Shown: in pieces, positions 1 through 64,000 of the stretch
Layout of the letters: every line of letters begins with the position of its first letter
How positions within the stretch are numbered: position 1 is the first letter of the stretch
NCBI GenBank assembly: GCA_947624205.1
Contig: CANQJI010000002.1
Location: forward strand, 1-64,000
Length of the DNA stretch: 64,000 bases
Reading direction: 5' to 3'
Source of the DNA: an uncultured Akkermansia sp.
GTDB taxonomy: Bacteria > Verrucomicrobiota > Verrucomicrobiia > Verrucomicrobiales > Akkermansiaceae
Translations under genes and position numbers: made by a program
The notes under the pieces: generated by a model
The model's input: only the letters and a program-made list of their open reading frames with translations
Told to the model about the DNA's origin: nothing
The model's database searches: none

Positions 1-53
1 GGCAAAAACAAAAGTCGATGGCAAAAACAAAAGTCGATGACAAAAATGAAAGT
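1..53. repeat. Short tandem repeat (~19 bp: ggcaaaaacaaaagtcgat x2 plus a degenerate third copy), truncated by window start
   Basis: Direct reading of bases 1-53; two exact copies followed by gacaaaaatgaaagt. Confidence 0.7.
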
Positions 54-62
54 TCCATGTTA

Positions 63-94
63 GGGGCGGGTCACCTTTTACAGTGACCCGCCCC
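63..94. terminator. Hairpin GGGGCGGGTCAC...GTGACCCGCCCC downstream of the 129-347 minus gene
   Basis: 12-bp perfect inverted repeat; no strong T tract. Confidence 0.5.
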
Positions 95-128
95 CACAGA
101 AAGGAACTTGAAAGGAAGATGGCAATGG

Positions 129-347
129 TTAGAAGGCCAGCAGCACGCAGCCCAAGATGATCAGGCTGAGCATGAGGGCCGGGATCCCCACGATGAGAGA
201 CAGACGCAGCAGGATCGGATGCTTGTAGCCGTACAGCTGAGCCGCGTTCATTTCTTCAACGGGAGTGTCGTCGGCTTCCATGAAGCAGTAGGGAGCCGCG
301 AAGATGCCGCAAAGCAGGCAGATGATGATCAAAGTAGAGATAGACAT
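129..347 (-). CDS. Small hydrophobic (membrane) protein
   Basis: Two hydrophobic segments; GGAGG just upstream of ATG; preferred over the overlapping + ORF. Confidence 0.65.
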   Translation of the reverse strand: MSISTLIIICLLCGIFAAPYCFMEADDTPVEEMNAAQLYGYKHPILLRLSLIVGIPALMLSLIILGCVLLAF

Positions 348-382
348 GATTAACCTCCAAATGTTTTTATTATGGTTTAGGT

Positions 383-1159
383 TTACTCGATGGTCTCGGA
401 GTACGCTTTGTCGTACTCAAGGAGCATGTTGACGATCGTCACCGTGGTCTTGTCCTTCACAGCTTCCAGCTGACGGAAGCTATCGAAGTACCAGTAGATC
501 CCATCGTTGTGCTCGCCGGAGATGGTGTCGATGGGCTCGCCGGCAACCTCGTGCAGAGCGACTAAGGCGTACCTGATGGAGAGGCTCTCGATGAACTTCT
601 CGATCCCCTCTTCGGTGAGCCTCTCGTCCTCGGCCACGGTACGTTTAACAAGATCGGTGTACATGTCGCCCATGACACCCGGGACCTGGGCCGCAATATC
701 GCGGGCGGTATGCCACGCATCGCAGACATAGTTGACCAGGGAGACGACATAGCTACTCTCGTTGATCACGGAGATCTTCTCCAGGTACTCATCGAGAGCG
801 GCGCGCTTGATGATCACGTAATAGATCCTGTGCTCGACATTCAGACGCTCCAGGGTCTCGCCGGACTTGCCGCGGTAGAAGCGGATGACGGCATACTCGT
901 GCGGGTTGAGCTGGCTCTCAGCAGTCACGTTGATGAACGTGTTGCAGAAGTAGTCAGCAGCGATGATGTCGAAATGCATGGGATCGGGAGCGGGGCTGAA
1001 ATCGGGAGTCCCATCTTCCTTATAACGAGGAAGATGCCAGGTTGGGTTGGCGACGTTGTTGTAACGGAACGGGCGGTAGCCGTCGGCGGTCAGCTCCGCG
1101 TAGGCCTTGGTCATGCTGGTGGCAATCTGCTGATAGCGAGTGATAACATGAACGAACAT
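383..1159 (-). CDS. Hypothetical phage protein
   Basis: Long ORF; AAAGGAAC RBS before the internal ATG at 1159; conserved leader upstream. Confidence 0.75.
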   Translation of the reverse strand: MFVHVITRYQQIATSMTKAYAELTADGYRPFRYNNVANPTWHLPRYKEDGTPDFSPAPDPMHFDIIAADYFCNTFINVTAESQLNPHEYAVIRFYRGKSGETLERLNVEHRIYYVIIKRAALDEYLEKISVINESSYVVSLVNYVCDAWHTARDIAAQVPGVMGDMYTDLVKRTVAEDERLTEEGIEKFIESLSIRYALVALHEVAGEPIDTISGEHNDGIYWYFDSFRQLEAVKDKTTVTIVNMLLEYDKAYSETIE

Positions 1160-1187
1160 TTTTTGGTTCCTTTCTGGCACGGCCTTA

Positions 1188-1260
1188 TACGTGCCCAGTA
1201 AAATTATTTAGACCAAGTTGAATATGTATTCTTGGTCTTCTTACACCTAGATGATATACT
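1188..1260 (-). promoter_or_regulatory. Promoter-like AGTATATCAT plus conserved leader AAGAAGACCAAGAATACAT..ACTTGGTCTAAATAATTTTA and hairpin, upstream of the 383-1159 gene
   Basis: Same arrangement at 52520-52610. Confidence 0.6.
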
Positions 1261-1322
1261 GGTCGGAATACCCCATTTTTCGATTTCCATAACCCCGAAA
1301 ACTGGCCCATAAAGGAGGCCTA

Positions 1323-1904
1323 ATGGATATGAATTTTTATCAGAGATTCTCCGGTCATTTGACGACCACGTTGCGCCATAAGTGGTATGTATTTCAAGAA
1401 TGCTGTAAGGCCGGAATCCCGTTCAGGGGCATCATGCACGATATGTCCAAGTTATCCCCGATCGAGTTCTGGGAAAGTGTCAAATATTATCAAGGTGATA
1501 AGTCTCCCATCGTAGCGAGTAAGGCTGCCAATGGGTATTCCAAAGCTTGGCAGCATCATAAGGGCCACAATCCACATCATTATGAGTATTGGATCGACAA
1601 TCTGGACCATGGTGGAACTCCGGTTCCAATGCCGTTTTTGTGTGTTCTGGAACTGGTTTGCGACTATCTGGGAGCTTGTAAGGCGTATGAGAAAGGCGCA
1701 TTTAGCTACCAGAAAGAATATGAATGGTGGCTTCGTAAAAGCTCTGGCCAAATCGCTATGCACCCAGCTACCAAGCAATTTGTCTCTCAGATGCTTTGGA
1801 GAATGACCTGGGATAACAGCGACCGGTGTTTGAGTAAAGAATATGCCTACACAGTATACACGAAGTGCTGTGATGAATTCGGGGTGAAGGCGGTCTGGAA
1901 ATGA
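1323..1904 (+). CDS. DUF5662-like protein
   Basis: FRGIMHDMSKLSPIEF...HHKGHNPHHYEYW signature typical of the DUF5662 family (recognised from memory). Confidence 0.7.
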   Translation: MDMNFYQRFSGHLTTTLRHKWYVFQECCKAGIPFRGIMHDMSKLSPIEFWESVKYYQGDKSPIVASKAANGYSKAWQHHKGHNPHHYEYWIDNLDHGGTPVPMPFLCVLELVCDYLGACKAYEKGAFSYQKEYEWWLRKSSGQIAMHPATKQFVSQMLWRMTWDNSDRCLSKEYAYTVYTKCCDEFGVKAVWK

Positions 1905-1969
1905 CCGCCTTCACCCATTTAAATATATCATCAGATAGTGAAGAGATTCCACTGAAAGGAGTTGTCGAT

Positions 1970-3994
1970 ATGAGTTTACATCTGAACCAGTTGCAAAACG
2001 ACGTCATTCGGTTGTATCATTCTCTGAAGACCGTGGATACGCCGAATGGACATATCGAGATTGACCGACTGCCAATGTATCAGGATACCATCGTAGAATA
2101 CGCGAGAGCGATTCTGTACAACGATTTTACTCCGTCCGATGCAGGATTGGAAGCATTGATCCGGTTGAATCTGGATCAATATGCGTATTCTGAGAAAGGT
2201 GAGGTCTTCATCTCTGACCACGAGTATGACATGCTCATGAATATGTGGATGTCCCGTGGTGGTGAGCAGATCATCTATTGTGACGTCTTTGAGAATGCTT
2301 GGCCGATGGCGGAGCACACGGCGCCCTGGATGGTGGGTTCTGTCAAGAAGACCTATAAGATCCAGAATATGCGTCAGTATTTTGAAGAGACCTATACAAA
2401 AGCTGGCACGAAGATCATCAACTGGGTTGTGGCACCGAAATATGATGGTGTCTCGGCGAACATCGAGATCCGCAACGGGAAAGTGCATCAGGCATTGACC
2501 CGAGGAGATCGAGCTCTCGGTCAGGACATTACGCCGTTGATCCAGAGGTCCAAGAATATTGACAAAGTAATCGAGAAACTCGGTGGGCATATCACGGGGT
2601 ATCTCAAAGCAGAAGTCTGCGTATCGTCGGAAGACTTCCCGGTGATGAAAGAAGCTGGGTATGCGAACCGTCGATCCGCAACCACCGCTGTGATCAATAC
2701 TCCGAAAAATCTTCGATTTGCACGTTGTGTGAGCATCGTTCCGCTCATGTTCTATAGCGAAAATCGAGAAGCGAGGTATTGCCCGCCATGCTCGATTTAT
2801 CTTAAGAATCCATCGCAAAACGAACTCCTGCGTAACATGGTTGACCTACTGCGAAAAGCCAAAGATTCGTCGTTTCCCTATCGGGTTGATGGCGTCGTAG
2901 TATTTCCGTGTATCACCGACCAGAATACCGCCGATGTTATGGAAAATGCAATGGCGTATAAGATCAACACCGCCGAGGCATTGACCACGATCGAGTATGG
3001 TTATATCAGCATTGGGCGGATGGGCAAAGCGACTCCCATGGTGAAAGTCAAACCATGCGAAGTCAATGAGACCATCGTGACTGATGTGAACATCGGGTCG
3101 TTTGCGATCTGGGATAAACTGGGTCTGCATGAGCACGAAAAGGTCTATATCTATTCCGCAGGGGATGTGATTCCGCAGTTGAGACTTCCGGGTGAACGCG
3201 TCTATGATGAAGACGCCCCGAAGATCCGTCTCAAGATGGTGTGTCCGTATTGTGGGCATCCATTGGAGAACTCCTCCTGTATCAATCCCCATTGTCGCCG
3301 AGTGATGGCCGGAAGAATTACGAACTTCCTGGCGAAGCTGGGCGTTGAAGATATCTCCGACGCGACAATAGATCTACTCGTCCAATCGAGGAGACTTCGC
3401 GACATCGCAGATATCTTCGTTTTAACTCGTTCGGATTTGGATGGGATTCCCGGCATCGGAGATGGCAAAGCCAATATGATTCTCCAGAATATCCGGCAGC
3501 TGTCCAAAACACCCGTTCGCGTCTCGGAATTCTTTGGTTCTCTTGGGATTCCTGGAATCTCGACGAAACTCTGTCGAGAGATCTTCCAGAATGTGTCGTT
3601 GAATGAATTCTTGAATGACAAGGACTATGACCTCGAGCTCAAGATCATGAATACGGATGCCCTGGGGCCGAAGCGTGTCGAGACAATTATTGATTTCCGG
3701 AATGACTTCAAGTCTGAAATTCAGGAAATCATGAGCCACATGACGATTGTGGAAGACCGTCAATACTACGGCAACGTGGTCTTCACGGGATTCCGCGATA
3801 AGGAATGGGCTCTCAAATTTGATCATCTCGGATTCTCGGTGAGCGACAATCTCAATTCCAGTACGGTATGCGTGATTGCCGCGAACCAGAATACTGGTAA
3901 AGCGATGAAAGCAAAGCAACGCGGTCTTCCCATCTTCACAGTTGGGGAAATCGAGAGAGCATATGCATTCTGCGAGAACCAGATCCGTAGATGA
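1970..3994 (+). CDS. ligA: NAD-dependent DNA ligase (LigA-like)
   Basis: KYDGVSANI adenylation motif, C4 zinc finger CPYCGH..CINPHC, HhH repeats, C-terminal BRCT-like region; start chosen at ATG after AAAGGAG. Confidence 0.94.
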   Translation: MSLHLNQLQNDVIRLYHSLKTVDTPNGHIEIDRLPMYQDTIVEYARAILYNDFTPSDAGLEALIRLNLDQYAYSEKGEVFISDHEYDMLMNMWMSRGGEQIIYCDVFENAWPMAEHTAPWMVGSVKKTYKIQNMRQYFEETYTKAGTKIINWVVAPKYDGVSANIEIRNGKVHQALTRGDRALGQDITPLIQRSKNIDKVIEKLGGHITGYLKAEVCVSSEDFPVMKEAGYANRRSATTAVINTPKNLRFARCVSIVPLMFYSENREARYCPPCSIYLKNPSQNELLRNMVDLLRKAKDSSFPYRVDGVVVFPCITDQNTADVMENAMAYKINTAEALTTIEYGYISIGRMGKATPMVKVKPCEVNETIVTDVNIGSFAIWDKLGLHEHEKVYIYSAGDVIPQLRLPGERVYDEDAPKIRLKMVCPYCGHPLENSSCINPHCRRVMAGRITNFLAKLGVEDISDATIDLLVQSRRLRDIADIFVLTRSDLDGIPGIGDGKANMILQNIRQLSKTPVRVSEFFGSLGIPGISTKLCREIFQNVSLNEFLNDKDYDLELKIMNTDALGPKRVETIIDFRNDFKSEIQEIMSHMTIVEDRQYYGNVVFTGFRDKEWALKFDHLGFSVSDNLNSSTVCVIAANQNTGKAMKAKQRGLPIFTVGEIERAYAFCENQIRR

Positions 3995-4006
3995 AAAATC
4001 TGTATC

Positions 4007-4015
4007 GTATATCAT
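4007..4015 (+). promoter_or_regulatory. Promoter-like motif GTATATCAT
   Basis: ~32 nt upstream of the 4047 start; matches recurrent intergenic motif. Confidence 0.5.
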
Positions 4016-4046
4016 CCTTGCAGCATGAAATAGGAGGCAACCCAAA

Positions 4047-4784
4047 ATGGCAAAAGAAACCAACACCCCTATCACACCAATTCTTCCCGGCAGCCCCAAG
4101 CAGCAAGAAATCACCCGGGCGATCGAAGATCATGTACGTCCGATTCTGTCGAAGGATGCTCGCTATGACGTCCATCGTCCGTTTCTGATGTATACCACGG
4201 CCGTCTGTGTGCTGAAAGCTTTTGTCCATCAGATCAACAAGTTGGTCTTGACGGGTCACGATGGGCGACTGAACCTGGGGCCAGTTCTGGGAGCGGCGCT
4301 TTCTGCGAAAGCAGCAGATGCTGAGAAGGATGGCAATCTGAATATCATCCTGTATCCGTTGGACGATGACCTGCGGGTCACCGATCTGAAGGATTTTATC
4401 TTTGATGGCACCGATCCAAGCAAGCAGAATCCGAATTCTCCGGTGATGGAATCTCTGCCGATGGCGCTGAAAGTTCGGAACCCGATGGAAGGTGAGGTTC
4501 TGAAAGAGATCGACCGACTGGCGAATGCGAGCATGATGATGAATCATGGCATTTCCTATCGGGAGATGTATGGCGCCGTCGTGATCGGTGTCTATTTTAT
4601 CACCGGAGCGATTGAGTATTTGAAGCAACTCGCCGCTGAGGGAAAACATGGATTCTACAACCTGGGCGACGTGGTTGAGATCAAATATACCACGACGGAT
4701 GAGGGCAAGCCTGTTTTGAACTTCGCTCCCGGCGTCATTGCCAAGCTGACGATCAAACAAGACTCGGCCACCGAAACCGCGTAA
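4047..4784 (+). CDS. Hypothetical phage protein
   Basis: ORF with good RBS. Confidence 0.8.
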   Translation: MAKETNTPITPILPGSPKQQEITRAIEDHVRPILSKDARYDVHRPFLMYTTAVCVLKAFVHQINKLVLTGHDGRLNLGPVLGAALSAKAADAEKDGNLNIILYPLDDDLRVTDLKDFIFDGTDPSKQNPNSPVMESLPMALKVRNPMEGEVLKEIDRLANASMMMNHGISYREMYGAVVIGVYFITGAIEYLKQLAAEGKHGFYNLGDVVEIKYTTTDEGKPVLNFAPGVIAKLTIKQDSATETA

Positions 4785-4799
4785 AAGGAGGCAATCGTC

Positions 4800-5246
4800 A
4801 TGGCGTTGAAACCGGAGTTACTTTCGAAGAAGAGCCTCGCGCTCTATCGAGCATTCGACCACGCTACCATCGAAGCAAATGGCGGTCGTATGCGAATCGA
4901 CAATTCTGGCGATACGTTCTATACTAAAGTCAACGCGGCTGTCTCAGCCCTAATTCTCTCCAAGGTGGACAAGGATGCTGAGCAGCCTCTGAAACCCTGT
5001 CTCGATTTAATCGGGCAAACCATCACAGTCCTTAAGATCACAATCTATCCGCCGCGAATCTCTGACCCAACTATGCTGGAAGAGATCGAGCAGGACGGAG
5101 ATTCGATATTCATCAAGCTCAATCGGGGGTATCAGAAAGGCATGTACGTCGAGAATGTCATTCTCGACAATGTAGATATCGCACCGGCAGCCAGCGATCC
5201 CAGTTGGCTGGTTATCAAGAAGCTTGAGGTATCTCGTCTCAAGTGA
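4800..5246 (+). CDS. Hypothetical phage protein
   Basis: ORF with AAAGGAGG RBS. Confidence 0.8.
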   Translation: MALKPELLSKKSLALYRAFDHATIEANGGRMRIDNSGDTFYTKVNAAVSALILSKVDKDAEQPLKPCLDLIGQTITVLKITIYPPRISDPTMLEEIEQDGDSIFIKLNRGYQKGMYVENVILDNVDIAPAASDPSWLVIKKLEVSRLK

Positions 5247-5250
5247 TCAT

Positions 5251-5300
5251 AAAGGGCTGAAGTCAGATACCGTCACAGGTACTACTTCAGCCCTTTCTTT
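5251..5300 (+). terminator. Rho-independent terminator
   Basis: AAAGGGCTGAAGT...ACTTCAGCCCTTTCTTTT. Confidence 0.75.
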
Positions 5301-5346
5301 TGCTTGTAAAACCTTTTCAAGATCTCACAAAATTGAGGTGAACCCA

Positions 5347-5751
5347 GTGGCAAACTACTGGATTGTGGCGCTATTCTCCATCGCACTCTTTGATGGAGTC
5401 GTCACAATTTTCAGTGCTCTCACACGGAAACAGCGAGGGCCTGAGACATCTGAAAGTAAATTTTGGCGTTTCACACTTCCCGTCGTATTCTCCATTCTCG
5501 GTGGGTACTTCACACCCGAGACACGCAATACTGTCGGGATGGTATTTCGTGACGCCGTAATGGTACTTCTATTACTCAACTTGGCATTCTTGGTTTGGAG
5601 CCTCATGGAATTTGTGGATGCCGAATTCAAGAAGAATGAACTCAAACCTCTCGACTACGCAAGAGCGTTTCTTATGTGGATTTCCATTACCCTCTTGAAT
5701 GTCGCTCTGCTTGGCGGGTGGGTTAGAATCGTCGCGCCATTATTCGCATAG
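5347..5751 (+). CDS. Polytopic membrane protein
   Basis: Several hydrophobic helices; GTG start after GAGGTGAA; upstream part of the ORF lies in the terminator. Confidence 0.7.
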   Translation: MANYWIVALFSIALFDGVVTIFSALTRKQRGPETSESKFWRFTLPVVFSILGGYFTPETRNTVGMVFRDAVMVLLLLNLAFLVWSLMEFVDAEFKKNELKPLDYARAFLMWISITLLNVALLGGWVRIVAPLFA

Positions 5752-5763
5752 AGGTGATGAAGT

Positions 5764-6201
5764 ATGAGTATACCAGCCTGGATTCTCTTTGCACTACAAG
5801 GCTCGGTGCTGCTTTCGTACCGTTTCTACACACTCCCCCACCTAAAGAATGAATTTGAACTTCATTTCACAGAGCCAACCCACCCTTCTCATCGAAACGT
5901 CTTCTGGGCTGGGTACGTACTTCTCCTGACAATTGTATCGGCACTCGTAATCTCGTACATCCTGAATGGCCCCGAAGGAATCCGCGGCGCTATCCTGTGT
6001 TATGCAGAAGCAATCGCATTGGGTATCCTAACGGAATCCTTCGTCGATATGGTCCGGTATTATGAGATTCCGAAACGTAAAGGAGAAGAGACTCGTTTCT
6101 ATCAACTGACGGGTGTATTTGCACTCTCTTTCGCCCTATTCTGGGTTGTGATTTACTGCATGATCGCAACGATCTACCTCGGAGTTTATAAAGTCATCTA
6201 A
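5764..6201 (+). CDS. Polytopic membrane protein
   Basis: Several hydrophobic helices; adjacent to previous membrane gene. Confidence 0.8.
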   Translation: MSIPAWILFALQGSVLLSYRFYTLPHLKNEFELHFTEPTHPSHRNVFWAGYVLLLTIVSALVISYILNGPEGIRGAILCYAEAIALGILTESFVDMVRYYEIPKRKGEETRFYQLTGVFALSFALFWVVIYCMIATIYLGVYKVI

Positions 6202-6224
6202 TTCGTATCAAAGGAGTCCTCACT

Positions 6225-8117
6225 ATGCTCCACACGATTCACGATTTCCCCAACCCCATGCTCAAAGAGATCAACAAAGACTTTCTTCTCTCCACCAACG
6301 ATATTCCCATCGAGGATCTTGTCGTGATGGTGATGAAGGAGTATGAAGCGATCGCGAATATCGAAATCACGGGCTACGATATCATTACCGACCCGGATAA
6401 AATCGATATCAACGAGCACTCCATCAATATCAACTACAAACGCCGGAAAGCGTCCATCGAGATTCCGCGCAATAAATACCTGGCGACCAACCGAGTGGGC
6501 GAGATTCGATTCTATATCAAGCTCACCACCAACAAGGAAACCACCAACATCGTCAAGAAGATCTTGATTCCCATCGAGTACGAGGGATTCTACGCAATCA
6601 ATAATAAGAAGTGGAAGACCCTCTGGCAGTTGGTGGATGCATCGACATATTCCCAGAAAGGCAAGATTACCCTCAAGTCGAGGATGCCGATCATCATCTA
6701 CAAATCCAAGAAGCGTCTCTACACCGACATGTCCGGCGAGATTGTCGAGTATTCGTCCTATAGCTACGCCATGAATGGCAAGCCTCGTTATGGTGGCAAA
6801 GCCAAGGTGAAGTTCATCAATCCCTTGATGATCTTTGCCGCAAAGATTGGCATTTATAAGACGATTGACTATTTCAACCTCGGTCATGCCATGGAGTTTG
6901 TGGATGCTGAGACAGAGCCCGATTGGGATTGGGAAACCTACCGGTACTTCCAGATTGATGACCTGGTACTTCGGGTCAATCGCTATCTGGTCGACACTAT
7001 TCCCTTTATCGGAAGCTTCGTGGCCATGATGATGGGTCTTGCTTCACAAGATTACCGTGTCACCAAGGAAGTCGCCGAGGATACCTATTACTGGAGATGC
7101 CGGATTGGCGCCATTGGGAATATTTCTCGGACGAAATCCTTGTCCACTTTCTATGAGAAGGGCAACACCTCGATCTACATGGTGGAACGCCTTCTCGACT
7201 CCATCAGCCGGATGGACCTCCGTCTTCCCGAGCCCTACAAGAAGGACATCTATGCTATCCTCCGCTGGATGATTCTGGATTTCGATCAACTCAAGAATCG
7301 GAATAACATGGATCTGAATAACAAGAGGATTCGCAAGAATGAGTACATCGTACTCTCCTCGCTGGGTAAGAAGATCTCGGAGAATATCAACAAATTGATC
7401 GAGAAGAAGAGCAAGTCCAAGCTCAACACCATGGACACCCTTCTCGAACTCTTTAACTTTGGCTCTGATATCATCGTAGCTGGCATGCGCAACATTGGAG
7501 ACCTGATCAAGGCTGACGAGTTGGTCAACGACATGACCATGCTGCAAGATCTCTATTTCTCTGCCAAAGGTCCGAACTCTCTTGGCGAGCAATCGTCCAA
7601 GATCATCTCTCAGAAGTATCGCAACATTCATCCGTCCTATGTGGGAAGAATCGATATCAACGTGTCGTCCAACTCCGATGTCGGTATGAGTGGCGCGTTT
7701 ACTCCTTTCCTACAACTCTATGATCGGTTCTACTTCTCGCCTGAACACGAACCCTGCTCCGCTGGCATGCATATCCAGAAGGAGATTGCAGAATACTACA
7801 ATAGTCCTGCCTGTCAGGCACTCGGCTTCCCCGTCGAGATTACCTTCGACAGCATCGATGACTATATGAAGTACGTCGCGGAGCATGATGAGCAGTTCCC
7901 AGGATTGAAGTATGAGGAGATTCGCATTGTTGAGAAACTCGATGCCGCTCCCTCCTACTTCGGCCGTAGAGCCAAACCTATTGAACCCCCAGCCCCGGAA
8001 CCTCCCAAAGAAGAACCCGCCGATGAATCGGATGCAGAGCCTGAATCCGAAACCGATTCTGAGGAAGTGGAAGAGGAACCGGAAACTACAGAGCCCGAAT
8101 CGAATGAGGAGGCGTAA
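6225..8117 (+). CDS. DNA-directed RNA polymerase beta subunit fragment (N-terminal/central part)
   Basis: FDQLKNRNNMDLNNKRIR (cf. DDIDHLGNRRVR) and AKGPNSLGEQSSK..RNIHPSYVGRIDINVSSNSDVGMSGAFTPF (cf. [30 protein letters not shown]). Confidence 0.85.
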   Translation: MLHTIHDFPNPMLKEINKDFLLSTNDIPIEDLVVMVMKEYEAIANIEITGYDIITDPDKIDINEHSININYKRRKASIEIPRNKYLATNRVGEIRFYIKLTTNKETTNIVKKILIPIEYEGFYAINNKKWKTLWQLVDASTYSQKGKITLKSRMPIIIYKSKKRLYTDMSGEIVEYSSYSYAMNGKPRYGGKAKVKFINPLMIFAAKIGIYKTIDYFNLGHAMEFVDAETEPDWDWETYRYFQIDDLVLRVNRYLVDTIPFIGSFVAMMMGLASQDYRVTKEVAEDTYYWRCRIGAIGNISRTKSLSTFYEKGNTSIYMVERLLDSISRMDLRLPEPYKKDIYAILRWMILDFDQLKNRNNMDLNNKRIRKNEYIVLSSLGKKISENINKLIEKKSKSKLNTMDTLLELFNFGSDIIVAGMRNIGDLIKADELVNDMTMLQDLYFSAKGPNSLGEQSSKIISQKYRNIHPSYVGRIDINVSSNSDVGMSGAFTPFLQLYDRFYFSPEHEPCSAGMHIQKEIAEYYNSPACQALGFPVEITFDSIDDYMKYVAEHDEQFPGLKYEEIRIVEKLDAAPSYFGRRAKPIEPPAPEPPKEEPADESDAEPESETDSEEVEEEPETTEPESNEEA

Positions 8118-8119
8118 TC

Positions 8120-10144
8120 ATGGCAATTGGTGTTGATATTGATTACCATGGCCACCCAAAGTCCAGTTTTGAAGATCTGATTCGCAAGTACACCGGTGTC
8201 TATCTCTGCCTGGACGATGTCCTGCAGGATAAGAAGCACTATATCGAAGTCTATCAAGATCTTCTAGACATTCTCAAATATGCTTTTGAGGTCAAAGAGG
8301 TTCGGGAACGCCCGATCCACTTTATCCTCCATCATGGGGATGACCCCAAGAAGCAAAAATACACGCTGGAGCTTCGTCACTTCCTGAGCAATATGATCTT
8401 CTGGTATGCATTCATGGAATGCGATTGCTATGAAGCCATCCAGCCCTGTCATATTCACGATTTCCGTGGTGCCTCTCTGGAGCAGAATGTCGAATTCATC
8501 GACAATATGATTCTGCCTGCCATCGAGGATGTCGACTTCCCAACCAAATCCCGTATTGTGGAAGAGATCACGCACCATATGACGGCCATCTCTCAGGCAT
8601 TCGCTCCGCTCTTCGGATTGGGCATCTCGGTCTATTCCATCATTCAAGCCGATAAGCGGAATCCGCGTATTGGTGAGTTGATGCATGAGAAACTGGATCC
8701 CACTATGCAGCCAACCGAGATTGAGGCGGAGCTGAATAAGCGGACCCAGGAATTGATCGACCTGATTGTCGAGGATCCGGACAATGATCTGAAGCCGCTC
8801 TTCAAATCTGGCAACGCTCTGTCCACTGGCCAGTTTAAAGAGATCGCCATCATGATCGGTCTGAAATCCGACATCAATGGCTCGACCGTTCCGTATCTGA
8901 TCAAGCAAAATATCCTGGTGGATGGCTTGAACTCTCCGTCTGCAATCTTCCTGGATGGCATGTCGGGCCGCAAAGCACTGATCATGTCCAAGACCAAGAT
9001 GGGCGAGCCTGGTGCTTTCTCCAAGAAAGCGACCACCGCCGCTACTCTGGTGCAGCTGCGTCGAGACTACAAGCGGTGCAATACCCAGAAGCCCATCACC
9101 TACCTCATTCGGGACGCCAAGTTCCTGAAGATGCTGGACAAGCGGTACTACTATGATGAGAACGGTAATCTGAAGATGTTGGATTATCGGAAAGATACCG
9201 ATCTCATTGGGCATCGCATCATGTTCCGCTCTCCCTGCACCTGCGCTTCCCGAGATGGCATCTGTGCCTGTTGCTATGGCGGTCTATTCGAATTGAATCA
9301 TGATCTCTACTCGGCAGGTGCCTATGGTGCCATTAAGATTACAGAGCCTCTTGGCCAACACGTGCTCTCCTCCAAACATCTTCAGATGACACACAGTGAT
9401 CCCATCGAAATGTCGGAGGACTTCTCCAAGCTCTTTGAGCTATACTCCAACGATATCACCATTCGCCCCGATGCTGATAGTGATGAAGATCTCTATCTGA
9501 AACTGGGAGAAGTGCATGCCGAGGAGTCGGAGGATTCCACCGAATACTATTGCACGTCTTTCGACGTTGTCAATATGGCGGGCATGCGCGTCTTCCATGT
9601 CCAGGAGAACAGTGGCGCCAAGATGTATCTGACACCCGATCTTCTGGTTGCTTACAAGCGGGCCAAGGACAAACCCATCGCTCTCGATTCCTTCGACGAC
9701 GAGTCTTCCGTGCTCTTCAATGTCGAGGTCAAGAATAAAGAGTTGACCCGTCCGATCAAGAACATCAACAGCCTGCTGAATACCAAATACAAGATGGGTT
9801 GCACGACGATTGATGAAGTCTGTCAGATGATGGCTGAGCAACAGCTGGAAGCTGGTATTAACTACAACTTCGTGCATTTCGAGATGCTCATTCGTGCTCT
9901 GATTCGTAAGGGTACCAATGTGTATGAGGAGCCGGACTTCGGTCCCAATGGAGATCCCGAGGATTACACCATTCTCCGGTTGAACGATGCACTCTTCAAG
10001 TCTCCGTCTCCCACCATCTCGCTCTCGTATGGCTATCTGAAGCGTCAGCTGCTGTCGCCCGAGTTCTATGAGAAGAGGCAACCCAGTCATCTGGATCCTC
10101 TCTTCGTCACCAACCTGGCTCACGTCCTTCCGCCAGACGATTAA
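8120..10144 (+). CDS. DNA-directed RNA polymerase beta' subunit fragment (C-terminal part: bridge helix/trigger-loop region, zinc site)
   Basis: IFLDGMSGRKALIMSKTKMGEPGAFSKKA (cf. [28 protein letters not shown]), CTCASRDGICACCYGG, AGAYGAIKITEPLGQHVLSSKHLQMTHS (cf. [21 protein letters not shown]). Confidence 0.9.
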   Translation: MAIGVDIDYHGHPKSSFEDLIRKYTGVYLCLDDVLQDKKHYIEVYQDLLDILKYAFEVKEVRERPIHFILHHGDDPKKQKYTLELRHFLSNMIFWYAFMECDCYEAIQPCHIHDFRGASLEQNVEFIDNMILPAIEDVDFPTKSRIVEEITHHMTAISQAFAPLFGLGISVYSIIQADKRNPRIGELMHEKLDPTMQPTEIEAELNKRTQELIDLIVEDPDNDLKPLFKSGNALSTGQFKEIAIMIGLKSDINGSTVPYLIKQNILVDGLNSPSAIFLDGMSGRKALIMSKTKMGEPGAFSKKATTAATLVQLRRDYKRCNTQKPITYLIRDAKFLKMLDKRYYYDENGNLKMLDYRKDTDLIGHRIMFRSPCTCASRDGICACCYGGLFELNHDLYSAGAYGAIKITEPLGQHVLSSKHLQMTHSDPIEMSEDFSKLFELYSNDITIRPDADSDEDLYLKLGEVHAEESEDSTEYYCTSFDVVNMAGMRVFHVQENSGAKMYLTPDLLVAYKRAKDKPIALDSFDDESSVLFNVEVKNKELTRPIKNINSLLNTKYKMGCTTIDEVCQMMAEQQLEAGINYNFVHFEMLIRALIRKGTNVYEEPDFGPNGDPEDYTILRLNDALFKSPSPTISLSYGYLKRQLLSPEFYEKRQPSHLDPLFVTNLAHVLPPDD

Positions 10145-10158
10145 AGGAGGGACAGAGA

Positions 10159-10437
10159 GTGGACTTCGGCTATGTATTCCTATTTGCGGATATCATGGGA
10201 ATCGTCGGAATCGCTCTGTTTTCCACCATCACCTCCCTCTTAGAGTTGAATCGGAAAGCTCTAAGAGGGAGGGATCTGGAAGAGGAGGAAATCGATTATC
10301 TCACGAGCCGCCATCAAATGCTATATCGAATGGCTGCCTTTCTTTTTGTCTTCGGTGTGATTGTCCTCCTGATTGCAGCGATCGGTTCCTGGGCACTATG
10401 CTTCGATGTCATCCGGAGTATACCAGCTGCGTCGTAA
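10159..10437 (+). CDS. Small membrane protein
   Basis: Two hydrophobic helices; AAAGGAGG RBS, GTG start. Confidence 0.65.
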   Translation: MDFGYVFLFADIMGIVGIALFSTITSLLELNRKALRGRDLEEEEIDYLTSRHQMLYRMAAFLFVFGVIVLLIAAIGSWALCFDVIRSIPAAS

Positions 10438-10440
10438 GAA

Positions 10441-10449
10441 GTATATTAT
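10441..10449 (+). promoter_or_regulatory. Promoter-like motif GTATATTAT
   Basis: Upstream of the 10518 gene; matches recurrent motif. Confidence 0.5.
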
Positions 10450-10517
10450 AACGACGGCACAATGGTATTTCATGCCCTGTAACCTCGGTGTAATCAGAAC
10501 GGAAGGAGGAATCTGTG

Positions 10518-10778
10518 ATGATCGAAGATCTGATGTGGTTGCTCTTGCGCTGTATTGGGGTCGCTTACATCGTCCTCTGCGTGACGGCAGTCCTATCAGT
10601 CATCAGCCTATTGATCGATACGATCCTATTCAAGTGTAAAAACATTCGTCTCATGGAAAACCCTGTGTATCTACAATGCACGAAATACGCAATGGGGGCT
10701 TTTGGAATATCTGGTATGATAATTGTGGTCGGATTGACAATCCTATTCGTCCGCATGTTCATAATTGTCTTCTGCTAA
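10518..10778 (+). CDS. Small membrane protein
   Basis: Two hydrophobic helices; GGAGGA RBS. Confidence 0.65.
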   Translation: MIEDLMWLLLRCIGVAYIVLCVTAVLSVISLLIDTILFKCKNIRLMENPVYLQCTKYAMGAFGISGMIIVVGLTILFVRMFIIVFC

Positions 10779-10809
10779 TCTAGTACTGTGTCGAAAGAAG
10801 GAGATCCCC

Positions 10810-12114
10810 ATGAAAAACAAGCCCAGCCGTCCTCGGTATCGTCTCTCGCGGAGAGTCATGAAGTTGGGTCGAACGATCCACGTCTATCTGCGTGAGCATG
10901 AATTCGAGGACTTGGTTTCCAAGAAAAAGCCCCTGCGTGTCGTCGTATCGCCTGTTGGCTCCAAGTCACTTGGTGCCTGGGCGCACTACTATAACAGCAA
11001 AAATCCCGTCGTACGTAAAAGTTTCCGTGTCAAAAACAAGGCAACGATCCAAGAGAGGAGAAAACCTATGAATGATGCATGGAAAGAGCCGGATGTGGTC
11101 CATGTCAAGAACATCGAAGATCCAGCCAAATACCCCGAGTATTTCGGAGATCCGAACGACCCAAATCCCAACCAGATCAATTTCCTGGACGACGATCAGG
11201 CGGTTTCTTCGGCGATCCTGGATTCTAAGGAAGGTATTCTGGATTCTGCTCCTGATGGCCCGAGGGCTTGGGCAAAGATGATCCTCGCTACCTATCCGAC
11301 TTTCGAATACTACGAAACCCTCACCCACGATCAGAAGATCGCTCTGACCACCTGGGCGGTGCATCACTCCGATGACGAGGATGAGGATATCAATATCCCG
11401 ATGCTGCTCGAATTCCTGGCTACGCAGCCGGATCCTCTGAATCCTGAAGAGGAAGATGCACAGATGCTGGCGGAGGAAGAGACCGAGACTCCGGTATTCG
11501 TGCCGGATGATGTTGATCCTGAAGTCTCCAAGCTTTTCGATCATTTCGAGAAAGCAGTCCAGCCGCCTGAGAAGGAAGTGGATCCGAATCCGGAGATCGA
11601 CCCCGATCTTCCCGATGATGGAGAGCCTCTTGATCTGGGCGAAGTTGGACTGGATGGTCCTGCGGACGATATCCTGGATCAACTCGAGGCAGAGCTGCAG
11701 CAAGTCCCGACGGATTTTGCCACCGAGATTCAGAAGGCAAAGATCATGGATGGGCATTACTATCGCCTCCAGTTTGACGTGATGGGAGACTATGCGAGCC
11801 TGAAGGATATCATGGAAGCTATCGCGTTCCGTGTCGCTTCTGTCGGCGGCGCCAACCACAACGACATCGTATTCCAGATGGAGTCCGAGGTCCGTCCTGG
11901 TCAGCGTTCTCTTCCGATGGCCGTCGTCGTCAAGAATGGCAATGGAGTCGATCCCGATTGCAACGCCATTGCACAGAAACTCTTTGACGACATCCTGACC
12001 AACTCGGTGATCGCGATGAATCAGCCGACCACCGTTGATCCCGCGCTGATGGAAGCTGCTGATCCTATCGTCGCCACTGAGGTGGAACCGTTCGACGTTC
12101 AGAATCAGCAATAA
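10810..12114 (+). CDS. Hypothetical protein, basic N-terminal region followed by acidic region
   Basis: AAGGAGA RBS; in-frame second RBS+ATG at 11068. Confidence 0.75.
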   Translation: MKNKPSRPRYRLSRRVMKLGRTIHVYLREHEFEDLVSKKKPLRVVVSPVGSKSLGAWAHYYNSKNPVVRKSFRVKNKATIQERRKPMNDAWKEPDVVHVKNIEDPAKYPEYFGDPNDPNPNQINFLDDDQAVSSAILDSKEGILDSAPDGPRAWAKMILATYPTFEYYETLTHDQKIALTTWAVHHSDDEDEDINIPMLLEFLATQPDPLNPEEEDAQMLAEEETETPVFVPDDVDPEVSKLFDHFEKAVQPPEKEVDPNPEIDPDLPDDGEPLDLGEVGLDGPADDILDQLEAELQQVPTDFATEIQKAKIMDGHYYRLQFDVMGDYASLKDIMEAIAFRVASVGGANHNDIVFQMESEVRPGQRSLPMAVVVKNGNGVDPDCNAIAQKLFDDILTNSVIAMNQPTTVDPALMEAADPIVATEVEPFDVQNQQ

Positions 12115-12120
12115 AAATAA

Positions 12121-12160
12121 AAAAAGAAAGGTCTACCGTGATTGGTAGACCTTTCTTTTT
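12121..12160. terminator. Bidirectional terminator between convergent genes
   Basis: AAAAAGAAAGGTCTACC-GTGATT-GGTAGACCTTTCTTTTT. Confidence 0.9.
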
Positions 12161-12559
12161 TTATTGTCTGGTGGTGCTATAATAGTCGCAGATCTCTTCA
12201 GCCGTTGCTCCACACTGAGACTCAGGGAAGACGATGAACGTCTGGAAGCGATCCAACGGGATATATCGAACGAAGCCTTCGCCAAGCCTCGTGCAAAGTC
12301 GCCAGGGATATTGACTGCTCGACGGCTCAGTCATCATAGCTGCGCCGACGATCATAACGGAGTGATTCCCGGGGAAGCGAACCACACCAATTTCGTCGCT
12401 GCGATTCCCCAGATAAGGAGCCACGCTGTCGACAGAAGTGATACCGGCAACACAGAGAGGGCTGCCGCCGTTTTCTTGTAGGAGCGAATCCAATTCCGCG
12501 AATGAGTTCAGAATCTTGAGTTCACTCAGGCTTGCCTGGTTCATCTTACGATGCACCAT
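12161..12559 (-). CDS. Hypothetical protein
   Basis: ORF followed by terminator, promoter-like motif upstream. Confidence 0.65.
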   Translation of the reverse strand: MVHRKMNQASLSELKILNSFAELDSLLQENGGSPLCVAGITSVDSVAPYLGNRSDEIGVVRFPGNHSVMIVGAAMMTEPSSSQYPWRLCTRLGEGFVRYIPLDRFQTFIVFPESQCGATAEEICDYYSTTRQ

Positions 12560-12582
12560 CCTTTCCTAATAACTACCCTCGG

Positions 12583-12592
12583 ATGATATACT
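12583..12592 (-). promoter_or_regulatory. Promoter-like motif AGTATATCAT
   Basis: ~25-30 nt upstream of the minus gene start. Confidence 0.5.
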
Positions 12593-12720
12593 TCATGCCG
12601 AGGGTGTTTAATCAGTCGTTGTAGTTGTGGCGCTAAAGGTCGTTTAAAAATCTATACAAATTTTGTATATCGTATCCTCGGATATTTCCTAAGATCATAT
12701 AAAAATTTGGAGGTGAGTGT

Positions 12721-14232
12721 ATGGGAGGCAAAGCGAAATGGATGGATGCACCAAAGAAGATCTTTGTGACAACGACCGGTATCATGATTACGCCCTACAA
12801 GTCCAATCTGAATCCGAGGTTTGAAGCCTTGCATTCGGTGCCGAATTATGGGCGACGATGGAGAACTCCTTTCACTGGGTATTATCACAAAGAGGAGCAC
12901 TTCTATTCGTGTGCGATGATGAATCCCAGAAAGGTACAGGTTGATTATTTCCCCGATTATGAGATTGAGTATGCCAATCCCGTACGAGGGCTCGGAACCT
13001 ATCCATTCGAGTTTAAATCGGATGAGTATAGTTTGCGAGACCAGCAGCAGGCGTTTGTGGAAGAGGCGACTTCGTACGAACTTCGTGGTTGCCGTCGAAT
13101 CTTCAATAATCTGCAAACAGGATTGGGCAAGACCGCCGCGACGATTTATATGATTGCACAGCATCAGAAGAAAGCCGCTATCATCAGTCATATGAAGAAT
13201 ATCCTATCGCAGTGGGAGACTGCCTTTGAAAAGTTTACGACAATCCCGCCAGATAGGATTCTGATATGCGATAAGAGCGAGATCTTGATCAAAGCAATAG
13301 TGGATCCCTATCCGATTCGTAACTACGATATCTTCATTATGTCTCATGCGTTGATTGAGAGTCTAGCAAGGCGAATTGGATGGGTTGGCGTATCTCAGGT
13401 ATTTGGTGCATTGGGCGTCGGTATTAAGGTATACGACGAAGCACATCGGAATCTCGAGTCCATGATCACGTTGGATTCCGTGACTTCCGTAGAATACACC
13501 TACTATCTGACGGCTGACTTCAATCAATCCACCAAAGCCAAAGGGTCCAAGTATCAACGAGTCTTTGATGGAGTCCCAATTCTCCCCGAAGAACAAGAGA
13601 TGCGCACGCTCAAATACGTCAATGTACTGACGATGACGTACAACAGTCATCCTACCATGCTGGAGCAGCAGAGCGTAATGACCCGGCAGGGCTTCTCCCG
13701 ATTCCATTATATGCGATATCAATATCGGAAGCCCTATGTATTGCACTGTATAGAAGCCGTGATTCATCATTTCTATACGGATCCTCAGTATGCGGATAAC
13801 CAATCCCGTGTCTTGGTCCTCACGTCGCTCATCGAGCATGTCGACTACCTTTTTGCGGAGATTCAGAGTCGATTCCCCGATAAAGTCGTCGGAATCTACC
13901 ACGGAGATGTCGATAAAGCGACGAAAGATGAATCCAAGAAAAATGCAGATATTATCGTTGCGTCTTACAGCAGCTTTTCCTATGGTATCGATGCGCCCAA
14001 TATCGCATGCGTGATCTCCTGTGACCCAGTCGATCGACTGGCAGATAACCAGGCGGCAGGCCGCGCTCGTCCACAACCAGGGAAGCAAGCTCTGTATGTC
14101 ATGCTGTATGATATGGGTTTCGACCGCTCCGTTCGTTCCAAGGCGACTCGAACTCAATATCTGCAAAATAGCAAGGCCTCGAAATTCTACACCATCAATG
14201 TCTCAGAAAAGGATGTGATACCCAATGCCTGA
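12721..14232 (+). CDS. Superfamily 2 (SNF2/UvsW-like) helicase
   Basis: Walker A NLQTGLGKTAA, DEAH box VYDEAHRN, motif VI-like AAGRARPQPGK. Confidence 0.88.
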   Translation: MGGKAKWMDAPKKIFVTTTGIMITPYKSNLNPRFEALHSVPNYGRRWRTPFTGYYHKEEHFYSCAMMNPRKVQVDYFPDYEIEYANPVRGLGTYPFEFKSDEYSLRDQQQAFVEEATSYELRGCRRIFNNLQTGLGKTAATIYMIAQHQKKAAIISHMKNILSQWETAFEKFTTIPPDRILICDKSEILIKAIVDPYPIRNYDIFIMSHALIESLARRIGWVGVSQVFGALGVGIKVYDEAHRNLESMITLDSVTSVEYTYYLTADFNQSTKAKGSKYQRVFDGVPILPEEQEMRTLKYVNVLTMTYNSHPTMLEQQSVMTRQGFSRFHYMRYQYRKPYVLHCIEAVIHHFYTDPQYADNQSRVLVLTSLIEHVDYLFAEIQSRFPDKVVGIYHGDVDKATKDESKKNADIIVASYSSFSYGIDAPNIACVISCDPVDRLADNQAAGRARPQPGKQALYVMLYDMGFDRSVRSKATRTQYLQNSKASKFYTINVSEKDVIPNA

Positions 14233-14968
14233 CGCACGCCCACCGACTCCCGAGCGGGTCTATAAGACGATCTTTCGGGCGCCTAGGGTCTCTCTCGATC
14301 TCGCTGTCACGATGCCGACGTTTACATTTACGCCGAAAGGAGTGTATGCGTTGGTATCACCAAGTGCGGCATTGTCGTTTAGTATTGCACCAACACACGT
14401 GCCCGTTGGATTTCGTCCATCGGTATGGATTATGCAGCGCTCGTTCAATAGCTTCTATGCCACAATTGATCGAGTGACAGAGTGGTTCCTCTCTGCTGAA
14501 TTCGAAAAGCTCTTCCTCTTCAATAAAGAGAAGCAAGAGGTTGTATTCAATGCAGAGATGAACCAGATTCGCGAAACTTTTACAGATTCGAAGTCGACTC
14601 CGACCACGATGACTATCATTCCTTCCATTCATTTAAACCAGGAGCAACGTGCATGTGAGGGGTGCTCCATCTATATGAATGGTGATATGGGAAACATGGT
14701 GACCATGTCGGGGCAAGATATACTTCGACTTCATGGGGTGTTACAAAGGTTGGATCTAGAGCAGGAAGCTGTCAATCTTGTAGAGCTTCTTCAATGTGCG
14801 CTGCGTCTGGGGAATGTCTCGGTCGCGGAGAAGATGAGTTTACAGGATAAAGCCACCGCCATCATCAATGGCACGTCGACAGATTACCGTCAGGCTCAGC
14901 AACAAGCGAGTTCCTCTTTGGCGGGAATTCAGAAAGCGCAAAGCCAAAAACTTTTCAAATTGCAATAA
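14225..14968 (+). CDS. Hypothetical phage protein
   Basis: ORF overlapping the preceding helicase stop. Confidence 0.75.
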   Translation: MPDARPPTPERVYKTIFRAPRVSLDLAVTMPTFTFTPKGVYALVSPSAALSFSIAPTHVPVGFRPSVWIMQRSFNSFYATIDRVTEWFLSAEFEKLFLFNKEKQEVVFNAEMNQIRETFTDSKSTPTTMTIIPSIHLNQEQRACEGCSIYMNGDMGNMVTMSGQDILRLHGVLQRLDLEQEAVNLVELLQCALRLGNVSVAEKMSLQDKATAIINGTSTDYRQAQQQASSSLAGIQKAQSQKLFKLQ

Positions 14969-14983
14969 AAGGAGAGATTTACC

Positions 14984-15814
14984 ATGGGCAAGGACAAACT
15001 GAAACTCGCGGCGATTACCATCACCGAGCTTCCTCAAGTGCAAGAGGATTCAGAGTCGAAAGGGTTTCTTCGTCCTGATGAAGAGCCATACGCCGCAATC
15101 GGTTCGAAGGCATTGCTTCCCATTGTCGCACTGAATCCGGAGAGTCGGAATTTCGACAAGAAGCATGCCTACTTCTATGGAAACTATCTGTATCTCTTCA
15201 ATGGAGCATGCCCGAGAGTATTGGCAAGAGATCCTGGCATCTATTATGATTCCACGGAAGATTGCTACTTCATCATCGAGCATGATCCCAATAACCCCGA
15301 AAGTGACATTTATAAGGCGACAGAAGATCACATCTTCAAGCTGAATCCGATTACCATTGCTCGCAGTCTTCAGGATGAAGAGGAGACCATCTATGCAAGA
15401 CAGAGGGCTTCCTCTCGGAAGATCTACCATCCGGTCATTGGTGAGAAAGACGATCTTCTGAAGCGCGCCATCAAGCAAGCGCTGATTGAGAAGGGAATCG
15501 ATCTCGATCAATGTCGCCAGAATTTTGAAAATAAGAATTCGCTCTTCAATTTCAAGCAGGTATTGAAGAGCGATGGTAAGATGACCATTCTGGTATTTCA
15601 GCGCGGTGCCGATGCGTTCAATCTGCGCGTGGTGGTGAGTCTGGAAGAGATTGACCCTGAGCATCCGATTGGTGAAGCATTGAAAGCGCCCATTGTCGTA
15701 TCGTCGACGGATAACTTCCGGATGTCCGGTAGGGATCCTGGCGATACCAATACCATCAAGATTGGAATTCCCGATGCAAGCGATGAAGATACTGATGAGG
15801 AGGATGCAGCATGA
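14984..15814 (+). CDS. Hypothetical phage protein
   Basis: ORF with AAAGGAG RBS. Confidence 0.8.
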   Translation: MGKDKLKLAAITITELPQVQEDSESKGFLRPDEEPYAAIGSKALLPIVALNPESRNFDKKHAYFYGNYLYLFNGACPRVLARDPGIYYDSTEDCYFIIEHDPNNPESDIYKATEDHIFKLNPITIARSLQDEEETIYARQRASSRKIYHPVIGEKDDLLKRAIKQALIEKGIDLDQCRQNFENKNSLFNFKQVLKSDGKMTILVFQRGADAFNLRVVVSLEEIDPEHPIGEALKAPIVVSSTDNFRMSGRDPGDTNTIKIGIPDASDEDTDEEDAA

Positions 15815-15999
15815 TTTACTACGTTTCTCGAGCAGGAGTCTCAGTGCCCGTATGCTATGGTCTGGAGAAAAAGGTAACGATCCCTCCTATTGATAAGACC
15901 AAATGTGCCCAGATTTGCGGACAGGTCATTTCTAATATGCTTAAAGTCGGCGATGAGTATTTCAAGCAACACAAAATGGAAAAAGAAGAGGATGCATGA
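15811..15999 (+). CDS. Small hypothetical protein
   Basis: 4-bp overlapping ATGA junctions with both neighbours. Confidence 0.65.
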   Translation: MIYYVSRAGVSVPVCYGLEKKVTIPPIDKTKCAQICGQVISNMLKVGDEYFKQHKMEKEEDA

Positions 16000-16382
16000 T
16001 GCCAGTACCCAGCAGCAGTATCATTCGGGTATCTTATATCCGGGTGAATAATGGACGTAGATCGGATTCGAGACATGAGTTTACGTTTGCTCTAGAGATT
16101 CCAAAACTTCCAGCCGATAAAGATACCGTGGTTGTCGAGTGCCTCATTCGTCATATCTATGATATCATCCATCAGGCCGGCCATCCCAGAAGTGTGCGTT
16201 CACAACTCGATTATACCACACCCCGCTCTTCCCGAGGAACCGACGGGCGGATCGTCGTACGGTATGATGACATCGAGCATTATGAGAAATTCATTGATCT
16301 GGTGACCAATGTTTACCGAGTCCAGGAGTACACGATTGGAACCATGAAGGACTTAATCTCCAAATATCATCTCGATACGTAA
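15996..16382 (+). CDS. Hypothetical phage protein
   Basis: ORF in tight operon. Confidence 0.75.
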   Translation: MMPVPSSSIIRVSYIRVNNGRRSDSRHEFTFALEIPKLPADKDTVVVECLIRHIYDIIHQAGHPRSVRSQLDYTTPRSSRGTDGRIVVRYDDIEHYEKFIDLVTNVYRVQEYTIGTMKDLISKYHLDT

Positions 16383-16396
16383 GGAGGTTAGATGCC

Positions 16397-19045
16397 ATGA
16401 AGATTCTACGATTGCGATTGAAGAATTTTGCGCATATCTATTCTGGGTTATCGAAAGATGAAATCGTGTTGGACTTCTCCAAGTCTCATAAGGTCATCAA
16501 TATCATCATTGGCAAGATGGGTTCCTGCAAGACGGTGATTCTTGGACACCTGCAACCGTTCGCTTCTCTTGGAACGCTGGATTCACGAAACCAAGACGAG
16601 ATTGTGATGGAAGGAAAAGATGGTATCAAGGAAATCGATATTCAGGATGGCGAGAATATCTATGCAATTCGTCATGAGTATCGGTGGGTCAAGAACCATC
16701 ATTCGGTCAAGTCGTTTATCAAAAAGAATGGGAACGAGTTGAATCCATCGGGGTCCGTCACTGCCTTCAAAGATCTTGTCGAAATCGAGCTGGATATTGA
16801 ACCCGGGATGTTGACGCTACTTCGACTCGGACCAAATGTCTCCAATCTGATCGATCTGAAATCTACCAGCCGGAAAGCATTCCTGGCTTCCATGTTGGAA
16901 GAGACGGACATCTATGTCAGGCTCTATAAGAATCTGAATGATGATCTCCGCAATGTCAGAGCTCAGATTGATATCCTGTCCGGCCGATTGGCCAAGAGTG
17001 CTGATGGGGATATTGAGTCCATTCGGCAGAAGCGTGATCGACTCAATGAGACGGTAGCTTCTCTTCAGAAGAAAGTCGAGCACTATCAGCGGAAAGTGAT
17101 GGGATATGTCGCCACATTCAACTCGTTGATTCGCCATAGTGACATTCGGAAATTCGAGAAGGATATGGAAGATCTTCAGAATCAAATCATTTCCGATCGG
17201 ACCGAATACGACGTACTGGTGAAACGAGTCGAATGGCTGAAGAATGCTCCCTCGACGGATGACTTGATCAAGAACGTTCAGCATTATACCAGTCTCTTGG
17301 CAAAGAACTCTCAGAGGTATATCCAGCTGGAGAATGACACCGAGACATTGCAGACTCGTATCGATGAACTTAAGGGGCAAATGATGCAGTCTCGTGACCG
17401 TGATCAACTCAATCTTCTGAGAGCAGAATTCGAACGTGTCAAAGCGCAGCATGAGGATTTCAGCAAACGGGCAAAGAAGATTCCCTATCGCTATGATTCC
17501 CCGGCACTGAAGAGGCTTCTGGGGCAACTCAATACTGCCAATATCCTGATCAGTGAGATTGTCAACTACAATGAGCTGACGGTTCAGGATATCCTGGCAC
17601 ATAGTGAACGAGCTGTCCATACATCCTCCAAAAAGATGGGGGTCGTTAATGCGACAAAGCTGAAGACCCAAAAGAGGCTTAACAACGTTCGATATCTGGA
17701 GCGGTATGAGGAAGTCGATCCTCTTGGCGAAATCCCCGACTGTCAGTTCCTAGACACCTGTCCCTATCGTCTGACCCATCCTATCACGGTAAAGCAAGAG
17801 ATCGAGAAGAAAGGTGTCGACAAGGAATACGAGGAAATCAACAAGACGGTCAAGAAGCTGGATGAAGAACTCGGACGACTTTCCGAGTATCCCATCGTCT
17901 ATAGTAAGATCTCAACCTTAAGCTCCATTTGGAAATCCGTTTCTCCGATTCTTATGGCCATCGGAGCCCTCAAGGTAAAGAAGTTCCCAGAGATCTTCAA
18001 GAGACTGGATTCACAGATCTGGTATGACCACAACCGTTTGATCAATGCAATCGATGCTGCCGAGTCCAAAGAGAAAGCAGACCAGATTCAGCTGTCGATG
18101 GAAGGAATGCGTGCGCAGATTGCGAAGCTGGAGAGCTCGGACTTTGAAAAGGTACAAGCCGAATATAAAGAAGCCACCGCTCGGATGGAGCAGATGGTTC
18201 TCGAGTATAAGAGCTTGGCCGATTCCAAAGAGAGCTATGAACAGCAGCTCAATGATGCCAATGCAGAACTTTCAAGACGGATGAGTGACCTAGACATTAA
18301 CACCCGCATTGAGAATCTCTCGAGAAAGATCCAAGAAGAGACTAAGCAATATGAAACGATGAAGCGAGATCTCAAGGACGCAGAGCAGTGTCGAGCTAAC
18401 GGAGATCTGTGTGAACAGAAACGCCTGGACGCAAAAAGACAGCTGGAAGTTGCCATGGAAGAAGCCCAGTCTCTCAGCAATACCATTGCCATCTACAATG
18501 CGACTTCCGAGGAACTCCGGCACTGTCAGGAGACCCAGAATAAGCTCAGACTCATTGTGGAAGCGGTATCTTCCTCCAAGGGGATTCCGTTGGTCTATAT
18601 CCAGCTTTTTATGAGATCGTGCAGGTCGATTCTGAACCATCTCATTTCCAATGTCTTCGGAGACCAAATCGAGGTTGCTCCATTTGTCATTACCGAGGAC
18701 GAATTCCGGATCCCGTATTCTATCAATGGAACCGCTGTGGATGACATTGCCAAAGCAAGTCAGGGTCAACGTGCTATCATCTCTCTGGCATTGAGCTTTG
18801 CTCTGATGCAGCAGGCATCCGCTCGGTATAATGTGATGCTGTTGGATGAGATGGATGGGCCGCTCTATCAAGCTGATCGGCAAAAGTTTATTGACATCCT
18901 CTTCAAGCAAATCTCGGCTATCAATGCTGAGCAGATCTTTGTGGTGTCTCACAATAATACATTCGACGGGCACTCCGTCAATGTCATTATGACCACTGAA
19001 GAGAATGTCGAAGACACAGGCGCCGTGACGGTAATGCGTGTCTAA
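16397..19045 (+). CDS. Rad50/SMC-like ATPase (T4 gp46-type recombination endonuclease subunit)
   Basis: Degenerate Walker A IIIGKMGSCKTVILGHL near N-terminus, long coiled coil, hook-like CQFLDTCPY, C-terminal signature/Walker B ASQGQRAIISLALSFALMQQ..VMLLDEMDGPL. Confidence 0.85.
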   Translation: MKILRLRLKNFAHIYSGLSKDEIVLDFSKSHKVINIIIGKMGSCKTVILGHLQPFASLGTLDSRNQDEIVMEGKDGIKEIDIQDGENIYAIRHEYRWVKNHHSVKSFIKKNGNELNPSGSVTAFKDLVEIELDIEPGMLTLLRLGPNVSNLIDLKSTSRKAFLASMLEETDIYVRLYKNLNDDLRNVRAQIDILSGRLAKSADGDIESIRQKRDRLNETVASLQKKVEHYQRKVMGYVATFNSLIRHSDIRKFEKDMEDLQNQIISDRTEYDVLVKRVEWLKNAPSTDDLIKNVQHYTSLLAKNSQRYIQLENDTETLQTRIDELKGQMMQSRDRDQLNLLRAEFERVKAQHEDFSKRAKKIPYRYDSPALKRLLGQLNTANILISEIVNYNELTVQDILAHSERAVHTSSKKMGVVNATKLKTQKRLNNVRYLERYEEVDPLGEIPDCQFLDTCPYRLTHPITVKQEIEKKGVDKEYEEINKTVKKLDEELGRLSEYPIVYSKISTLSSIWKSVSPILMAIGALKVKKFPEIFKRLDSQIWYDHNRLINAIDAAESKEKADQIQLSMEGMRAQIAKLESSDFEKVQAEYKEATARMEQMVLEYKSLADSKESYEQQLNDANAELSRRMSDLDINTRIENLSRKIQEETKQYETMKRDLKDAEQCRANGDLCEQKRLDAKRQLEVAMEEAQSLSNTIAIYNATSEELRHCQETQNKLRLIVEAVSSSKGIPLVYIQLFMRSCRSILNHLISNVFGDQIEVAPFVITEDEFRIPYSINGTAVDDIAKASQGQRAIISLALSFALMQQASARYNVMLLDEMDGPLYQADRQKFIDILFKQISAINAEQIFVVSHNNTFDGHSVNVIMTTEENVEDTGAVTVMRV

Positions 19046-19052
19046 GCAAAAA

Positions 19053-19094
19053 AGAATGTTTGGTCAGCTCCTTATCGGGACGCCAAACCATTCA
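19053..19094 (+). terminator. Imperfect terminator hairpin after the SMC gene
   Basis: GAATGTTTGG...CCAAACCATTC. Confidence 0.5.
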
Positions 19095-19095
19095 A

Positions 19096-19166
19096 CGTAA
19101 AGGCGGGACTCGAACCCGCGCACTCCGGTGTTCCCACCGGCGGTTAACCATCTAGCCTTCTTTACA
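19096..19166 (-). tRNA. tRNA-like element; acceptor stem and T arm clear, anticodon arm abnormal (identity undetermined, GGG if read as a tRNA)
   Basis: GCGGG-TTCGAGT-CCCGC T arm, TGTAAAG/CTTTACG acceptor, AGATGGTTAA D-loop; anticodon arm collapses to CCGGT-GGGAAC-ACCGG. Confidence 0.6.
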
Positions 19167-19170
19167 CCAG

Positions 19171-19181
19171 AATAATATATG
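19171..19181 (-). promoter_or_regulatory. Promoter-like motif CATATATTATT upstream of tRNA-like element
   Basis: Matches recurrent motif. Confidence 0.45.
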
Positions 19182-19206
19182 AGGCGTAAAAGGCAGATTT
19201 ACGATT

Positions 19207-19246
19207 AAAAAGAAAGGTATACCTTTGACGGTATACCTTTCTTTTT
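19207..19246. terminator. Bidirectional terminator
   Basis: AAAAAGAAAGGTATACC-TTTGAC-GGTATACCTTTCTTTTT. Confidence 0.85.
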
Positions 19247-19254
19247 AACTCATA

Positions 19255-19668
19255 TTACTTGTCTGAAGGCTCATCATCAGGAGCAGAATACTCCATCAGT
19301 GATTTCTGGTATTCGATCTCTTTCTCTCGATCAATGAACCGTTGCTCTTTTGCTGCAGCAATCTTGTTGACGTTATTCCAGAAGATTCTCTTATCCAGCT
19401 GGATTCCTTTCTCTAAGCTATCCACGGTAACCGAGATTGTAGCGAGGACATCGGCGATTTCTTCCTCGAAATCATCCATCGCCTTAAGCTTACTCGCAGT
19501 CGTGAAGTACCCACACCCATACACACGGGCGAGTTTACTGCACGCCTGGATAAGCTCTGCCGATTCCTCCGATAGAATCTGCAGGTCATCAAAGAAGTCA
19601 TAGCTGGCGTCGTGGTATTTTTGATACTCTGGATTGATCTGCTTGCGGATGTTGATGCGCATTTTCAT
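19255..19668 (-). CDS. MazG-like nucleotide pyrophosphohydrolase
   Basis: EESAELIQACSK...DDFEEEIADVLATISV (EExxE..ExxD pattern). Confidence 0.75.
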   Translation of the reverse strand: MKMRINIRKQINPEYQKYHDASYDFFDDLQILSEESAELIQACSKLARVYGCGYFTTASKLKAMDDFEEEIADVLATISVTVDSLEKGIQLDKRIFWNNVNKIAAAKEQRFIDREKEIEYQKSLMEYSAPDDEPSDK

Positions 19669-19721
19669 ACAATAGCCTCCTTAAATTACAGCGGTATTTC
19701 CTCTCCCACTGTGGTTTGTCG

Positions 19722-19730
19722 ATGATATAT
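19722..19730 (-). promoter_or_regulatory. Promoter-like motif ATATATCAT for 19255-19668
   Basis: Divergent pair with 19755-19764. Confidence 0.5.
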
Positions 19731-19754
19731 GTGTAGAAAAGAATCACCTTATCG

Positions 19755-19764
19755 CATATATCAT
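19755..19764 (+). promoter_or_regulatory. Promoter-like motif CATATATCAT for the 19834 gene
   Basis: Divergent pair with 19722-19730. Confidence 0.5.
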
Positions 19765-19833
19765 ACTGGTGCTCAATACGATATTCTTCGTGTTGTGTAT
19801 GAAAGAGAATCTCAATTTACAGGAGGCAAGCAA

Positions 19834-21069
19834 ATGGTAGGAATTGTCATTGGTTTCTCGGTCTTCATCATCCTGATGGCTGTGCTCATCGGTGCAATCG
19901 TTGCGCTGCAGCGGAATAAGGATGACGGTATCGAGGAAGAGCAAGAAAACGTCATCGTTGAACCGGAAGCCCCGAAGCAAGATCGGAACCCCAACATCAG
20001 TCCGGAGGAACAGGCCTACATAGACCAGCGGATGCGTGAGATCAAAGCTAAGGAAGAAGAGGAAGCTCGCGCCCGTGCAGAGAAGGCCAAGCAAGAGCAT
20101 GCGGCGCAGGTTCTGATGGACACCGTCGAGCAGGCGTATCAACCGCCGGCTCCTCCCACTGCTGAAGAGATCCAACTCAAGAAGAACCAGGAGAAGATCA
20201 ACATGCAGAAAGAACTCAAGGCCCAGCATGATAAGAAGCTGGAAGCAACCAATTTCCTGCGCAATGCCAAGCGCGAGGCTTTCCTGGAAGATGGCATTCC
20301 GATCGAGATCAGCATGAAGACTTTCACCATGCTGATGCTGGCCGACTCCCAGGGCTTCAACTATTACACCTTCGACATTGCCATCCGCGGCAATGAGCTG
20401 GTGGATACCCGTCGACTGAAGATCCATCGCTTCTCGGAGACCACAACGCCCGATGAGTTTGAGTGGATTGATCTGATCACCTATGGCAAGAAGAGCACCA
20501 AGTTCGTTGACCTGATGGGCGACACCATGCCCAAGAAAGAAGAGCTGGCCGCTTGGACCACTGCGTTCATCCATGTCTATGACGCCAGCTTCGAAGAGGT
20601 CATCGACGTCATCCGTGACTCCTACATTGGCGATCGCCCGCACCTCACCTCCATCGATGCTCTCCGCGCCTTCGAGCGTGCGACCTTCAAGAAGAACCGG
20701 ATGTCCGAAGGTCGCGATCTCGATAAGCTGCGTGGCGCTGTCCGTGGCCGCATCAATGAATGGCAGGTCGAACTCGAGAACTCCGATGGCTATGTGCAGG
20801 GTGTCGAAGAGGTCGTCATCCAGCCTGTCAGCGAAGGTCCCATTGAGCAGGAGCCTGTGGAAACACCGATTCCGACGGTGGTTGACAACGCCAGCCAAGC
20901 GCCTCTCGAGGAGTACCATGCCGAAGTCACACTTCCCACGGAGGTTACCCAAGCGCCCATCCCTGCTTCCCAGCAGATCTTCGCCCCGTCTCAGAATGGC
21001 GGGGCGGAGGAAGACGATGATGACTACTTCGCCGACCTTCAGGCGATCATGGATCATCGCGATCAATAA
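19834..21069 (+). CDS. Membrane-anchored protein with charged/coiled region and acidic C-terminus
   Basis: Start at ATG after GGAGG; N-terminal hydrophobic helix VGIVIGFSVFIILMAVLIGAIVAL. Confidence 0.8.
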   Translation: MVGIVIGFSVFIILMAVLIGAIVALQRNKDDGIEEEQENVIVEPEAPKQDRNPNISPEEQAYIDQRMREIKAKEEEEARARAEKAKQEHAAQVLMDTVEQAYQPPAPPTAEEIQLKKNQEKINMQKELKAQHDKKLEATNFLRNAKREAFLEDGIPIEISMKTFTMLMLADSQGFNYYTFDIAIRGNELVDTRRLKIHRFSETTTPDEFEWIDLITYGKKSTKFVDLMGDTMPKKEELAAWTTAFIHVYDASFEEVIDVIRDSYIGDRPHLTSIDALRAFERATFKKNRMSEGRDLDKLRGAVRGRINEWQVELENSDGYVQGVEEVVIQPVSEGPIEQEPVETPIPTVVDNASQAPLEEYHAEVTLPTEVTQAPIPASQQIFAPSQNGGAEEDDDDYFADLQAIMDHRDQ

Positions 21070-21111
21070 GCCAGTTCCCGTCTCTTTCATACATCGCGTC
21101 TTATGACGCGG

Positions 21112-21156
21112 AAAGCCAGGTGAGGTTTTAGCCATTTCTCCTCACCTGGCTTTTTA
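21112..21156 (+). terminator. Rho-independent terminator
   Basis: AAAGCCAGGTGAGG...CCTCACCTGGCTTTTT. Confidence 0.85.
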
Positions 21157-21209
21157 TTTTTTGGTCAAAATCTTTATAACAGATCCTACAAAATTTTAGC
21201 TAAAAATGA

Positions 21210-21281
21210 TGGGCTGTAGCCAAGTGGTAAGGCAATGGACTTTGACTCCATGATTCGCAGGTTCGATCCCTGCCGGCCCAA
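21210..21281 (+). tRNA. tRNA-Gln (anticodon TTG)
   Basis: Full cloverleaf by eye: TGGGCTG/CGGCCCA acceptor, ATGGA-CTTTGAC-TCCAT anticodon arm, GCAGG-TTCGATC-CCTGC T arm. Confidence 0.95.
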
Positions 21282-21295
21282 CTGTAGTTTATTAT

Positions 21296-21370
21296 GCGGG
21301 TGTGATCCAATGGTCAGGATTCCTGCCTTCCAAGCAGGCTGTGTGGGTTCGATTCCCATCATCCGCTCCA
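21296..21370 (+). tRNA. tRNA-Gly (anticodon TCC), 3' CCA encoded
   Basis: GCGGGTG/CATCCGC acceptor, CCTGC-CTTCCAA-GCAGG anticodon arm, TTCGATT T-loop, encoded CCA. Confidence 0.95.
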
Positions 21371-21430
21371 CCATCTCCTATAAATCCCGAAGGTTCGCAC
21401 ACAGCCTTCAGTGGAGAGGCCTTGGCAAAT

Positions 21431-21518
21431 GCCCTGGATCCTGTTGGCGCGCGGGATCCAGGGCGCCAATTCCAAAATCAACACTGTTATAATGCGATCG
21501 GGATTTCCGTCCGATCGC
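21431..21518 (+). promoter_or_regulatory. Structured intergenic region: two consecutive strong hairpins between tRNAs and the next CDS
   Basis: GCCCTGGATCC...GGATCCAGGGC and GCGATCGG...CCGATCGC. Confidence 0.5.
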
Positions 21519-21584
21519 ACATTCCATCACTGGTCGGTTGGACGATCGCAGCCGGCTAAATTCATACAAAGGAGCTCCGAAATT

Positions 21585-22142
21585 ATGATGAATAGCATTT
21601 TGGATTTCCTGAACGATGACGATGCCGTTCAGGAGAGCGTCCACCTCGACTCTCGTGAGGACGCTACCGCTATTTTCCTGTCTGCCATGGAAGATGTCTG
21701 CACTCCCGAAGAGCTGGAGACTCTCGTCTATGAGAGCGCCAACATGCTCGAGCTGTATGGCATCATCGACGATCATGAGAACGTGATGAGCGCCCTCGAG
21801 GCCGCCATCCCCTCCAAGAAGAAGACCGTCATCATCCAGACCAAGAAGCAGATCATCGACAAGGCTACCAAGAACGCTACTATGCGTCTGGCCCGTGCTG
21901 CTGGCGATCCGCACTATGCCAAGTACAAGATGTACCGCGACAAGATGCTGGACGAGCGCCAGAAGGTTTACGACAAGTGGCTGGCCAAGGGCCGCCGCGA
22001 GGCGAAGCGTGTTCTGACTGGTCAGGCGAGTGCCGCTTCTGCGATCAAGGATACCCGCGGCAAGCAGGTTGAGGACAAGATCAAGGAAGCCATCGCGAAG
22101 ACCGATGCCAATGGCCGCAACAAGAAGGCCATCAAGGACTAA
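21585..22142 (+). CDS. Hypothetical protein with basic C-terminal half
   Basis: GGAG RBS then ATG; upstream part of the ORF lies in a structured noncoding region. Confidence 0.75.
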   Translation: MMNSILDFLNDDDAVQESVHLDSREDATAIFLSAMEDVCTPEELETLVYESANMLELYGIIDDHENVMSALEAAIPSKKKTVIIQTKKQIIDKATKNATMRLARAAGDPHYAKYKMYRDKMLDERQKVYDKWLAKGRREAKRVLTGQASAASAIKDTRGKQVEDKIKEAIAKTDANGRNKKAIKD

Positions 22143-22188
22143 AAAATAAAGACATTCTCTCCTTTGCTCATTCATACACTCCTTGAAA

Positions 22189-22226
22189 CATTACACCCCA
22201 CTGTGGCAACACAGTGGGGTGTAATG
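22189..22226. terminator. Bidirectional hairpin between convergent genes
   Basis: CATTACACCCCACTGTG-GCAA-CACAGTGGGGTGTAATG, 17-bp perfect stem. Confidence 0.75.
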
Positions 22227-22232
22227 TCTTAT

Positions 22233-23096
22233 TCAGGAATTGGAATTCGGAGTCCGAGGCTCACGGTAGTTGAGCGACTGGAACGTCCTCTGGGCTGAGT
22301 AGTGATCGATCAGCCCATTGGCGAAGCGCCGGAGATAGTGACTCTTGAATGCGTTGGAGCAAGTGTCATATACCGCCGAGCTGTACCATTCTGCGGCATC
22401 GGAGATCAGCTCATTGCCCATATCGGGATTGGCTTTGCGAGCATAGGCAAAGAGGACATCACAGAGCTCATCTTCGAAGTAGCCGGTATCTTGCGCGATA
22501 TTGCGCAGAGCACAATACCGACGGCCAGGGAACATGGTATACCGGATCTCGACGTTGCACATGTTGGTGTAGAAATCGATGGACCTGCCGTAGTAGGTGC
22601 AGAGGTTCAGAAGGGCTTTTTCAGCTTGATCATAAGCTTCTTGCTCACACATCAGCAGGAATACCTCAAGCCAGAAGGACCGAACCAGTCGGTAGATCCG
22701 ACGGCGGCCTTCTGTGCTGGAGAAGCCAAGCCAGACGAACTCCTGATGCCCGACTGGCTCAAACCCATAGATGCTACGTTTGGTGCTGAGCGCCCAGTTG
22801 AAAGCCTTGTAGCTCTTCCCAGAGAAGTAGGGATAGTAGCTCACCCAGAACGGAAACCAGGTGTCGAGCGTATGACCTTCTCTGGTATAGATCGACCTCG
22901 ATTCGGACGTTTCGAGGAACTTGTCCATGACCCCTCGATCCAGGTAGACCGAGTTCATCACCTCAACGGCTTTACGGATATCCTCAACGTTGTGGTCGGG
23001 AAAGCCATCGGAAGACTCGCGGACAGGAACCGGACGGGTGTTGGGATCACGCTCTTGATCATTATCAAAGGGAAACATAACATTTTTAACCTCCAT
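22233..23096 (-). CDS. Hypothetical phage protein
   Basis: ORF with GGAGG RBS. Confidence 0.8.
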   Translation of the reverse strand: MEVKNVMFPFDNDQERDPNTRPVPVRESSDGFPDHNVEDIRKAVEVMNSVYLDRGVMDKFLETSESRSIYTREGHTLDTWFPFWVSYYPYFSGKSYKAFNWALSTKRSIYGFEPVGHQEFVWLGFSSTEGRRRIYRLVRSFWLEVFLLMCEQEAYDQAEKALLNLCTYYGRSIDFYTNMCNVEIRYTMFPGRRYCALRNIAQDTGYFEDELCDVLFAYARKANPDMGNELISDAAEWYSSAVYDTCSNAFKSHYLRRFANGLIDHYSAQRTFQSLNYREPRTPNSNS

Positions 23097-23101
23097 AGTT
23101 T

Positions 23102-23692
23102 TTATTGGCCGAGAGACTTTTTGTTGTAGATATTGGCTGCCACAGCACGTGCCTCGTAAGCGACGGATTCACGAAGAGCCCGGTGAACGAACTCCGTGAT
23201 AGCGGGACGGCGGTCTTTACCCGCCTTACCATTGCAGCGGGTCGTAACGATATCCACTGCCTGGTAAACCATGTAGATAGTGATCGGGCAATTGGTATAT
23301 GTCATGGGGTCATCAGCGATGAATGGCCCATAGGGATACGCGACGCTGTGGGGATCTTCACAGGTTTCCTGCAGGAACTTGCAGACATACTTCGAAAGAA
23401 ATGCGTTGAGACTGGGTTCTTCCCCAGACTCTACCTTCACCGAAGCATTCTTCATGTCGATCATGACAGCGTCCATGACCCCAAGCTCAGGGTTCTCGGT
23501 ATCCTCGAACAGGCCTTTGCCGGCCCGATCAAAGATCCCTGCGATATGAATCATGCGGGTTGCGAAGTCGGGTGAAGCGATCTCTTCCAGGTAGTCCCGA
23601 ACCTCTTCATCATACTGCGCTTTGACCAAAAGCTTCAGAATGATGTCCGGAGCATCCTGGAAATTGACGGTTTCATACTTGTCTCTTGACAT
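23102..23692 (-). CDS. Hypothetical phage protein
   Basis: Start at ATG after TTGGAGGAATTCCC. Confidence 0.75.
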   Translation of the reverse strand: MSRDKYETVNFQDAPDIILKLLVKAQYDEEVRDYLEEIASPDFATRMIHIAGIFDRAGKGLFEDTENPELGVMDAVMIDMKNASVKVESGEEPSLNAFLSKYVCKFLQETCEDPHSVAYPYGPFIADDPMTYTNCPITIYMVYQAVDIVTTRCNGKAGKDRRPAITEFVHRALRESVAYEARAVAANIYNKKSLGQ

Positions 23693-23751
23693 GGGAATTC
23701 CTCCAATAATTATGATTCGCAAGTGAGTTTTTATCGCTCATTTGCTATGAA

Positions 23752-23762
23752 AATAATATACC
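23752..23762 (-). promoter_or_regulatory. Promoter-like motif GGTATATTATT
   Basis: Upstream of the 23102-23692 gene. Confidence 0.5.
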
Positions 23763-23837
23763 TTTAATTTCCAGGGCCATTTTCAGGGATCTGGAAAAAC
23801 ACTGGATTAACTGTTTAAGCCCAGAGGAGGTGTAATA

Positions 23838-25637
23838 GTGGCTCGAATTCTTTCGACCGAGACATCTTCCTACATCAATAGGCAGGTAGAGATCTATGGG
23901 TCTAACAAGATCGGTCAGTTCTCCAAGTTCTTGGATAAGAACCCGATCTTTGTCACCTATTATCATATCAACACCACGAGAAGTCGTGCCGATGCCGGAC
24001 TACAAACCGTCAAAGAAGAAATCGCACCGAATTCTCCGCTTCGTTATAACAAAATTAAAGAATTCCCGATCTATGGTCTGTCAGATCTGAAACCGGATCT
24101 TCAATATGATGAAACCGGTGCCGACATTGAGATGGATCTGAGTGGTCTGATCATTCTTCCCAAGACAGTCAGACCAATCCCCGGAGATCATTTCTATGTC
24201 AAGTTCCCCAATACCGTAGTGGGTCTTCTTTTCCGTGTAACGAGCAAGCAGTACAATACGATCCAGTCGAATGACTTCTATCAGATCGACGCTGAGATCC
24301 GTGCTGTTGCGAAGGAGATGCAGAAGAATACCACCTACAAGCAGCTTGAGAAGCAGGTCGTTGAGGAATACACCTGCATCTTTGATAATATCGGAACGGA
24401 AGATTCCTGTATCATCTCGGATGATGCTCTGGGGAAGACTTCTAAGCTCGGAGATTATATCAAAGCGCTTCTAGATGGATATTATGATACCTTCTACCAA
24501 GCGGATTGTGGATCGTTTGCGGCATTGGGAATGTGGAATAATACACCCACGTATTTTTATGATCTGAATGTCATTCACTTCATGAAGAATACTGGGATGT
24601 GGAATAATGAGGACATCTACGATCGAGTTGTTGCCCTCACCTATGATGATATTCTGCCACCCAACTTCGCGAATATGTATCGCAAGTTGCTCTGGTATGC
24701 TGTCGAGAAGAGGGATCTAACCTTCTTGGCTCGTTACAGCTACTACGAGGCCTATGGTATAGTGAAGGATACATCACCCTTTGTCTATTACCATCCAGAT
24801 TTCTATGCAGAGACACCTCGTGTCTTTACACAAGCGTGCCCGATCAGCGATGCGGCATCTCGCCGTATCACTGGTGTGACTCGCGAGTATTGGCCGAGCG
24901 ATCTTACCAATGCATTACTCGATGAATCTGGATTGTGCATTAAAGATCCCAAGAACCAGTTGATCTATGATTACCTGACCGCCACGGATAAACTTACCAT
25001 CAACCTGGATGACCTAGCGACGATGGAATTCCGAATGACGATCGATGACTACCTCTATGGCCCAGTGCTGATCTATATTCTCTTGCAAGCTTACAACGGA
25101 TCCATGGGAAGTGGATCTGGATTGGAGATCGAACTTGTCGGAGAAGATGTAGAGAATCCTGAGGTTACGGAGGAGCAAGATATGGATCAACAACTTTCGA
25201 AATACGTTTCTGAGACGCTCATCCCGAAGGTTCGTGATGTCGCTAGGAAGATCGCGGATATGGAGGAGCGCAGCACGCAGGCTGTCACACAGGCAACCGT
25301 AAAGGAAGGCTGTGATCTCTGCGTCTTTACTCAGAACGCTACCATTCAGACAATTACCATTACACCCAGGAATGAACTCCAGGCTTCTGGCTGGACTCTC
25401 CTCTACAATGGAGAGATCCTACTACACGATGAATGTGAGTTCAAGAAGGATGAGACGATTCGGATTCATCCCAACCTGGCAATCAAATATCTGCCGGATA
25501 TTGCTCTTCGTTTTGAGTTCGATGACTATCCGCAATACTCCGATGGAGAAGCCACCGTCATCATAGAATATCTCTACGATGACGATGTGGGCAAATATGC
25601 CCGTGATCTACTAGAGGAATCCCTTGTGAATCCATAA
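23838..25637 (+). CDS. Probable virion structural protein
   Basis: Size, position two genes before terminase; family assignment by inference only. Confidence 0.55.
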   Translation: MARILSTETSSYINRQVEIYGSNKIGQFSKFLDKNPIFVTYYHINTTRSRADAGLQTVKEEIAPNSPLRYNKIKEFPIYGLSDLKPDLQYDETGADIEMDLSGLIILPKTVRPIPGDHFYVKFPNTVVGLLFRVTSKQYNTIQSNDFYQIDAEIRAVAKEMQKNTTYKQLEKQVVEEYTCIFDNIGTEDSCIISDDALGKTSKLGDYIKALLDGYYDTFYQADCGSFAALGMWNNTPTYFYDLNVIHFMKNTGMWNNEDIYDRVVALTYDDILPPNFANMYRKLLWYAVEKRDLTFLARYSYYEAYGIVKDTSPFVYYHPDFYAETPRVFTQACPISDAASRRITGVTREYWPSDLTNALLDESGLCIKDPKNQLIYDYLTATDKLTINLDDLATMEFRMTIDDYLYGPVLIYILLQAYNGSMGSGSGLEIELVGEDVENPEVTEEQDMDQQLSKYVSETLIPKVRDVARKIADMEERSTQAVTQATVKEGCDLCVFTQNATIQTITITPRNELQASGWTLLYNGEILLHDECEFKKDETIRIHPNLAIKYLPDIALRFEFDDYPQYSDGEATVIIEYLYDDDVGKYARDLLEESLVNP

Positions 25638-25652
25638 AGGAGGACACGTATC

Positions 25653-26030
25653 ATGAGTAGGCTGATTAACGAAGTGAAGAAGAACATCGTGGCCATGGAG
25701 CAAGAGTCCGGCCTGACTGAGCTGATGGATGACGTCATCAATGACGATCTGTATGATGTCGATCCTGGCCCTGGCGAGCTCTATGGTGAAGACGAAGATG
25801 ATGACGGCCTGGACAAGGATCTGGGCGAAGATCAGGATGTCGATATCGATACCTGGCTCGATGAGCAGGGCGATGCCACCAGCGGCAATGGCTTTGGCCG
25901 TGCTGCCGGTCCTGGCAACCCTGTGAGCGGCGCTCGTCCTCTGATCGAGACCGATGAACCCATGTTCCAGTCTCGTCCTGTCGACTACGACATGGATGAA
26001 GAGGAAGATGAGGAAGACGAAGATCTGTAA
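25653..26030 (+). CDS. Small very acidic protein
   Basis: AAAGGAGG RBS; Asp/Glu-rich C-terminus. Confidence 0.75.
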   Translation: MSRLINEVKKNIVAMEQESGLTELMDDVINDDLYDVDPGPGELYGEDEDDDGLDKDLGEDQDVDIDTWLDEQGDATSGNGFGRAAGPGNPVSGARPLIETDEPMFQSRPVDYDMDEEEDEEDEDL

Positions 26031-26042
26031 CTGAAACCTATG

Positions 26043-26073
26043 AACGACCTGATACTTTTTGTATCAGGTCGTT
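26043..26073 (+). terminator. Hairpin terminator
   Basis: AACGACCTGATAC-TTTTT-GTATCAGGTCGTT. Confidence 0.7.
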
Positions 26074-26116
26074 AATTTCATATCTCCAAACTTGATTCGT
26101 AAAGGAGGTCACTCCC

Positions 26117-28600
26117 ATGTATGAAACAAGTTACCGCAATATCTATCATGAGATAGAGAATCTGGGGGACGATGAAGGTCAAAATAAAGCCCCAGAAATT
26201 AGTGGCGGGGAGTTACCCGTATCTGCTCTTTTGAATCAAGATAAATTCGAAGCTCTCGCTCAGAACCCTAGTTTGGGGACTCCTGACATTCGAAAGTTTC
26301 AAAAGACGTATGATTTTAAAACTAAAAATACTTCTTTTCTAGAGCTCTATAAGGACCTCTATATGCTAGGGGTCAAGAATAATAAATTCTTTCTGGCGAT
26401 CTATGATCGAACTCTGATCGGAGTCGATCCCTATAGCCCTGGATTAACATTGGAGATGCAACTCCGTGTCTTCGCAGAATGTCAAAGAAATCCTTGGTAT
26501 TGGCTGAGAGAAGTGTGTAGAATCCCCGCTGATGGCAAACCTATTGAGATCGGTGGAGGAGTTCCTTTCAGGATCGATCGAACTTCGGTGGCCATGTGGT
26601 ATCTATTCCTCCACCATATTGATCAGTATGTCTGCAAGCCGCGTCAGACTGGTAAGACACAAGGCGCCTTGGCGATCATCAACTATGCATTCCTATATGG
26701 CGCTCGTGGTGCAACCGTCATGTTTACCAATAAAGATGGCGAGAATAACAAGATGAATCTGTATCGTCTGAAATGTCAGCGTGATATGCTTCCGGCTTTC
26801 ATGCAGATGCGTATGGGCATTTCGGATGATGGATCCATTACCAAAGAAAAGAATAGTGTCACCACATTCCAGAATCCGGTCAATAAGAATAATATTAAAC
26901 TTCTACCTCGTGCCAATAGTAAAGATAGTGCAAACTCCTGTGGACGTGGCGCTACCTCTGCAATCTTCTACGGTGATGAGGTCGACTTCTCCCCATACTA
27001 TACCACCATTCTAAACTCTGCTGCCTTTGCCTACGCAACTGCATCGGAAAATGCAATCGCAAACCATTCTATGGCTGGCCGAATCTTCACCAGTACCCCT
27101 GGCGATCTAGATTCCCGTGATGGCAAAGACATCATGGAATGGATCGACGGCATGCTGGTGTGGAGCGATAAGATGCTCGACTGGCCTGTGGCTAAGTTAA
27201 AGCAGGAATCCACCGCCATTGCCAGAGATGGATCTTTCCGTCGGAATGGTATTGTCTATGTCCAGCATACCTGGAGACAACTGAAGAAGACGATGTCTTG
27301 GTATCTCGAGCAGTGCCGTCTTGTCAACTATGATCAAGAAACGGTGCAGCGCGAAATCGACTTGAAGAGAGTCCATGGCTCCTCCATGTCTCCCTTCCGT
27401 CGAGAAGACATCATGTTTATCCAGGCGCATGTAAAAACCAAACCCCTTCAATCCATTAGTTTTTCGCCTTCCTTCGAATGCCCCATGAACTTCTACAAGA
27501 AGATGAAACGGAGCGTTCCCTATCTGATCTGCGTTGACCCTTCCGAGAGTCTGGCTCTCGATAACAACGCGGTCGAGGTATTGTCTCCCTATACCAAAGA
27601 GGTCGTAGCTGAGATGCAGAGCTCTTACATCTCACAGGAAGATCTCTGCATGACAATCGAGAAGTTTATGGCGAACGTATGCCCCAATGCAATCATCATC
27701 GTTGAGAATAATAAGGGTCGTGAGTTGATTAACCGTCTTCGTCGAGAGGATGGCCCTTTTAGAGACCGCGTGTGGTACGATACCGAGAAGATTCTGTCTG
27801 TCCAAGACAAGATCAATGTCTATGGCGAGCATACTCGATCGGCCTATGAAAATCGTGCGTATGGTGTCAACACCAATGGCAACACTCGTCCAGCCATGTT
27901 TAGTATTCTCGAACGTATGATGAATGAAGAAAAACAAAAGTTCTACACACCCTTTGTCGTGGATGACATCTGCGCTCTGATCCGTAAGCCTTCCGGAAAA
28001 ATCGAAGCTGCTCCTCAGATGCATGATGATAATATCATGGCACTTCTGATCGGACTCTTTGTCCTATACAATGCTTCGAATCTGGAAGAATTCGGATTGG
28101 TGAAAGGCGCTTTTGATCCGGACGAAGAAGACGTCACCGGTCTCAACTTCAAAATCAAAGAAGAGACTCGTCCTAAGACAAAAGAAGAGCAGGATCTGGA
28201 TACTCTCAAGAAGCTCCGTGATATGTATCCCAATCTTCCTCCGGATCTACAAGAGATGCTTAAGGATTCTCTCTTCTCGCAACATATCAAACTTCCCAAG
28301 ACCCGTGAGCAGCGAATCCAAGAGTCTTTCAAAGACAATCGCATTGCAGGGAAACTGCAAGAAGTTGTCCGTGATGATATGTCGGACGTTGCTCGTATTA
28401 CCCAAGAAGCCAGACGACAGCAGCAATCCGTTACTACCTTTATGGATACTGGCGAATTGGATCAGAATACTCCCTACGATTTCGTCGGCCCCGACTATGG
28501 TTTACAGCCAGAAGGCGGAATGGATGTAGAAGATTATCTCGATCAATTGGATCAACAGCGTTCTCAGAATCCTGGCTTCGACATCAACGATTATATCTAA
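26117..28600 (+). CDS. Terminase large subunit
   Basis: Walker A CKPRQTGKTQG, Walker B AIFYGDEVDF, nuclease-type ICVDPSESLALDNNAVEVL and late acidic residues (MHDDNIMALL). Confidence 0.88.
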   Translation: MYETSYRNIYHEIENLGDDEGQNKAPEISGGELPVSALLNQDKFEALAQNPSLGTPDIRKFQKTYDFKTKNTSFLELYKDLYMLGVKNNKFFLAIYDRTLIGVDPYSPGLTLEMQLRVFAECQRNPWYWLREVCRIPADGKPIEIGGGVPFRIDRTSVAMWYLFLHHIDQYVCKPRQTGKTQGALAIINYAFLYGARGATVMFTNKDGENNKMNLYRLKCQRDMLPAFMQMRMGISDDGSITKEKNSVTTFQNPVNKNNIKLLPRANSKDSANSCGRGATSAIFYGDEVDFSPYYTTILNSAAFAYATASENAIANHSMAGRIFTSTPGDLDSRDGKDIMEWIDGMLVWSDKMLDWPVAKLKQESTAIARDGSFRRNGIVYVQHTWRQLKKTMSWYLEQCRLVNYDQETVQREIDLKRVHGSSMSPFRREDIMFIQAHVKTKPLQSISFSPSFECPMNFYKKMKRSVPYLICVDPSESLALDNNAVEVLSPYTKEVVAEMQSSYISQEDLCMTIEKFMANVCPNAIIIVENNKGRELINRLRREDGPFRDRVWYDTEKILSVQDKINVYGEHTRSAYENRAYGVNTNGNTRPAMFSILERMMNEEKQKFYTPFVVDDICALIRKPSGKIEAAPQMHDDNIMALLIGLFVLYNASNLEEFGLVKGAFDPDEEDVTGLNFKIKEETRPKTKEEQDLDTLKKLRDMYPNLPPDLQEMLKDSLFSQHIKLPKTREQRIQESFKDNRIAGKLQEVVRDDMSDVARITQEARRQQQSVTTFMDTGELDQNTPYDFVGPDYGLQPEGGMDVEDYLDQLDQQRSQNPGFDINDYI

Positions 28601-28603
28601 AAA

Positions 28604-28642
28604 AGAATGCCCTCTAACCGTGATTGGTTAGAGGGCATTTTT
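28604..28642. terminator. Bidirectional terminator between convergent genes
   Basis: GAATGCCCTCTAACC-GTGATT-GGTTAGAGGGCATTTTTC. Confidence 0.88.
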
Positions 28643-28649
28643 CATGCTT

Positions 28650-30311
28650 TTAGCAGATCGACAGGAATGTCAGATATTCATCGACAATCGTATCGATTGG
28701 GACATTCTCCAAGATGCGTCCGTCAATCGCCGGATCGGGATCGACGAGCATAAAGGTAGAATTGATGATTGTAGACAGTTTCTTGACAATGGGATTTTCT
28801 TTGGGAGTAATCGCAAAGAGCGGACGGTATTTGGGAACGATCACCTGACGATACACAGAAGAGGATTCCAGCTTTTCCATGAACTTCGTATTCTTGATCA
28901 TATTCTCCCGGAAGCGTCCACGAACTACAGAGCTCACCAATTGAGGGAGCAACACCATACCACATACCTGGAGATACTTCTTGAGGATAATGAGTAGATG
29001 GATGGTATCGCGCTTGGTGATAGTCTGGATTGCAGTGGAGCTATGGAAGAAAGAGCTGAAGAAGGTATGGAGGAAATGCTGGGTGAGGTTATTCAGACAG
29101 CAGTGTTCCATGTAGAAGTTGAACTCCTCATCGGAGATTGGAATTGCGAAACGCTCATAGATCTCTTGTAAGACGAGCTCATTATTCACATCATTGATCA
29201 ACTGATTGGATTCATCGATGCGATAAATGGTCATCTCAAGAGATTCTGCGTGGGTCAGATAATCATCAGAGTCGGATCCGCCAGAGTCAGCTTCAATCTC
29301 AATGGGTTTGAATTTGAAGTTTTCGAAGCGGAAGTGGTTGTAAGAATTGGTGAATACACCGTCAATGTACGATACAACCGACCGATCATATGCGATTTTG
29401 TAAAGAGACTTAACGAGAATGACATCATGGATCAGATACTGGAATTCATACTCAAAGGTGATACCATAGAGCTGCTTCTTCTTATTCCAGATCAACGAAT
29501 CCATTTTGTAGACACGTTCTAGACGATAGTTGATGAATTTGCAGATGGGGTAGAAAATCTTCGTATCTTCCGTCTCGAAGAGTGCCATGACTTCCATAAA
29601 GATCGAATCGAAAGCTTTGATATAATCGCTGCTTGCGATGATATTGTCATTGACATTGCTGAAGTGCACACAGAGTGGAAGAATAAGCCGGTACGCAAAC
29701 GATACAGCCAAAATCAATTTGGCTTCCTCGTTGGTAATCTTCGGCGTGCTACGATACTTTCCCTCATTGTCAGTGTTGATATTGACAGTATACAGATCGA
29801 AAGCCATCTGTTTGACCTGGCTTACGAACTGTGGTGTGATCACTCGCGTCAGTAGAAGATTCTTGAAGCTCTCCACTGACAGATCGGTGAATCGATCCAC
29901 CATATATTTCATAGATGCCATCGAGATCATGAACTTGCTATCTCTGTCGTAAAACTTGATATAGTAGTTTATGTGATGGCATACGTCATTCATTCGTGCT
30001 TTGTAATGATTCTTGTTGATTTTGAATGTCTCAAACTTGACGTGCTCTCCGCCTTCAATGAACTCAGAGAACTTTGCCCGTACGACGTCATTAACATATG
30101 CGAACTTAATATCTTCGGGCTGCATGTACGACTCGACCCACTCGTTGAGGCGAGGGTGATCGATCGGCACAATAATGATGGTTGAACCGGCGGAGGCTGT
30201 CGGACTAGAATCATACGTAGACGAGCCGTTTTCCACAGACACGGGGGCGACTGTAGAAGTGCTCGTCGTTACTTCCAGTGTGGCTTTGGGGTCTTTCTTG
30301 CGGCGTGGCAT
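28650..30311 (-). CDS. Hypothetical phage protein (large)
   Basis: Start MPRRKKDPK after GGAGGAATC; longer ORF start rejected. Confidence 0.8.
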   Translation of the reverse strand: MPRRKKDPKATLEVTTSTSTVAPVSVENGSSTYDSSPTASAGSTIIIVPIDHPRLNEWVESYMQPEDIKFAYVNDVVRAKFSEFIEGGEHVKFETFKINKNHYKARMNDVCHHINYYIKFYDRDSKFMISMASMKYMVDRFTDLSVESFKNLLLTRVITPQFVSQVKQMAFDLYTVNINTDNEGKYRSTPKITNEEAKLILAVSFAYRLILPLCVHFSNVNDNIIASSDYIKAFDSIFMEVMALFETEDTKIFYPICKFINYRLERVYKMDSLIWNKKKQLYGITFEYEFQYLIHDVILVKSLYKIAYDRSVVSYIDGVFTNSYNHFRFENFKFKPIEIEADSGGSDSDDYLTHAESLEMTIYRIDESNQLINDVNNELVLQEIYERFAIPISDEEFNFYMEHCCLNNLTQHFLHTFFSSFFHSSTAIQTITKRDTIHLLIILKKYLQVCGMVLLPQLVSSVVRGRFRENMIKNTKFMEKLESSSVYRQVIVPKYRPLFAITPKENPIVKKLSTIINSTFMLVDPDPAIDGRILENVPIDTIVDEYLTFLSIC

Positions 30312-30344
30312 AATGATGATTCCTCCCTCCAACCTAACGAGCCC

Positions 30345-30353
30345 ATGATATAC
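30345..30353 (-). promoter_or_regulatory. Promoter-like motif GTATATCAT
   Basis: ~34 nt upstream of the 30311 start. Confidence 0.5.
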
Positions 30354-30357
30354 CGCA

Positions 30358-31116
30358 TTAAATTTTTGAGGTTCGCTTTGTGGTCTTCGTGGTTCTCGTT
30401 TTGGCTGTTCCTTTTGTGGCCTTGGTGGTAGCAACACCCTCTTTTACGTTCGCCTTTTGGCGCGGCGAAGGAGCTGGGGTAGCAGGCGTTGCTTGAGATT
30501 GCTGGTATGCCGTCTTGGCAGAACGGAAATTTGCACTGGCGACATCCTGGGTTTGTACCAGATGTTTTAGGTTTGCCTCCAGGATCTGTGTTGCTTGGTT
30601 GACAAGATCCAATGGCTTCGTTGATCCATACTGTGTCTCAATCCGTAATGCCGTAATGTACAAACTTCTTTCATAATTGATGACATCGTAGGGATTGGAG
30701 CGAGAAGCTACGGTACGGCGAGTTGCCGCATTGTAGTGCGCTTCCAACCACGGGATGATCATCTTTTTACGAATAAAAAGATTGGCATACGTATAGATGA
30801 ATGACGGACAGTTGGAGAAGACTTTCATCTCACAATCGAGAATCGATTTTGCCTTCTTAACGTCATTTATATCCATCGCGATGACAATGTCGTAATGCAA
30901 ATTTGAATCATACTTTTGACCAGACTTTGATGGGAGTTTGAAATGAAACACGATCTGTCGTTTGCTTACATTGTAGCAATCGACAATACCATGGCCAGAT
31001 AGGCCAAGATCACGTGATTCATTTTGATACTGCTCTTTTAAAGCAGTAGCATCACCAGTCGCCGAGGCACCCTTACCCATAGGATTGCTAATATACTCTC
31101 GTAAGGTCATAGTCAA
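30358..31116 (-). CDS. Hypothetical protein with Lys/Thr-rich basic C-terminal tail
   Basis: Tail KATKGTAKTRTTKTTKRTSKI. Confidence 0.75.
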   Translation of the reverse strand: MTMTLREYISNPMGKGASATGDATALKEQYQNESRDLGLSGHGIVDCYNVSKRQIVFHFKLPSKSGQKYDSNLHYDIVIAMDINDVKKAKSILDCEMKVFSNCPSFIYTYANLFIRKKMIIPWLEAHYNAATRRTVASRSNPYDVINYERSLYITALRIETQYGSTKPLDLVNQATQILEANLKHLVQTQDVASANFRSAKTAYQQSQATPATPAPSPRQKANVKEGVATTKATKGTAKTRTTKTTKRTSKI

Positions 31117-31244
31117 TCACCTCGACTAAAAGCTATGATTAAGCTCGGGTTCTATGGCCGAAATTGTTTTACGCTTGTCGCAACGTCTTGTTTTTAAAAA
31201 CAAGCGTTACAGATACGGTAAATTACCGAAAGGAGTCGATTCCA

Positions 31245-31595
31245 TTGGTTCAGTTCCCTAAAGACGCCCTGTCTGACGTAACCGCCAAGTGCGAAAATGT
31301 CCTGGCGTGGATCAAGTCCGCCCATGACAATCGCGCGCGCCCGAAGAACAGTGTGTACGACGAGATGATCGATACCATGCAGGAAGTCGTGGCTGCCCTT
31401 GGCAAAGCCGAGCCCGTCCCGACTGATACTGCCGATAAGCTCGCCGCTGTTACCGCTGAGAAGGACAAGCTGGCTGAGACTGCGAAAGCCAGAGAGAATC
31501 GCATCGCCGAACTGGAGGCGTGCATTCATGATCTGGAGAAGAACGCGCCTCCCAAGGGCTTCGTTCAGAAACTCGTGTGGGCTTTTACCCATTGA
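31245..31595 (+). CDS. Small coiled-coil protein, probable TTG start
   Basis: AAAGGAG then TTGGTTCAGTTC; isolated + gene in a minus block. Confidence 0.65.
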   Translation: MVQFPKDALSDVTAKCENVLAWIKSAHDNRARPKNSVYDEMIDTMQEVVAALGKAEPVPTDTADKLAAVTAEKDKLAETAKARENRIAELEACIHDLEKNAPPKGFVQKLVWAFTH

Positions 31596-31601
31596 AGGGC
31601 T

Positions 31602-31642
31602 AATCTCCCTCTTACCTAAATGAGATGGTAAGAGGGAGATTG
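31602..31642. terminator. Hairpin terminator
   Basis: AATCTCCCTCTTACC...GGTAAGAGGGAGATT. Confidence 0.75.
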
Positions 31643-31653
31643 AGTTTTATAAT

Positions 31654-31686
31654 AAAAAAGAAGGTGGCCTGCGCCACCTTCTTTTT
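31654..31686. terminator. Bidirectional terminator
   Basis: AAAAAAGAAGGTGGC-CTGC-GCCACCTTCTTTTT. Confidence 0.85.
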
Positions 31687-31690
31687 GCTC

Positions 31691-32140
31691 TCAAACGTAT
31701 TCCATCTTGACACCGTGCGGCGCCAACCAAACCACCCAGGGAATCAGATCGGAATCCCCAGGCAGGTTGTTACGCTGCTCCAGAGGCAAGCTGGTGCGTT
31801 TGATCGGGGGAACTGTGTTGCCGCTCTTGTCGCGCTTCTTCCGGATGGCATACATGTCCCAGCCAACTTTGGCATAGGTATCACGCAGCGCATTGGAGAG
31901 CGCTTCAAGCGCTTTCTTGTACTCGGGCTGACGATCGTTGAGCAGGAATTCGATCGCCAGAACGTCGCGCTTGGTTGTGGTATCCACCTTCACCGTCATG
32001 ATGGAGTAGGAACCATTACGAAGCGCAGCGTTGATCTGGTTGACAGCGCTGCTGTAGAAGCAGGCGTTGCCGCAGATCGTATCGAGGAATTGATGGACGG
32101 ACACGGGGGCTGGATCGTTATACGTTTCGGTGAATGGCAT
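31691..32140 (-). CDS. Hypothetical phage protein
   Basis: AAGGAG RBS. Confidence 0.75.
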   Translation of the reverse strand: MPFTETYNDPAPVSVHQFLDTICGNACFYSSAVNQINAALRNGSYSIMTVKVDTTTKRDVLAIEFLLNDRQPEYKKALEALSNALRDTYAKVGWDMYAIRKKRDKSGNTVPPIKRTSLPLEQRNNLPGDSDLIPWVVWLAPHGVKMEYV

Positions 32141-32175
32141 GAAAGACAACTCCTTCGTATTTTAATGATAGAGTA

Positions 32176-33093
32176 TTACTCGACAGGCTTAAGTTTTTCG
32201 AGAGGATCCGCATCGGGCTGATCGTTCGGAGTCGGGATCAACCCAACTGCCTGGACGTTCTTCTTGGTCGTGGTCTTGCGGGTTCTCTTAGCAGGGGCTT
32301 TGGAAACTTCGGGTTCTTCGACGTTGATCTTGACCGGATAACTGATCTTCACGGTCGAATCGATGGTCTGGATGCGATAGCCGTTAACCACGCCAAGACC
32401 CTTGAAGATCCGCTGCGGCATCTTCTGATACGGATCCGAGGTGTCATGGATGAACATGGTCTGGAACGGGATCTCGGAGCGCCAGCCCAGGAACGCATGG
32501 CCATGAACATCGCGAGGATCAAAGCCGGCGAGAGCCTTGATGCCATCGAGATAGAAGTCGATGATGTCGTCGACAGCCCATCCGGCGAAGTACTTCATCG
32601 AATAGAGGACAAAGACATTCCAGGAATCCGGATCGGGCATGTCGTTGCGGGGAACGGCGATGGCAAACGAGGAAATCCAGCTGCCGTAGTGAGCATAGGC
32701 TTCCAGTGCCAGATCGACGTGCTTGCCGTTGTCGATGAAGCCGAGCAGCAGGCCAGTGCCACCGTCGACCTCAACAGCTTGGGCAAAGAAATCTTCGTCG
32801 GGATCTTCGCCATCGAACAGGACACGCATTCCGGTATACGTGTCATCGCCATAGTCGGTCATGGCGTAGCTCAGAACTTCGGCCGGCTTGATGAACTGTC
32901 GATCATGACTGTTGTCTTCTTCATCGGGGACTTCGACGGGCTCATCGACAGTGGCCTGCAGTTTGTCATCGAGCTCTTCGAGGGCCATTTCGTACGGGTA
33001 TCTCTCGTCGTCATCATCATCGATCGGCCCATACCCAAAAGTGACGGGGCGGACATGCATAGTGGGATCATTCGAATAGTGGGGAACTCTCAT
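32176..33093 (-). CDS. Hypothetical phage protein
   Basis: GGAGG RBS, Lys/Arg-rich C-terminal segment. Confidence 0.8.
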   Translation of the reverse strand: MRVPHYSNDPTMHVRPVTFGYGPIDDDDDERYPYEMALEELDDKLQATVDEPVEVPDEEDNSHDRQFIKPAEVLSYAMTDYGDDTYTGMRVLFDGEDPDEDFFAQAVEVDGGTGLLLGFIDNGKHVDLALEAYAHYGSWISSFAIAVPRNDMPDPDSWNVFVLYSMKYFAGWAVDDIIDFYLDGIKALAGFDPRDVHGHAFLGWRSEIPFQTMFIHDTSDPYQKMPQRIFKGLGVVNGYRIQTIDSTVKISYPVKINVEEPEVSKAPAKRTRKTTTKKNVQAVGLIPTPNDQPDADPLEKLKPVE

Positions 33094-33170
33094 GGTTTAC
33101 CTCCTTAGAATTTGGAACGGATTTGTTCGACGTTGAAATGAATGAATTTTATCCATCTCAGCTTACCCAA

Positions 33171-33180
33171 ATGATATATA
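33171..33180 (-). promoter_or_regulatory. Promoter-like motif TATATATCAT
   Basis: Matches recurrent motif; upstream of 32176-33093. Confidence 0.45.
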
Positions 33181-33217
33181 GCCTGGAAAGGAGGCATTTA
33201 CCATCCTTTCCAGGCTA
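33179..33217 (-). terminator. Hairpin terminator
   Basis: AGCCTGGAAAGGA...TCCTTTCCAGGCT. Confidence 0.7.
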
Positions 33218-33221
33218 TAGG

Positions 33222-34241
33222 TTAGAATTTGAAGGTTAGCTTGATCGTCAAAGATCCATGGTCCATTCCAGGGAACTTAAACATGATCGGGGTATTGGAG
33301 GGTGTCACTTCTGCGGGATCAAATAAAAATCCGACAGAATCACCCTGATCCATGGGCTCTAGCTCCTTGCGCAGGAACCGTTCGCCATCTTGATAAAGTT
33401 CCATACTCGTCGGGTTGACAGGGAACTCAGCAGTCAGACGGATACCACAGATCTTGATCGGCATGTTGAAGCCGCCGGTCTGATAGACGCCTTCGACGCC
33501 ACCAATAGTCTTCTCATACATATCGTCGGGAAGGCCATGCACGAACGGGCAGTGTTTCTTCTGTTTATCGGGGCAATGCTTGCAGCCCTCAGACTTCGGA
33601 TCATAGTGACCACAGCAGCAATGAGCACCATACGGATCATCTGTGGGATAGTTATCGTAATCCGTGCCGCCATCATGAGGACCGAGATCCTCCGTGTTGA
33701 CCGGGAAGAGAACTAGTTCTTCGCCATATGCCGTACGGAATTCTTTGCACTTATGACAGCAATCCAGATCCACATCCGGATCAGCAACACTCATGGCCTC
33801 ACGGAAATCATACAGAGTATGGCAAACGTAAGTAGCACACGCCATATCGCAGATGCAAGTAATCGCCGAGTACTGATGACTGAGGATCTCTTCCTTGGGA
33901 ATAATGATCGCATTGGTAGCAAAAGAGCTAATGACGTTTTGGAAGAAGATACCACCACGCTTGTAGCACTGATCGGAAGGATTGGTGGTCAGCGCAATGC
34001 TGATACCACTCTCAATCTGATCCAGAACGACTTGTACATAGTGGTGGCTATGGGTTCTCCGAATTTGAATCGGAATATAATACCAAGCATACTGCTTGGG
34101 CTCGAGAGCATAAGTCGTGGTACGCGCCTTCAGGAGAAGCCAACTATTGGCACCTTCTTCGGCATTGACGTAGATGTTTTGGAGACAGTCTACGAGACCA
34201 CGATATGCTTTTTGGTAAAGTTCAATGACCGACAAAGCCAT
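33222..34241 (-). CDS. Hypothetical protein with Cys/His-rich insertion
   Basis: CCHKCK...HCCCGHYDPKSEGCKHCPDKQKKHCPF. Confidence 0.75.
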   Translation of the reverse strand: MALSVIELYQKAYRGLVDCLQNIYVNAEEGANSWLLLKARTTTYALEPKQYAWYYIPIQIRRTHSHHYVQVVLDQIESGISIALTTNPSDQCYKRGGIFFQNVISSFATNAIIIPKEEILSHQYSAITCICDMACATYVCHTLYDFREAMSVADPDVDLDCCHKCKEFRTAYGEELVLFPVNTEDLGPHDGGTDYDNYPTDDPYGAHCCCGHYDPKSEGCKHCPDKQKKHCPFVHGLPDDMYEKTIGGVEGVYQTGGFNMPIKICGIRLTAEFPVNPTSMELYQDGERFLRKELEPMDQGDSVGFLFDPAEVTPSNTPIMFKFPGMDHGSLTIKLTFKF

Positions 34242-34257
34242 TGGAATCACCTCTCAC

Positions 34258-34719
34258 TTACTTTTTGGCAGAGGAAGCAGCTTTCTTTTTCTCGTCAGCC
34301 TTCTGCTTCTTCTTTAGAGCATCCTGAATATCCGTCACGTCAGCCTTCTTGGGAAGATCCTTGCCCTTGTGAACACGGCGAGGAGGAACGATCTGGACAT
34401 CGGGGTAGTTCTTGCAGTACTTCTCAAAGGGGTTGCCCTTGGTGATGACGATTTTGATCTTCATCTTCTTGGCAGCCTTCAGGAAGTTCTTAGCGACCAA
34501 TTCTTGCCGATCCTTCGGAACGAACCGGAAGAACTTAATACCATTGCGCAGGCTCTCCTCATCATTGATGGGATACTGACGCCGATCGGGATCAGCGAAA
34601 GCAGAGTTCGGCAGTTTATCGCGATCCGACTTCTTCATTGCCTCAGTGGCAATTTCATCTGGATCGTCATCCTCCAAGAACGAGAGAATACCCTCCATGG
34701 CGCTATATTCGTAATCCAT
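34258..34719 (-). CDS. Hypothetical lysine-rich protein
   Basis: GGAAGG RBS. Confidence 0.75.
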   Translation of the reverse strand: MDYEYSAMEGILSFLEDDDPDEIATEAMKKSDRDKLPNSAFADPDRRQYPINDEESLRNGIKFFRFVPKDRQELVAKNFLKAAKKMKIKIVITKGNPFEKYCKNYPDVQIVPPRRVHKGKDLPKKADVTDIQDALKKKQKADEKKKAASSAKK

Positions 34720-34794
34720 AAGGTTAATCCTTCCTTTCATGAGATATAGAAAAACCTAACTTAAATGAAAGTTTTCGAGAACCATGCTAGATAT

Positions 34795-34828
34795 TGCACC
34801 TGGAAGTAAATGAATACTTCCAGGTGCA
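34795..34828 (-). terminator. Hairpin terminator
   Basis: TTGCACCTGGAAGTA...TACTTCCAGGTGCAA. Confidence 0.7.
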
Positions 34829-34836
34829 AATACAAA

Positions 34837-35826
34837 TCATCCGTTGCTTTCGACCTCGTTGTGCTTTTCCTTGAAAAGATCAATAGCGCTTGCGGGAGCC
34901 TTTTCTTTTTCCCTTGCTCTCGCTCTTGCTTCGGCATTTTCTTTAAGCTTTTTACCGAAGCGACGATCGTAATGATATTGACATAGACGTCCATTTTCAC
35001 GATGAGGGTAAGGGCATCCGGGAGAAGAGCATAACTCGGGAGGTTGATCGTACTTAAGATGGTACGCCGCACTCTTTTTAGCACGACAATACGAGCAAAC
35101 AACGTGTCCCTCGTCACTTCTTCTTTTATGACACCTTACACATATACCATCCTTTACATTTTGCTCATATCTACTTTTATGACACCTTACACATATACCA
35201 TCCTTTACATTTTGCTCATATCTACTTTTATGACACCTTACACATATACCATCCTTTACATTTTGCTCATATCTACTTTTATGAATACCCCTGTCTCTAT
35301 CATACGTTTTTCGAGCGCACTCGAGGATCCGATCGTGATGATCGATTCGATAGAGCTTTCTTTTTAGGGTGCAATCTTCGCAGATCAGAAATCCAGGTGG
35401 TGGCACGTTTTTACCGCATTCGGCACAGACTCCAGCTTCAATTCTTCTCTGTCGTTCATCGCGGGAATTTTTCTGATATTTATCTCTACATGCCTTGCAA
35501 GATTTATATCCAGGATCTGGCGGAACTTTTCCACAATAGCAGCATACTTCTGGATGTTCCTTTCGTTTCTGGATTAGTCTGTCAGAATTCTTCTTTTTGC
35601 CGGGTGCATGCCTCTCGCACCAACAGGATCCTGGAAGATGCTTATAGAAGCAATACGGAATATGACAGTAACTGTCATCTTTCATTGCAATCAATTCGCG
35701 TTTTCTTCGTCTATCTCTGTCTCGGCACTTCTCACATACGACAGCGCCTTCGGCATGTGGATATTTCCCACAGTTGGTACAGAGGCCTTTATTTTTCAGA
35801 TACCAATAGCGTTCTTTTTGCGTCAT
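34837..35826 (-). CDS. Multi-zinc-ribbon protein with tandem repeats
   Basis: Repeated CxxCGK..P..G..xCxxC modules and three SRYEQNVKDGICVRCHK copies. Confidence 0.85.
   Translation of the reverse strand: MTQKERYWYLKNKGLCTNCGKYPHAEGAVVCEKCRDRDRRRKRELIAMKDDSYCHIPYCFYKHLPGSCWCERHAPGKKKNSDRLIQKRKEHPEVCCYCGKVPPDPGYKSCKACRDKYQKNSRDERQRRIEAGVCAECGKNVPPPGFLICEDCTLKRKLYRIDHHDRILECARKTYDRDRGIHKSRYEQNVKDGICVRCHKSRYEQNVKDGICVRCHKSRYEQNVKDGICVRCHKRRSDEGHVVCSYCRAKKSAAYHLKYDQPPELCSSPGCPYPHRENGRLCQYHYDRRFGKKLKENAEARARAREKEKAPASAIDLFKEKHNEVESNG
35123..35275. repeat. Three 51-bp direct repeats inside the zinc-ribbon gene
   Basis: cttttatgacaccttacacatataccatcctttacattttgctcatatcta repeated three times, then a partial copy. 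Confidence 0.95.
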
Positions 35827-35871
35827 GATAAATCACCTTTAATCGTGATAAGTAAATTACGCAAAAGTTGA

Positions 35872-35906
35872 AACCACTCTAGGAAAGAAAACTTCCTAGA
35901 GTGGTT
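35872..35906 (-). terminator. Hairpin terminator
   Basis: AACCACTCTAGGAA...TTCCTAGAGTGGTT. Confidence 0.7.
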
Positions 35907-35913
35907 ATTGTCT

Positions 35914-36390
35914 TTAGACCGCTGTCAGAGACCAAGAGCCCGAAAGGTAGAAGTCGCCCGCCATGCCAACAGGGATATCCGCATAGCAAGATCCGTGCAG
36001 ACGGACTTTGACTTTGTTCCCAGTATGCACGGTAGCCCGAGTGGAGTTCGTATCAGTTCCATTGACAACAATCGAACCACTTTTGTAGCTCGAGCTGGAA
36101 GTATAAGCGCCATCATATGCCGCAGTACCCCAAACGGACAACTGATAGGTACCATCACCGGCGCAAGTGTATTCGGCACTATCAGTAGAACCGCCAACCC
36201 AGCCACCAGTACCTAGCCAGCACTGGCCATGATTGATCGTACCAGACAGATTCTGTAGAGTCTGCATATGCCATACACGAACGGCTGCAGCGGTGTCATT
36301 CTCTTTATAGTCGATATCTTTCACGACGCTTCCGTCGTAAGAAACGCTATAACGCGGCAGAACCTCTGTCGCTTCCATGATTAAAGCCAT
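35914..36390 (-). CDS. Hypothetical Gly/Ser/Tyr-rich protein, possibly virion or cell-surface related
   Basis: Composition and position next to endolysin. Confidence 0.6.
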   Translation of the reverse strand: MALIMEATEVLPRYSVSYDGSVVKDIDYKENDTAAAVRVWHMQTLQNLSGTINHGQCWLGTGGWVGGSTDSAEYTCAGDGTYQLSVWGTAAYDGAYTSSSSYKSGSIVVNGTDTNSTRATVHTGNKVKVRLHGSCYADIPVGMAGDFYLSGSWSLTAV

Positions 36391-36469
36391 ACGATAAGTC
36401 ACCTCATTTCATTACCGAAATTGTTAAAAAGCCTCCCTCTGTAGACGGATCCACAGAGGGAGTTAGAAT

Positions 36470-37303
36470 TTACGCGTTGCGAACCGGAAGCTGGAGTTTA
36501 TCGCACAGCGCCTTGAGCTGAGCGCGATCGCCCTTGCTGCAGGTAACAACGAAATCGTTGTTGCTCGAATTCCAGTCACAGGTAGAAGCCGGAGTCGAAG
36601 GTTGAGTAGGCGTAGTCGGAGTCGTCGTACCCGTGCTACCCTTCGGCCAGCCATTCAGCCCAGCTTTCTTGATGATAGACGGGAAGTCCTTATACGCCAC
36701 ATTGCAGTCCAGAGAAGAACCAAACCCAGCAATCTTCAAAGCATTCTTGCTGCTATATTGCCAGATGTCATTCTTGACAGCTGTGGTGTCACTGCTGGTA
36801 TAACCAGCCTCCCACAGAGTGTAAGCTGTCAGTTCATTCAGATTGGTGTAGGTCTGGAAAAAGTTCCGGCTGCAGTAGATACCAGCGTAGTATCCAGCCG
36901 CTTCCATCGCTGCGCAGGCAGCCTTCAGCATTGCCGTATTGGCAGCCTTTCCACACTTGATGTTGTACTGCTCATACTCCATGTCGATGTAGACAGGATA
37001 GGAAGGCTTGTAGACCTTGATCTGTTGGATGAAAGCCTGTGCACCTTTCGTAGCATTCGCAGTACTCTGATCGTAGCTGTAGTAATAGAAGCCATAGGGG
37101 ATCCCATACTTCTCAGCACCCGCTACATTCTTCTTGAATTGTCCATCCAGGGTAAATCCAGAAGACATGGTGCTATTGCCGACCTTGATAATGACAAAGC
37201 CGGGATTCTTGTTGCCGTTGACTCGTTTCAGTTCCGTTGCCATCTTGGACCAATCGATGGTGCCTTGCCATTTACTGACATCAATACCATAGACATTCGC
37301 CAT
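36470..37303 (-). CDS. Endolysin, glycoside hydrolase family 25 (lysozyme-like)
   Basis: YGIDVSKWQGTIDWSKM...YGFYYYSYD...YPVYIDMEYEQ...AGIYCSRNFF. Confidence 0.93.
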   Translation of the reverse strand: MANVYGIDVSKWQGTIDWSKMATELKRVNGNKNPGFVIIKVGNSTMSSGFTLDGQFKKNVAGAEKYGIPYGFYYYSYDQSTANATKGAQAFIQQIKVYKPSYPVYIDMEYEQYNIKCGKAANTAMLKAACAAMEAAGYYAGIYCSRNFFQTYTNLNELTAYTLWEAGYTSSDTTAVKNDIWQYSSKNALKIAGFGSSLDCNVAYKDFPSIIKKAGLNGWPKGSTGTTTPTTPTQPSTPASTCDWNSSNNDFVVTCSKGDRAQLKALCDKLQLPVRNA

Positions 37304-37325
37304 TGTAGTAACTCTCCTTTCATAC

Positions 37326-38000
37326 TTAATCTTCTTCGATGAATTCTTCGCATCGATCTATAATTTTCTGCGTGTCCAGACCTTTCGTGGTGCAGGTCTC
37401 CCATCCATATTGCTCCGCTACCTTGGTATTCTTCTCTTTATCATCGAAGAAGAGGATCCGAGAGATATGATTCTGAGATACCGCACGGTTCACTTCCTCG
37501 TATACAGCCATGTCTGGTTTCTTCAGCCCCATCATAAACGAGAGAAAAACGTAATCAAACATCGAAATCCCAATCTGATCCAATAGGATCGGGTAATCCA
37601 GCAGGGTCCGATTGGATAGGATGCCAATGTTCACCCTCGGTTTGAGGCCGTAGATATACTCAGCCAGCTCATGGTTCCAACTAATCTTTTTGGTTTCTTC
37701 TTGATAGATTCGGTAGTAGAGTACATACGGAATCCGTGTGTTCAGGACTTTGCCAAGTGCTGCAATCCAACGCCTGCAATCTTCCGGACGATTGGACGTT
37801 CGAAGATCGATCCCCGTCAGGTCACTCACTTGATCCAACACATGTTGGACTTCCGCATCGGTAGAGGGAGGATTCACGACACCACAGCGAGCCAGAACAC
37901 GAAGAAATGCATCATTCCGAGTATCCACGCCGTGATACTCATTGGTCACAACGCCACTCCAGTCAAACAGGATGAGGCGGTGTTCGCGTCTTTGCTGCAT
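37326..38000 (-). CDS. HAD-superfamily hydrolase
   Basis: LILFDWSGVV (motif I variant), IGILSNRT (motif II), KKPDMAVY (motif III), ILFFDDKEKN (motif IV). Confidence 0.85.
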   Translation of the reverse strand: MQQRREHRLILFDWSGVVTNEYHGVDTRNDAFLRVLARCGVVNPPSTDAEVQHVLDQVSDLTGIDLRTSNRPEDCRRWIAALGKVLNTRIPYVLYYRIYQEETKKISWNHELAEYIYGLKPRVNIGILSNRTLLDYPILLDQIGISMFDYVFLSFMMGLKKPDMAVYEEVNRAVSQNHISRILFFDDKEKNTKVAEQYGWETCTTKGLDTQKIIDRCEEFIEED

Positions 38001-38055
38001 CGGAGTCACCTCAATAACTTCATTAACCGGTGTGTTACATTTTCAGGTCGCAAAA

Positions 38056-38097
38056 TAAAAAAGATGGATACCAGTTTTTACCAGGTATCCATCTTTT
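38056..38097 (-). terminator. Rho-independent terminator
   Basis: AAAAAAGATGGATACC...GGTATCCATCTTTTCTTT. Confidence 0.8.
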
Positions 38098-38104
38098 CTT
38101 TGGG

Positions 38105-40621
38105 TTAGACGCTCTCCTCAGCGAGGGTGTCGTCATCGAGATCGTCGGTCTCTTCCGAACTGATATCGAGTTCGGGCTTCTTGGTGCTTGTGATGGCAAT
38201 CAGGAGGTCAGCTGTCAAATTCGGAACATCTTGAATCATCTCTTGAACCTCCGGAAGCGAGAATACATATTCCCATGCAGACTTCCGAACACCATCCGGA
38301 TCGTTGGTGACAACGGTATTCTCATCCAGGAACTCATGATACTTATCAAAGAGCTTCTCATAGATGGGGCGATTCTGCAGATAGTCCATGATGGTGTAAC
38401 CACGAACTCGGAATTCAGTGATGACATTCCGGGAGATCTCCTCATATTCGCCGTCGACCATATAGTTGATACGAACGCCGATACCTTTGAGATACGCATC
38501 CAGGATCTGCGCGTTGACATTGGTATACTCATCTTTGACGACGAGCTTTTCGATGTTGAAGGGATCCCCAGATGCGCGAAGAATACGATCAAGCGATTTG
38601 CGCCCAATGGGAGAGGAACGGGTGAAGATGTTGAACTCGGCAATCGTAGAACCAGACAACGCCGCCATCAGGTTGTGCGTCTCGCCAATCTTGATGGGAG
38701 ACCGACTGTAGGCAGCCAAGCCTGTCTTTTTGTCGTTGGACTTGGCAGGGCACTGACGCTTGTCAGTACGACCGGTGGAACGTGCCGAGAAGTTCTTGTT
38801 GGACGTCTGCTTCAGAAGACACATATACTTGCTGCCGATGACAGCGGGCCGCATGATCTTCTTCTGTTTCATTCCAAAGAGATCGATATAGACATCGTAG
38901 GGTTTGATCCAGGGCCATTCATCATACAGGCGCTTCAGGCAGTCGTAGCGAATATGACTATCCGGGCGTTTGACGATGTAGAAGCCGTTCTCTTCGATGT
39001 CTTTGATGAAGTCTTCCTGCGCTTGACGATCATAGAGCTCAATCTCGTTCTGCCCTACGGCCTCAATCTGGGTATAGGAATTCCAGAGATTCAGATAATA
39101 GTCATGCTCTTCCTGGTTTAACAGTTCCAGGAAACGGAAGACAACAGCGAGTTTCTCTTCCACGGTGGGAAGCTTGCGGATATAGCGCTGCAGATGCTCA
39201 CCGATGAAGTTGATCTCCACCTCATAGAGCTGGTCGGAGTTCAACCGGCGAATGGCGCCAGAGGAATTCAATAGAATATCCACGACAACCTTTTCGCCAT
39301 CCTCGGTGAAGTAATAGGGCATATCACAATCCTCGACGATATCCACATTCTTAGCATTCTCTGCCATGGTATGAGGATTGGAATCGTCGGAGAATTGGTC
39401 CATGATACACTGCGCAATCTGATTGTACGCGGCAGCCGGAGGCACATCAGACGACATTTCACCAGCCGTCGTAATCTTGGAGATAATACCTTTATCACCA
39501 TAGCGGCCTGTCAGCTTAAAGCCCTCCTGCAGGTCTACCACAGAGCAGGTCTTAAAGACAACGACCATATTGGCGAAGACACGATCACGATCTTTCCAGC
39601 TATACTGGCGATCGGTGAAATGCTGATACCGTGCTTTGTAATAGGAGATCTGCGGCGTGCAACGAGAACCCGAATCCATGATGGTGGAGCAGATATGCGC
39701 AACACGGTCGGCATACTCGCATTCCATATCATAGTAGGTCCTCAGCTGCCGATAGAAAACGGTATCGGGGAATTCACCCTCCCCATTGTAGTAGATGTCG
39801 ATATCGTAAATCTTGGATCCCTTCGGCGCGTGATACAGGGTGTCTGTATACGCAATGGACCGAAGATGACGATCTTGGAAATCATACAGGGCATGATTCA
39901 GATTGATACGACCGACAGCACACACGACGGAATCGTGGACGTGCTCACCGATATCGGGGAAGGATTTGTAATTTTGATCATCGCCGTAGAGATTCTTGAG
40001 GAAGTCATTGCTATTGATCATGACACGGACTTCATCGACCTCAACGGACTGTACACCGTTGGCCCAGCCACGACGAAGCTTGATGGCATCTTCGATGGTG
40101 GAGTTATCGGTGACATACATAACACGAGCATTCTTGCCAATGCGGTAGTTCATATGCTCGTCGTAGGAAGTGGACTTATAGAGGACAGCATCCGTGATGA
40201 CGTCTCCCTCTTTGAGAGAATCCATGAAGCTGGTGTTGTAGGCAAAGCCAAACTTCTCTGTCAGATTCTCTGCAATCTGCTTCTCCACACAATCCCAGGT
40301 ATCTGTGTCAGGGTTGTAGAGAAACATCATGTAGACGTCTCCGGTCTTGTACTTGGGGACAATATAACGAACTTCCCAACGCCCCGTCATCCGTTTGTAT
40401 GCATGGCTGTAATCACCAAACATGTTTTCGTATCCTGTCAGGATATGCGGGACATCAGGATTCATCAAAGTCAAAAACTGCTTTTGGTTGGAGGAGAACA
40501 TGTTGAGGCGGCTCGAATCGCATCCTTCCGGGAATCCCAGAAGCGTCGGTCCGAAAAGCTTCTCCATCTTATCGCCCCACTCTTCATCGAGCCGGCGATA
40601 TTCTTCTGTACCAATTGCCAT
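38105..40621 (-). CDS. DNA-directed RNA polymerase beta subunit fragment (C-terminal part)
   Basis: LQEGFKLTGRYGDKGIISKI (cf. GDKLAGRHGNKGVVSKI), EDCDMPYYFTEDGEKVVVDILLNSSGAIRRLNSDQLYE (cf. [29 protein letters not shown]), LLKQTSNKNFSARSTGR..PIKIGETHNLMAALSG (cf. HHLVDDKMHARSTGP..FGEMEVWALEAYG). Confidence 0.92.
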   Translation of the reverse strand: MAIGTEEYRRLDEEWGDKMEKLFGPTLLGFPEGCDSSRLNMFSSNQKQFLTLMNPDVPHILTGYENMFGDYSHAYKRMTGRWEVRYIVPKYKTGDVYMMFLYNPDTDTWDCVEKQIAENLTEKFGFAYNTSFMDSLKEGDVITDAVLYKSTSYDEHMNYRIGKNARVMYVTDNSTIEDAIKLRRGWANGVQSVEVDEVRVMINSNDFLKNLYGDDQNYKSFPDIGEHVHDSVVCAVGRINLNHALYDFQDRHLRSIAYTDTLYHAPKGSKIYDIDIYYNGEGEFPDTVFYRQLRTYYDMECEYADRVAHICSTIMDSGSRCTPQISYYKARYQHFTDRQYSWKDRDRVFANMVVVFKTCSVVDLQEGFKLTGRYGDKGIISKITTAGEMSSDVPPAAAYNQIAQCIMDQFSDDSNPHTMAENAKNVDIVEDCDMPYYFTEDGEKVVVDILLNSSGAIRRLNSDQLYEVEINFIGEHLQRYIRKLPTVEEKLAVVFRFLELLNQEEHDYYLNLWNSYTQIEAVGQNEIELYDRQAQEDFIKDIEENGFYIVKRPDSHIRYDCLKRLYDEWPWIKPYDVYIDLFGMKQKKIMRPAVIGSKYMCLLKQTSNKNFSARSTGRTDKRQCPAKSNDKKTGLAAYSRSPIKIGETHNLMAALSGSTIAEFNIFTRSSPIGRKSLDRILRASGDPFNIEKLVVKDEYTNVNAQILDAYLKGIGVRINYMVDGEYEEISRNVITEFRVRGYTIMDYLQNRPIYEKLFDKYHEFLDENTVVTNDPDGVRKSAWEYVFSLPEVQEMIQDVPNLTADLLIAITSTKKPELDISSEETDDLDDDTLAEESV

Positions 40622-40649
40622 TGGTATGCCTCCTGATCATCGAATTTTG

Positions 40650-41681
40650 TTACTCTCCCACGACGGGTCCAAGCAATACGGGAATATTGAAGTTGGGAAT
40701 CCAGCCTTCCTTCGTATAATACCAGAATTGCGCGCCCATACGTGTGGCCATTTGAGAGGTAATGGGAATCATTTCTTTGGGATTTGTGCGAGAGGGAATT
40801 GCGATATTCGCAATATTGCAGAGAGATTCACTCATGGTGTCGACGGCACTGTGAAACTCCTGACGCATACCATAATATACCGTCAGCAAATTATTGCAGG
40901 CATCGATCAAATGAGCTCTTTCAGTTGGGAAACGATCAAGATTTTCGCGCCAGGCATCGGTCCTCCACAGTTTATTGAAGGTATCGGCGCGAATGGAGCA
41001 TCCGAGCTCGGAATAGAAAGGTGTATCGTCGGTGAGCTTGAGAGAATAATCCTTGATGATCTTCTCGAGAGGCTCGATCTTCGTCGCATACATCCGATCG
41101 ACGGAACTGAAGAAATCACAGAGCGCCGTATTGATATCGGGATTGATCATGATCGAGATGCAGTTAAAGTAGATCCAGAACCGATCCATCAGAGACTCGG
41201 CGGGTTTGACCGTGGAGATATCCGGAAGTTCCGGAATGACTTGCTCCTGAATGCATTCTAAGCAAGCGGTGAGTAAAGCCGTGAAGACATCCATTGCGAC
41301 GGGAAGTGGATCCCCGATGATGTCAACGTGGCGAGCAAGCCAACGGAGATAATCCCCAACGGCAAACTCATTGGAGATCTCCATGATCTTTGCAATCACT
41401 TTGGGAGAACGCGGCTTATCGCCAAGATTAAAGATCTTACACAGCGTGTCATTCCATTGGCCTTTTCCAAAATACTGGATCAGGCTATCTTTGGTCGTAT
41501 CGGCAATTTCGCCATTGACCATGGTAGACAGAAAGTCTTTGTGGAAAAACTTGGTCCTATGGGTGTCTTCCTCTCCCGCAAAAGCGGGCATCGTCACAAC
41601 CCGAAGATTGTCAAAGATCTTGTCGGGAATGTAGATGACAGTGCCATCAGCATTGCGGGCAACGATTTTCTTACCGGACAT
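40650..41681 (-). CDS. Hypothetical phage protein
   Basis: ORF directly upstream of the beta C-terminal gene. Confidence 0.75.
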   Translation of the reverse strand: MSGKKIVARNADGTVIYIPDKIFDNLRVVTMPAFAGEEDTHRTKFFHKDFLSTMVNGEIADTTKDSLIQYFGKGQWNDTLCKIFNLGDKPRSPKVIAKIMEISNEFAVGDYLRWLARHVDIIGDPLPVAMDVFTALLTACLECIQEQVIPELPDISTVKPAESLMDRFWIYFNCISIMINPDINTALCDFFSSVDRMYATKIEPLEKIIKDYSLKLTDDTPFYSELGCSIRADTFNKLWRTDAWRENLDRFPTERAHLIDACNNLLTVYYGMRQEFHSAVDTMSESLCNIANIAIPSRTNPKEMIPITSQMATRMGAQFWYYTKEGWIPNFNIPVLLGPVVGE

Positions 41682-41692
41682 TTGATTCACCT

Positions 41693-41863
41693 TTACCTTT
41701 TCGATTCATTTTCACAAGTTTTCTTGATGCAAGTCTTGGTAGGAGTTCCCGTGCACTGATGACAGGCAAACTGATATGGCGCACCAGATTGCCGTCCCAG
41801 TTCCAAGACTGCATTGTTACCGCAATACAGGCATTTGCACTGCGCGCAAATGTTTTCGTCCAT
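41693..41863 (-). CDS. Small zinc-ribbon-like protein
   Basis: CAQCKCLYCGN...FACHQC; start after AAAGGAGG. Confidence 0.65.
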   Translation of the reverse strand: MDENICAQCKCLYCGNNAVLELGRQSGAPYQFACHQCTGTPTKTCIKKTCENESKR

Positions 41864-41910
41864 AAAGAGGCCTCCTTTGTTTGCGTTTATAACGGTAAGT
41901 TGATCCCGCA

Positions 41911-42465
41911 TTAGGGGTTTACGGGAGATTCAAACTGCAACTTGGAGAGCTCCTTGAAGTTGGCGTGTAATACAGAGAGAACGCCTTCGTCGACTGGATG
42001 GTACCAATAGACGCCGGTAAACGGCTGGTCATAGACCGGAAACAGAATCTCGATCATCAATCCAGATTTGTCCTTTCCATGTGTCAACATGAGGAGGGGC
42101 GTCCCAAATCCAGGACGAGGGCTGACGTGAATCAGATAGGATTTCGGTTTCATCTTCGCAATATGATAGACGCGGTCGTCGTAGTTCATCTTGCTAATGG
42201 CGTCAATTGATTTCCAGAAATCCATGAAATGATTCCAAGAGGTCTGATCAGCGATCTCCATCACGACCGTGATATCGATCAAACGTTTTTGATCCATCAG
42301 GAAATGCTGGAGTGGTTCATGGATATCGACGGGCATAGCAACCAGATGATCACAACAGAATCCAACATTCTTTTCATCTTTCCAGGCAAAAATGTTTGTC
42401 TTGGAATTGATGAAGTCCGAAAATGATAGAATGGGCTGAATAACAGCTTTGTCAGTATCCAGCAT
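41911..42465 (-). CDS. Hypothetical phage protein
   Basis: ORF with RBS. Confidence 0.75.
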   Translation of the reverse strand: MLDTDKAVIQPILSFSDFINSKTNIFAWKDEKNVGFCCDHLVAMPVDIHEPLQHFLMDQKRLIDITVVMEIADQTSWNHFMDFWKSIDAISKMNYDDRVYHIAKMKPKSYLIHVSPRPGFGTPLLMLTHGKDKSGLMIEILFPVYDQPFTGVYWYHPVDEGVLSVLHANFKELSKLQFESPVNP

Positions 42466-42495
42466 AATGAAGTCCCTTTCTAATAATTTTAGATA

Positions 42496-42530
42496 TAACC
42501 CCGTATGGCTTCTTTTACCATACGGGGTTA
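42496..42530 (-). terminator. Hairpin terminator
   Basis: TAACCCCGTATGG...CCATACGGGGTTA. Confidence 0.75.
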
Positions 42531-42537
42531 TCCATTT

Positions 42538-43722
42538 TTATTCCTTGAAAGAATCAATCGACAGATACTGTGCAGACTCCTCACCATTCTTGGATCCGAG
42601 CATCATCTCCAGATACGGAGAGATCGCGTCCATCACCATATGGCGGAAGTCAGGGTCATCAATATACCGACGACGGAAATCCTTCCGATTGAATTTGAAG
42701 GTATCAAATCCCTTCAAGAAGAGATTGGGATTGCGGCCAGAAATCAATCCCGCTTGATCGGCGAATTCATACAGCGTGTAGATGGGGTCAAACCCAATCT
42801 CAGAGTTGAAGCAGACATTCACCGTGGAACCGATGAATGCGGTCTTGGTTTTCATCACCTGGATGTTGGCCTTGAATCCCTCAAACCCATTCTCTTCCAT
42901 CGTGTAGATGTTTCCCTTGGTTCCATTAACTCGGAAGATATTCTGAGACAGATAGACCGGGGTAAAGCCACGGGGAAGCGTCTCACCGGGCTTCAGCATC
43001 ATATGCTGCATCTGGCTCGGCTGATAGGGATTGATATCAATCTTGGCGCGGATGTGATTCACGACCAGGATGATGACATTGTACTTGGACATCTTATTCA
43101 GGCACTTGGAATAGAACTGTCCAATCTGGCCAGCCTCACGACCAGCCGAGGTCTGCCCTTCGAGTTCATCTTCCTTGCGGTTCCGGCTATTGAACGTTGC
43201 CAGAGAATCGAGGATGAACACGGTGGGCACATAGACCTTGGTCGGTTTATCGGGATTGGCCCAATACTTTTTGTCGATGACGTATTTGTATTCGTCACCA
43301 CCCGCTTCTTTCATCTCACAGACAGCATCCAGCGTATCCAGGACATCCTCAATGCTGACATTGTCTTTATTGAGGATGACCCGGGGATCTTCATGGGTGC
43401 CAGTGATTTGATCGAGGCGTGCTTTCAAGGCTGTCTTCTCAATATCGAAGTGAATCATCAGACCGTTCTCAAACGGACGGATGATATTCCACGCGATTTG
43501 ATCGGCCAAGGTGGTTTTGCCAGTACCGGATACACCGATAATGGTGGTGAAAGTCCCGCCCATGATTCCCATGGCAGGGACTTTACGGCCCCCACTTAAG
43601 GGAGCCATGAAGCCGTTGGCGAAATCCAGCGGAAGCAATCCGGTGGAGTACACCACGAAATTATCATTGGAGTCAAAGAGATGCTTTTTGTCTTTGGCGC
43701 GAAGAGCTTCGACGAGTGTCAT
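42538..43722 (-). CDS. RecA/UvsX-like recombinase
   Basis: GVSGTGKTTLADQIAWN, MIHFDIEKTA, VFILDSLATFN, VIILVVNHIRAKI. Confidence 0.88.
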   Translation of the reverse strand: MTLVEALRAKDKKHLFDSNDNFVVYSTGLLPLDFANGFMAPLSGGRKVPAMGIMGGTFTTIIGVSGTGKTTLADQIAWNIIRPFENGLMIHFDIEKTALKARLDQITGTHEDPRVILNKDNVSIEDVLDTLDAVCEMKEAGGDEYKYVIDKKYWANPDKPTKVYVPTVFILDSLATFNSRNRKEDELEGQTSAGREAGQIGQFYSKCLNKMSKYNVIILVVNHIRAKIDINPYQPSQMQHMMLKPGETLPRGFTPVYLSQNIFRVNGTKGNIYTMEENGFEGFKANIQVMKTKTAFIGSTVNVCFNSEIGFDPIYTLYEFADQAGLISGRNPNLFLKGFDTFKFNRKDFRRRYIDDPDFRHMVMDAISPYLEMMLGSKNGEESAQYLSIDSFKE

Positions 43723-43757
43723 GGATGATTCCTCCTACTGATGTAACGTATGAATAC

Positions 43758-43766
43758 AATATACGG
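43758..43766 (-). promoter_or_regulatory. Promoter-like motif CGTATATTG
   Basis: ~36 nt upstream of recA-like gene. Confidence 0.45.
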
Positions 43767-43780
43767 GATCACACATTAAA

Positions 43781-44068
43781 TCAGTCCATATAGGTGAAGG
43801 TAACGCGCTCTTCCTCCGGTTTCAGGGTCACCACCGTCACATTGCTGATGGTGCGACTGACCGGATAGTTGGCAAGCTTGAGATGCTTGGCGACCATCTC
43901 TCCGAAGTATTTGGGAATGGAATGAACGCCGTTATCATCCATGATGTAATGAACCAGCTTGCCATCCCACAGAATCACAGGGTGATCGAGATGCTCTCCT
44001 TTATGGTTAATCGCATATTGACGGGCATCGCCCTCGCGTTTAAAAACGATGACGCTAATTTCAGTCAT
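43781..44068 (-). CDS. Small hypothetical protein
   Basis: AAAGGAAA RBS. Confidence 0.7.
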   Translation of the reverse strand: MTEISVIVFKREGDARQYAINHKGEHLDHPVILWDGKLVHYIMDDNGVHSIPKYFGEMVAKHLKLANYPVSRTISNVTVVTLKPEEERVTFTYMD

Positions 44069-44135
44069 AGTCGTTTCCTTTCTCTCATTTTATGAGACAA
44101 AAATTATCGTTCGGTTCCGCCATCATAGCAGAAAA

Positions 44136-44163
44136 GATGGAGTGCCCTTTCGAGCACTCCATC
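44136..44163 (-). terminator. Hairpin terminator
   Basis: GATGGAGTGC-CCTTTCGA-GCACTCCATC. Confidence 0.65.
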
Positions 44164-44176
44164 GAATGAGTTGGAT

Positions 44177-45022
44177 TTAACCAGCACGATGCCGGCCATT
44201 GAAATTGTTGTTATTGCCCCGAGGACCGCCAGCCTTGTAGGTGTTGGGTTTCTGGCGATCATTGTAACGAGGGCGATCCCCATTCTGACCGTTGTTGGGA
44301 CGGGGCTCGCGCTTCGGACGCGGAGGACGCTCAGGCAGTTCAGTCACCTTCAACGGCGTATCGAACTTGCCGGGATCCGGAATGCTGGTGATGATGGATT
44401 TCTCCTCCGTCAGAGCACCATCCTTCCAGGTATACTTGATGGAGGTGGAATCAACGTTCCCAGTCGCCACGCCATAGTTGTAGCTGCGGGTGTTGTAGAC
44501 CACCGTGAATTCAGCCTCCGTGCAAATCGGATCGATCAGAAGTGCCAGATACGCAATGCGCGGCCAGGTCCTGGTAACGGATTGCTTGTGGACTTCGATC
44601 GGAGCAGCGGGATGAATGAGTCGGGAAGCGATCAGCTTGATCCCTTCCGGCAGCTCCAGCTGCCCAAACATACCACGATAGGGAATCGCCATCAGGATTA
44701 CATTGGCGTCATGGTCCGGAGAGGGGTTCATGACCATCGCCGTAGAGGCGCGGACACGATACCGATTGTTGGTGTTGTGATGACCGTACACGGAGAGAAC
44801 GCGAACGGCCTTCGCAGGGTCGACCTTATCACTGGTCGGCCAATCAAGGACACTGAAGAAGGTCGCCCAGTTGTCAGGACGCTTCACCTCAGAGTCCGGC
44901 TTTTCGATGGATTTCTCGACTTGATAGAAGGTCTCCATCGGAACCTCCTTGCCTTCCTTTGCGAGACGCTCGCAAGGCTTTTGGGTTACAACGAAGAACT
45001 CGGGATTGTACACTGTAATCAT
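44177..45022 (-). CDS. Hypothetical protein with disordered Arg/Gly/Asn-rich C-terminus
   Basis: PPRPKREPRPNNGQNGDRPRYNDRQKPNTYKAGGPRGNNNNFNGRHRAG. Confidence 0.8.
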   Translation of the reverse strand: MITVYNPEFFVVTQKPCERLAKEGKEVPMETFYQVEKSIEKPDSEVKRPDNWATFFSVLDWPTSDKVDPAKAVRVLSVYGHHNTNNRYRVRASTAMVMNPSPDHDANVILMAIPYRGMFGQLELPEGIKLIASRLIHPAAPIEVHKQSVTRTWPRIAYLALLIDPICTEAEFTVVYNTRSYNYGVATGNVDSTSIKYTWKDGALTEEKSIITSIPDPGKFDTPLKVTELPERPPRPKREPRPNNGQNGDRPRYNDRQKPNTYKAGGPRGNNNNFNGRHRAG

Positions 45023-45102
45023 GTTCGTGATTCCCTTCTCGAAAAGTATTCAGATTTGCCCATGGGAGGGCTTAAACCATAGTGTCATTTGATATAAAAA
45101 AT

Positions 45103-45133
45103 AATGCGTGGCAGATAACATCTGCCACGCATT
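45103..45133 (-). terminator. Hairpin terminator
   Basis: AATGCGTGGCAGAT-AAC-ATCTGCCACGCATT. Confidence 0.75.
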
Positions 45134-45142
45134 TGATTGCGA

Positions 45143-46105
45143 TTAGGTGGGGAAGAGCCTCGACTGAGCGGGGATCCTGCTGAGGATGTTGGACGGTTTA
45201 TCGCCGATCAGATGGATTGACATGAACGGATTCTGATCAAACAGCCCATCCGGGAAGACGTGATCGATGCGTGCCATCTGTTGACCCTCTGTATCATCGA
45301 TTGCCAGTTCCGTGCACTTGTAGTGCGGGCTGTTACAATCTTCGATATCGGACTTGTCCAGGATCTTCATGGTGCAATAATCCTCGATGACGGGAAGCGA
45401 CACGCCATACTGCTCCACCATGACATAGACAGCTTTGGATGCCGGGAATCGCATCTTCCGTCCACTGGTAACTCGGGTCACATCGTCGAAGCGATGATGG
45501 GTTTCCGGGAAGAACGCGTAGTAGCTCTCAGGATAAGAGCCGGCGCTGATCTCCTCGGTGATCACAATGGACCCACCCAGAATCTTGTATTCGGGTCTCT
45601 TCTGGATCGGCGTCATAATCCCATGGATCGGTTCGGCCAACAGGGTGTAGGCCTTAAACTTCTCGCGGCTCCACGCTTCTGTGAAGATGCGAGAAACCGC
45701 GACTTTCGGTTCCGTGGGAATGACCGCCACAAACTTGGACTGACTGAGACGATCATAGATGACACCGGTCTTGCCATTCATCTCCTGGACGAGAGCATCC
45801 TCCGGATTGCCATCCTGGCACAGTGCCTCGAAATCCTTTTCAGAATATACTTCGGCATCCAGAGTGACGGGACCGAGATTGCTGGCGTTCCTAGTCATGG
45901 CGAACTTCAGGACCGAAGCCGTGGACAGGCGCTCACTACCCTCTGTGGGTGTATCGTGCTTTGACTCAACGATCGTCAGAAACGGAGTAACCAGCCGAAG
46001 CCGAAGTTTTGCGTACATCGGCTCGGCATAGCAACTCAGTAACCAGAAGTCCCCAATGTCAATGAACTCTGTCCTCATCAAAGACAGATTGCTGATTGTG
46101 AGCAT
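45143..46105 (-). CDS. Hypothetical phage protein
   Basis: Long ORF. Confidence 0.8.
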   Translation of the reverse strand: MLTISNLSLMRTEFIDIGDFWLLSCYAEPMYAKLRLRLVTPFLTIVESKHDTPTEGSERLSTASVLKFAMTRNASNLGPVTLDAEVYSEKDFEALCQDGNPEDALVQEMNGKTGVIYDRLSQSKFVAVIPTEPKVAVSRIFTEAWSREKFKAYTLLAEPIHGIMTPIQKRPEYKILGGSIVITEEISAGSYPESYYAFFPETHHRFDDVTRVTSGRKMRFPASKAVYVMVEQYGVSLPVIEDYCTMKILDKSDIEDCNSPHYKCTELAIDDTEGQQMARIDHVFPDGLFDQNPFMSIHLIGDKPSNILSRIPAQSRLFPT

Positions 46106-46116
46106 GGGGACCTCCT

Positions 46117-47166
46117 TTAGTCGTCATCATCGTCGTCGTCTTTATCGTCCTTGACAATGTCCTTGACGATGGCCGTGATCTTGCCCTTGTAGTCATACTT
46201 GTCGTCGTTGATCAACGCCGTCAGTCTGGGCATCTTCTCGGGATCCAGCTTGCGCATATCGACCCGAAGATCGAAGCTGTTGTTGCGGAACATCCGCTGG
46301 ATCCTCTTCAGATACAGGTCCATCATCTGATGCTGGGTCTCGCTCGGAACTTTCTCGAGACGAGTCAGCGCGAACATCGTCAGAGAATCCCAGATGCGCT
46401 TCACATCAGGGCTCTTGAAGTTGCTCAGATGGTTGCTCCCCTCGAGCAAGATGAACAGGCAGGCCTCGGTGATATTCTTCTCACCAAACAGCCTTGCGAA
46501 CATCGGCGCCCAGTTGATGTCCTCAATCGGTTCCCGGGCATTTGCCGGAACTCGCTCGACATACTTGTAGATTACCATCAGGGCTTTGACAGTATAGAAC
46601 CCGATCTTGAAGTTGCTGATCATCTCGGGTTCCGGAGCCTGATACAGAATCGTACTGCAGAGCTCCTTCGGCAGGCCAGTCTCTTGGGCCATCTTCTTGG
46701 CCTGAGAGTTCACGATCTTCCTGGCAACGCGGATGACCTTGTTGAGCGCCGCATTGAACTCCTCAATGCTGTCACGCTCCCTCTCAGCCTTGGCCCTGTC
46801 GATCTCCCCATTCGCGACATCATCATTCAGACGCTTCTCGCGTTGAGCCGACGCCAGAATGCCAGCCGTGACGATGGTGTTCAGCCAGGCGGCTGTATTG
46901 CGGTCATACTTATCGAAGCCGTCGTTGATGATTGCATTCGCCAGGCACTTCAGAGCACGCGGGCGATTGATCAGGACATACATGGTATCGGAATCTTCCT
47001 TGATTTCGGTCGGGTTGATTCCGAGAGTCTCCGGCCGATAGATTTCCAGCATGAAGTCATGGTCGAACAGGAAGTTCGAGATGCGATAGGCCGCATCTTC
47101 CTTCGAAATTCGACGCTCCTTCAGGTCGTCCAGTAGGACGTTCAACGTATGGATCGTGTATTGCAT
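46117..47166 (-). CDS. Hypothetical protein with poly-Asp C-terminus
   Basis: Tail KDDKDDDDDDD; GGAGG RBS. Confidence 0.8.
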   Translation of the reverse strand: MQYTIHTLNVLLDDLKERRISKEDAAYRISNFLFDHDFMLEIYRPETLGINPTEIKEDSDTMYVLINRPRALKCLANAIINDGFDKYDRNTAAWLNTIVTAGILASAQREKRLNDDVANGEIDRAKAERERDSIEEFNAALNKVIRVARKIVNSQAKKMAQETGLPKELCSTILYQAPEPEMISNFKIGFYTVKALMVIYKYVERVPANAREPIEDINWAPMFARLFGEKNITEACLFILLEGSNHLSNFKSPDVKRIWDSLTMFALTRLEKVPSETQHQMMDLYLKRIQRMFRNNSFDLRVDMRKLDPEKMPRLTALINDDKYDYKGKITAIVKDIVKDDKDDDDDDD

Positions 47167-47219
47167 AGTGGGATTCCTCCTTGTTAGGATAGTTAGGAGC
47201 TCTTGGCGTCTCCGTGGGT

Positions 47220-47229
47220 ATGATATACT
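47220..47229 (-). promoter_or_regulatory. Promoter-like motif AGTATATCAT
   Basis: Upstream of 46117-47166. Confidence 0.5.
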
Positions 47230-47235
47230 TGAGAA

Positions 47236-48438
47236 TCAGAAGATGTCCGGAATGTCGCTCGCAACATCCTCGCTGTCATTGGCAATGGTAGCGATACCAA
47301 GGATCTGAGAGCGATGCGAACTATCACGAGCAGCGCGGATGGCACCCATCTCAGCCATCGTCTTGCTCATATCACCGACATCGCGCTCCTGGAAAATTGC
47401 GTTGCACTTCTTGGCAATCTCAGCGCATTCGTCCAGACGATCAATCGGCTTATTCATGCCAGACAAGATCACACCCAATTCGGCCGTGGGCTTGGAGACC
47501 ACAGCGTAATTGAGGAAAGTGACCAGCGGGTTGCCGATAAATTTCTCCAGTTCAGAGAAATCACCAGCCTTGCAATGCGGGTCATCCAGTTGATCAGTAG
47601 CATTGATGAAGATGCCCATATTGTGGACAACCTTATCACGCTGCATCGGAGCAGCCGGAGAACTGGAAATTGCCTTGACCATAATAGACTGCAGCGTTGT
47701 ATTCTCGGTTTCCTTCTGGGTGATCTTATCCTTGTGATAAATCGCGAGAAGCCCAGGCGTCGACAGGATCGACAGCATGTCATTCTCATCGATCATCCCA
47801 TAGGGAGAGCGATTCAGATAATCGCCACGGATCACGTTCATGCAGTCCACGATGTATTCCCCAGTACGGCGGAATGCATCTTCATTCGGATCGTCCTCGA
47901 AGTAATGAAGATCAGCCAGGATATAGGTCATGCCCAACTTCTCGTTGGTGACCTCGTTCATGCATTCGAGGGTGTTGTACTGAGCCTGCGCGGACTCAGA
48001 ATGTTTCGGAAGAATCCCGAAGAAGATCACGATCTTATTCGGATACTTCGCCATGATGCGGTTGGTCAGCAGAGGACCAGCGCCAGAGCCTGTGCCACCA
48101 GCAGTGCTTGCTACTACGACAACCACGTCGGCGGCAGAGACGACAGAGTTAAAATCGGGATTGTCAAGGATCGAGACAAGCTCTGCTTTCATGAACTCCT
48201 TGGCAATATTACGGTCTTTGCCGGCACCACGTTTGTTGCCGATGACCGCCGTGGGGATCTCCTTATTCAGGAGATGATAATCCAGGTCCTTGGCGCTCGA
48301 GTTGATCGCCATGACCGAGTGCCCAGCCTTATAGGCCAGGTCGGCTGCTTGACAGCCAGCGTTGCCGATGCCGATCATCGAAACCTTGAGTTTGGTGGAC
48401 TCTTTGATGATGTCGGACAATTGATTTTCGACAGACAT
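47236..48438 (-). CDS. FtsZ/tubulin-like GTPase
   Basis: VSMIGIGNAGCQAADL N-terminal P-loop-like motif, tubulin signature STAGGTGSGAGPLL. Confidence 0.88.
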   Translation of the reverse strand: MSVENQLSDIIKESTKLKVSMIGIGNAGCQAADLAYKAGHSVMAINSSAKDLDYHLLNKEIPTAVIGNKRGAGKDRNIAKEFMKAELVSILDNPDFNSVVSAADVVVVVASTAGGTGSGAGPLLTNRIMAKYPNKIVIFFGILPKHSESAQAQYNTLECMNEVTNEKLGMTYILADLHYFEDDPNEDAFRRTGEYIVDCMNVIRGDYLNRSPYGMIDENDMLSILSTPGLLAIYHKDKITQKETENTTLQSIMVKAISSSPAAPMQRDKVVHNMGIFINATDQLDDPHCKAGDFSELEKFIGNPLVTFLNYAVVSKPTAELGVILSGMNKPIDRLDECAEIAKKCNAIFQERDVGDMSKTMAEMGAIRAARDSSHRSQILGIATIANDSEDVASDIPDIF

Positions 48439-48491
48439 ATGATTGCTCCTTTCTACATCCCAGGGTGTAGTATAGTCCCGGGTGCAGCAAA

Positions 48492-48500
48492 ATGATATAC
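48492..48500 (-). promoter_or_regulatory. Promoter-like motif GTATATCAT
   Basis: ~54 nt upstream of the tubulin-like gene. Confidence 0.5.
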
Positions 48501-48684
48501 ACCCTTATCGGAAGGGCTTAAGAAGAGCGTTGGACAAGTTTCGAACTTTTCTATTAAGGGGAAAGGCCGGCAACTCCTTCCCCTTGGCCAGCGCCGCGTC
48601 TCTCGAAACCTTCTTGGCGTTTCTGTGGGTTCCAAACTGTTGATGATTCCTCCTTAAAATCTCAATACATTACGCGGCGTAAAC

Positions 48685-48720
48685 GACCCCCGAGTGATCT
48701 TTCTTCATCACTCGGGGGTC
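48685..48720 (-). terminator. Hairpin terminator
   Basis: GACCCCCGAGTGAT...ATCACTCGGGGGTC. Confidence 0.75.
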
Positions 48721-48728
48721 TCATTGTT

Positions 48729-49493
48729 CTATACGAAATCCTTGTCCTTCTCATTCAGACGATCGGTACGCTCCATATTGGCAGGCTGGGGCAGCATACC
48801 ACCAGAACCAATGATGTTGGTACGGAAGCCTTGCATGAGGAAGTAAATTGCCAAGGTATTGAGAGAAGTCTTGTTGGCTTTATCAGTCGTGATATCCGCC
48901 ATAGATGCATAACCATTCGCCGCTATCTGCGAGAGCATCTGATTCTTGGCAACCATATCATCAGAACGAGGACCAAGGAATTCGGCCAATGCAGCGTTGG
49001 CGTCAATGGCTAGCATGGAATAGGTCTCGACGTCGGTGTTACGAGCGTTCTTGTCATCGCCGATGACCTGTCCGGTAAGAGGAGAGCGATGCTCGATCGA
49101 AGTAGAACCGGAGTTCTTCTTCTCCAACATCTGCATCATACGCTTCTCGTGAACGTAGCCAACGGGAACCGGATAAGGCGTCGTAGCAACGTTGTCGTGA
49201 CTGTGGTTGATGTAGGGGAGATAGACGGTCTCATAGAGAGGAACGCCGAGATACTTTGCAGCGTTATCAATCTGATCATAGTTGATATCGCGCTCGTATT
49301 CGATGATCTCCAGATAGAATTGCTGCTTGTCATCTTTAAAGAATTGCCGAGCCCACTTATCAAATTGGGCGTCCGACATCTTATCAAGCATTTCGTGATA
49401 TCGCTTGGAATTGGCACCGGTGGGATCCAGACGATCCATAGTGCCGCAAAGAACCTTCATAAATTCTTTGCGCTTTTCCGCTATCGTCTTCAT
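48729..49493 (-). CDS. Hypothetical phage protein
   Basis: GGAGG RBS. Confidence 0.8.
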   Translation of the reverse strand: MKTIAEKRKEFMKVLCGTMDRLDPTGANSKRYHEMLDKMSDAQFDKWARQFFKDDKQQFYLEIIEYERDINYDQIDNAAKYLGVPLYETVYLPYINHSHDNVATTPYPVPVGYVHEKRMMQMLEKKNSGSTSIEHRSPLTGQVIGDDKNARNTDVETYSMLAIDANAALAEFLGPRSDDMVAKNQMLSQIAANGYASMADITTDKANKTSLNTLAIYFLMQGFRTNIIGSGGMLPQPANMERTDRLNEKDKDFV

Positions 49494-49505
49494 GGTATCC
49501 CTCCT

Positions 49506-50894
49506 TTAACGAGATTCGGCGACAGTGCGCACGAAATAATAGAAGATCGCGCGGCGGAACGAATTCAAGGTTCCAGCCGAGGTAGACGAGTGATAGGTCT
49601 TACTCCCACGATCCAGCCATTCATGGGTATACTTCTTAATGGTAATCACGTGGATGTTTTTGGAGTTACCAGACCGATAGACAGTCTCCGCAGTGAGCAA
49701 GAAAGACTTAGAATGAAGATCTTCGTCCCGAGCATTCGGATTCTGCTCAAAGAAGAGAGTAAAAAGAGAGCTATAGAAAGCTTGAACCTCAGAGGTCCGA
49801 TTCTCAGACTGGATTCTCTCCAAGGCATTCATAAGCTCATTGGGAGAGACTTTGAATACCTTTGCCCACCGAGTACATAGATCTCGGTCAATAGTATTGA
49901 CGAAAAACTTCGTCACGTACTTATCAGTGAGCTGAGAAATTCGTCCAGAGGAGAATTCGCGTTCCACGACATTGCCTTCCTCGTCGTGAGGATCACCCTC
50001 TTGATAGGAAACATTGCCAGCTTTATAATTCTCCATAAACTTCTTCTTGATTGCTGAGAACTGTCCGTTCAAACGAGTCTTCAGCTGGTTGATCAGATAC
50101 TCCACACCCCAATCGGAAGCTTCTTCCCACAGCTTGGTGTAGTTGTATTTGGTCTTGTCATTATCAGGATCTGGATCGAATACTTTATTCGCCAGCATCT
50201 GCATCATGACTTCAATGGATCCAGCTTTCTTCAAAATCATGCCAGACTGCAGATTGTCGATGGTGTAGACCATAGTGTCTACTGCACGGTTCTTGATCTT
50301 GTGAGGAAAGTTGGTATTGTATAGCGAGTAATACAAGTTGTACTCGTAGTAGCTCTTCGCCATCTCATAGTAAGTCTTCGGTCCACGCTTCTGATAATAG
50401 CGAACCACGAAGATCATGAGAACGCGGAAAGGCGTGATATTCTTCTGCTCTTGGACAAAGGGCGGCTTCTCCAGACTATCGATGATCTTCTGAAGTTCAT
50501 CCTTATCCACGCCACATGCAACAAACAGAGCATTCGCATCGCTATCGGTAAAGATCATATCATCCTTAATATAGATCGTGCTCAGGATGTTGATATTACG
50601 GTCGCGATACCGAGCAATGTATTGCATGAGGGCTTTTTCATTTTTAGGAAGATTTGCTTCAAGTTTCGGGTCAATGAATTCCCGAAGCTTGAAGGATTTA
50701 GTTTTGCGGTTGACATACAACTCGCGAAGCACACGGCGCTCTTCTTGGGCTTCCGCAGAATCCCAGTCATCCGGCTTCTCGAAGTGCTTTGCCTCAAGAG
50801 CCAGCGTGTAATTCCCATAAGCGACATAATCGCTCAGGGTTTCCAAGACGGGGGTTTTCTTCGGAGGAGTCTGTAGCCTATATGTGATGGCCAT
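49506..50894 (-). CDS. Hypothetical phage protein
   Basis: Long ORF, GGAGG RBS. Confidence 0.8.
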   Translation of the reverse strand: MAITYRLQTPPKKTPVLETLSDYVAYGNYTLALEAKHFEKPDDWDSAEAQEERRVLRELYVNRKTKSFKLREFIDPKLEANLPKNEKALMQYIARYRDRNINILSTIYIKDDMIFTDSDANALFVACGVDKDELQKIIDSLEKPPFVQEQKNITPFRVLMIFVVRYYQKRGPKTYYEMAKSYYEYNLYYSLYNTNFPHKIKNRAVDTMVYTIDNLQSGMILKKAGSIEVMMQMLANKVFDPDPDNDKTKYNYTKLWEEASDWGVEYLINQLKTRLNGQFSAIKKKFMENYKAGNVSYQEGDPHDEEGNVVEREFSSGRISQLTDKYVTKFFVNTIDRDLCTRWAKVFKVSPNELMNALERIQSENRTSEVQAFYSSLFTLFFEQNPNARDEDLHSKSFLLTAETVYRSGNSKNIHVITIKKYTHEWLDRGSKTYHSSTSAGTLNSFRRAIFYYFVRTVAESR

Positions 50895-50953
50895 TTGATG
50901 TGACCTCCAAACCAGTTTAAACTTAACCCCCTGTTTTTGGGCATTGGGGAGCC

Positions 50954-50993
50954 AAAAAAGAATGGGCCCTGTCGACTTGGGTCCATTCTTTTT
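50954..50993 (-). terminator. Rho-independent terminator
   Basis: AAAAAAGAATGGGCCC...GGGTCCATTCTTTTT. Confidence 0.8.
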
Positions 50994-50996
50994 AAG

Positions 50997-52058
50997 TTAC
51001 TTGACGACGATCTTCGGATTGGCGGCTTCGCCGTTGCTCGGAACCATCGCTTTGCGCTTGTTGACACGCGGCTTGATATAGACGGTTTTGCCACTCTTGT
51101 AGTGACGGACATGCCCCCGGACCTGCCACTTGTCCACCGTATAATGGCGTTCGGAGAAGTATCCGGTACCTTTCTCGGCGGCATAGTAGCGAGGACGCAC
51201 GGTGTGAGAGCCGGAGGTGTTGATGACTTTCACCTTCGGCGGAGTGACACCGCTCATTGCGGTTTCTTCAACAACCGGAAGCGCTTTCTTGGGTTTACGA
51301 CCGGGCTTCTTCTTGACCTTAACCGGCTTCAGCCCATCGGGCGTCCATCCCTGCATCATGGAATAGTTGACCAGCGACATAGTGACCAGGGCCGCCGTGA
51401 CCTGGTTCTTCTGGAAATCCTCCCAAGGCCCAGGCGTCCAATCTTCCCTCACTTTCTTAGCCAGCGCTTTCCAGAAGTCAAGATAGTTTGGACGGATCTG
51501 CTTCTTGTGACGGGTCGCAACAGACATGACACGGTAGTCTTTCACGACGCGGAACGGCGTGGGATAATCTTCAATGCTGGATAGCGGCTGATCACCATCG
51601 ACGCAGTAGACCTGTATATCCATGGATGCTACGCAGAACGAGCAATCTCCGAAATCGTGGAACGGCTTGATCCAGATCTCGAGATGCAACTTGGCAGAGT
51701 TATCGTCGTTGCCCAGGATCTTGATGAAATACTTCCGGACAGTGTCATTGGGAATCAGCCAGGTATTCGGGTAAGGTGGGACCGTCATCCACATGGCATC
51801 GATGGCAGGAGCATTGAAAAATTCGCCGCCACCGTTGGCCTCAATATTTCGGTACAGGTCTGTGAGGCCGACATTCAAATGGATCTCTGCAGCGCCATCG
51901 CGGTCACTATCGGGACGGATCGCACGATCCGCAATCATCATGGAACGGAGCTGCTTGGCGAAGGCTTCGGACATGTCGTAGGCAAGCTTAATATCACTGG
52001 CATCCATGACAAGGGCATCGGGATTGACTTTCATATAATTTCCGAATCGCAAATCCAT
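50997..52058 (-). CDS. Hypothetical protein with AT-hook-like basic segment
   Basis: KVKKKPGRKPKK; C-terminal WQVRGHVRHYKSGKTVYIKPRVNKRK; start after GAGGAAG. Confidence 0.78.
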   Translation of the reverse strand: MDLRFGNYMKVNPDALVMDASDIKLAYDMSEAFAKQLRSMMIADRAIRPDSDRDGAAEIHLNVGLTDLYRNIEANGGGEFFNAPAIDAMWMTVPPYPNTWLIPNDTVRKYFIKILGNDDNSAKLHLEIWIKPFHDFGDCSFCVASMDIQVYCVDGDQPLSSIEDYPTPFRVVKDYRVMSVATRHKKQIRPNYLDFWKALAKKVREDWTPGPWEDFQKNQVTAALVTMSLVNYSMMQGWTPDGLKPVKVKKKPGRKPKKALPVVEETAMSGVTPPKVKVINTSGSHTVRPRYYAAEKGTGYFSERHYTVDKWQVRGHVRHYKSGKTVYIKPRVNKRKAMVPSNGEAANPKIVVK

Positions 52059-52151
52059 ACACGCAACTTCCTCTCTGTTTTTATTCAAAAATAGCGGGTC
52101 CCTATTGGGGCCCGCAATCATGAGTGAATTTCGGATGAGGCCGGGAAGCTG

Positions 52152-52505
52152 TTACGCTTCCTCAGTCTCAACCTCGACGAACTTGCGGCGGGCGGTAGCC
52201 ATGAGCTTCTCGATCTTCTCGACAACCTTCTTGACGATGTGGAAGATGAAGTCGGGAATGGTCACGAGGTAGACCTCCATCTGGCCCTGGAAATTGGCGC
52301 CAAGGCGCTCGGCGATCAGCTGGCGGGCCGGGATGACATCGTCAGCCGCTTCACCAGTCTTGGCGTTGCGGACCATGGGGATGTCGGCGATCTTGCAGAC
52401 GAGGAACTCGACGACGGTTTGGAACGTGGCGGCGATGCCCATGATGGCAGAGTAGACCATGACGAGATTGAAGATGACGGTGGCGATTTTCTTGATGGTT
52501 TTCAT
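52152..52505 (-). CDS. Small membrane-associated protein
   Basis: N-terminal hydrophobic helix; AAAGGAAC RBS; conserved leader. Confidence 0.75.
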   Translation of the reverse strand: MKTIKKIATVIFNLVMVYSAIMGIAATFQTVVEFLVCKIADIPMVRNAKTGEAADDVIPARQLIAERLGANFQGQMEVYLVTIPDFIFHIVKKVVEKIEKLMATARRKFVEVETEEA

Positions 52506-52519
52506 AATAAGTTCCTTTC

Positions 52520-52610
52520 CTCCCGTTGTTACGTGTGGGAGCGCACATAATTTTATTTAGGGCCAAGTGAAATGTATTCTTGGTCCTTCTTATACCTTTA
52601 TAATATACCA
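52520..52610 (-). promoter_or_regulatory. Second copy of conserved promoter/leader module (GGTATATTAT + AAGAAGGACCAAGAATACATTTCACTTGGCCCTAAATAAAATTA + hairpin)
   Basis: Close match to 1188-1260. Confidence 0.6.
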
Positions 52611-52635
52611 GCCAAATCGCCCGACTTTACGATTC

Positions 52636-53193
52636 TCACTTCAGGTACTTCTGGAGGTAATACGCCGTCACGTATCGGCCATCCTCCAGTTTCAAATATT
52701 GGTACATAGACCCACATACGAAGTAGCCTCGTTTGGCATAGAAATGAAGAGCATCGGCGTCTGGGGCCATGCATACTAGACAAACTGATTCAACACCGTT
52801 ATTCTTGGCCACTCTTTCCAGCTCTTCAATGATAGCCGAAGCGATTCCCTGTCTGCGGTATTCCTTCTTAGTTGCAATATTGCAGATATCAGCGGTATGT
52901 GCTCTTCTCTTCTGACGACAGAAGTAGATAGCCCCGCAGCCTACATATTCCTTGGTTTTGCTATCCTCACAAATCAGATACAGAGCCTTAGAGCTTCCCA
53001 TATCCTGCTCGAGAGATTCTGCATTTTCCAATGCGAAGGTAGAAGAGAACTCGCCAGGAGCATCTGTGGAAGTATCCGGAAACTCTCTGGCAATTTCCTC
53101 AAAGAACTCGATGTCATTCGGAGAATCTAGCCGAGTGGCATTGCGGATCGTGTAATCACGACCACCAATCTTTCTCTCAGTAACGTAAACCAT
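52636..53193 (-). CDS. GNAT-family N-acetyltransferase
   Basis: ICNIATKKEYRRQGIASAIIEELERVAKNNGVESVCLVC. Confidence 0.88.
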   Translation of the reverse strand: MVYVTERKIGGRDYTIRNATRLDSPNDIEFFEEIAREFPDTSTDAPGEFSSTFALENAESLEQDMGSSKALYLICEDSKTKEYVGCGAIYFCRQKRRAHTADICNIATKKEYRRQGIASAIIEELERVAKNNGVESVCLVCMAPDADALHFYAKRGYFVCGSMYQYLKLEDGRYVTAYYLQKYLK

Positions 53194-53235
53194 GTAGCAA
53201 CACTCCTTTTCAAATTAAAGGTATCTTGGCAGCGA

Positions 53236-53246
53236 AATAATATACC
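53236..53246 (-). promoter_or_regulatory. Promoter-like motif GGTATATTATT
   Basis: Upstream of the GNAT gene. Confidence 0.5.
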
Positions 53247-53252
53247 ATGAAA

Positions 53253-53293
53253 TTTACACCCATATGCTCAGATGATAAGCATATGGGTGTAAA
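53253..53293 (-). terminator. Hairpin terminator
   Basis: TTTACACCCATATGCT...AGCATATGGGTGTAAA. Confidence 0.75.
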
Positions 53294-53300
53294 ATATTGC

Positions 53301-55244
53301 TTAGTCTCGATGTGCGAACGCATCCACGATCGCATGGCCGATGTTGTTGTATTTTGCATAATCCTCGGCCTGACGAATCTTCCTGGATGTATCGCGATCA
53401 TAGGACTTGGTAATCGAGAGCATCTGATTGGAAGTCAGCACATAGCCCAAAATGGATACGATGGCTTTGAGGATCTCGACATCCGAACTGATCGAGTTGA
53501 CAACCGTCAGATGATCATTGTCCTCAAATTCTTCCGTCACCAGGTTGTAGCCACAGTTGCACTTAATCGAATTCTCAATCAGCACTTCGATGTCAACACA
53601 CTGTTTCCGGTAATCCATCGTGACCCAGGTCTTCTGACCTTCCACAGGATACTCGGGATACTTATTGTGGATCACTTCGGCGACCGTCAAGATGAAGCTC
53701 TTCTTCAAAGCGGCCAATACGTCGATCTCGATGTCACTCAGATCTTCATATTTTTCCACTTCTTCGATCGCTCCGATGGTCGCCAGGTTCATGCCTTTGA
53801 CAAAACCATTCTCGAAGGCAGAACGGGATGCCAGGACAGCATCATCAATGGAGTCCTTGGTACAACGACGCTCCAGCTCCGATTCGCCGCCCACATGGAT
53901 AATACCCATCTGACCGAAGAAACGAATGTAACGCATGGATGCATCCATGGTACTCTTCTCCAGGAAGGTAGACTTGTGGGCAGCTTCGTTCATAGCGAGC
54001 TTATAGGCGCTCTCGATCTCATGAAGGCGTGCCTTATACTCGGCACTTTCCGTATCATATTCTTCCAGAAGCATGAATTTCTGGTTGAACGTAACATGAT
54101 CGAGCGGTACTGCGTACCCACCGATAAACTCAACAGGATCGGTCACCTTTAGAAGATTCGGGAATTTCTCTTTGTATTCCTTATTACTCTCCTCGGTAAA
54201 ATCGCCCGGAGTTGCCATACGAGTGTGTGCTTCCACGACAGGTGCATTGATGATCTGAGCACCCACCAGAGTGCAGAGGTCATCGAGATAGTTTTGCTGC
54301 ATGGTGGTCATCAGAGGAACCTGGCACATCATAATGATAGGTGCCTGGTGTGCCTGTAGATCCTGGTTGATGACGTTGTTGATTTGCCCAGAGAGGGTAT
54401 CTTCAAAATACGGAGAGAAGACGACGGCGGTGTACTTCCGTTTCCGAATCTGGCTCAGACGATCAGTGTAGCGAATGATGGAATCAATCACACCACGATG
54501 CATCATGTAGGTCAGATTGTGGTTAAAGAAGAAACCGATGGTCGTCCCGACGCCCGTTTTGAATTCATGGGTATCACTGGTAGAGTACGCTTGCAGTCTC
54601 TTGGGAGAGCAATCCAGACGGTAACCACGTTGAATCTCATACGAGGTCTCCAGATCCGATCCGAAGTCCACATAGATATTGGGATTCTTGGTGGCTTGAT
54701 AAATTGACTGGATCATCTCTGCCAGCTTCTCGTTGCCATTGGTAGAGGTATAGGCGATACGACGAACTTCATCGAAATCGCCATTGGGATCAATATAGTG
54801 GACAAACTCAGACGACTCCAGACGGTCCACGATCTTATCCTTAATGGAATTCAATGCAGCCAGGACATCACGCTGCCGATAATTGGACAGCTTCACGCCC
54901 TGATCGATCGTCTGAATGAATTTGTCTGCTGCCACGATGGCAGTGGTGGTGCCATCGCCGACTTTGGAGACGATGGTGTACGAGATGTTTTTGATGTAGC
55001 TGAAAAGCGAATCGGCCAACGGATCGTTGAAGGTCAAACGATTGGCGATGCTCCAGCCATCCTTGGTAGAATAGCGGTATTGACCGTCATCCAGAATGGT
55101 GGTGTGGGCATACGGACCAAGCGTATGAGCCAAATAGGTAGCGGCTAGATGGGACACCGTCAACAGTGTCTTTTTGTAGTCGTCGCCATCGATCACATTG
55201 GAGCTGGCCCGAAGGCGCTCTTCAACCGATACTTGATTTTTCAT
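53301..55244 (-). CDS. GroEL-like group I chaperonin, divergent
   Basis: TLGPYAHTTILDD, KVGDGTTTAIVAADKFI; ~647 aa. Confidence 0.88.
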   Translation of the reverse strand: MKNQVSVEERLRASSNVIDGDDYKKTLLTVSHLAATYLAHTLGPYAHTTILDDGQYRYSTKDGWSIANRLTFNDPLADSLFSYIKNISYTIVSKVGDGTTTAIVAADKFIQTIDQGVKLSNYRQRDVLAALNSIKDKIVDRLESSEFVHYIDPNGDFDEVRRIAYTSTNGNEKLAEMIQSIYQATKNPNIYVDFGSDLETSYEIQRGYRLDCSPKRLQAYSTSDTHEFKTGVGTTIGFFFNHNLTYMMHRGVIDSIIRYTDRLSQIRKRKYTAVVFSPYFEDTLSGQINNVINQDLQAHQAPIIMMCQVPLMTTMQQNYLDDLCTLVGAQIINAPVVEAHTRMATPGDFTEESNKEYKEKFPNLLKVTDPVEFIGGYAVPLDHVTFNQKFMLLEEYDTESAEYKARLHEIESAYKLAMNEAAHKSTFLEKSTMDASMRYIRFFGQMGIIHVGGESELERRCTKDSIDDAVLASRSAFENGFVKGMNLATIGAIEEVEKYEDLSDIEIDVLAALKKSFILTVAEVIHNKYPEYPVEGQKTWVTMDYRKQCVDIEVLIENSIKCNCGYNLVTEEFEDNDHLTVVNSISSDVEILKAIVSILGYVLTSNQMLSITKSYDRDTSRKIRQAEDYAKYNNIGHAIVDAFAHRD

Positions 55245-56122
55245 AGATTCGTAATGCCTCCTAATCCCGAAGGGGATAACATATAGGTTCCAATGTGGAG
55301 AGACTTATCGCTCTCCAGTTTGGAGAAGTATTCCCAATGCCGAGGAACCCATCCTGATCGCCATACGGATTCTCTTCCCGTTCTACCCAGTGGTCGGCTT
55401 ACCGTCACCGATACCTGTTTTAAAGTATCCAGTGACTCGGGGATGAAGTTGTTAAACCGGGTATCCGAGAAAGCAATGTTTTGCTCCGCTATGGCTTCCT
55501 CACTCATTTTCTGTAGGATGTCGTACACATCGTCAACTTCTTCGCAGAAGCTGGCATCTTTGTGTTTCACGGCATTGTATACTTCTTCAAAGGAATTATT
55601 GAGCACAATCACCTTTCCCTCCTCCATGAACTCACCAAAATACTTGGCGATAAGTGCCTGAATCGCCGTGTCATAGTTGATGAGATCGCCATAGAGATAG
55701 AGTTGACTGACTGTGCCTCGATGCAGTAGCATCTTTAAGCCCGATCCGAGGCTTGTAAAAAGCTCAAGGTTGGAAAGATCCCACTGCATTCTTATCGTAC
55801 AGTAAGTTTCGTAATGTGAATCTACAAATTCTTTCCAAAGCTCATCCGGCTTATGATCGGCAATCATGTATTGCTCACCATGCGCCAGATAGAGCATCCA
55901 CTCCCAGAGTGTATAGCAGGTTCCCAACACGAAGAGCTGATCGTAGGAAAGATTCTTCATGACTTCAATGTAGGGATATTTTTCCTTGTATTCGTCCTCA
56001 TGCGTCCACATGTGGAAGAGAATGCCAATGGCCAGTTGAAATACGCCATTGCTCAAGGGAGCAATAATCACCTGGTCCTTGACATCATCCTTGAGAGGAC
56101 GGCCATAGTCAGGCACGTTCAT
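55241..56122 (-). CDS. Hypothetical phage protein
   Basis: 4-bp overlap with chaperonin gene. Confidence 0.75.
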   Translation of the reverse strand: MNVPDYGRPLKDDVKDQVIIAPLSNGVFQLAIGILFHMWTHEDEYKEKYPYIEVMKNLSYDQLFVLGTCYTLWEWMLYLAHGEQYMIADHKPDELWKEFVDSHYETYCTIRMQWDLSNLELFTSLGSGLKMLLHRGTVSQLYLYGDLINYDTAIQALIAKYFGEFMEEGKVIVLNNSFEEVYNAVKHKDASFCEEVDDVYDILQKMSEEAIAEQNIAFSDTRFNNFIPESLDTLKQVSVTVSRPLGRTGRESVWRSGWVPRHWEYFSKLESDKSLHIGTYMLSPSGLGGITNL

Positions 56123-56150
56123 AGACGGGCCTCCTTAAATAAAAAACAGA

Positions 56151-56176
56151 GGGTACTGCGATGTCTCGCAGTACCC
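56151..56176 (-). terminator. Hairpin terminator
   Basis: GGGTACTGCGA-TGTC-TCGCAGTACCC. Confidence 0.65.
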
Positions 56177-56193
56177 AGTGTCCTTGCGGCGAC

Positions 56194-56385
56194 TTACGCC
56201 TCCGCGGGCTCCGCAGTCTCTTCGGGAGCCATGCCGTCTTCCTCGACACCCTCAGCGCAGGGAGTGGCTTCGCACTCCTTCTTCGCAGCGAGCTTCTCGG
56301 CGACCAGCAGGCCGACACCAGCAACCGTAATAGCGGCACCGGAGCCAACCAGACCGACTGCAACAGCATGCTTGTTGAGCTTCAC
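56194..56385 (-). CDS. Small membrane protein, GTG start
   Basis: AAGGAGG then GTGAAGCTC; one hydrophobic helix and acidic tail. Confidence 0.65.
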   Translation of the reverse strand: MKLNKHAVAVGLVGSGAAITVAGVGLLVAEKLAAKKECEATPCAEGVEEDGMAPEETAEPAEA

Positions 56386-56463
56386 GATGAGTTCCTCCTT
56401 CGATAATATCGGCAATGCTTTCGCATTTGTCGTTACGAATTACGTTACCCACCAGATGAAATT

Positions 56464-56856
56464 TCATACGCCAGCATGACCCTGCATTGCACGCTTTTCA
56501 TCCAGTGTCATCTCAATGGATTCGTGTGGGGTTCGGATATAGTGATGGGATTTGGTCTTCCGTCCATACCGAAGAATCGGTGGACGCTGATTGGTCACCT
56601 CACGAATGATAAACGGAGGTGGCGTTATCCCTGGAACACAGTCGAACCATTGAAGCAGCGAAATTGGTGGGTAACTTTGATCTCCGATGGTCTTGGTTGA
56701 GATCTTATACCAGACCATCTTGTAGGGATTGGTTCTCGATGGGGCATAGAAGTATTCGTCGCACCCATCGATCATGGATCCGTTTCGATGAGGGACGTAA
56801 ATCCAATAGCCGGCCTCACCTAATGCCATAGCATCCTCTCGGCTCGTAACCAGCAT
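56464..56856 (-). CDS. Hypothetical phage protein
   Basis: ORF with RBS. Confidence 0.7.
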   Translation of the reverse strand: MLVTSREDAMALGEAGYWIYVPHRNGSMIDGCDEYFYAPSRTNPYKMVWYKISTKTIGDQSYPPISLLQWFDCVPGITPPPFIIREVTNQRPPILRYGRKTKSHHYIRTPHESIEMTLDEKRAMQGHAGV

Positions 56857-56889
56857 TGGATTCACCACCCTTCATCGAGTCAATCGGAA

Positions 56890-57447
56890 TTACTCAGTGG
56901 GTTCCTGGGGTTGCTCTTCTGTGACGTTGGTTTGCTCGATCTGATACCCGATGTTCTCGATCAAGAACTTGCGGAAATCATCCTGAGAGGCATAGTCATA
57001 GGAATCCCGATAGAGGTTGAAGCAGGGTTTGACATGCTCCTCCCCGAGCGCCAGGTTATGTACAATGGCCTCGGCCATCTCTGCCGGATAGCTCAGGATA
57101 TCATTGGGATCACATTCACTCAGGGTAACGACGACGTCGGCATCGAAGACCGTGCCAACAACATCGGCGACAGGATAGCGGCCATCCTCCAAGGGAGCCG
57201 GATAGTGAACTTCGAGAAGCTCCACCATGGCACCCTTCTCCATGTTGACACGCCCCATCTTGACGACACCAGCAGAGGTGGTATCGACAACATAGTTGGT
57301 GCCGAAGGCGAAGTTGGAGTCGAACTGTGGGAACCGCCCCTGCAGCTCAAGCTTCAGAGCTTCAGTCGCGAGTTTGTTGGCCATATCATACATCTCATGC
57401 TTGAACTGCGTGAGCGGGCCAACGATGGTGACTTTCATGGGTTGCAT
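56890..57447 (-). CDS. Hypothetical phage protein
   Basis: Start MQPMKV after AAAGGACG. Confidence 0.75.
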   Translation of the reverse strand: MQPMKVTIVGPLTQFKHEMYDMANKLATEALKLELQGRFPQFDSNFAFGTNYVVDTTSAGVVKMGRVNMEKGAMVELLEVHYPAPLEDGRYPVADVVGTVFDADVVVTLSECDPNDILSYPAEMAEAIVHNLALGEEHVKPCFNLYRDSYDYASQDDFRKFLIENIGYQIEQTNVTEEQPQEPTE

Positions 57448-57472
57448 ACACGATCGTCCTTTCTTTATGAAT

Positions 57473-57502
57473 AACACCCACACGGTTGTTCGTGTGGGTG
57501 TT
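57473..57502 (-). terminator. Hairpin terminator
   Basis: AACACCCACACG-GTTGTT-CGTGTGGGTGTT. Confidence 0.7.
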
Positions 57503-57510
57503 AAAACGGG

Positions 57511-58323
57511 TTAAAACGGAAGATCCGAACTCATCATCTCGCCGAGATTCTGGATCTGTTGCTCCTGTGGGGCAGCCGGAGCACTGGTGGCATTGTTGCC
57601 ATTGAACGGCGTACGGGAACCACCATTGCCTCCATAGCGATAGGTGGTGTTGCCGCTGTTCCGGATGGACTCCATCGGAACGCCCAGCTTGCTCGCCATC
57701 TGTTCCAGGATCCCGATGATGCGGCGGTTCTGATACCGCTCCACGAAGCGGGACATGTGAACACCAGCACAGCTCATCTGGTAGACAAACTCCTCCAGGC
57801 AGAGGCCGAGCAGATAGATCTGAGACGGATCACTCGGACCCTGGGTGTACTCACCGGTCTCGGAGTTGTACTGGCCGAGCGTCGGGGTGTTGGCGAACAT
57901 ATAGGTCGCCTTGGTGGAGGGAACCCGATTCTCGCCGATGTTGTTGTAGATGTGCAGGAAGACTTGACCGTCGGAGTTGACTTCCATCTTCAGCATGTTG
58001 GTCATCCGCTGGTTCAACATGATCGCTCGCTCAAACGGACGATGCTCTTTCATAGCCGGGATGAGTTCATCGACGATGATGTTGCGAAGCGCCGTAGCGC
58101 GTTCGGCAGTCACCAGAGCTCGGATTTCATTGTCCCCAGGATAGCGAAGATGACCCTCGGAGTCCTTGGTGGCATTGATGATACCGATGTTGAGGTTCTG
58201 ATTATACAGTGACACATTCAGGCAGGTATTGTTGGAATACAGGCGGAACGACGAGGTGGTAACGTTAAACTGCGCAGAGTTGTTTCCGTCACTGCGCGGT
58301 CCATTATTCTGGAAACCAGGCAT
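57511..58323 (-). CDS. Candidate single-stranded DNA-binding protein
   Basis: Gly/Asn-rich linker and C-terminal MMSSDLPF tip (cf. SSB DDDIPF); located in replication gene cluster; start after AAAGGAG. Confidence 0.55.
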   Translation of the reverse strand: MPGFQNNGPRSDGNNSAQFNVTTSSFRLYSNNTCLNVSLYNQNLNIGIINATKDSEGHLRYPGDNEIRALVTAERATALRNIIVDELIPAMKEHRPFERAIMLNQRMTNMLKMEVNSDGQVFLHIYNNIGENRVPSTKATYMFANTPTLGQYNSETGEYTQGPSDPSQIYLLGLCLEEFVYQMSCAGVHMSRFVERYQNRRIIGILEQMASKLGVPMESIRNSGNTTYRYGGNGGSRTPFNGNNATSAPAAPQEQQIQNLGEMMSSDLPF

Positions 58324-58391
58324 TACTATGCACGCTCCTTTGTATAGAATCAACTGTGCTTGTTTCGGCACAGGTACAGCTCGTCATTAAG

Positions 58392-58437
58392 AAGAATGTG
58401 AGATGCAGCATAAAATCCTACTGCATCTCACATTCTC
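58392..58437 (-). terminator. Hairpin terminator
   Basis: AGAATGTGAGATGCAG...CTGCATCTCACATTCT. Confidence 0.8.
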
Positions 58438-59077
58438 ATTTCTCTTTCGGCTTCGCGTGCGTATAAAGTTCGTCGACCGCACGGATATCCGACATCGTTT
58501 TGATTTGAATCTGAGCCATACCACCGAATGATTTGTAAATCCCGAAATTGATTCGCGCTTCCGAGACAAGGTCCAGAGACAGGTACTGGCCCGACTCTAG
58601 TACAAACTGACGGAAGCCGACATCCTTCTTGGCTTCGAAGTCATCCATGAACGAATCCCAGCTGTCCATGAAATTCTCCATGAACGCGTTGGTCTTCCCG
58701 GATCGACTCAGCCGCATCACATATTCCGGTAACAGCTTACGACCAGGATAAACTGTTTGGAAAATCATGTCGTGCGTTGTCATTGCTTTGCGGATTTGAT
58801 CCAGATAGGTTACCAGGATGACATCGTAGTGGCCACTGTCTTGCAATTCCCTAATTTTTGCAAGATAGTCGGAGACGAAGTTGGGATTTTGACGACGTCC
58901 ACGTGCATCGTCAATGGAGAGGAACGGCTCGTGATCGAGATCAATCACACGAATACCAAGCTCACGGGAGTGCAGAGAGAAGTACGTCTTACCGGTACCG
59001 GCAAACGCACTGACCAACACACCATCGCGATGATAGGACTCGTTGTACTCGACCATCTGCTCTTTTGTAAACGGCAT
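58436..59077 (-). CDS. P-loop NTPase (nucleotide kinase/ATPase-like)
   Basis: VLVSAFAGTGKTYFSL Walker A; VIDLDHEPFLS. Confidence 0.75.
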   Translation of the reverse strand: MPFTKEQMVEYNESYHRDGVLVSAFAGTGKTYFSLHSRELGIRVIDLDHEPFLSIDDARGRRQNPNFVSDYLAKIRELQDSGHYDVILVTYLDQIRKAMTTHDMIFQTVYPGRKLLPEYVMRLSRSGKTNAFMENFMDSWDSFMDDFEAKKDVGFRQFVLESGQYLSLDLVSEARINFGIYKSFGGMAQIQIKTMSDIRAVDELYTHAKPKEK

Positions 59078-59190
59078 CTTGGAAGAAACCTCCTAAAATG
59101 TCCTGCCAATGTCATAGAGATGATCTATATTTCTAAGACACGGCTTTATACACTCGGTTGCATAGGTATCACACTTTCAAATGAATCAGA

Positions 59191-59216
59191 TGGTGGAGCT
59201 CCTTAGAGCTCCACCA
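59191..59216 (-). terminator. Hairpin terminator overlapping 3' end of the polymerase gene
   Basis: TGGTGGAGCTC-CTTA-GAGCTCCACCA. Confidence 0.6.
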
Positions 59217-61356
59217 TATTGGTATAATGAGACTGTGTTGTCGAAATCCTGGTAACATTGATGCCGAGCGATTCCAAGACGCTGTTGTACAGTGTCAGCG
59301 TGTCGTTCACGATTCGGTCAATATCCATGAAGTCATACAGCCATTGCGGTACAGGAATTTGGGGGTTCTTCGGTTTCGCGATAAAGGACAATCCCATCTT
59401 ACAGATCTCAGGATTCGGATTGTGGAAGATCATCTCGTCCAAAGCTGCATACACCAGCGGATACTTCTCTTCCAGTTCTCGCATCGCCGGTGTATCGTTG
59501 TCTTGATACAAGACGGCTTCATACTGACGACCTGTCTTCTTATCCTTGACTAGCTTTGTGCCGACCTGGACATAGTTGTCCTTGATCACCTTGGGGTCTG
59601 GCCTTGTCTTTCGACCAACTTCCCAGCGCATCGGAACGATATCCACATCGCCAGGAAGTTCAATCTGATAGTTGGGGCACAAGGTATTCCAGAGTAATAC
59701 CGCCTTGATACCTTGCATGGAATACGGATTGGTATAATCGGCGATGGTCTTGATATTGGCTTGCTTGAAATACCGCGTATCGCCATGCATGATGTCATAC
59801 CGAAGCTTCTTCTCGAACTCCATGATGGTCTTGAAGACTTCGATGGGCTGGATCGTTTCCGGCAATAGGATCTTATCGACAGAGATCTTGGTATAGAACT
59901 CACGGACATGCGGCTTTGTCACCGATTTGCGGAATTCGAAGCCTTTGATCTCAGCCTGCTTGCTCGGTGGAACAACGACGCCTTCCTTCAGACGCATTCT
60001 TCCAATATACCGCTTCTTGGATTTGACAAACATGATGCGGCTATAGAAGAATTCATTCTTCATCTGGATCGACGAACGAATCTCCGGCGCAATGTTAAGC
60101 CACTTGCCCATGATATTGAACGAAGAGTTCACCGTGTTGGTCAACCAGATGGTGAAGGTATTCGCGATGGTGAAGTTCATCAGATCCTTCTTCTCTTCAT
60201 CCACCGGATACTCCCCAGGACCCAACACTTCGTTCTTGACAAACTCAAACCATTTTCCGAGACAGAGAAAGTTGGAATCGGTATCGATATAGCCGACGGC
60301 ATACTTATTCTGGAATCTCGTCTTCCGAATTCGATCATAGACCGGACGCTCGTCCAACACATAGAACCGGAGATATCCCCAGAGCTCCTCATTGATCTGC
60401 TTAAACTCATCGGTCAGCAATCCAGGATCCGCAGCGAGCAGGCTATTCTTGATTTCGATATTCCCAGATTTGTCCTTTACAGCTGTCTGGCAATTGAGGA
60501 TATAATACCGAAGCTTCTCCCGAAAATAGGGATTCCGAAAGAATTCCTTCACGTCATTCTTATAGAATGCCAACTTCCGAGTCATCTCGTCGACATTTCC
60601 CACAGCCTGGTGCAAAGCATCTTCGAACTCCGGATAGGTTGGGAAAGCCACATGCTTCATGAGCTTCGCATAGAGCTCTTCTTCCGTCGGGATTCGAATG
60701 TGCTCATCATTCAGATACTGCAATCCATCTGTATCTTGTGTCTGACGGGCCGCCGCTGCCAGAAACTGAAACACCGAATCGGGATCCACAAAATCCACAT
60801 GATCAGCAATGAACGCTTCGAAACCTTGTGCCGCAGACGAGATGATGTGCTGACCAAATGAGGTGACAGCTTGCGCCAGATACAGATTGTGCAGAATGAA
60901 CTTGGAATACCCCAAGACGCCATACATGGAATTGATCTTGATCTTGGTATTCAGCTGCAGCAAGTTGTACTGGTTGAAGAGATCACTACCGACGGGATAC
61001 TGATACATTTTCTTTTTATATTGCTTACGAAGCGCAAGCAACTCGCGAATCCACGCCACCAACGGATTGTCTGCTTTCTCAGGCTGCATAAAGAGACAGC
61101 CATTGCCTCCGATGATGGGCTTTGTGGTTTCCACGAAATCCAAAATGTTGATCAAATCGGTCTTGGCCGTCTGCAGCTTGTAGTTGTTATTGAAGTTGAC
61201 AGTCGGATTGTAACAGGTCTTTTGAAACGCCTCGTGGAGTTGCTTCTTCATATCCTCCACGTCCAGCTTCTCTCCATACATCAGAAGCATGGCGTCGAGT
61301 TGCTGCGCAACCCATCGGTCTTCAAAATGACTCTTGGCTGGGACTGGCGCTTGCAT
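59203..61356 (-). CDS. Family-B DNA polymerase fragment (palm motifs B and C, thumb)
   Basis: LRKQYKKKM, NTKIKINSMYGVLG (motif B), VGYIDTDSNFL (motif C); no motif A (DxxSLYPS) or exonuclease motifs in this ORF. Confidence 0.88.
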   Translation of the reverse strand: MQAPVPAKSHFEDRWVAQQLDAMLLMYGEKLDVEDMKKQLHEAFQKTCYNPTVNFNNNYKLQTAKTDLINILDFVETTKPIIGGNGCLFMQPEKADNPLVAWIRELLALRKQYKKKMYQYPVGSDLFNQYNLLQLNTKIKINSMYGVLGYSKFILHNLYLAQAVTSFGQHIISSAAQGFEAFIADHVDFVDPDSVFQFLAAAARQTQDTDGLQYLNDEHIRIPTEEELYAKLMKHVAFPTYPEFEDALHQAVGNVDEMTRKLAFYKNDVKEFFRNPYFREKLRYYILNCQTAVKDKSGNIEIKNSLLAADPGLLTDEFKQINEELWGYLRFYVLDERPVYDRIRKTRFQNKYAVGYIDTDSNFLCLGKWFEFVKNEVLGPGEYPVDEEKKDLMNFTIANTFTIWLTNTVNSSFNIMGKWLNIAPEIRSSIQMKNEFFYSRIMFVKSKKRYIGRMRLKEGVVVPPSKQAEIKGFEFRKSVTKPHVREFYTKISVDKILLPETIQPIEVFKTIMEFEKKLRYDIMHGDTRYFKQANIKTIADYTNPYSMQGIKAVLLWNTLCPNYQIELPGDVDIVPMRWEVGRKTRPDPKVIKDNYVQVGTKLVKDKKTGRQYEAVLYQDNDTPAMRELEEKYPLVYAALDEMIFHNPNPEICKMGLSFIAKPKNPQIPVPQWLYDFMDIDRIVNDTLTLYNSVLESLGINVTRISTTQSHYTNMVEL

Positions 61357-61401
61357 AGTCAAATCCCTCGCTTTCCAAAATTTTCATTTTCCACTATAAA
61401 G

Positions 61402-61411
61402 ACAATATACC
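61402..61411 (-). promoter_or_regulatory. Promoter-like motif GGTATATTG
   Basis: Upstream of polymerase gene. Confidence 0.45.
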
Positions 61412-61464
61412 GATTCATTTTTATCAAAAAGAAGGGGCGGTTGAAAATTCAACGCTCCTTCGTA

Positions 61465-62241
61465 TTATCGCAGGAAAAGACCGATAAACGGGATCAATAT
61501 TTTTTGGTGATTATAACTGATGTCGAGGTCCTTCACGTTCTCCTCACTCACCGAATCGATCATCATGGTATTTCCGCCGATATTCAAACGGAACCGAGAC
61601 TCCGAATTGAATTCGCGATAATAATCGAACGGGAGCTCCTTGTGGAGATACGCTTCCAGGAACTCTGCCATCCAGCTGTTACTCCTAACGGAATTTCGAT
61701 GCCCCGATTCCAGACGAACGTGATATGCATCTCGGATGAACTGCAGGATTCCCTGCTCGTGAAGCGGGAGAAGTTCATCTTGTAATCCCTTGACATCGAC
61801 CCGCTCATTGTCTGTATTGTAAAGAAACTCAAACCCAGGAATTCGGAAATAGCCCTGATAGGTATTCTTGGGAATGAAGTGCGCATACTCCCGGATTGTC
61901 GTCGTTGTCACAAGCCCGGTCGTAAACACAGCATCGCGTTTGATACTCAGAATCTCATCTTCCTGGTTCAACTGATTCGCCTCGATGAACTCCTTGACCA
62001 CTGTATTGAATCCCTTTTCCAAGACATTGGCAAATCCCTTATGGTCACGGAGCATTCGGCCGACTTCCACCACACGAGCTTGCTTATCCAGCAACTCCAA
62101 TCTCTTAATATCAAACTCAGAGATCGGTGGATTAAACTCTTCCTGGAAGATCCTCATGATCGACGTATTGCCAGACTTGATATCGTATTCCGTAATCTCT
62201 CTATCGATCACTTCATGAATCAGATCGTTTGTCCAAAACAT
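61465..62241 (-). CDS. Hypothetical phage protein next to the polymerase fragment
   Basis: ILSIKRDAVFTT...NTYQGYFRIPGFEFLYN..VDVKGL; resembles a conserved phage family I cannot name. Confidence 0.75.
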   Translation of the reverse strand: MFWTNDLIHEVIDREITEYDIKSGNTSIMRIFQEEFNPPISEFDIKRLELLDKQARVVEVGRMLRDHKGFANVLEKGFNTVVKEFIEANQLNQEDEILSIKRDAVFTTGLVTTTTIREYAHFIPKNTYQGYFRIPGFEFLYNTDNERVDVKGLQDELLPLHEQGILQFIRDAYHVRLESGHRNSVRSNSWMAEFLEAYLHKELPFDYYREFNSESRFRLNIGGNTMMIDSVSEENVKDLDISYNHQKILIPFIGLFLR

Positions 62242-62270
62242 CTGAATCTACCTCTTTAATGAAAAATAAA

Positions 62271-62300
62271 CCACCCAGGTCCTTGTGGAACCTGGGTGGT
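62271..62300 (-). terminator. Hairpin terminator
   Basis: CCACCCAGGT...ACCTGGGTGG. Confidence 0.7.
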
Positions 62301-62310
62301 CATGGCTCAC

Positions 62311-62928
62311 TTACGCCATACGTTCAAAGTTCGTGATGTTGTCATCACGATAGGCGTTCTTGATCGCCTTGAGAACTTCCCGCATCATGAGGACGTCATC
62401 CTGGCTGAACGGTGCCGTCAGAATGTCCTTCATATTCATGCTGTCCTTCAGGTCTTCCTTCCAGCGGTACACACGGAGATGTCCACGGAACACCTTGTTC
62501 TCAAGATACCGCTGCATCTTCTCAGCACACGCCGTATAGAACTCCTTATTCATGATGATGAAGACATTGAGCTTGCCGTTATAATCCACGATGGTGGCCA
62601 GCATTCTGCCCAGCGCAATGTTGAACGTGCGGCTCTTCAGCCACTTCTTGAGCGCTTTCTTCTGACGCTCAGAGAACGACGTCGGACGGTCACTGCCCCA
62701 ACCACTGGACGCCGAGAAGATGTCATCATCCAGTTCGTCTTCCTCATCGGGGTTCTTCCAGACCGACCGACCGGGATTGAACCCGTCTGCGGTATAACAC
62801 CGGCTATACTCTTCGGACAAGGGCGTGCTCTGCGCCCCCGTGGCGTCGATGCAGATATAATCCTGCATCCGAACCAATTTGACGCCTTTCTTCTCCCAAG
62901 CTTTCTTGGAAATCAGAATCAGTGCCAT
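62311..62928 (-). CDS. Hypothetical phage protein
   Basis: ORF with RBS. Confidence 0.75.
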   Translation of the reverse strand: MALILISKKAWEKKGVKLVRMQDYICIDATGAQSTPLSEEYSRCYTADGFNPGRSVWKNPDEEDELDDDIFSASSGWGSDRPTSFSERQKKALKKWLKSRTFNIALGRMLATIVDYNGKLNVFIIMNKEFYTACAEKMQRYLENKVFRGHLRVYRWKEDLKDSMNMKDILTAPFSQDDVLMMREVLKAIKNAYRDDNITNFERMA

Positions 62929-62992
62929 GTCATTTCACTCCTTTTCGTAGGCTTCTGAATTGTCTTGCAACCACAATCCAGATGTTGCCACG

Positions 62993-63001
62993 ATGATATA
63001 C
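62993..63001 (-). promoter_or_regulatory. Promoter-like motif GTATATCAT
   Basis: Upstream of 62311-62928. Confidence 0.5.
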
Positions 63002-63013
63002 GGATCGTTCCAC

Positions 63014-64000
63014 TCAGAATGGAATATAAAGATCTTCCAGATCCAGGTCAGCAATGCGAGCAGAGAAAGCATTCTCGGCATTGTCATAATTGGAATTCAG
63101 CTTCCACAGAATGTCGCGATAGTCAAACGCGTTCCCACATTTCGGACAGACATACTGCGTGAAATCGGGCGAATACCGAAGTTGCACCCGACAAGCCGGA
63201 CAACTGAACGCTTTCTCATTGCCAATCCTGGTATGCATATACGCATAATCCAGAAACACCAGAGCTTCACTTCCGTCTTCCTTGCGGCGGACGCCGATAT
63301 TACAATAATTCTTCCGAGTATATCCCATATCGCCCATGATGAACTCTTTGGACAATTCGGTCAACACGGCAAGAATCGTTTGCTTCTCAGCGTCGAAGGT
63401 ATTCTCGTCGATCAGATCAACATACTCGGCAACCAGAACGACGCCACAGCACTCATACGCATGCGCCAGAAACTGCGGAGCTTGAGGAGCCCGAATAAAT
63501 TCCATGAAGTTGTCGATGATCCCGCGACGATCAAGCGCCAACTTATAGACATACTCCCCTTGCTTGAACGCGATTCGATTGGTTCCAGTGCCGAGCGGTG
63601 TGAATCCCTTTTCCTTGAAATAGTCGATCAGAAGATCCGCTTTCTGATTATTGGAGTTATAGTGGACGCTCAATGCCATTGTGAAGATCGCTTTGAGTTC
63701 GTCCTTGGTGAAGTTCCGCAGAATTCTGCTCAGCCGGCGATGCTCGATCGAAATTTCATCACCGCGCCCAACATCACTCTCGGACTCAACTGGGGCAATC
63801 GACCCATCGATGGACGAATAAACACTGTCCGGAACCGTCGGTTCTCTCTGGATCACTTCCGGAACCTGAATTCCCAGCCAAGCTGCCTGCAGTGCAGCCG
63901 ACGGATATTCATCCAGACCACCGGACTCTGCCAGATCCCTATGAAACTGCTCCTTGTCTTCGTCCACTTCCGGATCCTCTTCTTCATCTTGAAGTGCACT
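63014..64000 (-). CDS. Protein-kinase-like protein with C-terminal zinc ribbon; 5' end probably beyond window
   Basis: LGTGTNRIAFKQGEYVYKLALDRRG (glycine loop and Lys), EFIMGDMGY..NIGVR..LVFLDYAYM, CPACRVQL..YVCPKCGNAF; frame open to the window edge. Confidence 0.7.
   Translation of the reverse strand, partial: SALQDEEEDPEVDEDKEQFHRDLAESGGLDEYPSAALQAAWLGIQVPEVIQREPTVPDSVYSSIDGSIAPVESESDVGRGDEISIEHRRLSRILRNFTKDELKAIFTMALSVHYNSNNQKADLLIDYFKEKGFTPLGTGTNRIAFKQGEYVYKLALDRRGIIDNFMEFIRAPQAPQFLAHAYECCGVVLVAEYVDLIDENTFDAEKQTILAVLTELSKEFIMGDMGYTRKNYCNIGVRRKEDGSEALVFLDYAYMHTRIGNEKAFSCPACRVQLRYSPDFTQYVCPKCGNAFDYRDILWKLNSNYDNAENAFSARIADLDLEDLYIPF

Follow-up and report, generated by a model that had tools for sequence, protein, structure and literature searches.

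The early promoters that the virion RNA polymerase of the jumbo phage AR9 recognises conform to the consensus AAATATATATTAT-6N-G(+1), and in phiKZ and phiR1-37 transcription begins 6 nt downstream of the promoter elements (PMC5312081). That study also predicts motifs (its Fig. S3) in the 5′ untranslated regions (UTRs) of AR9 early transcripts (PMC5312081). In other systems, secondary structure at the 5′ end stabilises mRNAs by hindering access of RppH and RNase E (PMC3997798). How early mRNAs leave the early vesicle or nucleus of nucleus-forming phages is listed as an open question in a recent review (PMC12908238), and the word 'untranslated' occurs neither in that review nor in another on jumbo phages (PMC13282480).

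Here we analyse a window that comprises bases 1-64000 of C2, a contig of 69,014 bp in a 2.72-Mb assembly. C2 is jumbo-phage DNA: it encodes RNA polymerase beta-type subunits, identified by PHROGs and by homology to the AR9 non-virion RNA polymerase (nvRNAP), and so has the split multisubunit phage RNA polymerase of the phiKZ/AR9 type, along with genes for NAD ligase, terminase, SbcC, a divergent family-B DNA polymerase, GroEL and a PhuZ-like tubulin. The closest cultured phages to its beta subunit gene at 38105-40621 are Bacillus AR9/PBS1 (31%), the AR9 counterpart being the gene annotated as non-virion RNA polymerase.

A block shared by two distant loci

Two minus-strand loci 51 kb apart, A and B, have in common a block of about 60 nt that begins at the promoter core and ends shortly after a hairpin. 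The leaders and the genes behind them are as follows.

1263-1160, minus: leader A
383-1159, minus: codon-optimised gene following leader A; its 258-aa product belongs to no known family
129-347, minus: second gene of transcript A, with the most C-biased NNY codons of C2; its 72-aa product was judged hydrophobic by eye
61-92 (approximate), minus: strong GC-rich hairpin after the A operon, a probable terminator by sequence inspection
52611-52506, minus: leader B
52152-52505, minus: gene following leader B, with the highest GC3 of C2; its 117-aa product is helical, has a hydrophobic N-terminus and belongs to no known family

When leader A was compared by blastn with the whole assembly, it matched only itself and positions 52553-52608 on the minus strand (84% over 56 nt, E = 1.4e-7), in agreement with a first-pass annotation of the sequence that had noticed two copies 51 kb apart. 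An HMM built from both scored its own members at 1.2e-14 and 4.9e-14 and its next match at E = 2.9, and no further copy emerged when it was run on C2, on 37 loci from related phages and on 250 kb of AR9. Pattern scans of IMG/VR, exact as well as gapped, yielded no leader copy, all matches being chance occurrences in unrelated contexts. The sequence common to A and B reads GTATATYAT..AGGTnTAAGAAg.GACCAAGAATACAT.TTCA.CTTGG.C.CTAAATAA..TTA; conservation runs to the TTA, past the first hairpin and its linker, and there it ends. The proteins encoded downstream gave a BLASTP E of 0.034 over 27 aa, which for a single comparison amounts to no relation and bears out the earlier impression that the genes look unrelated. 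Recent gene duplication that included coding sequence, the event named at first pass as fatal to a leader reading, is excluded by this dissimilarity of the downstream coding sequences. The sharing is real, limited to two places in the assembly and outside the coding sequence; as the exact sequence exists in two copies only, its conservation rests on one pair.

Promoters of the phiKZ/AR9 type

At its upstream end the block carries TATATYAT, which on sequence grounds we assign to phiKZ/AR9-type early promoter DNA and not to leader RNA, because it lies upstream of the predicted transcription start. The first-pass annotation had placed the conservation in the UTR; that location suits the hairpin and linker but not this stretch.

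1251-1258, minus: promoter core A, TATATCAT, matching the AR9 consensus, with the G at 1244 as predicted +1
52600-52607, minus: promoter core B, TATATTAT, matching the AR9 consensus, with the A at 52593 as predicted +1

Core A is one base away from the AR9 core. Its sequence is the top enriched 8-mer upstream of C2 genes (9 seen, 58-fold over expectation), and core B is likewise enriched there (4 seen, 17-fold). A 6-nt spacer leads to a purine at the predicted +1 in 11 of 11 C2 leaders and in 50 of 56 leaders of relatives, and both A and B have, ahead of a gene, a core resembling TATATTA(T/C) that is separated by 6 nt from a purine start. From this spacer transcription is predicted to start at 1244 (A) and 52593 (B), and the resemblance to known early promoters suggests early timing. 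A host sigma-70 promoter was looked for at A, and none was found. In their TATATTAT core, 6-nt spacer, purine +1 and position upstream of open reading frames (ORFs), C2 sites resemble the virion-RNA-polymerase early promoters of AR9 and phiKZ (PMC5312081); unlike those, many carry TATATCAT with a G or GG before the core and no long A/T stretch there.

Two TATATCAT promoters lie divergently within about 36 bp at window positions 19729-19764, each followed by a hairpin near +1, and the plus-strand gene at this site, whose start is near 19831, is overlapped on the opposite strand by an ORF that a naive gene caller chooses instead. At 12575-12610 a CCCTCGG/CCGAGGG hairpin has a TATATCAT core in its loop, which means that terminator and promoter may overlap.

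Structure of the two leaders

The predicted 5′ untranslated leader is about 85 nt long at each site and comprises a 5′ hairpin (hairpin 1), a linker and a second hairpin (hairpin 2) abutting the ribosome-binding site.

1210-1238, minus: hairpin 1 of leader A, AGACCAAG-(13-nt loop AATACATATTCAA)-CTTGGTCT, 8-bp stem, -9.9 kcal/mol, z -3.6, conserved with B
1199-1209, minus: A/T-rich conserved linker of leader A, AAATAATTTTA, from the alignment
1176-1195, minus: hairpin 2 of leader A, GGCACG-(8)-CGTGCC
1168-1175, minus: Shine-Dalgarno AGAAAGGA of gene 383-1159, from sequence
52559-52587, minus: hairpin 1 of leader B, AGG-A-CCAAG-(11-nt loop AATACATTTCA)-CTTGG-C-CCT, -8.3 kcal/mol, z -2.4
52520-52541, minus: hairpin 2 of leader B, CTCCC-(12)-GGGAG
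52513-52519, minus: Shine-Dalgarno GAAAGGA of gene 52152-52505, from sequence

The pairing of CCAAG with CTTGG, raised at first pass as something the sequence could do, is predicted in both leaders, where hairpin 1 begins at +7 after 6 unpaired nucleotides. The B stem consists of 5 bp, an A.C mismatch and 3 bp; relative to A it has one extra base in each arm, the two pairing together, and the one mismatch. The loop core AATACAT is the same in A and B within loops of 13 and 11 nt. The z-scores listed were computed on the first 45 nt; full leader B folds barely better than its shuffles (z -0.99). The second hairpins (GGCACG/CGTGCC and CTCCC/GGGAG) and AAAGGAAC are all present as previously described. 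Hairpin 2 keeps its form between A and B with quite different sequence, ending directly at the Shine-Dalgarno in both. At the gathering score, Rfam 15 matched only tRNAs in the window and no family at the leader, and its best sub-threshold matches lay on the opposite strand.

Codon usage of the downstream genes

The three genes behind these leaders stand apart in codon choice. Ranked by C-ending NNY codons among 71 C2 genes, 129-347 is first (fraction 0.95, binomial p about 1e-5), 52152-52505 second (0.87, 2e-5) and 383-1159 third (0.74, 2e-6), against a C2 median of 0.49; their GC3 ranks, in the same order, are 2, 1 and 3 of 71. Their pooled codon table contains hardly any A-ending four-fold codons and hardly any CGG or TCG, CGY makes up 85% of arginine, and GC at codon positions 1+2 is unchanged (0.450 vs 0.445). 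Because of these codon losses and the unchanged GC at positions 1+2, the bias is attributed to translational selection, and a GC-rich foreign origin of the three genes is ruled out. The gene at 50997-52121, next after that of B, is without the bias. The bias means that the genes are tuned for translation; it is not proof that the leader causes this. Searches of IMG/VR, a phage collection, Pfam and PHROGs returned no homologues of the proteins behind A and B, and single-sequence folds gave a model too poor to interpret for one (P0001, pLDDT 35) and two long helices at low confidence for the other (P0002).

Hairpins near +1 across the promoter class

Hairpins were noticed on reading other TATATYAT leaders before any test was made, and the C2 set is therefore exploratory. 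We compared 38-nt segments with dinucleotide shuffles, taking all 11 C2 leaders of at least 35 nt. Segments starting at +1 had a mean z of -2.0 (Stouffer -6.6, or -5.2 excluding A and B); control segments had z about 0 when starting 26 nt upstream of +1 and positive values 14 nt downstream. In an independent set of 47 leaders from 19 other loci, 14 reached p < 0.05 at +1 against 2.4 expected (combined rank z -5.7), with combined z of -1.0 and -0.3 at control offsets -40 and +20. Direct counting of stems with a score of at least 7 found them in 6 of 11 C2 leaders (null 0.4) and in 17 of 56 leaders of all relatives (null 6.3). Examples in the window are as follows.

48453-48499, minus: same-class promoter and +1 hairpin before the PhuZ-like tubulin gene (47236-48438)
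62949-63000, minus: class leader with a 10-bp stem from near +5
33127-33178, minus: class leader with a 10-bp stem from near +5

Most other class leaders have a hairpin predicted to start between +1 and +5, with loops that differ from the AATACAT loop of A and B and with unrelated stems. In five related loci (L072, L074, L075, L076 and L084) the leader of the orthologous nvRNAP-beta gene shows a stem that starts at +1 or close to it, with sequences that differ; that of L084, which exceeds the folded piece, was identified by inspection of the sequence. Copies in relatives had been proposed at first pass as a check on the leader: of the exact sequence none was found in IMG/VR or in the related phage loci searched, whereas 5′-proximal hairpins of other sequence recur.

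Some of the relatives' hairpins precede T-runs and could be attenuators or terminators. In the related locus L026, the RNA polymerase beta gene (9983-12859) occupies two ORFs (9983-11155 and 11567-12859), split perhaps by an intron or a frameshift.

Comparison with AR9, phiKZ and stabilising stem-loops

Annotated AR9 early promoters show no +1 hairpin effect (33 sites, mean z -0.06), a null result that serves also as a control for the method. AR9, a related jumbo phage, has predicted motifs in early 5′ UTRs (PMC5312081); C2 departs from it in the enrichment of hairpins at +1. The first 50 kb of phiKZ (L087) show no overall +1 hairpin enrichment for the promoter class. At 45568, the phiKZ chimallin (gp54) leader has a -8.8 kcal/mol hairpin exactly at the predicted +1; as in C2, an early-type promoter is followed by a hairpin flush with +1, here on the nuclear-shell gene, although the sequence differs from A and B and there is no second copy within the 50 kb examined. 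The phiKZ leaders at 2665 and 4516 have 64 bp in common at 95%, from promoter to ribosome site (2640-2730 and 4491-4581), ahead of PHIKZ006 and PHIKZ010.1, between which no similarity is visible. This block parallels A and B as a promoter and 5′ leader common to two unrelated genes, demonstrating that such blocks do get copied between genes of these phages; it differs in having no strong 5′ hairpin and in the near identity of its copies.

Escherichia coli ompA and papA mRNAs carry 5′-terminal stabilising stem-loops, and a stable hairpin within a few nucleotides of the mRNA 5′ end is likewise predicted here (+7 in A and B). Unlike those stem-loops, the C2 hairpins are phage-encoded and recur across a promoter class, and their stabilising role is putative.

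Interpretation and alternatives

We lean, by a modest degree, towards an early promoter-leader cassette that was duplicated and whose 5′ hairpin makes the mRNA more stable, for high output. Each site would be an early-type promoter from which the phage's own multisubunit RNA polymerase transcribes; hairpin 1 would shield the mRNA end from 5′-end-dependent decay of the RppH/RNase J or RNase E type, hairpin 2 would keep the ribosome site open or insulated, and the two together would produce long-lived, heavily translated early messages. The cassette would have been duplicated or exchanged between the two loci and retained because the products of both transcripts are required in quantity. The shared block, promoter match, predicted hairpins, codon bias and class-wide hairpin near +1 are direct observations; where transcription starts, that it is early, and that the mRNA is stabilised and highly expressed are inferred. 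The first-pass suggestion of a cis-regulatory RNA or strong-expression leader is partly supported, its strong-expression half gaining independent support from codon optimisation and the class-wide 5′ hairpins. Several points count against a stabilised leader: the mismatch in the B stem, the weak fold of full leader B, the hairpin-less early leaders of AR9, and the start of hairpin 1 at +7 behind 6 unpaired nucleotides, since 5′-protecting hairpins are most effective close to the mRNA end.

The main rival for the sharing between A and B is copying alone, in which a portable early-promoter cassette was duplicated by recombination and its RNA sequence has no special role. The phiKZ block at PHIKZ006 and PHIKZ010.1, seemingly unrelated genes, indicates that cassette duplication alone could explain the sharing, and the presence of just two copies in the assembly, with none found in relatives, fits it as well; yet the pair, at 84% with matched indels, is not very recent, hairpin 2 keeps its form in differing sequence beyond the point where similarity ends at hairpin 1 and linker, and both copies lie on the most codon-optimised genes, so that we regard copying alone as possible but improbable. 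The identical AATACAT core, set against the different loops of other class leaders, would suit a regulated RNA whose hairpin-1 loop AAUACAU binds a phage or host protein or a small RNA and co-regulates both transcripts; the unequal loop lengths, a membership of two and the lack of an Rfam family match make this unlikely.

The inverted repeat near the promoter in A and B also invites a reading at the DNA level, with the CCAAG...CTTGG dyad as a repressor or activator site overlapping the transcription start. Its half-sites, however, are 13 bp apart in A and 11 bp in B, a relative turn of about 70 degrees on B-DNA that argues against an operator, and unrelated stems occupy the same place in other leaders, which fits RNA structure better; we give an operator very little credence. 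Least probable of all, we think, is a put-like element, a nascent 5′ hairpin that makes the phage RNA polymerase resist termination: the hairpin does occupy the beginning of early-type transcripts and recurs across the promoter class, but AR9, the closest cultured relative, is without it.

Under the stabilised-cassette reading, the A/B leader marks genes that the phage seemingly needs in large amount, and similar hairpins at the start of many transcripts in related giant phages suggest a means by which early viral messages are protected or boosted. It is the class-wide 5′ hairpin, more than the block with its two copies, that deserves testing: AR9 early leaders lack it, the phiKZ chimallin leader has it, and it offers a concrete RNA feature for the mRNA-export question. 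As a long shot, a 5′-end hairpin on one promoter class might be a general mRNA-handling device in a clade of AR9/phiKZ-related jumbo phages. Equally speculative is the thought that, where mRNAs are transcribed within a sealed vesicle or nucleus but translated outside it, the hairpin protects them or signals their export; and it would be no less conjectural to suppose that export proceeds via an RNA-binding protein such as ChmC, with A and B as a high-output, loop-conserved version.

Origin and end of the contig

The bin that holds the phage contig is bacterial and 97.7% complete. In the assembly's own lineage, 261 genomes of the family and 385 of the class contained no relative of the C2 RNA polymerase beta subunit, and for this reason the contig may be mis-binned and the bin may not be its host. 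The contig begins, at window positions 1-57, with tandem copies of a unit of about 19 nt (GGCAAAAACAAAAGTCGAT), the third copy degenerate, just past the GC-rich hairpin downstream of the A operon; the assembly probably broke here at a repeat array.
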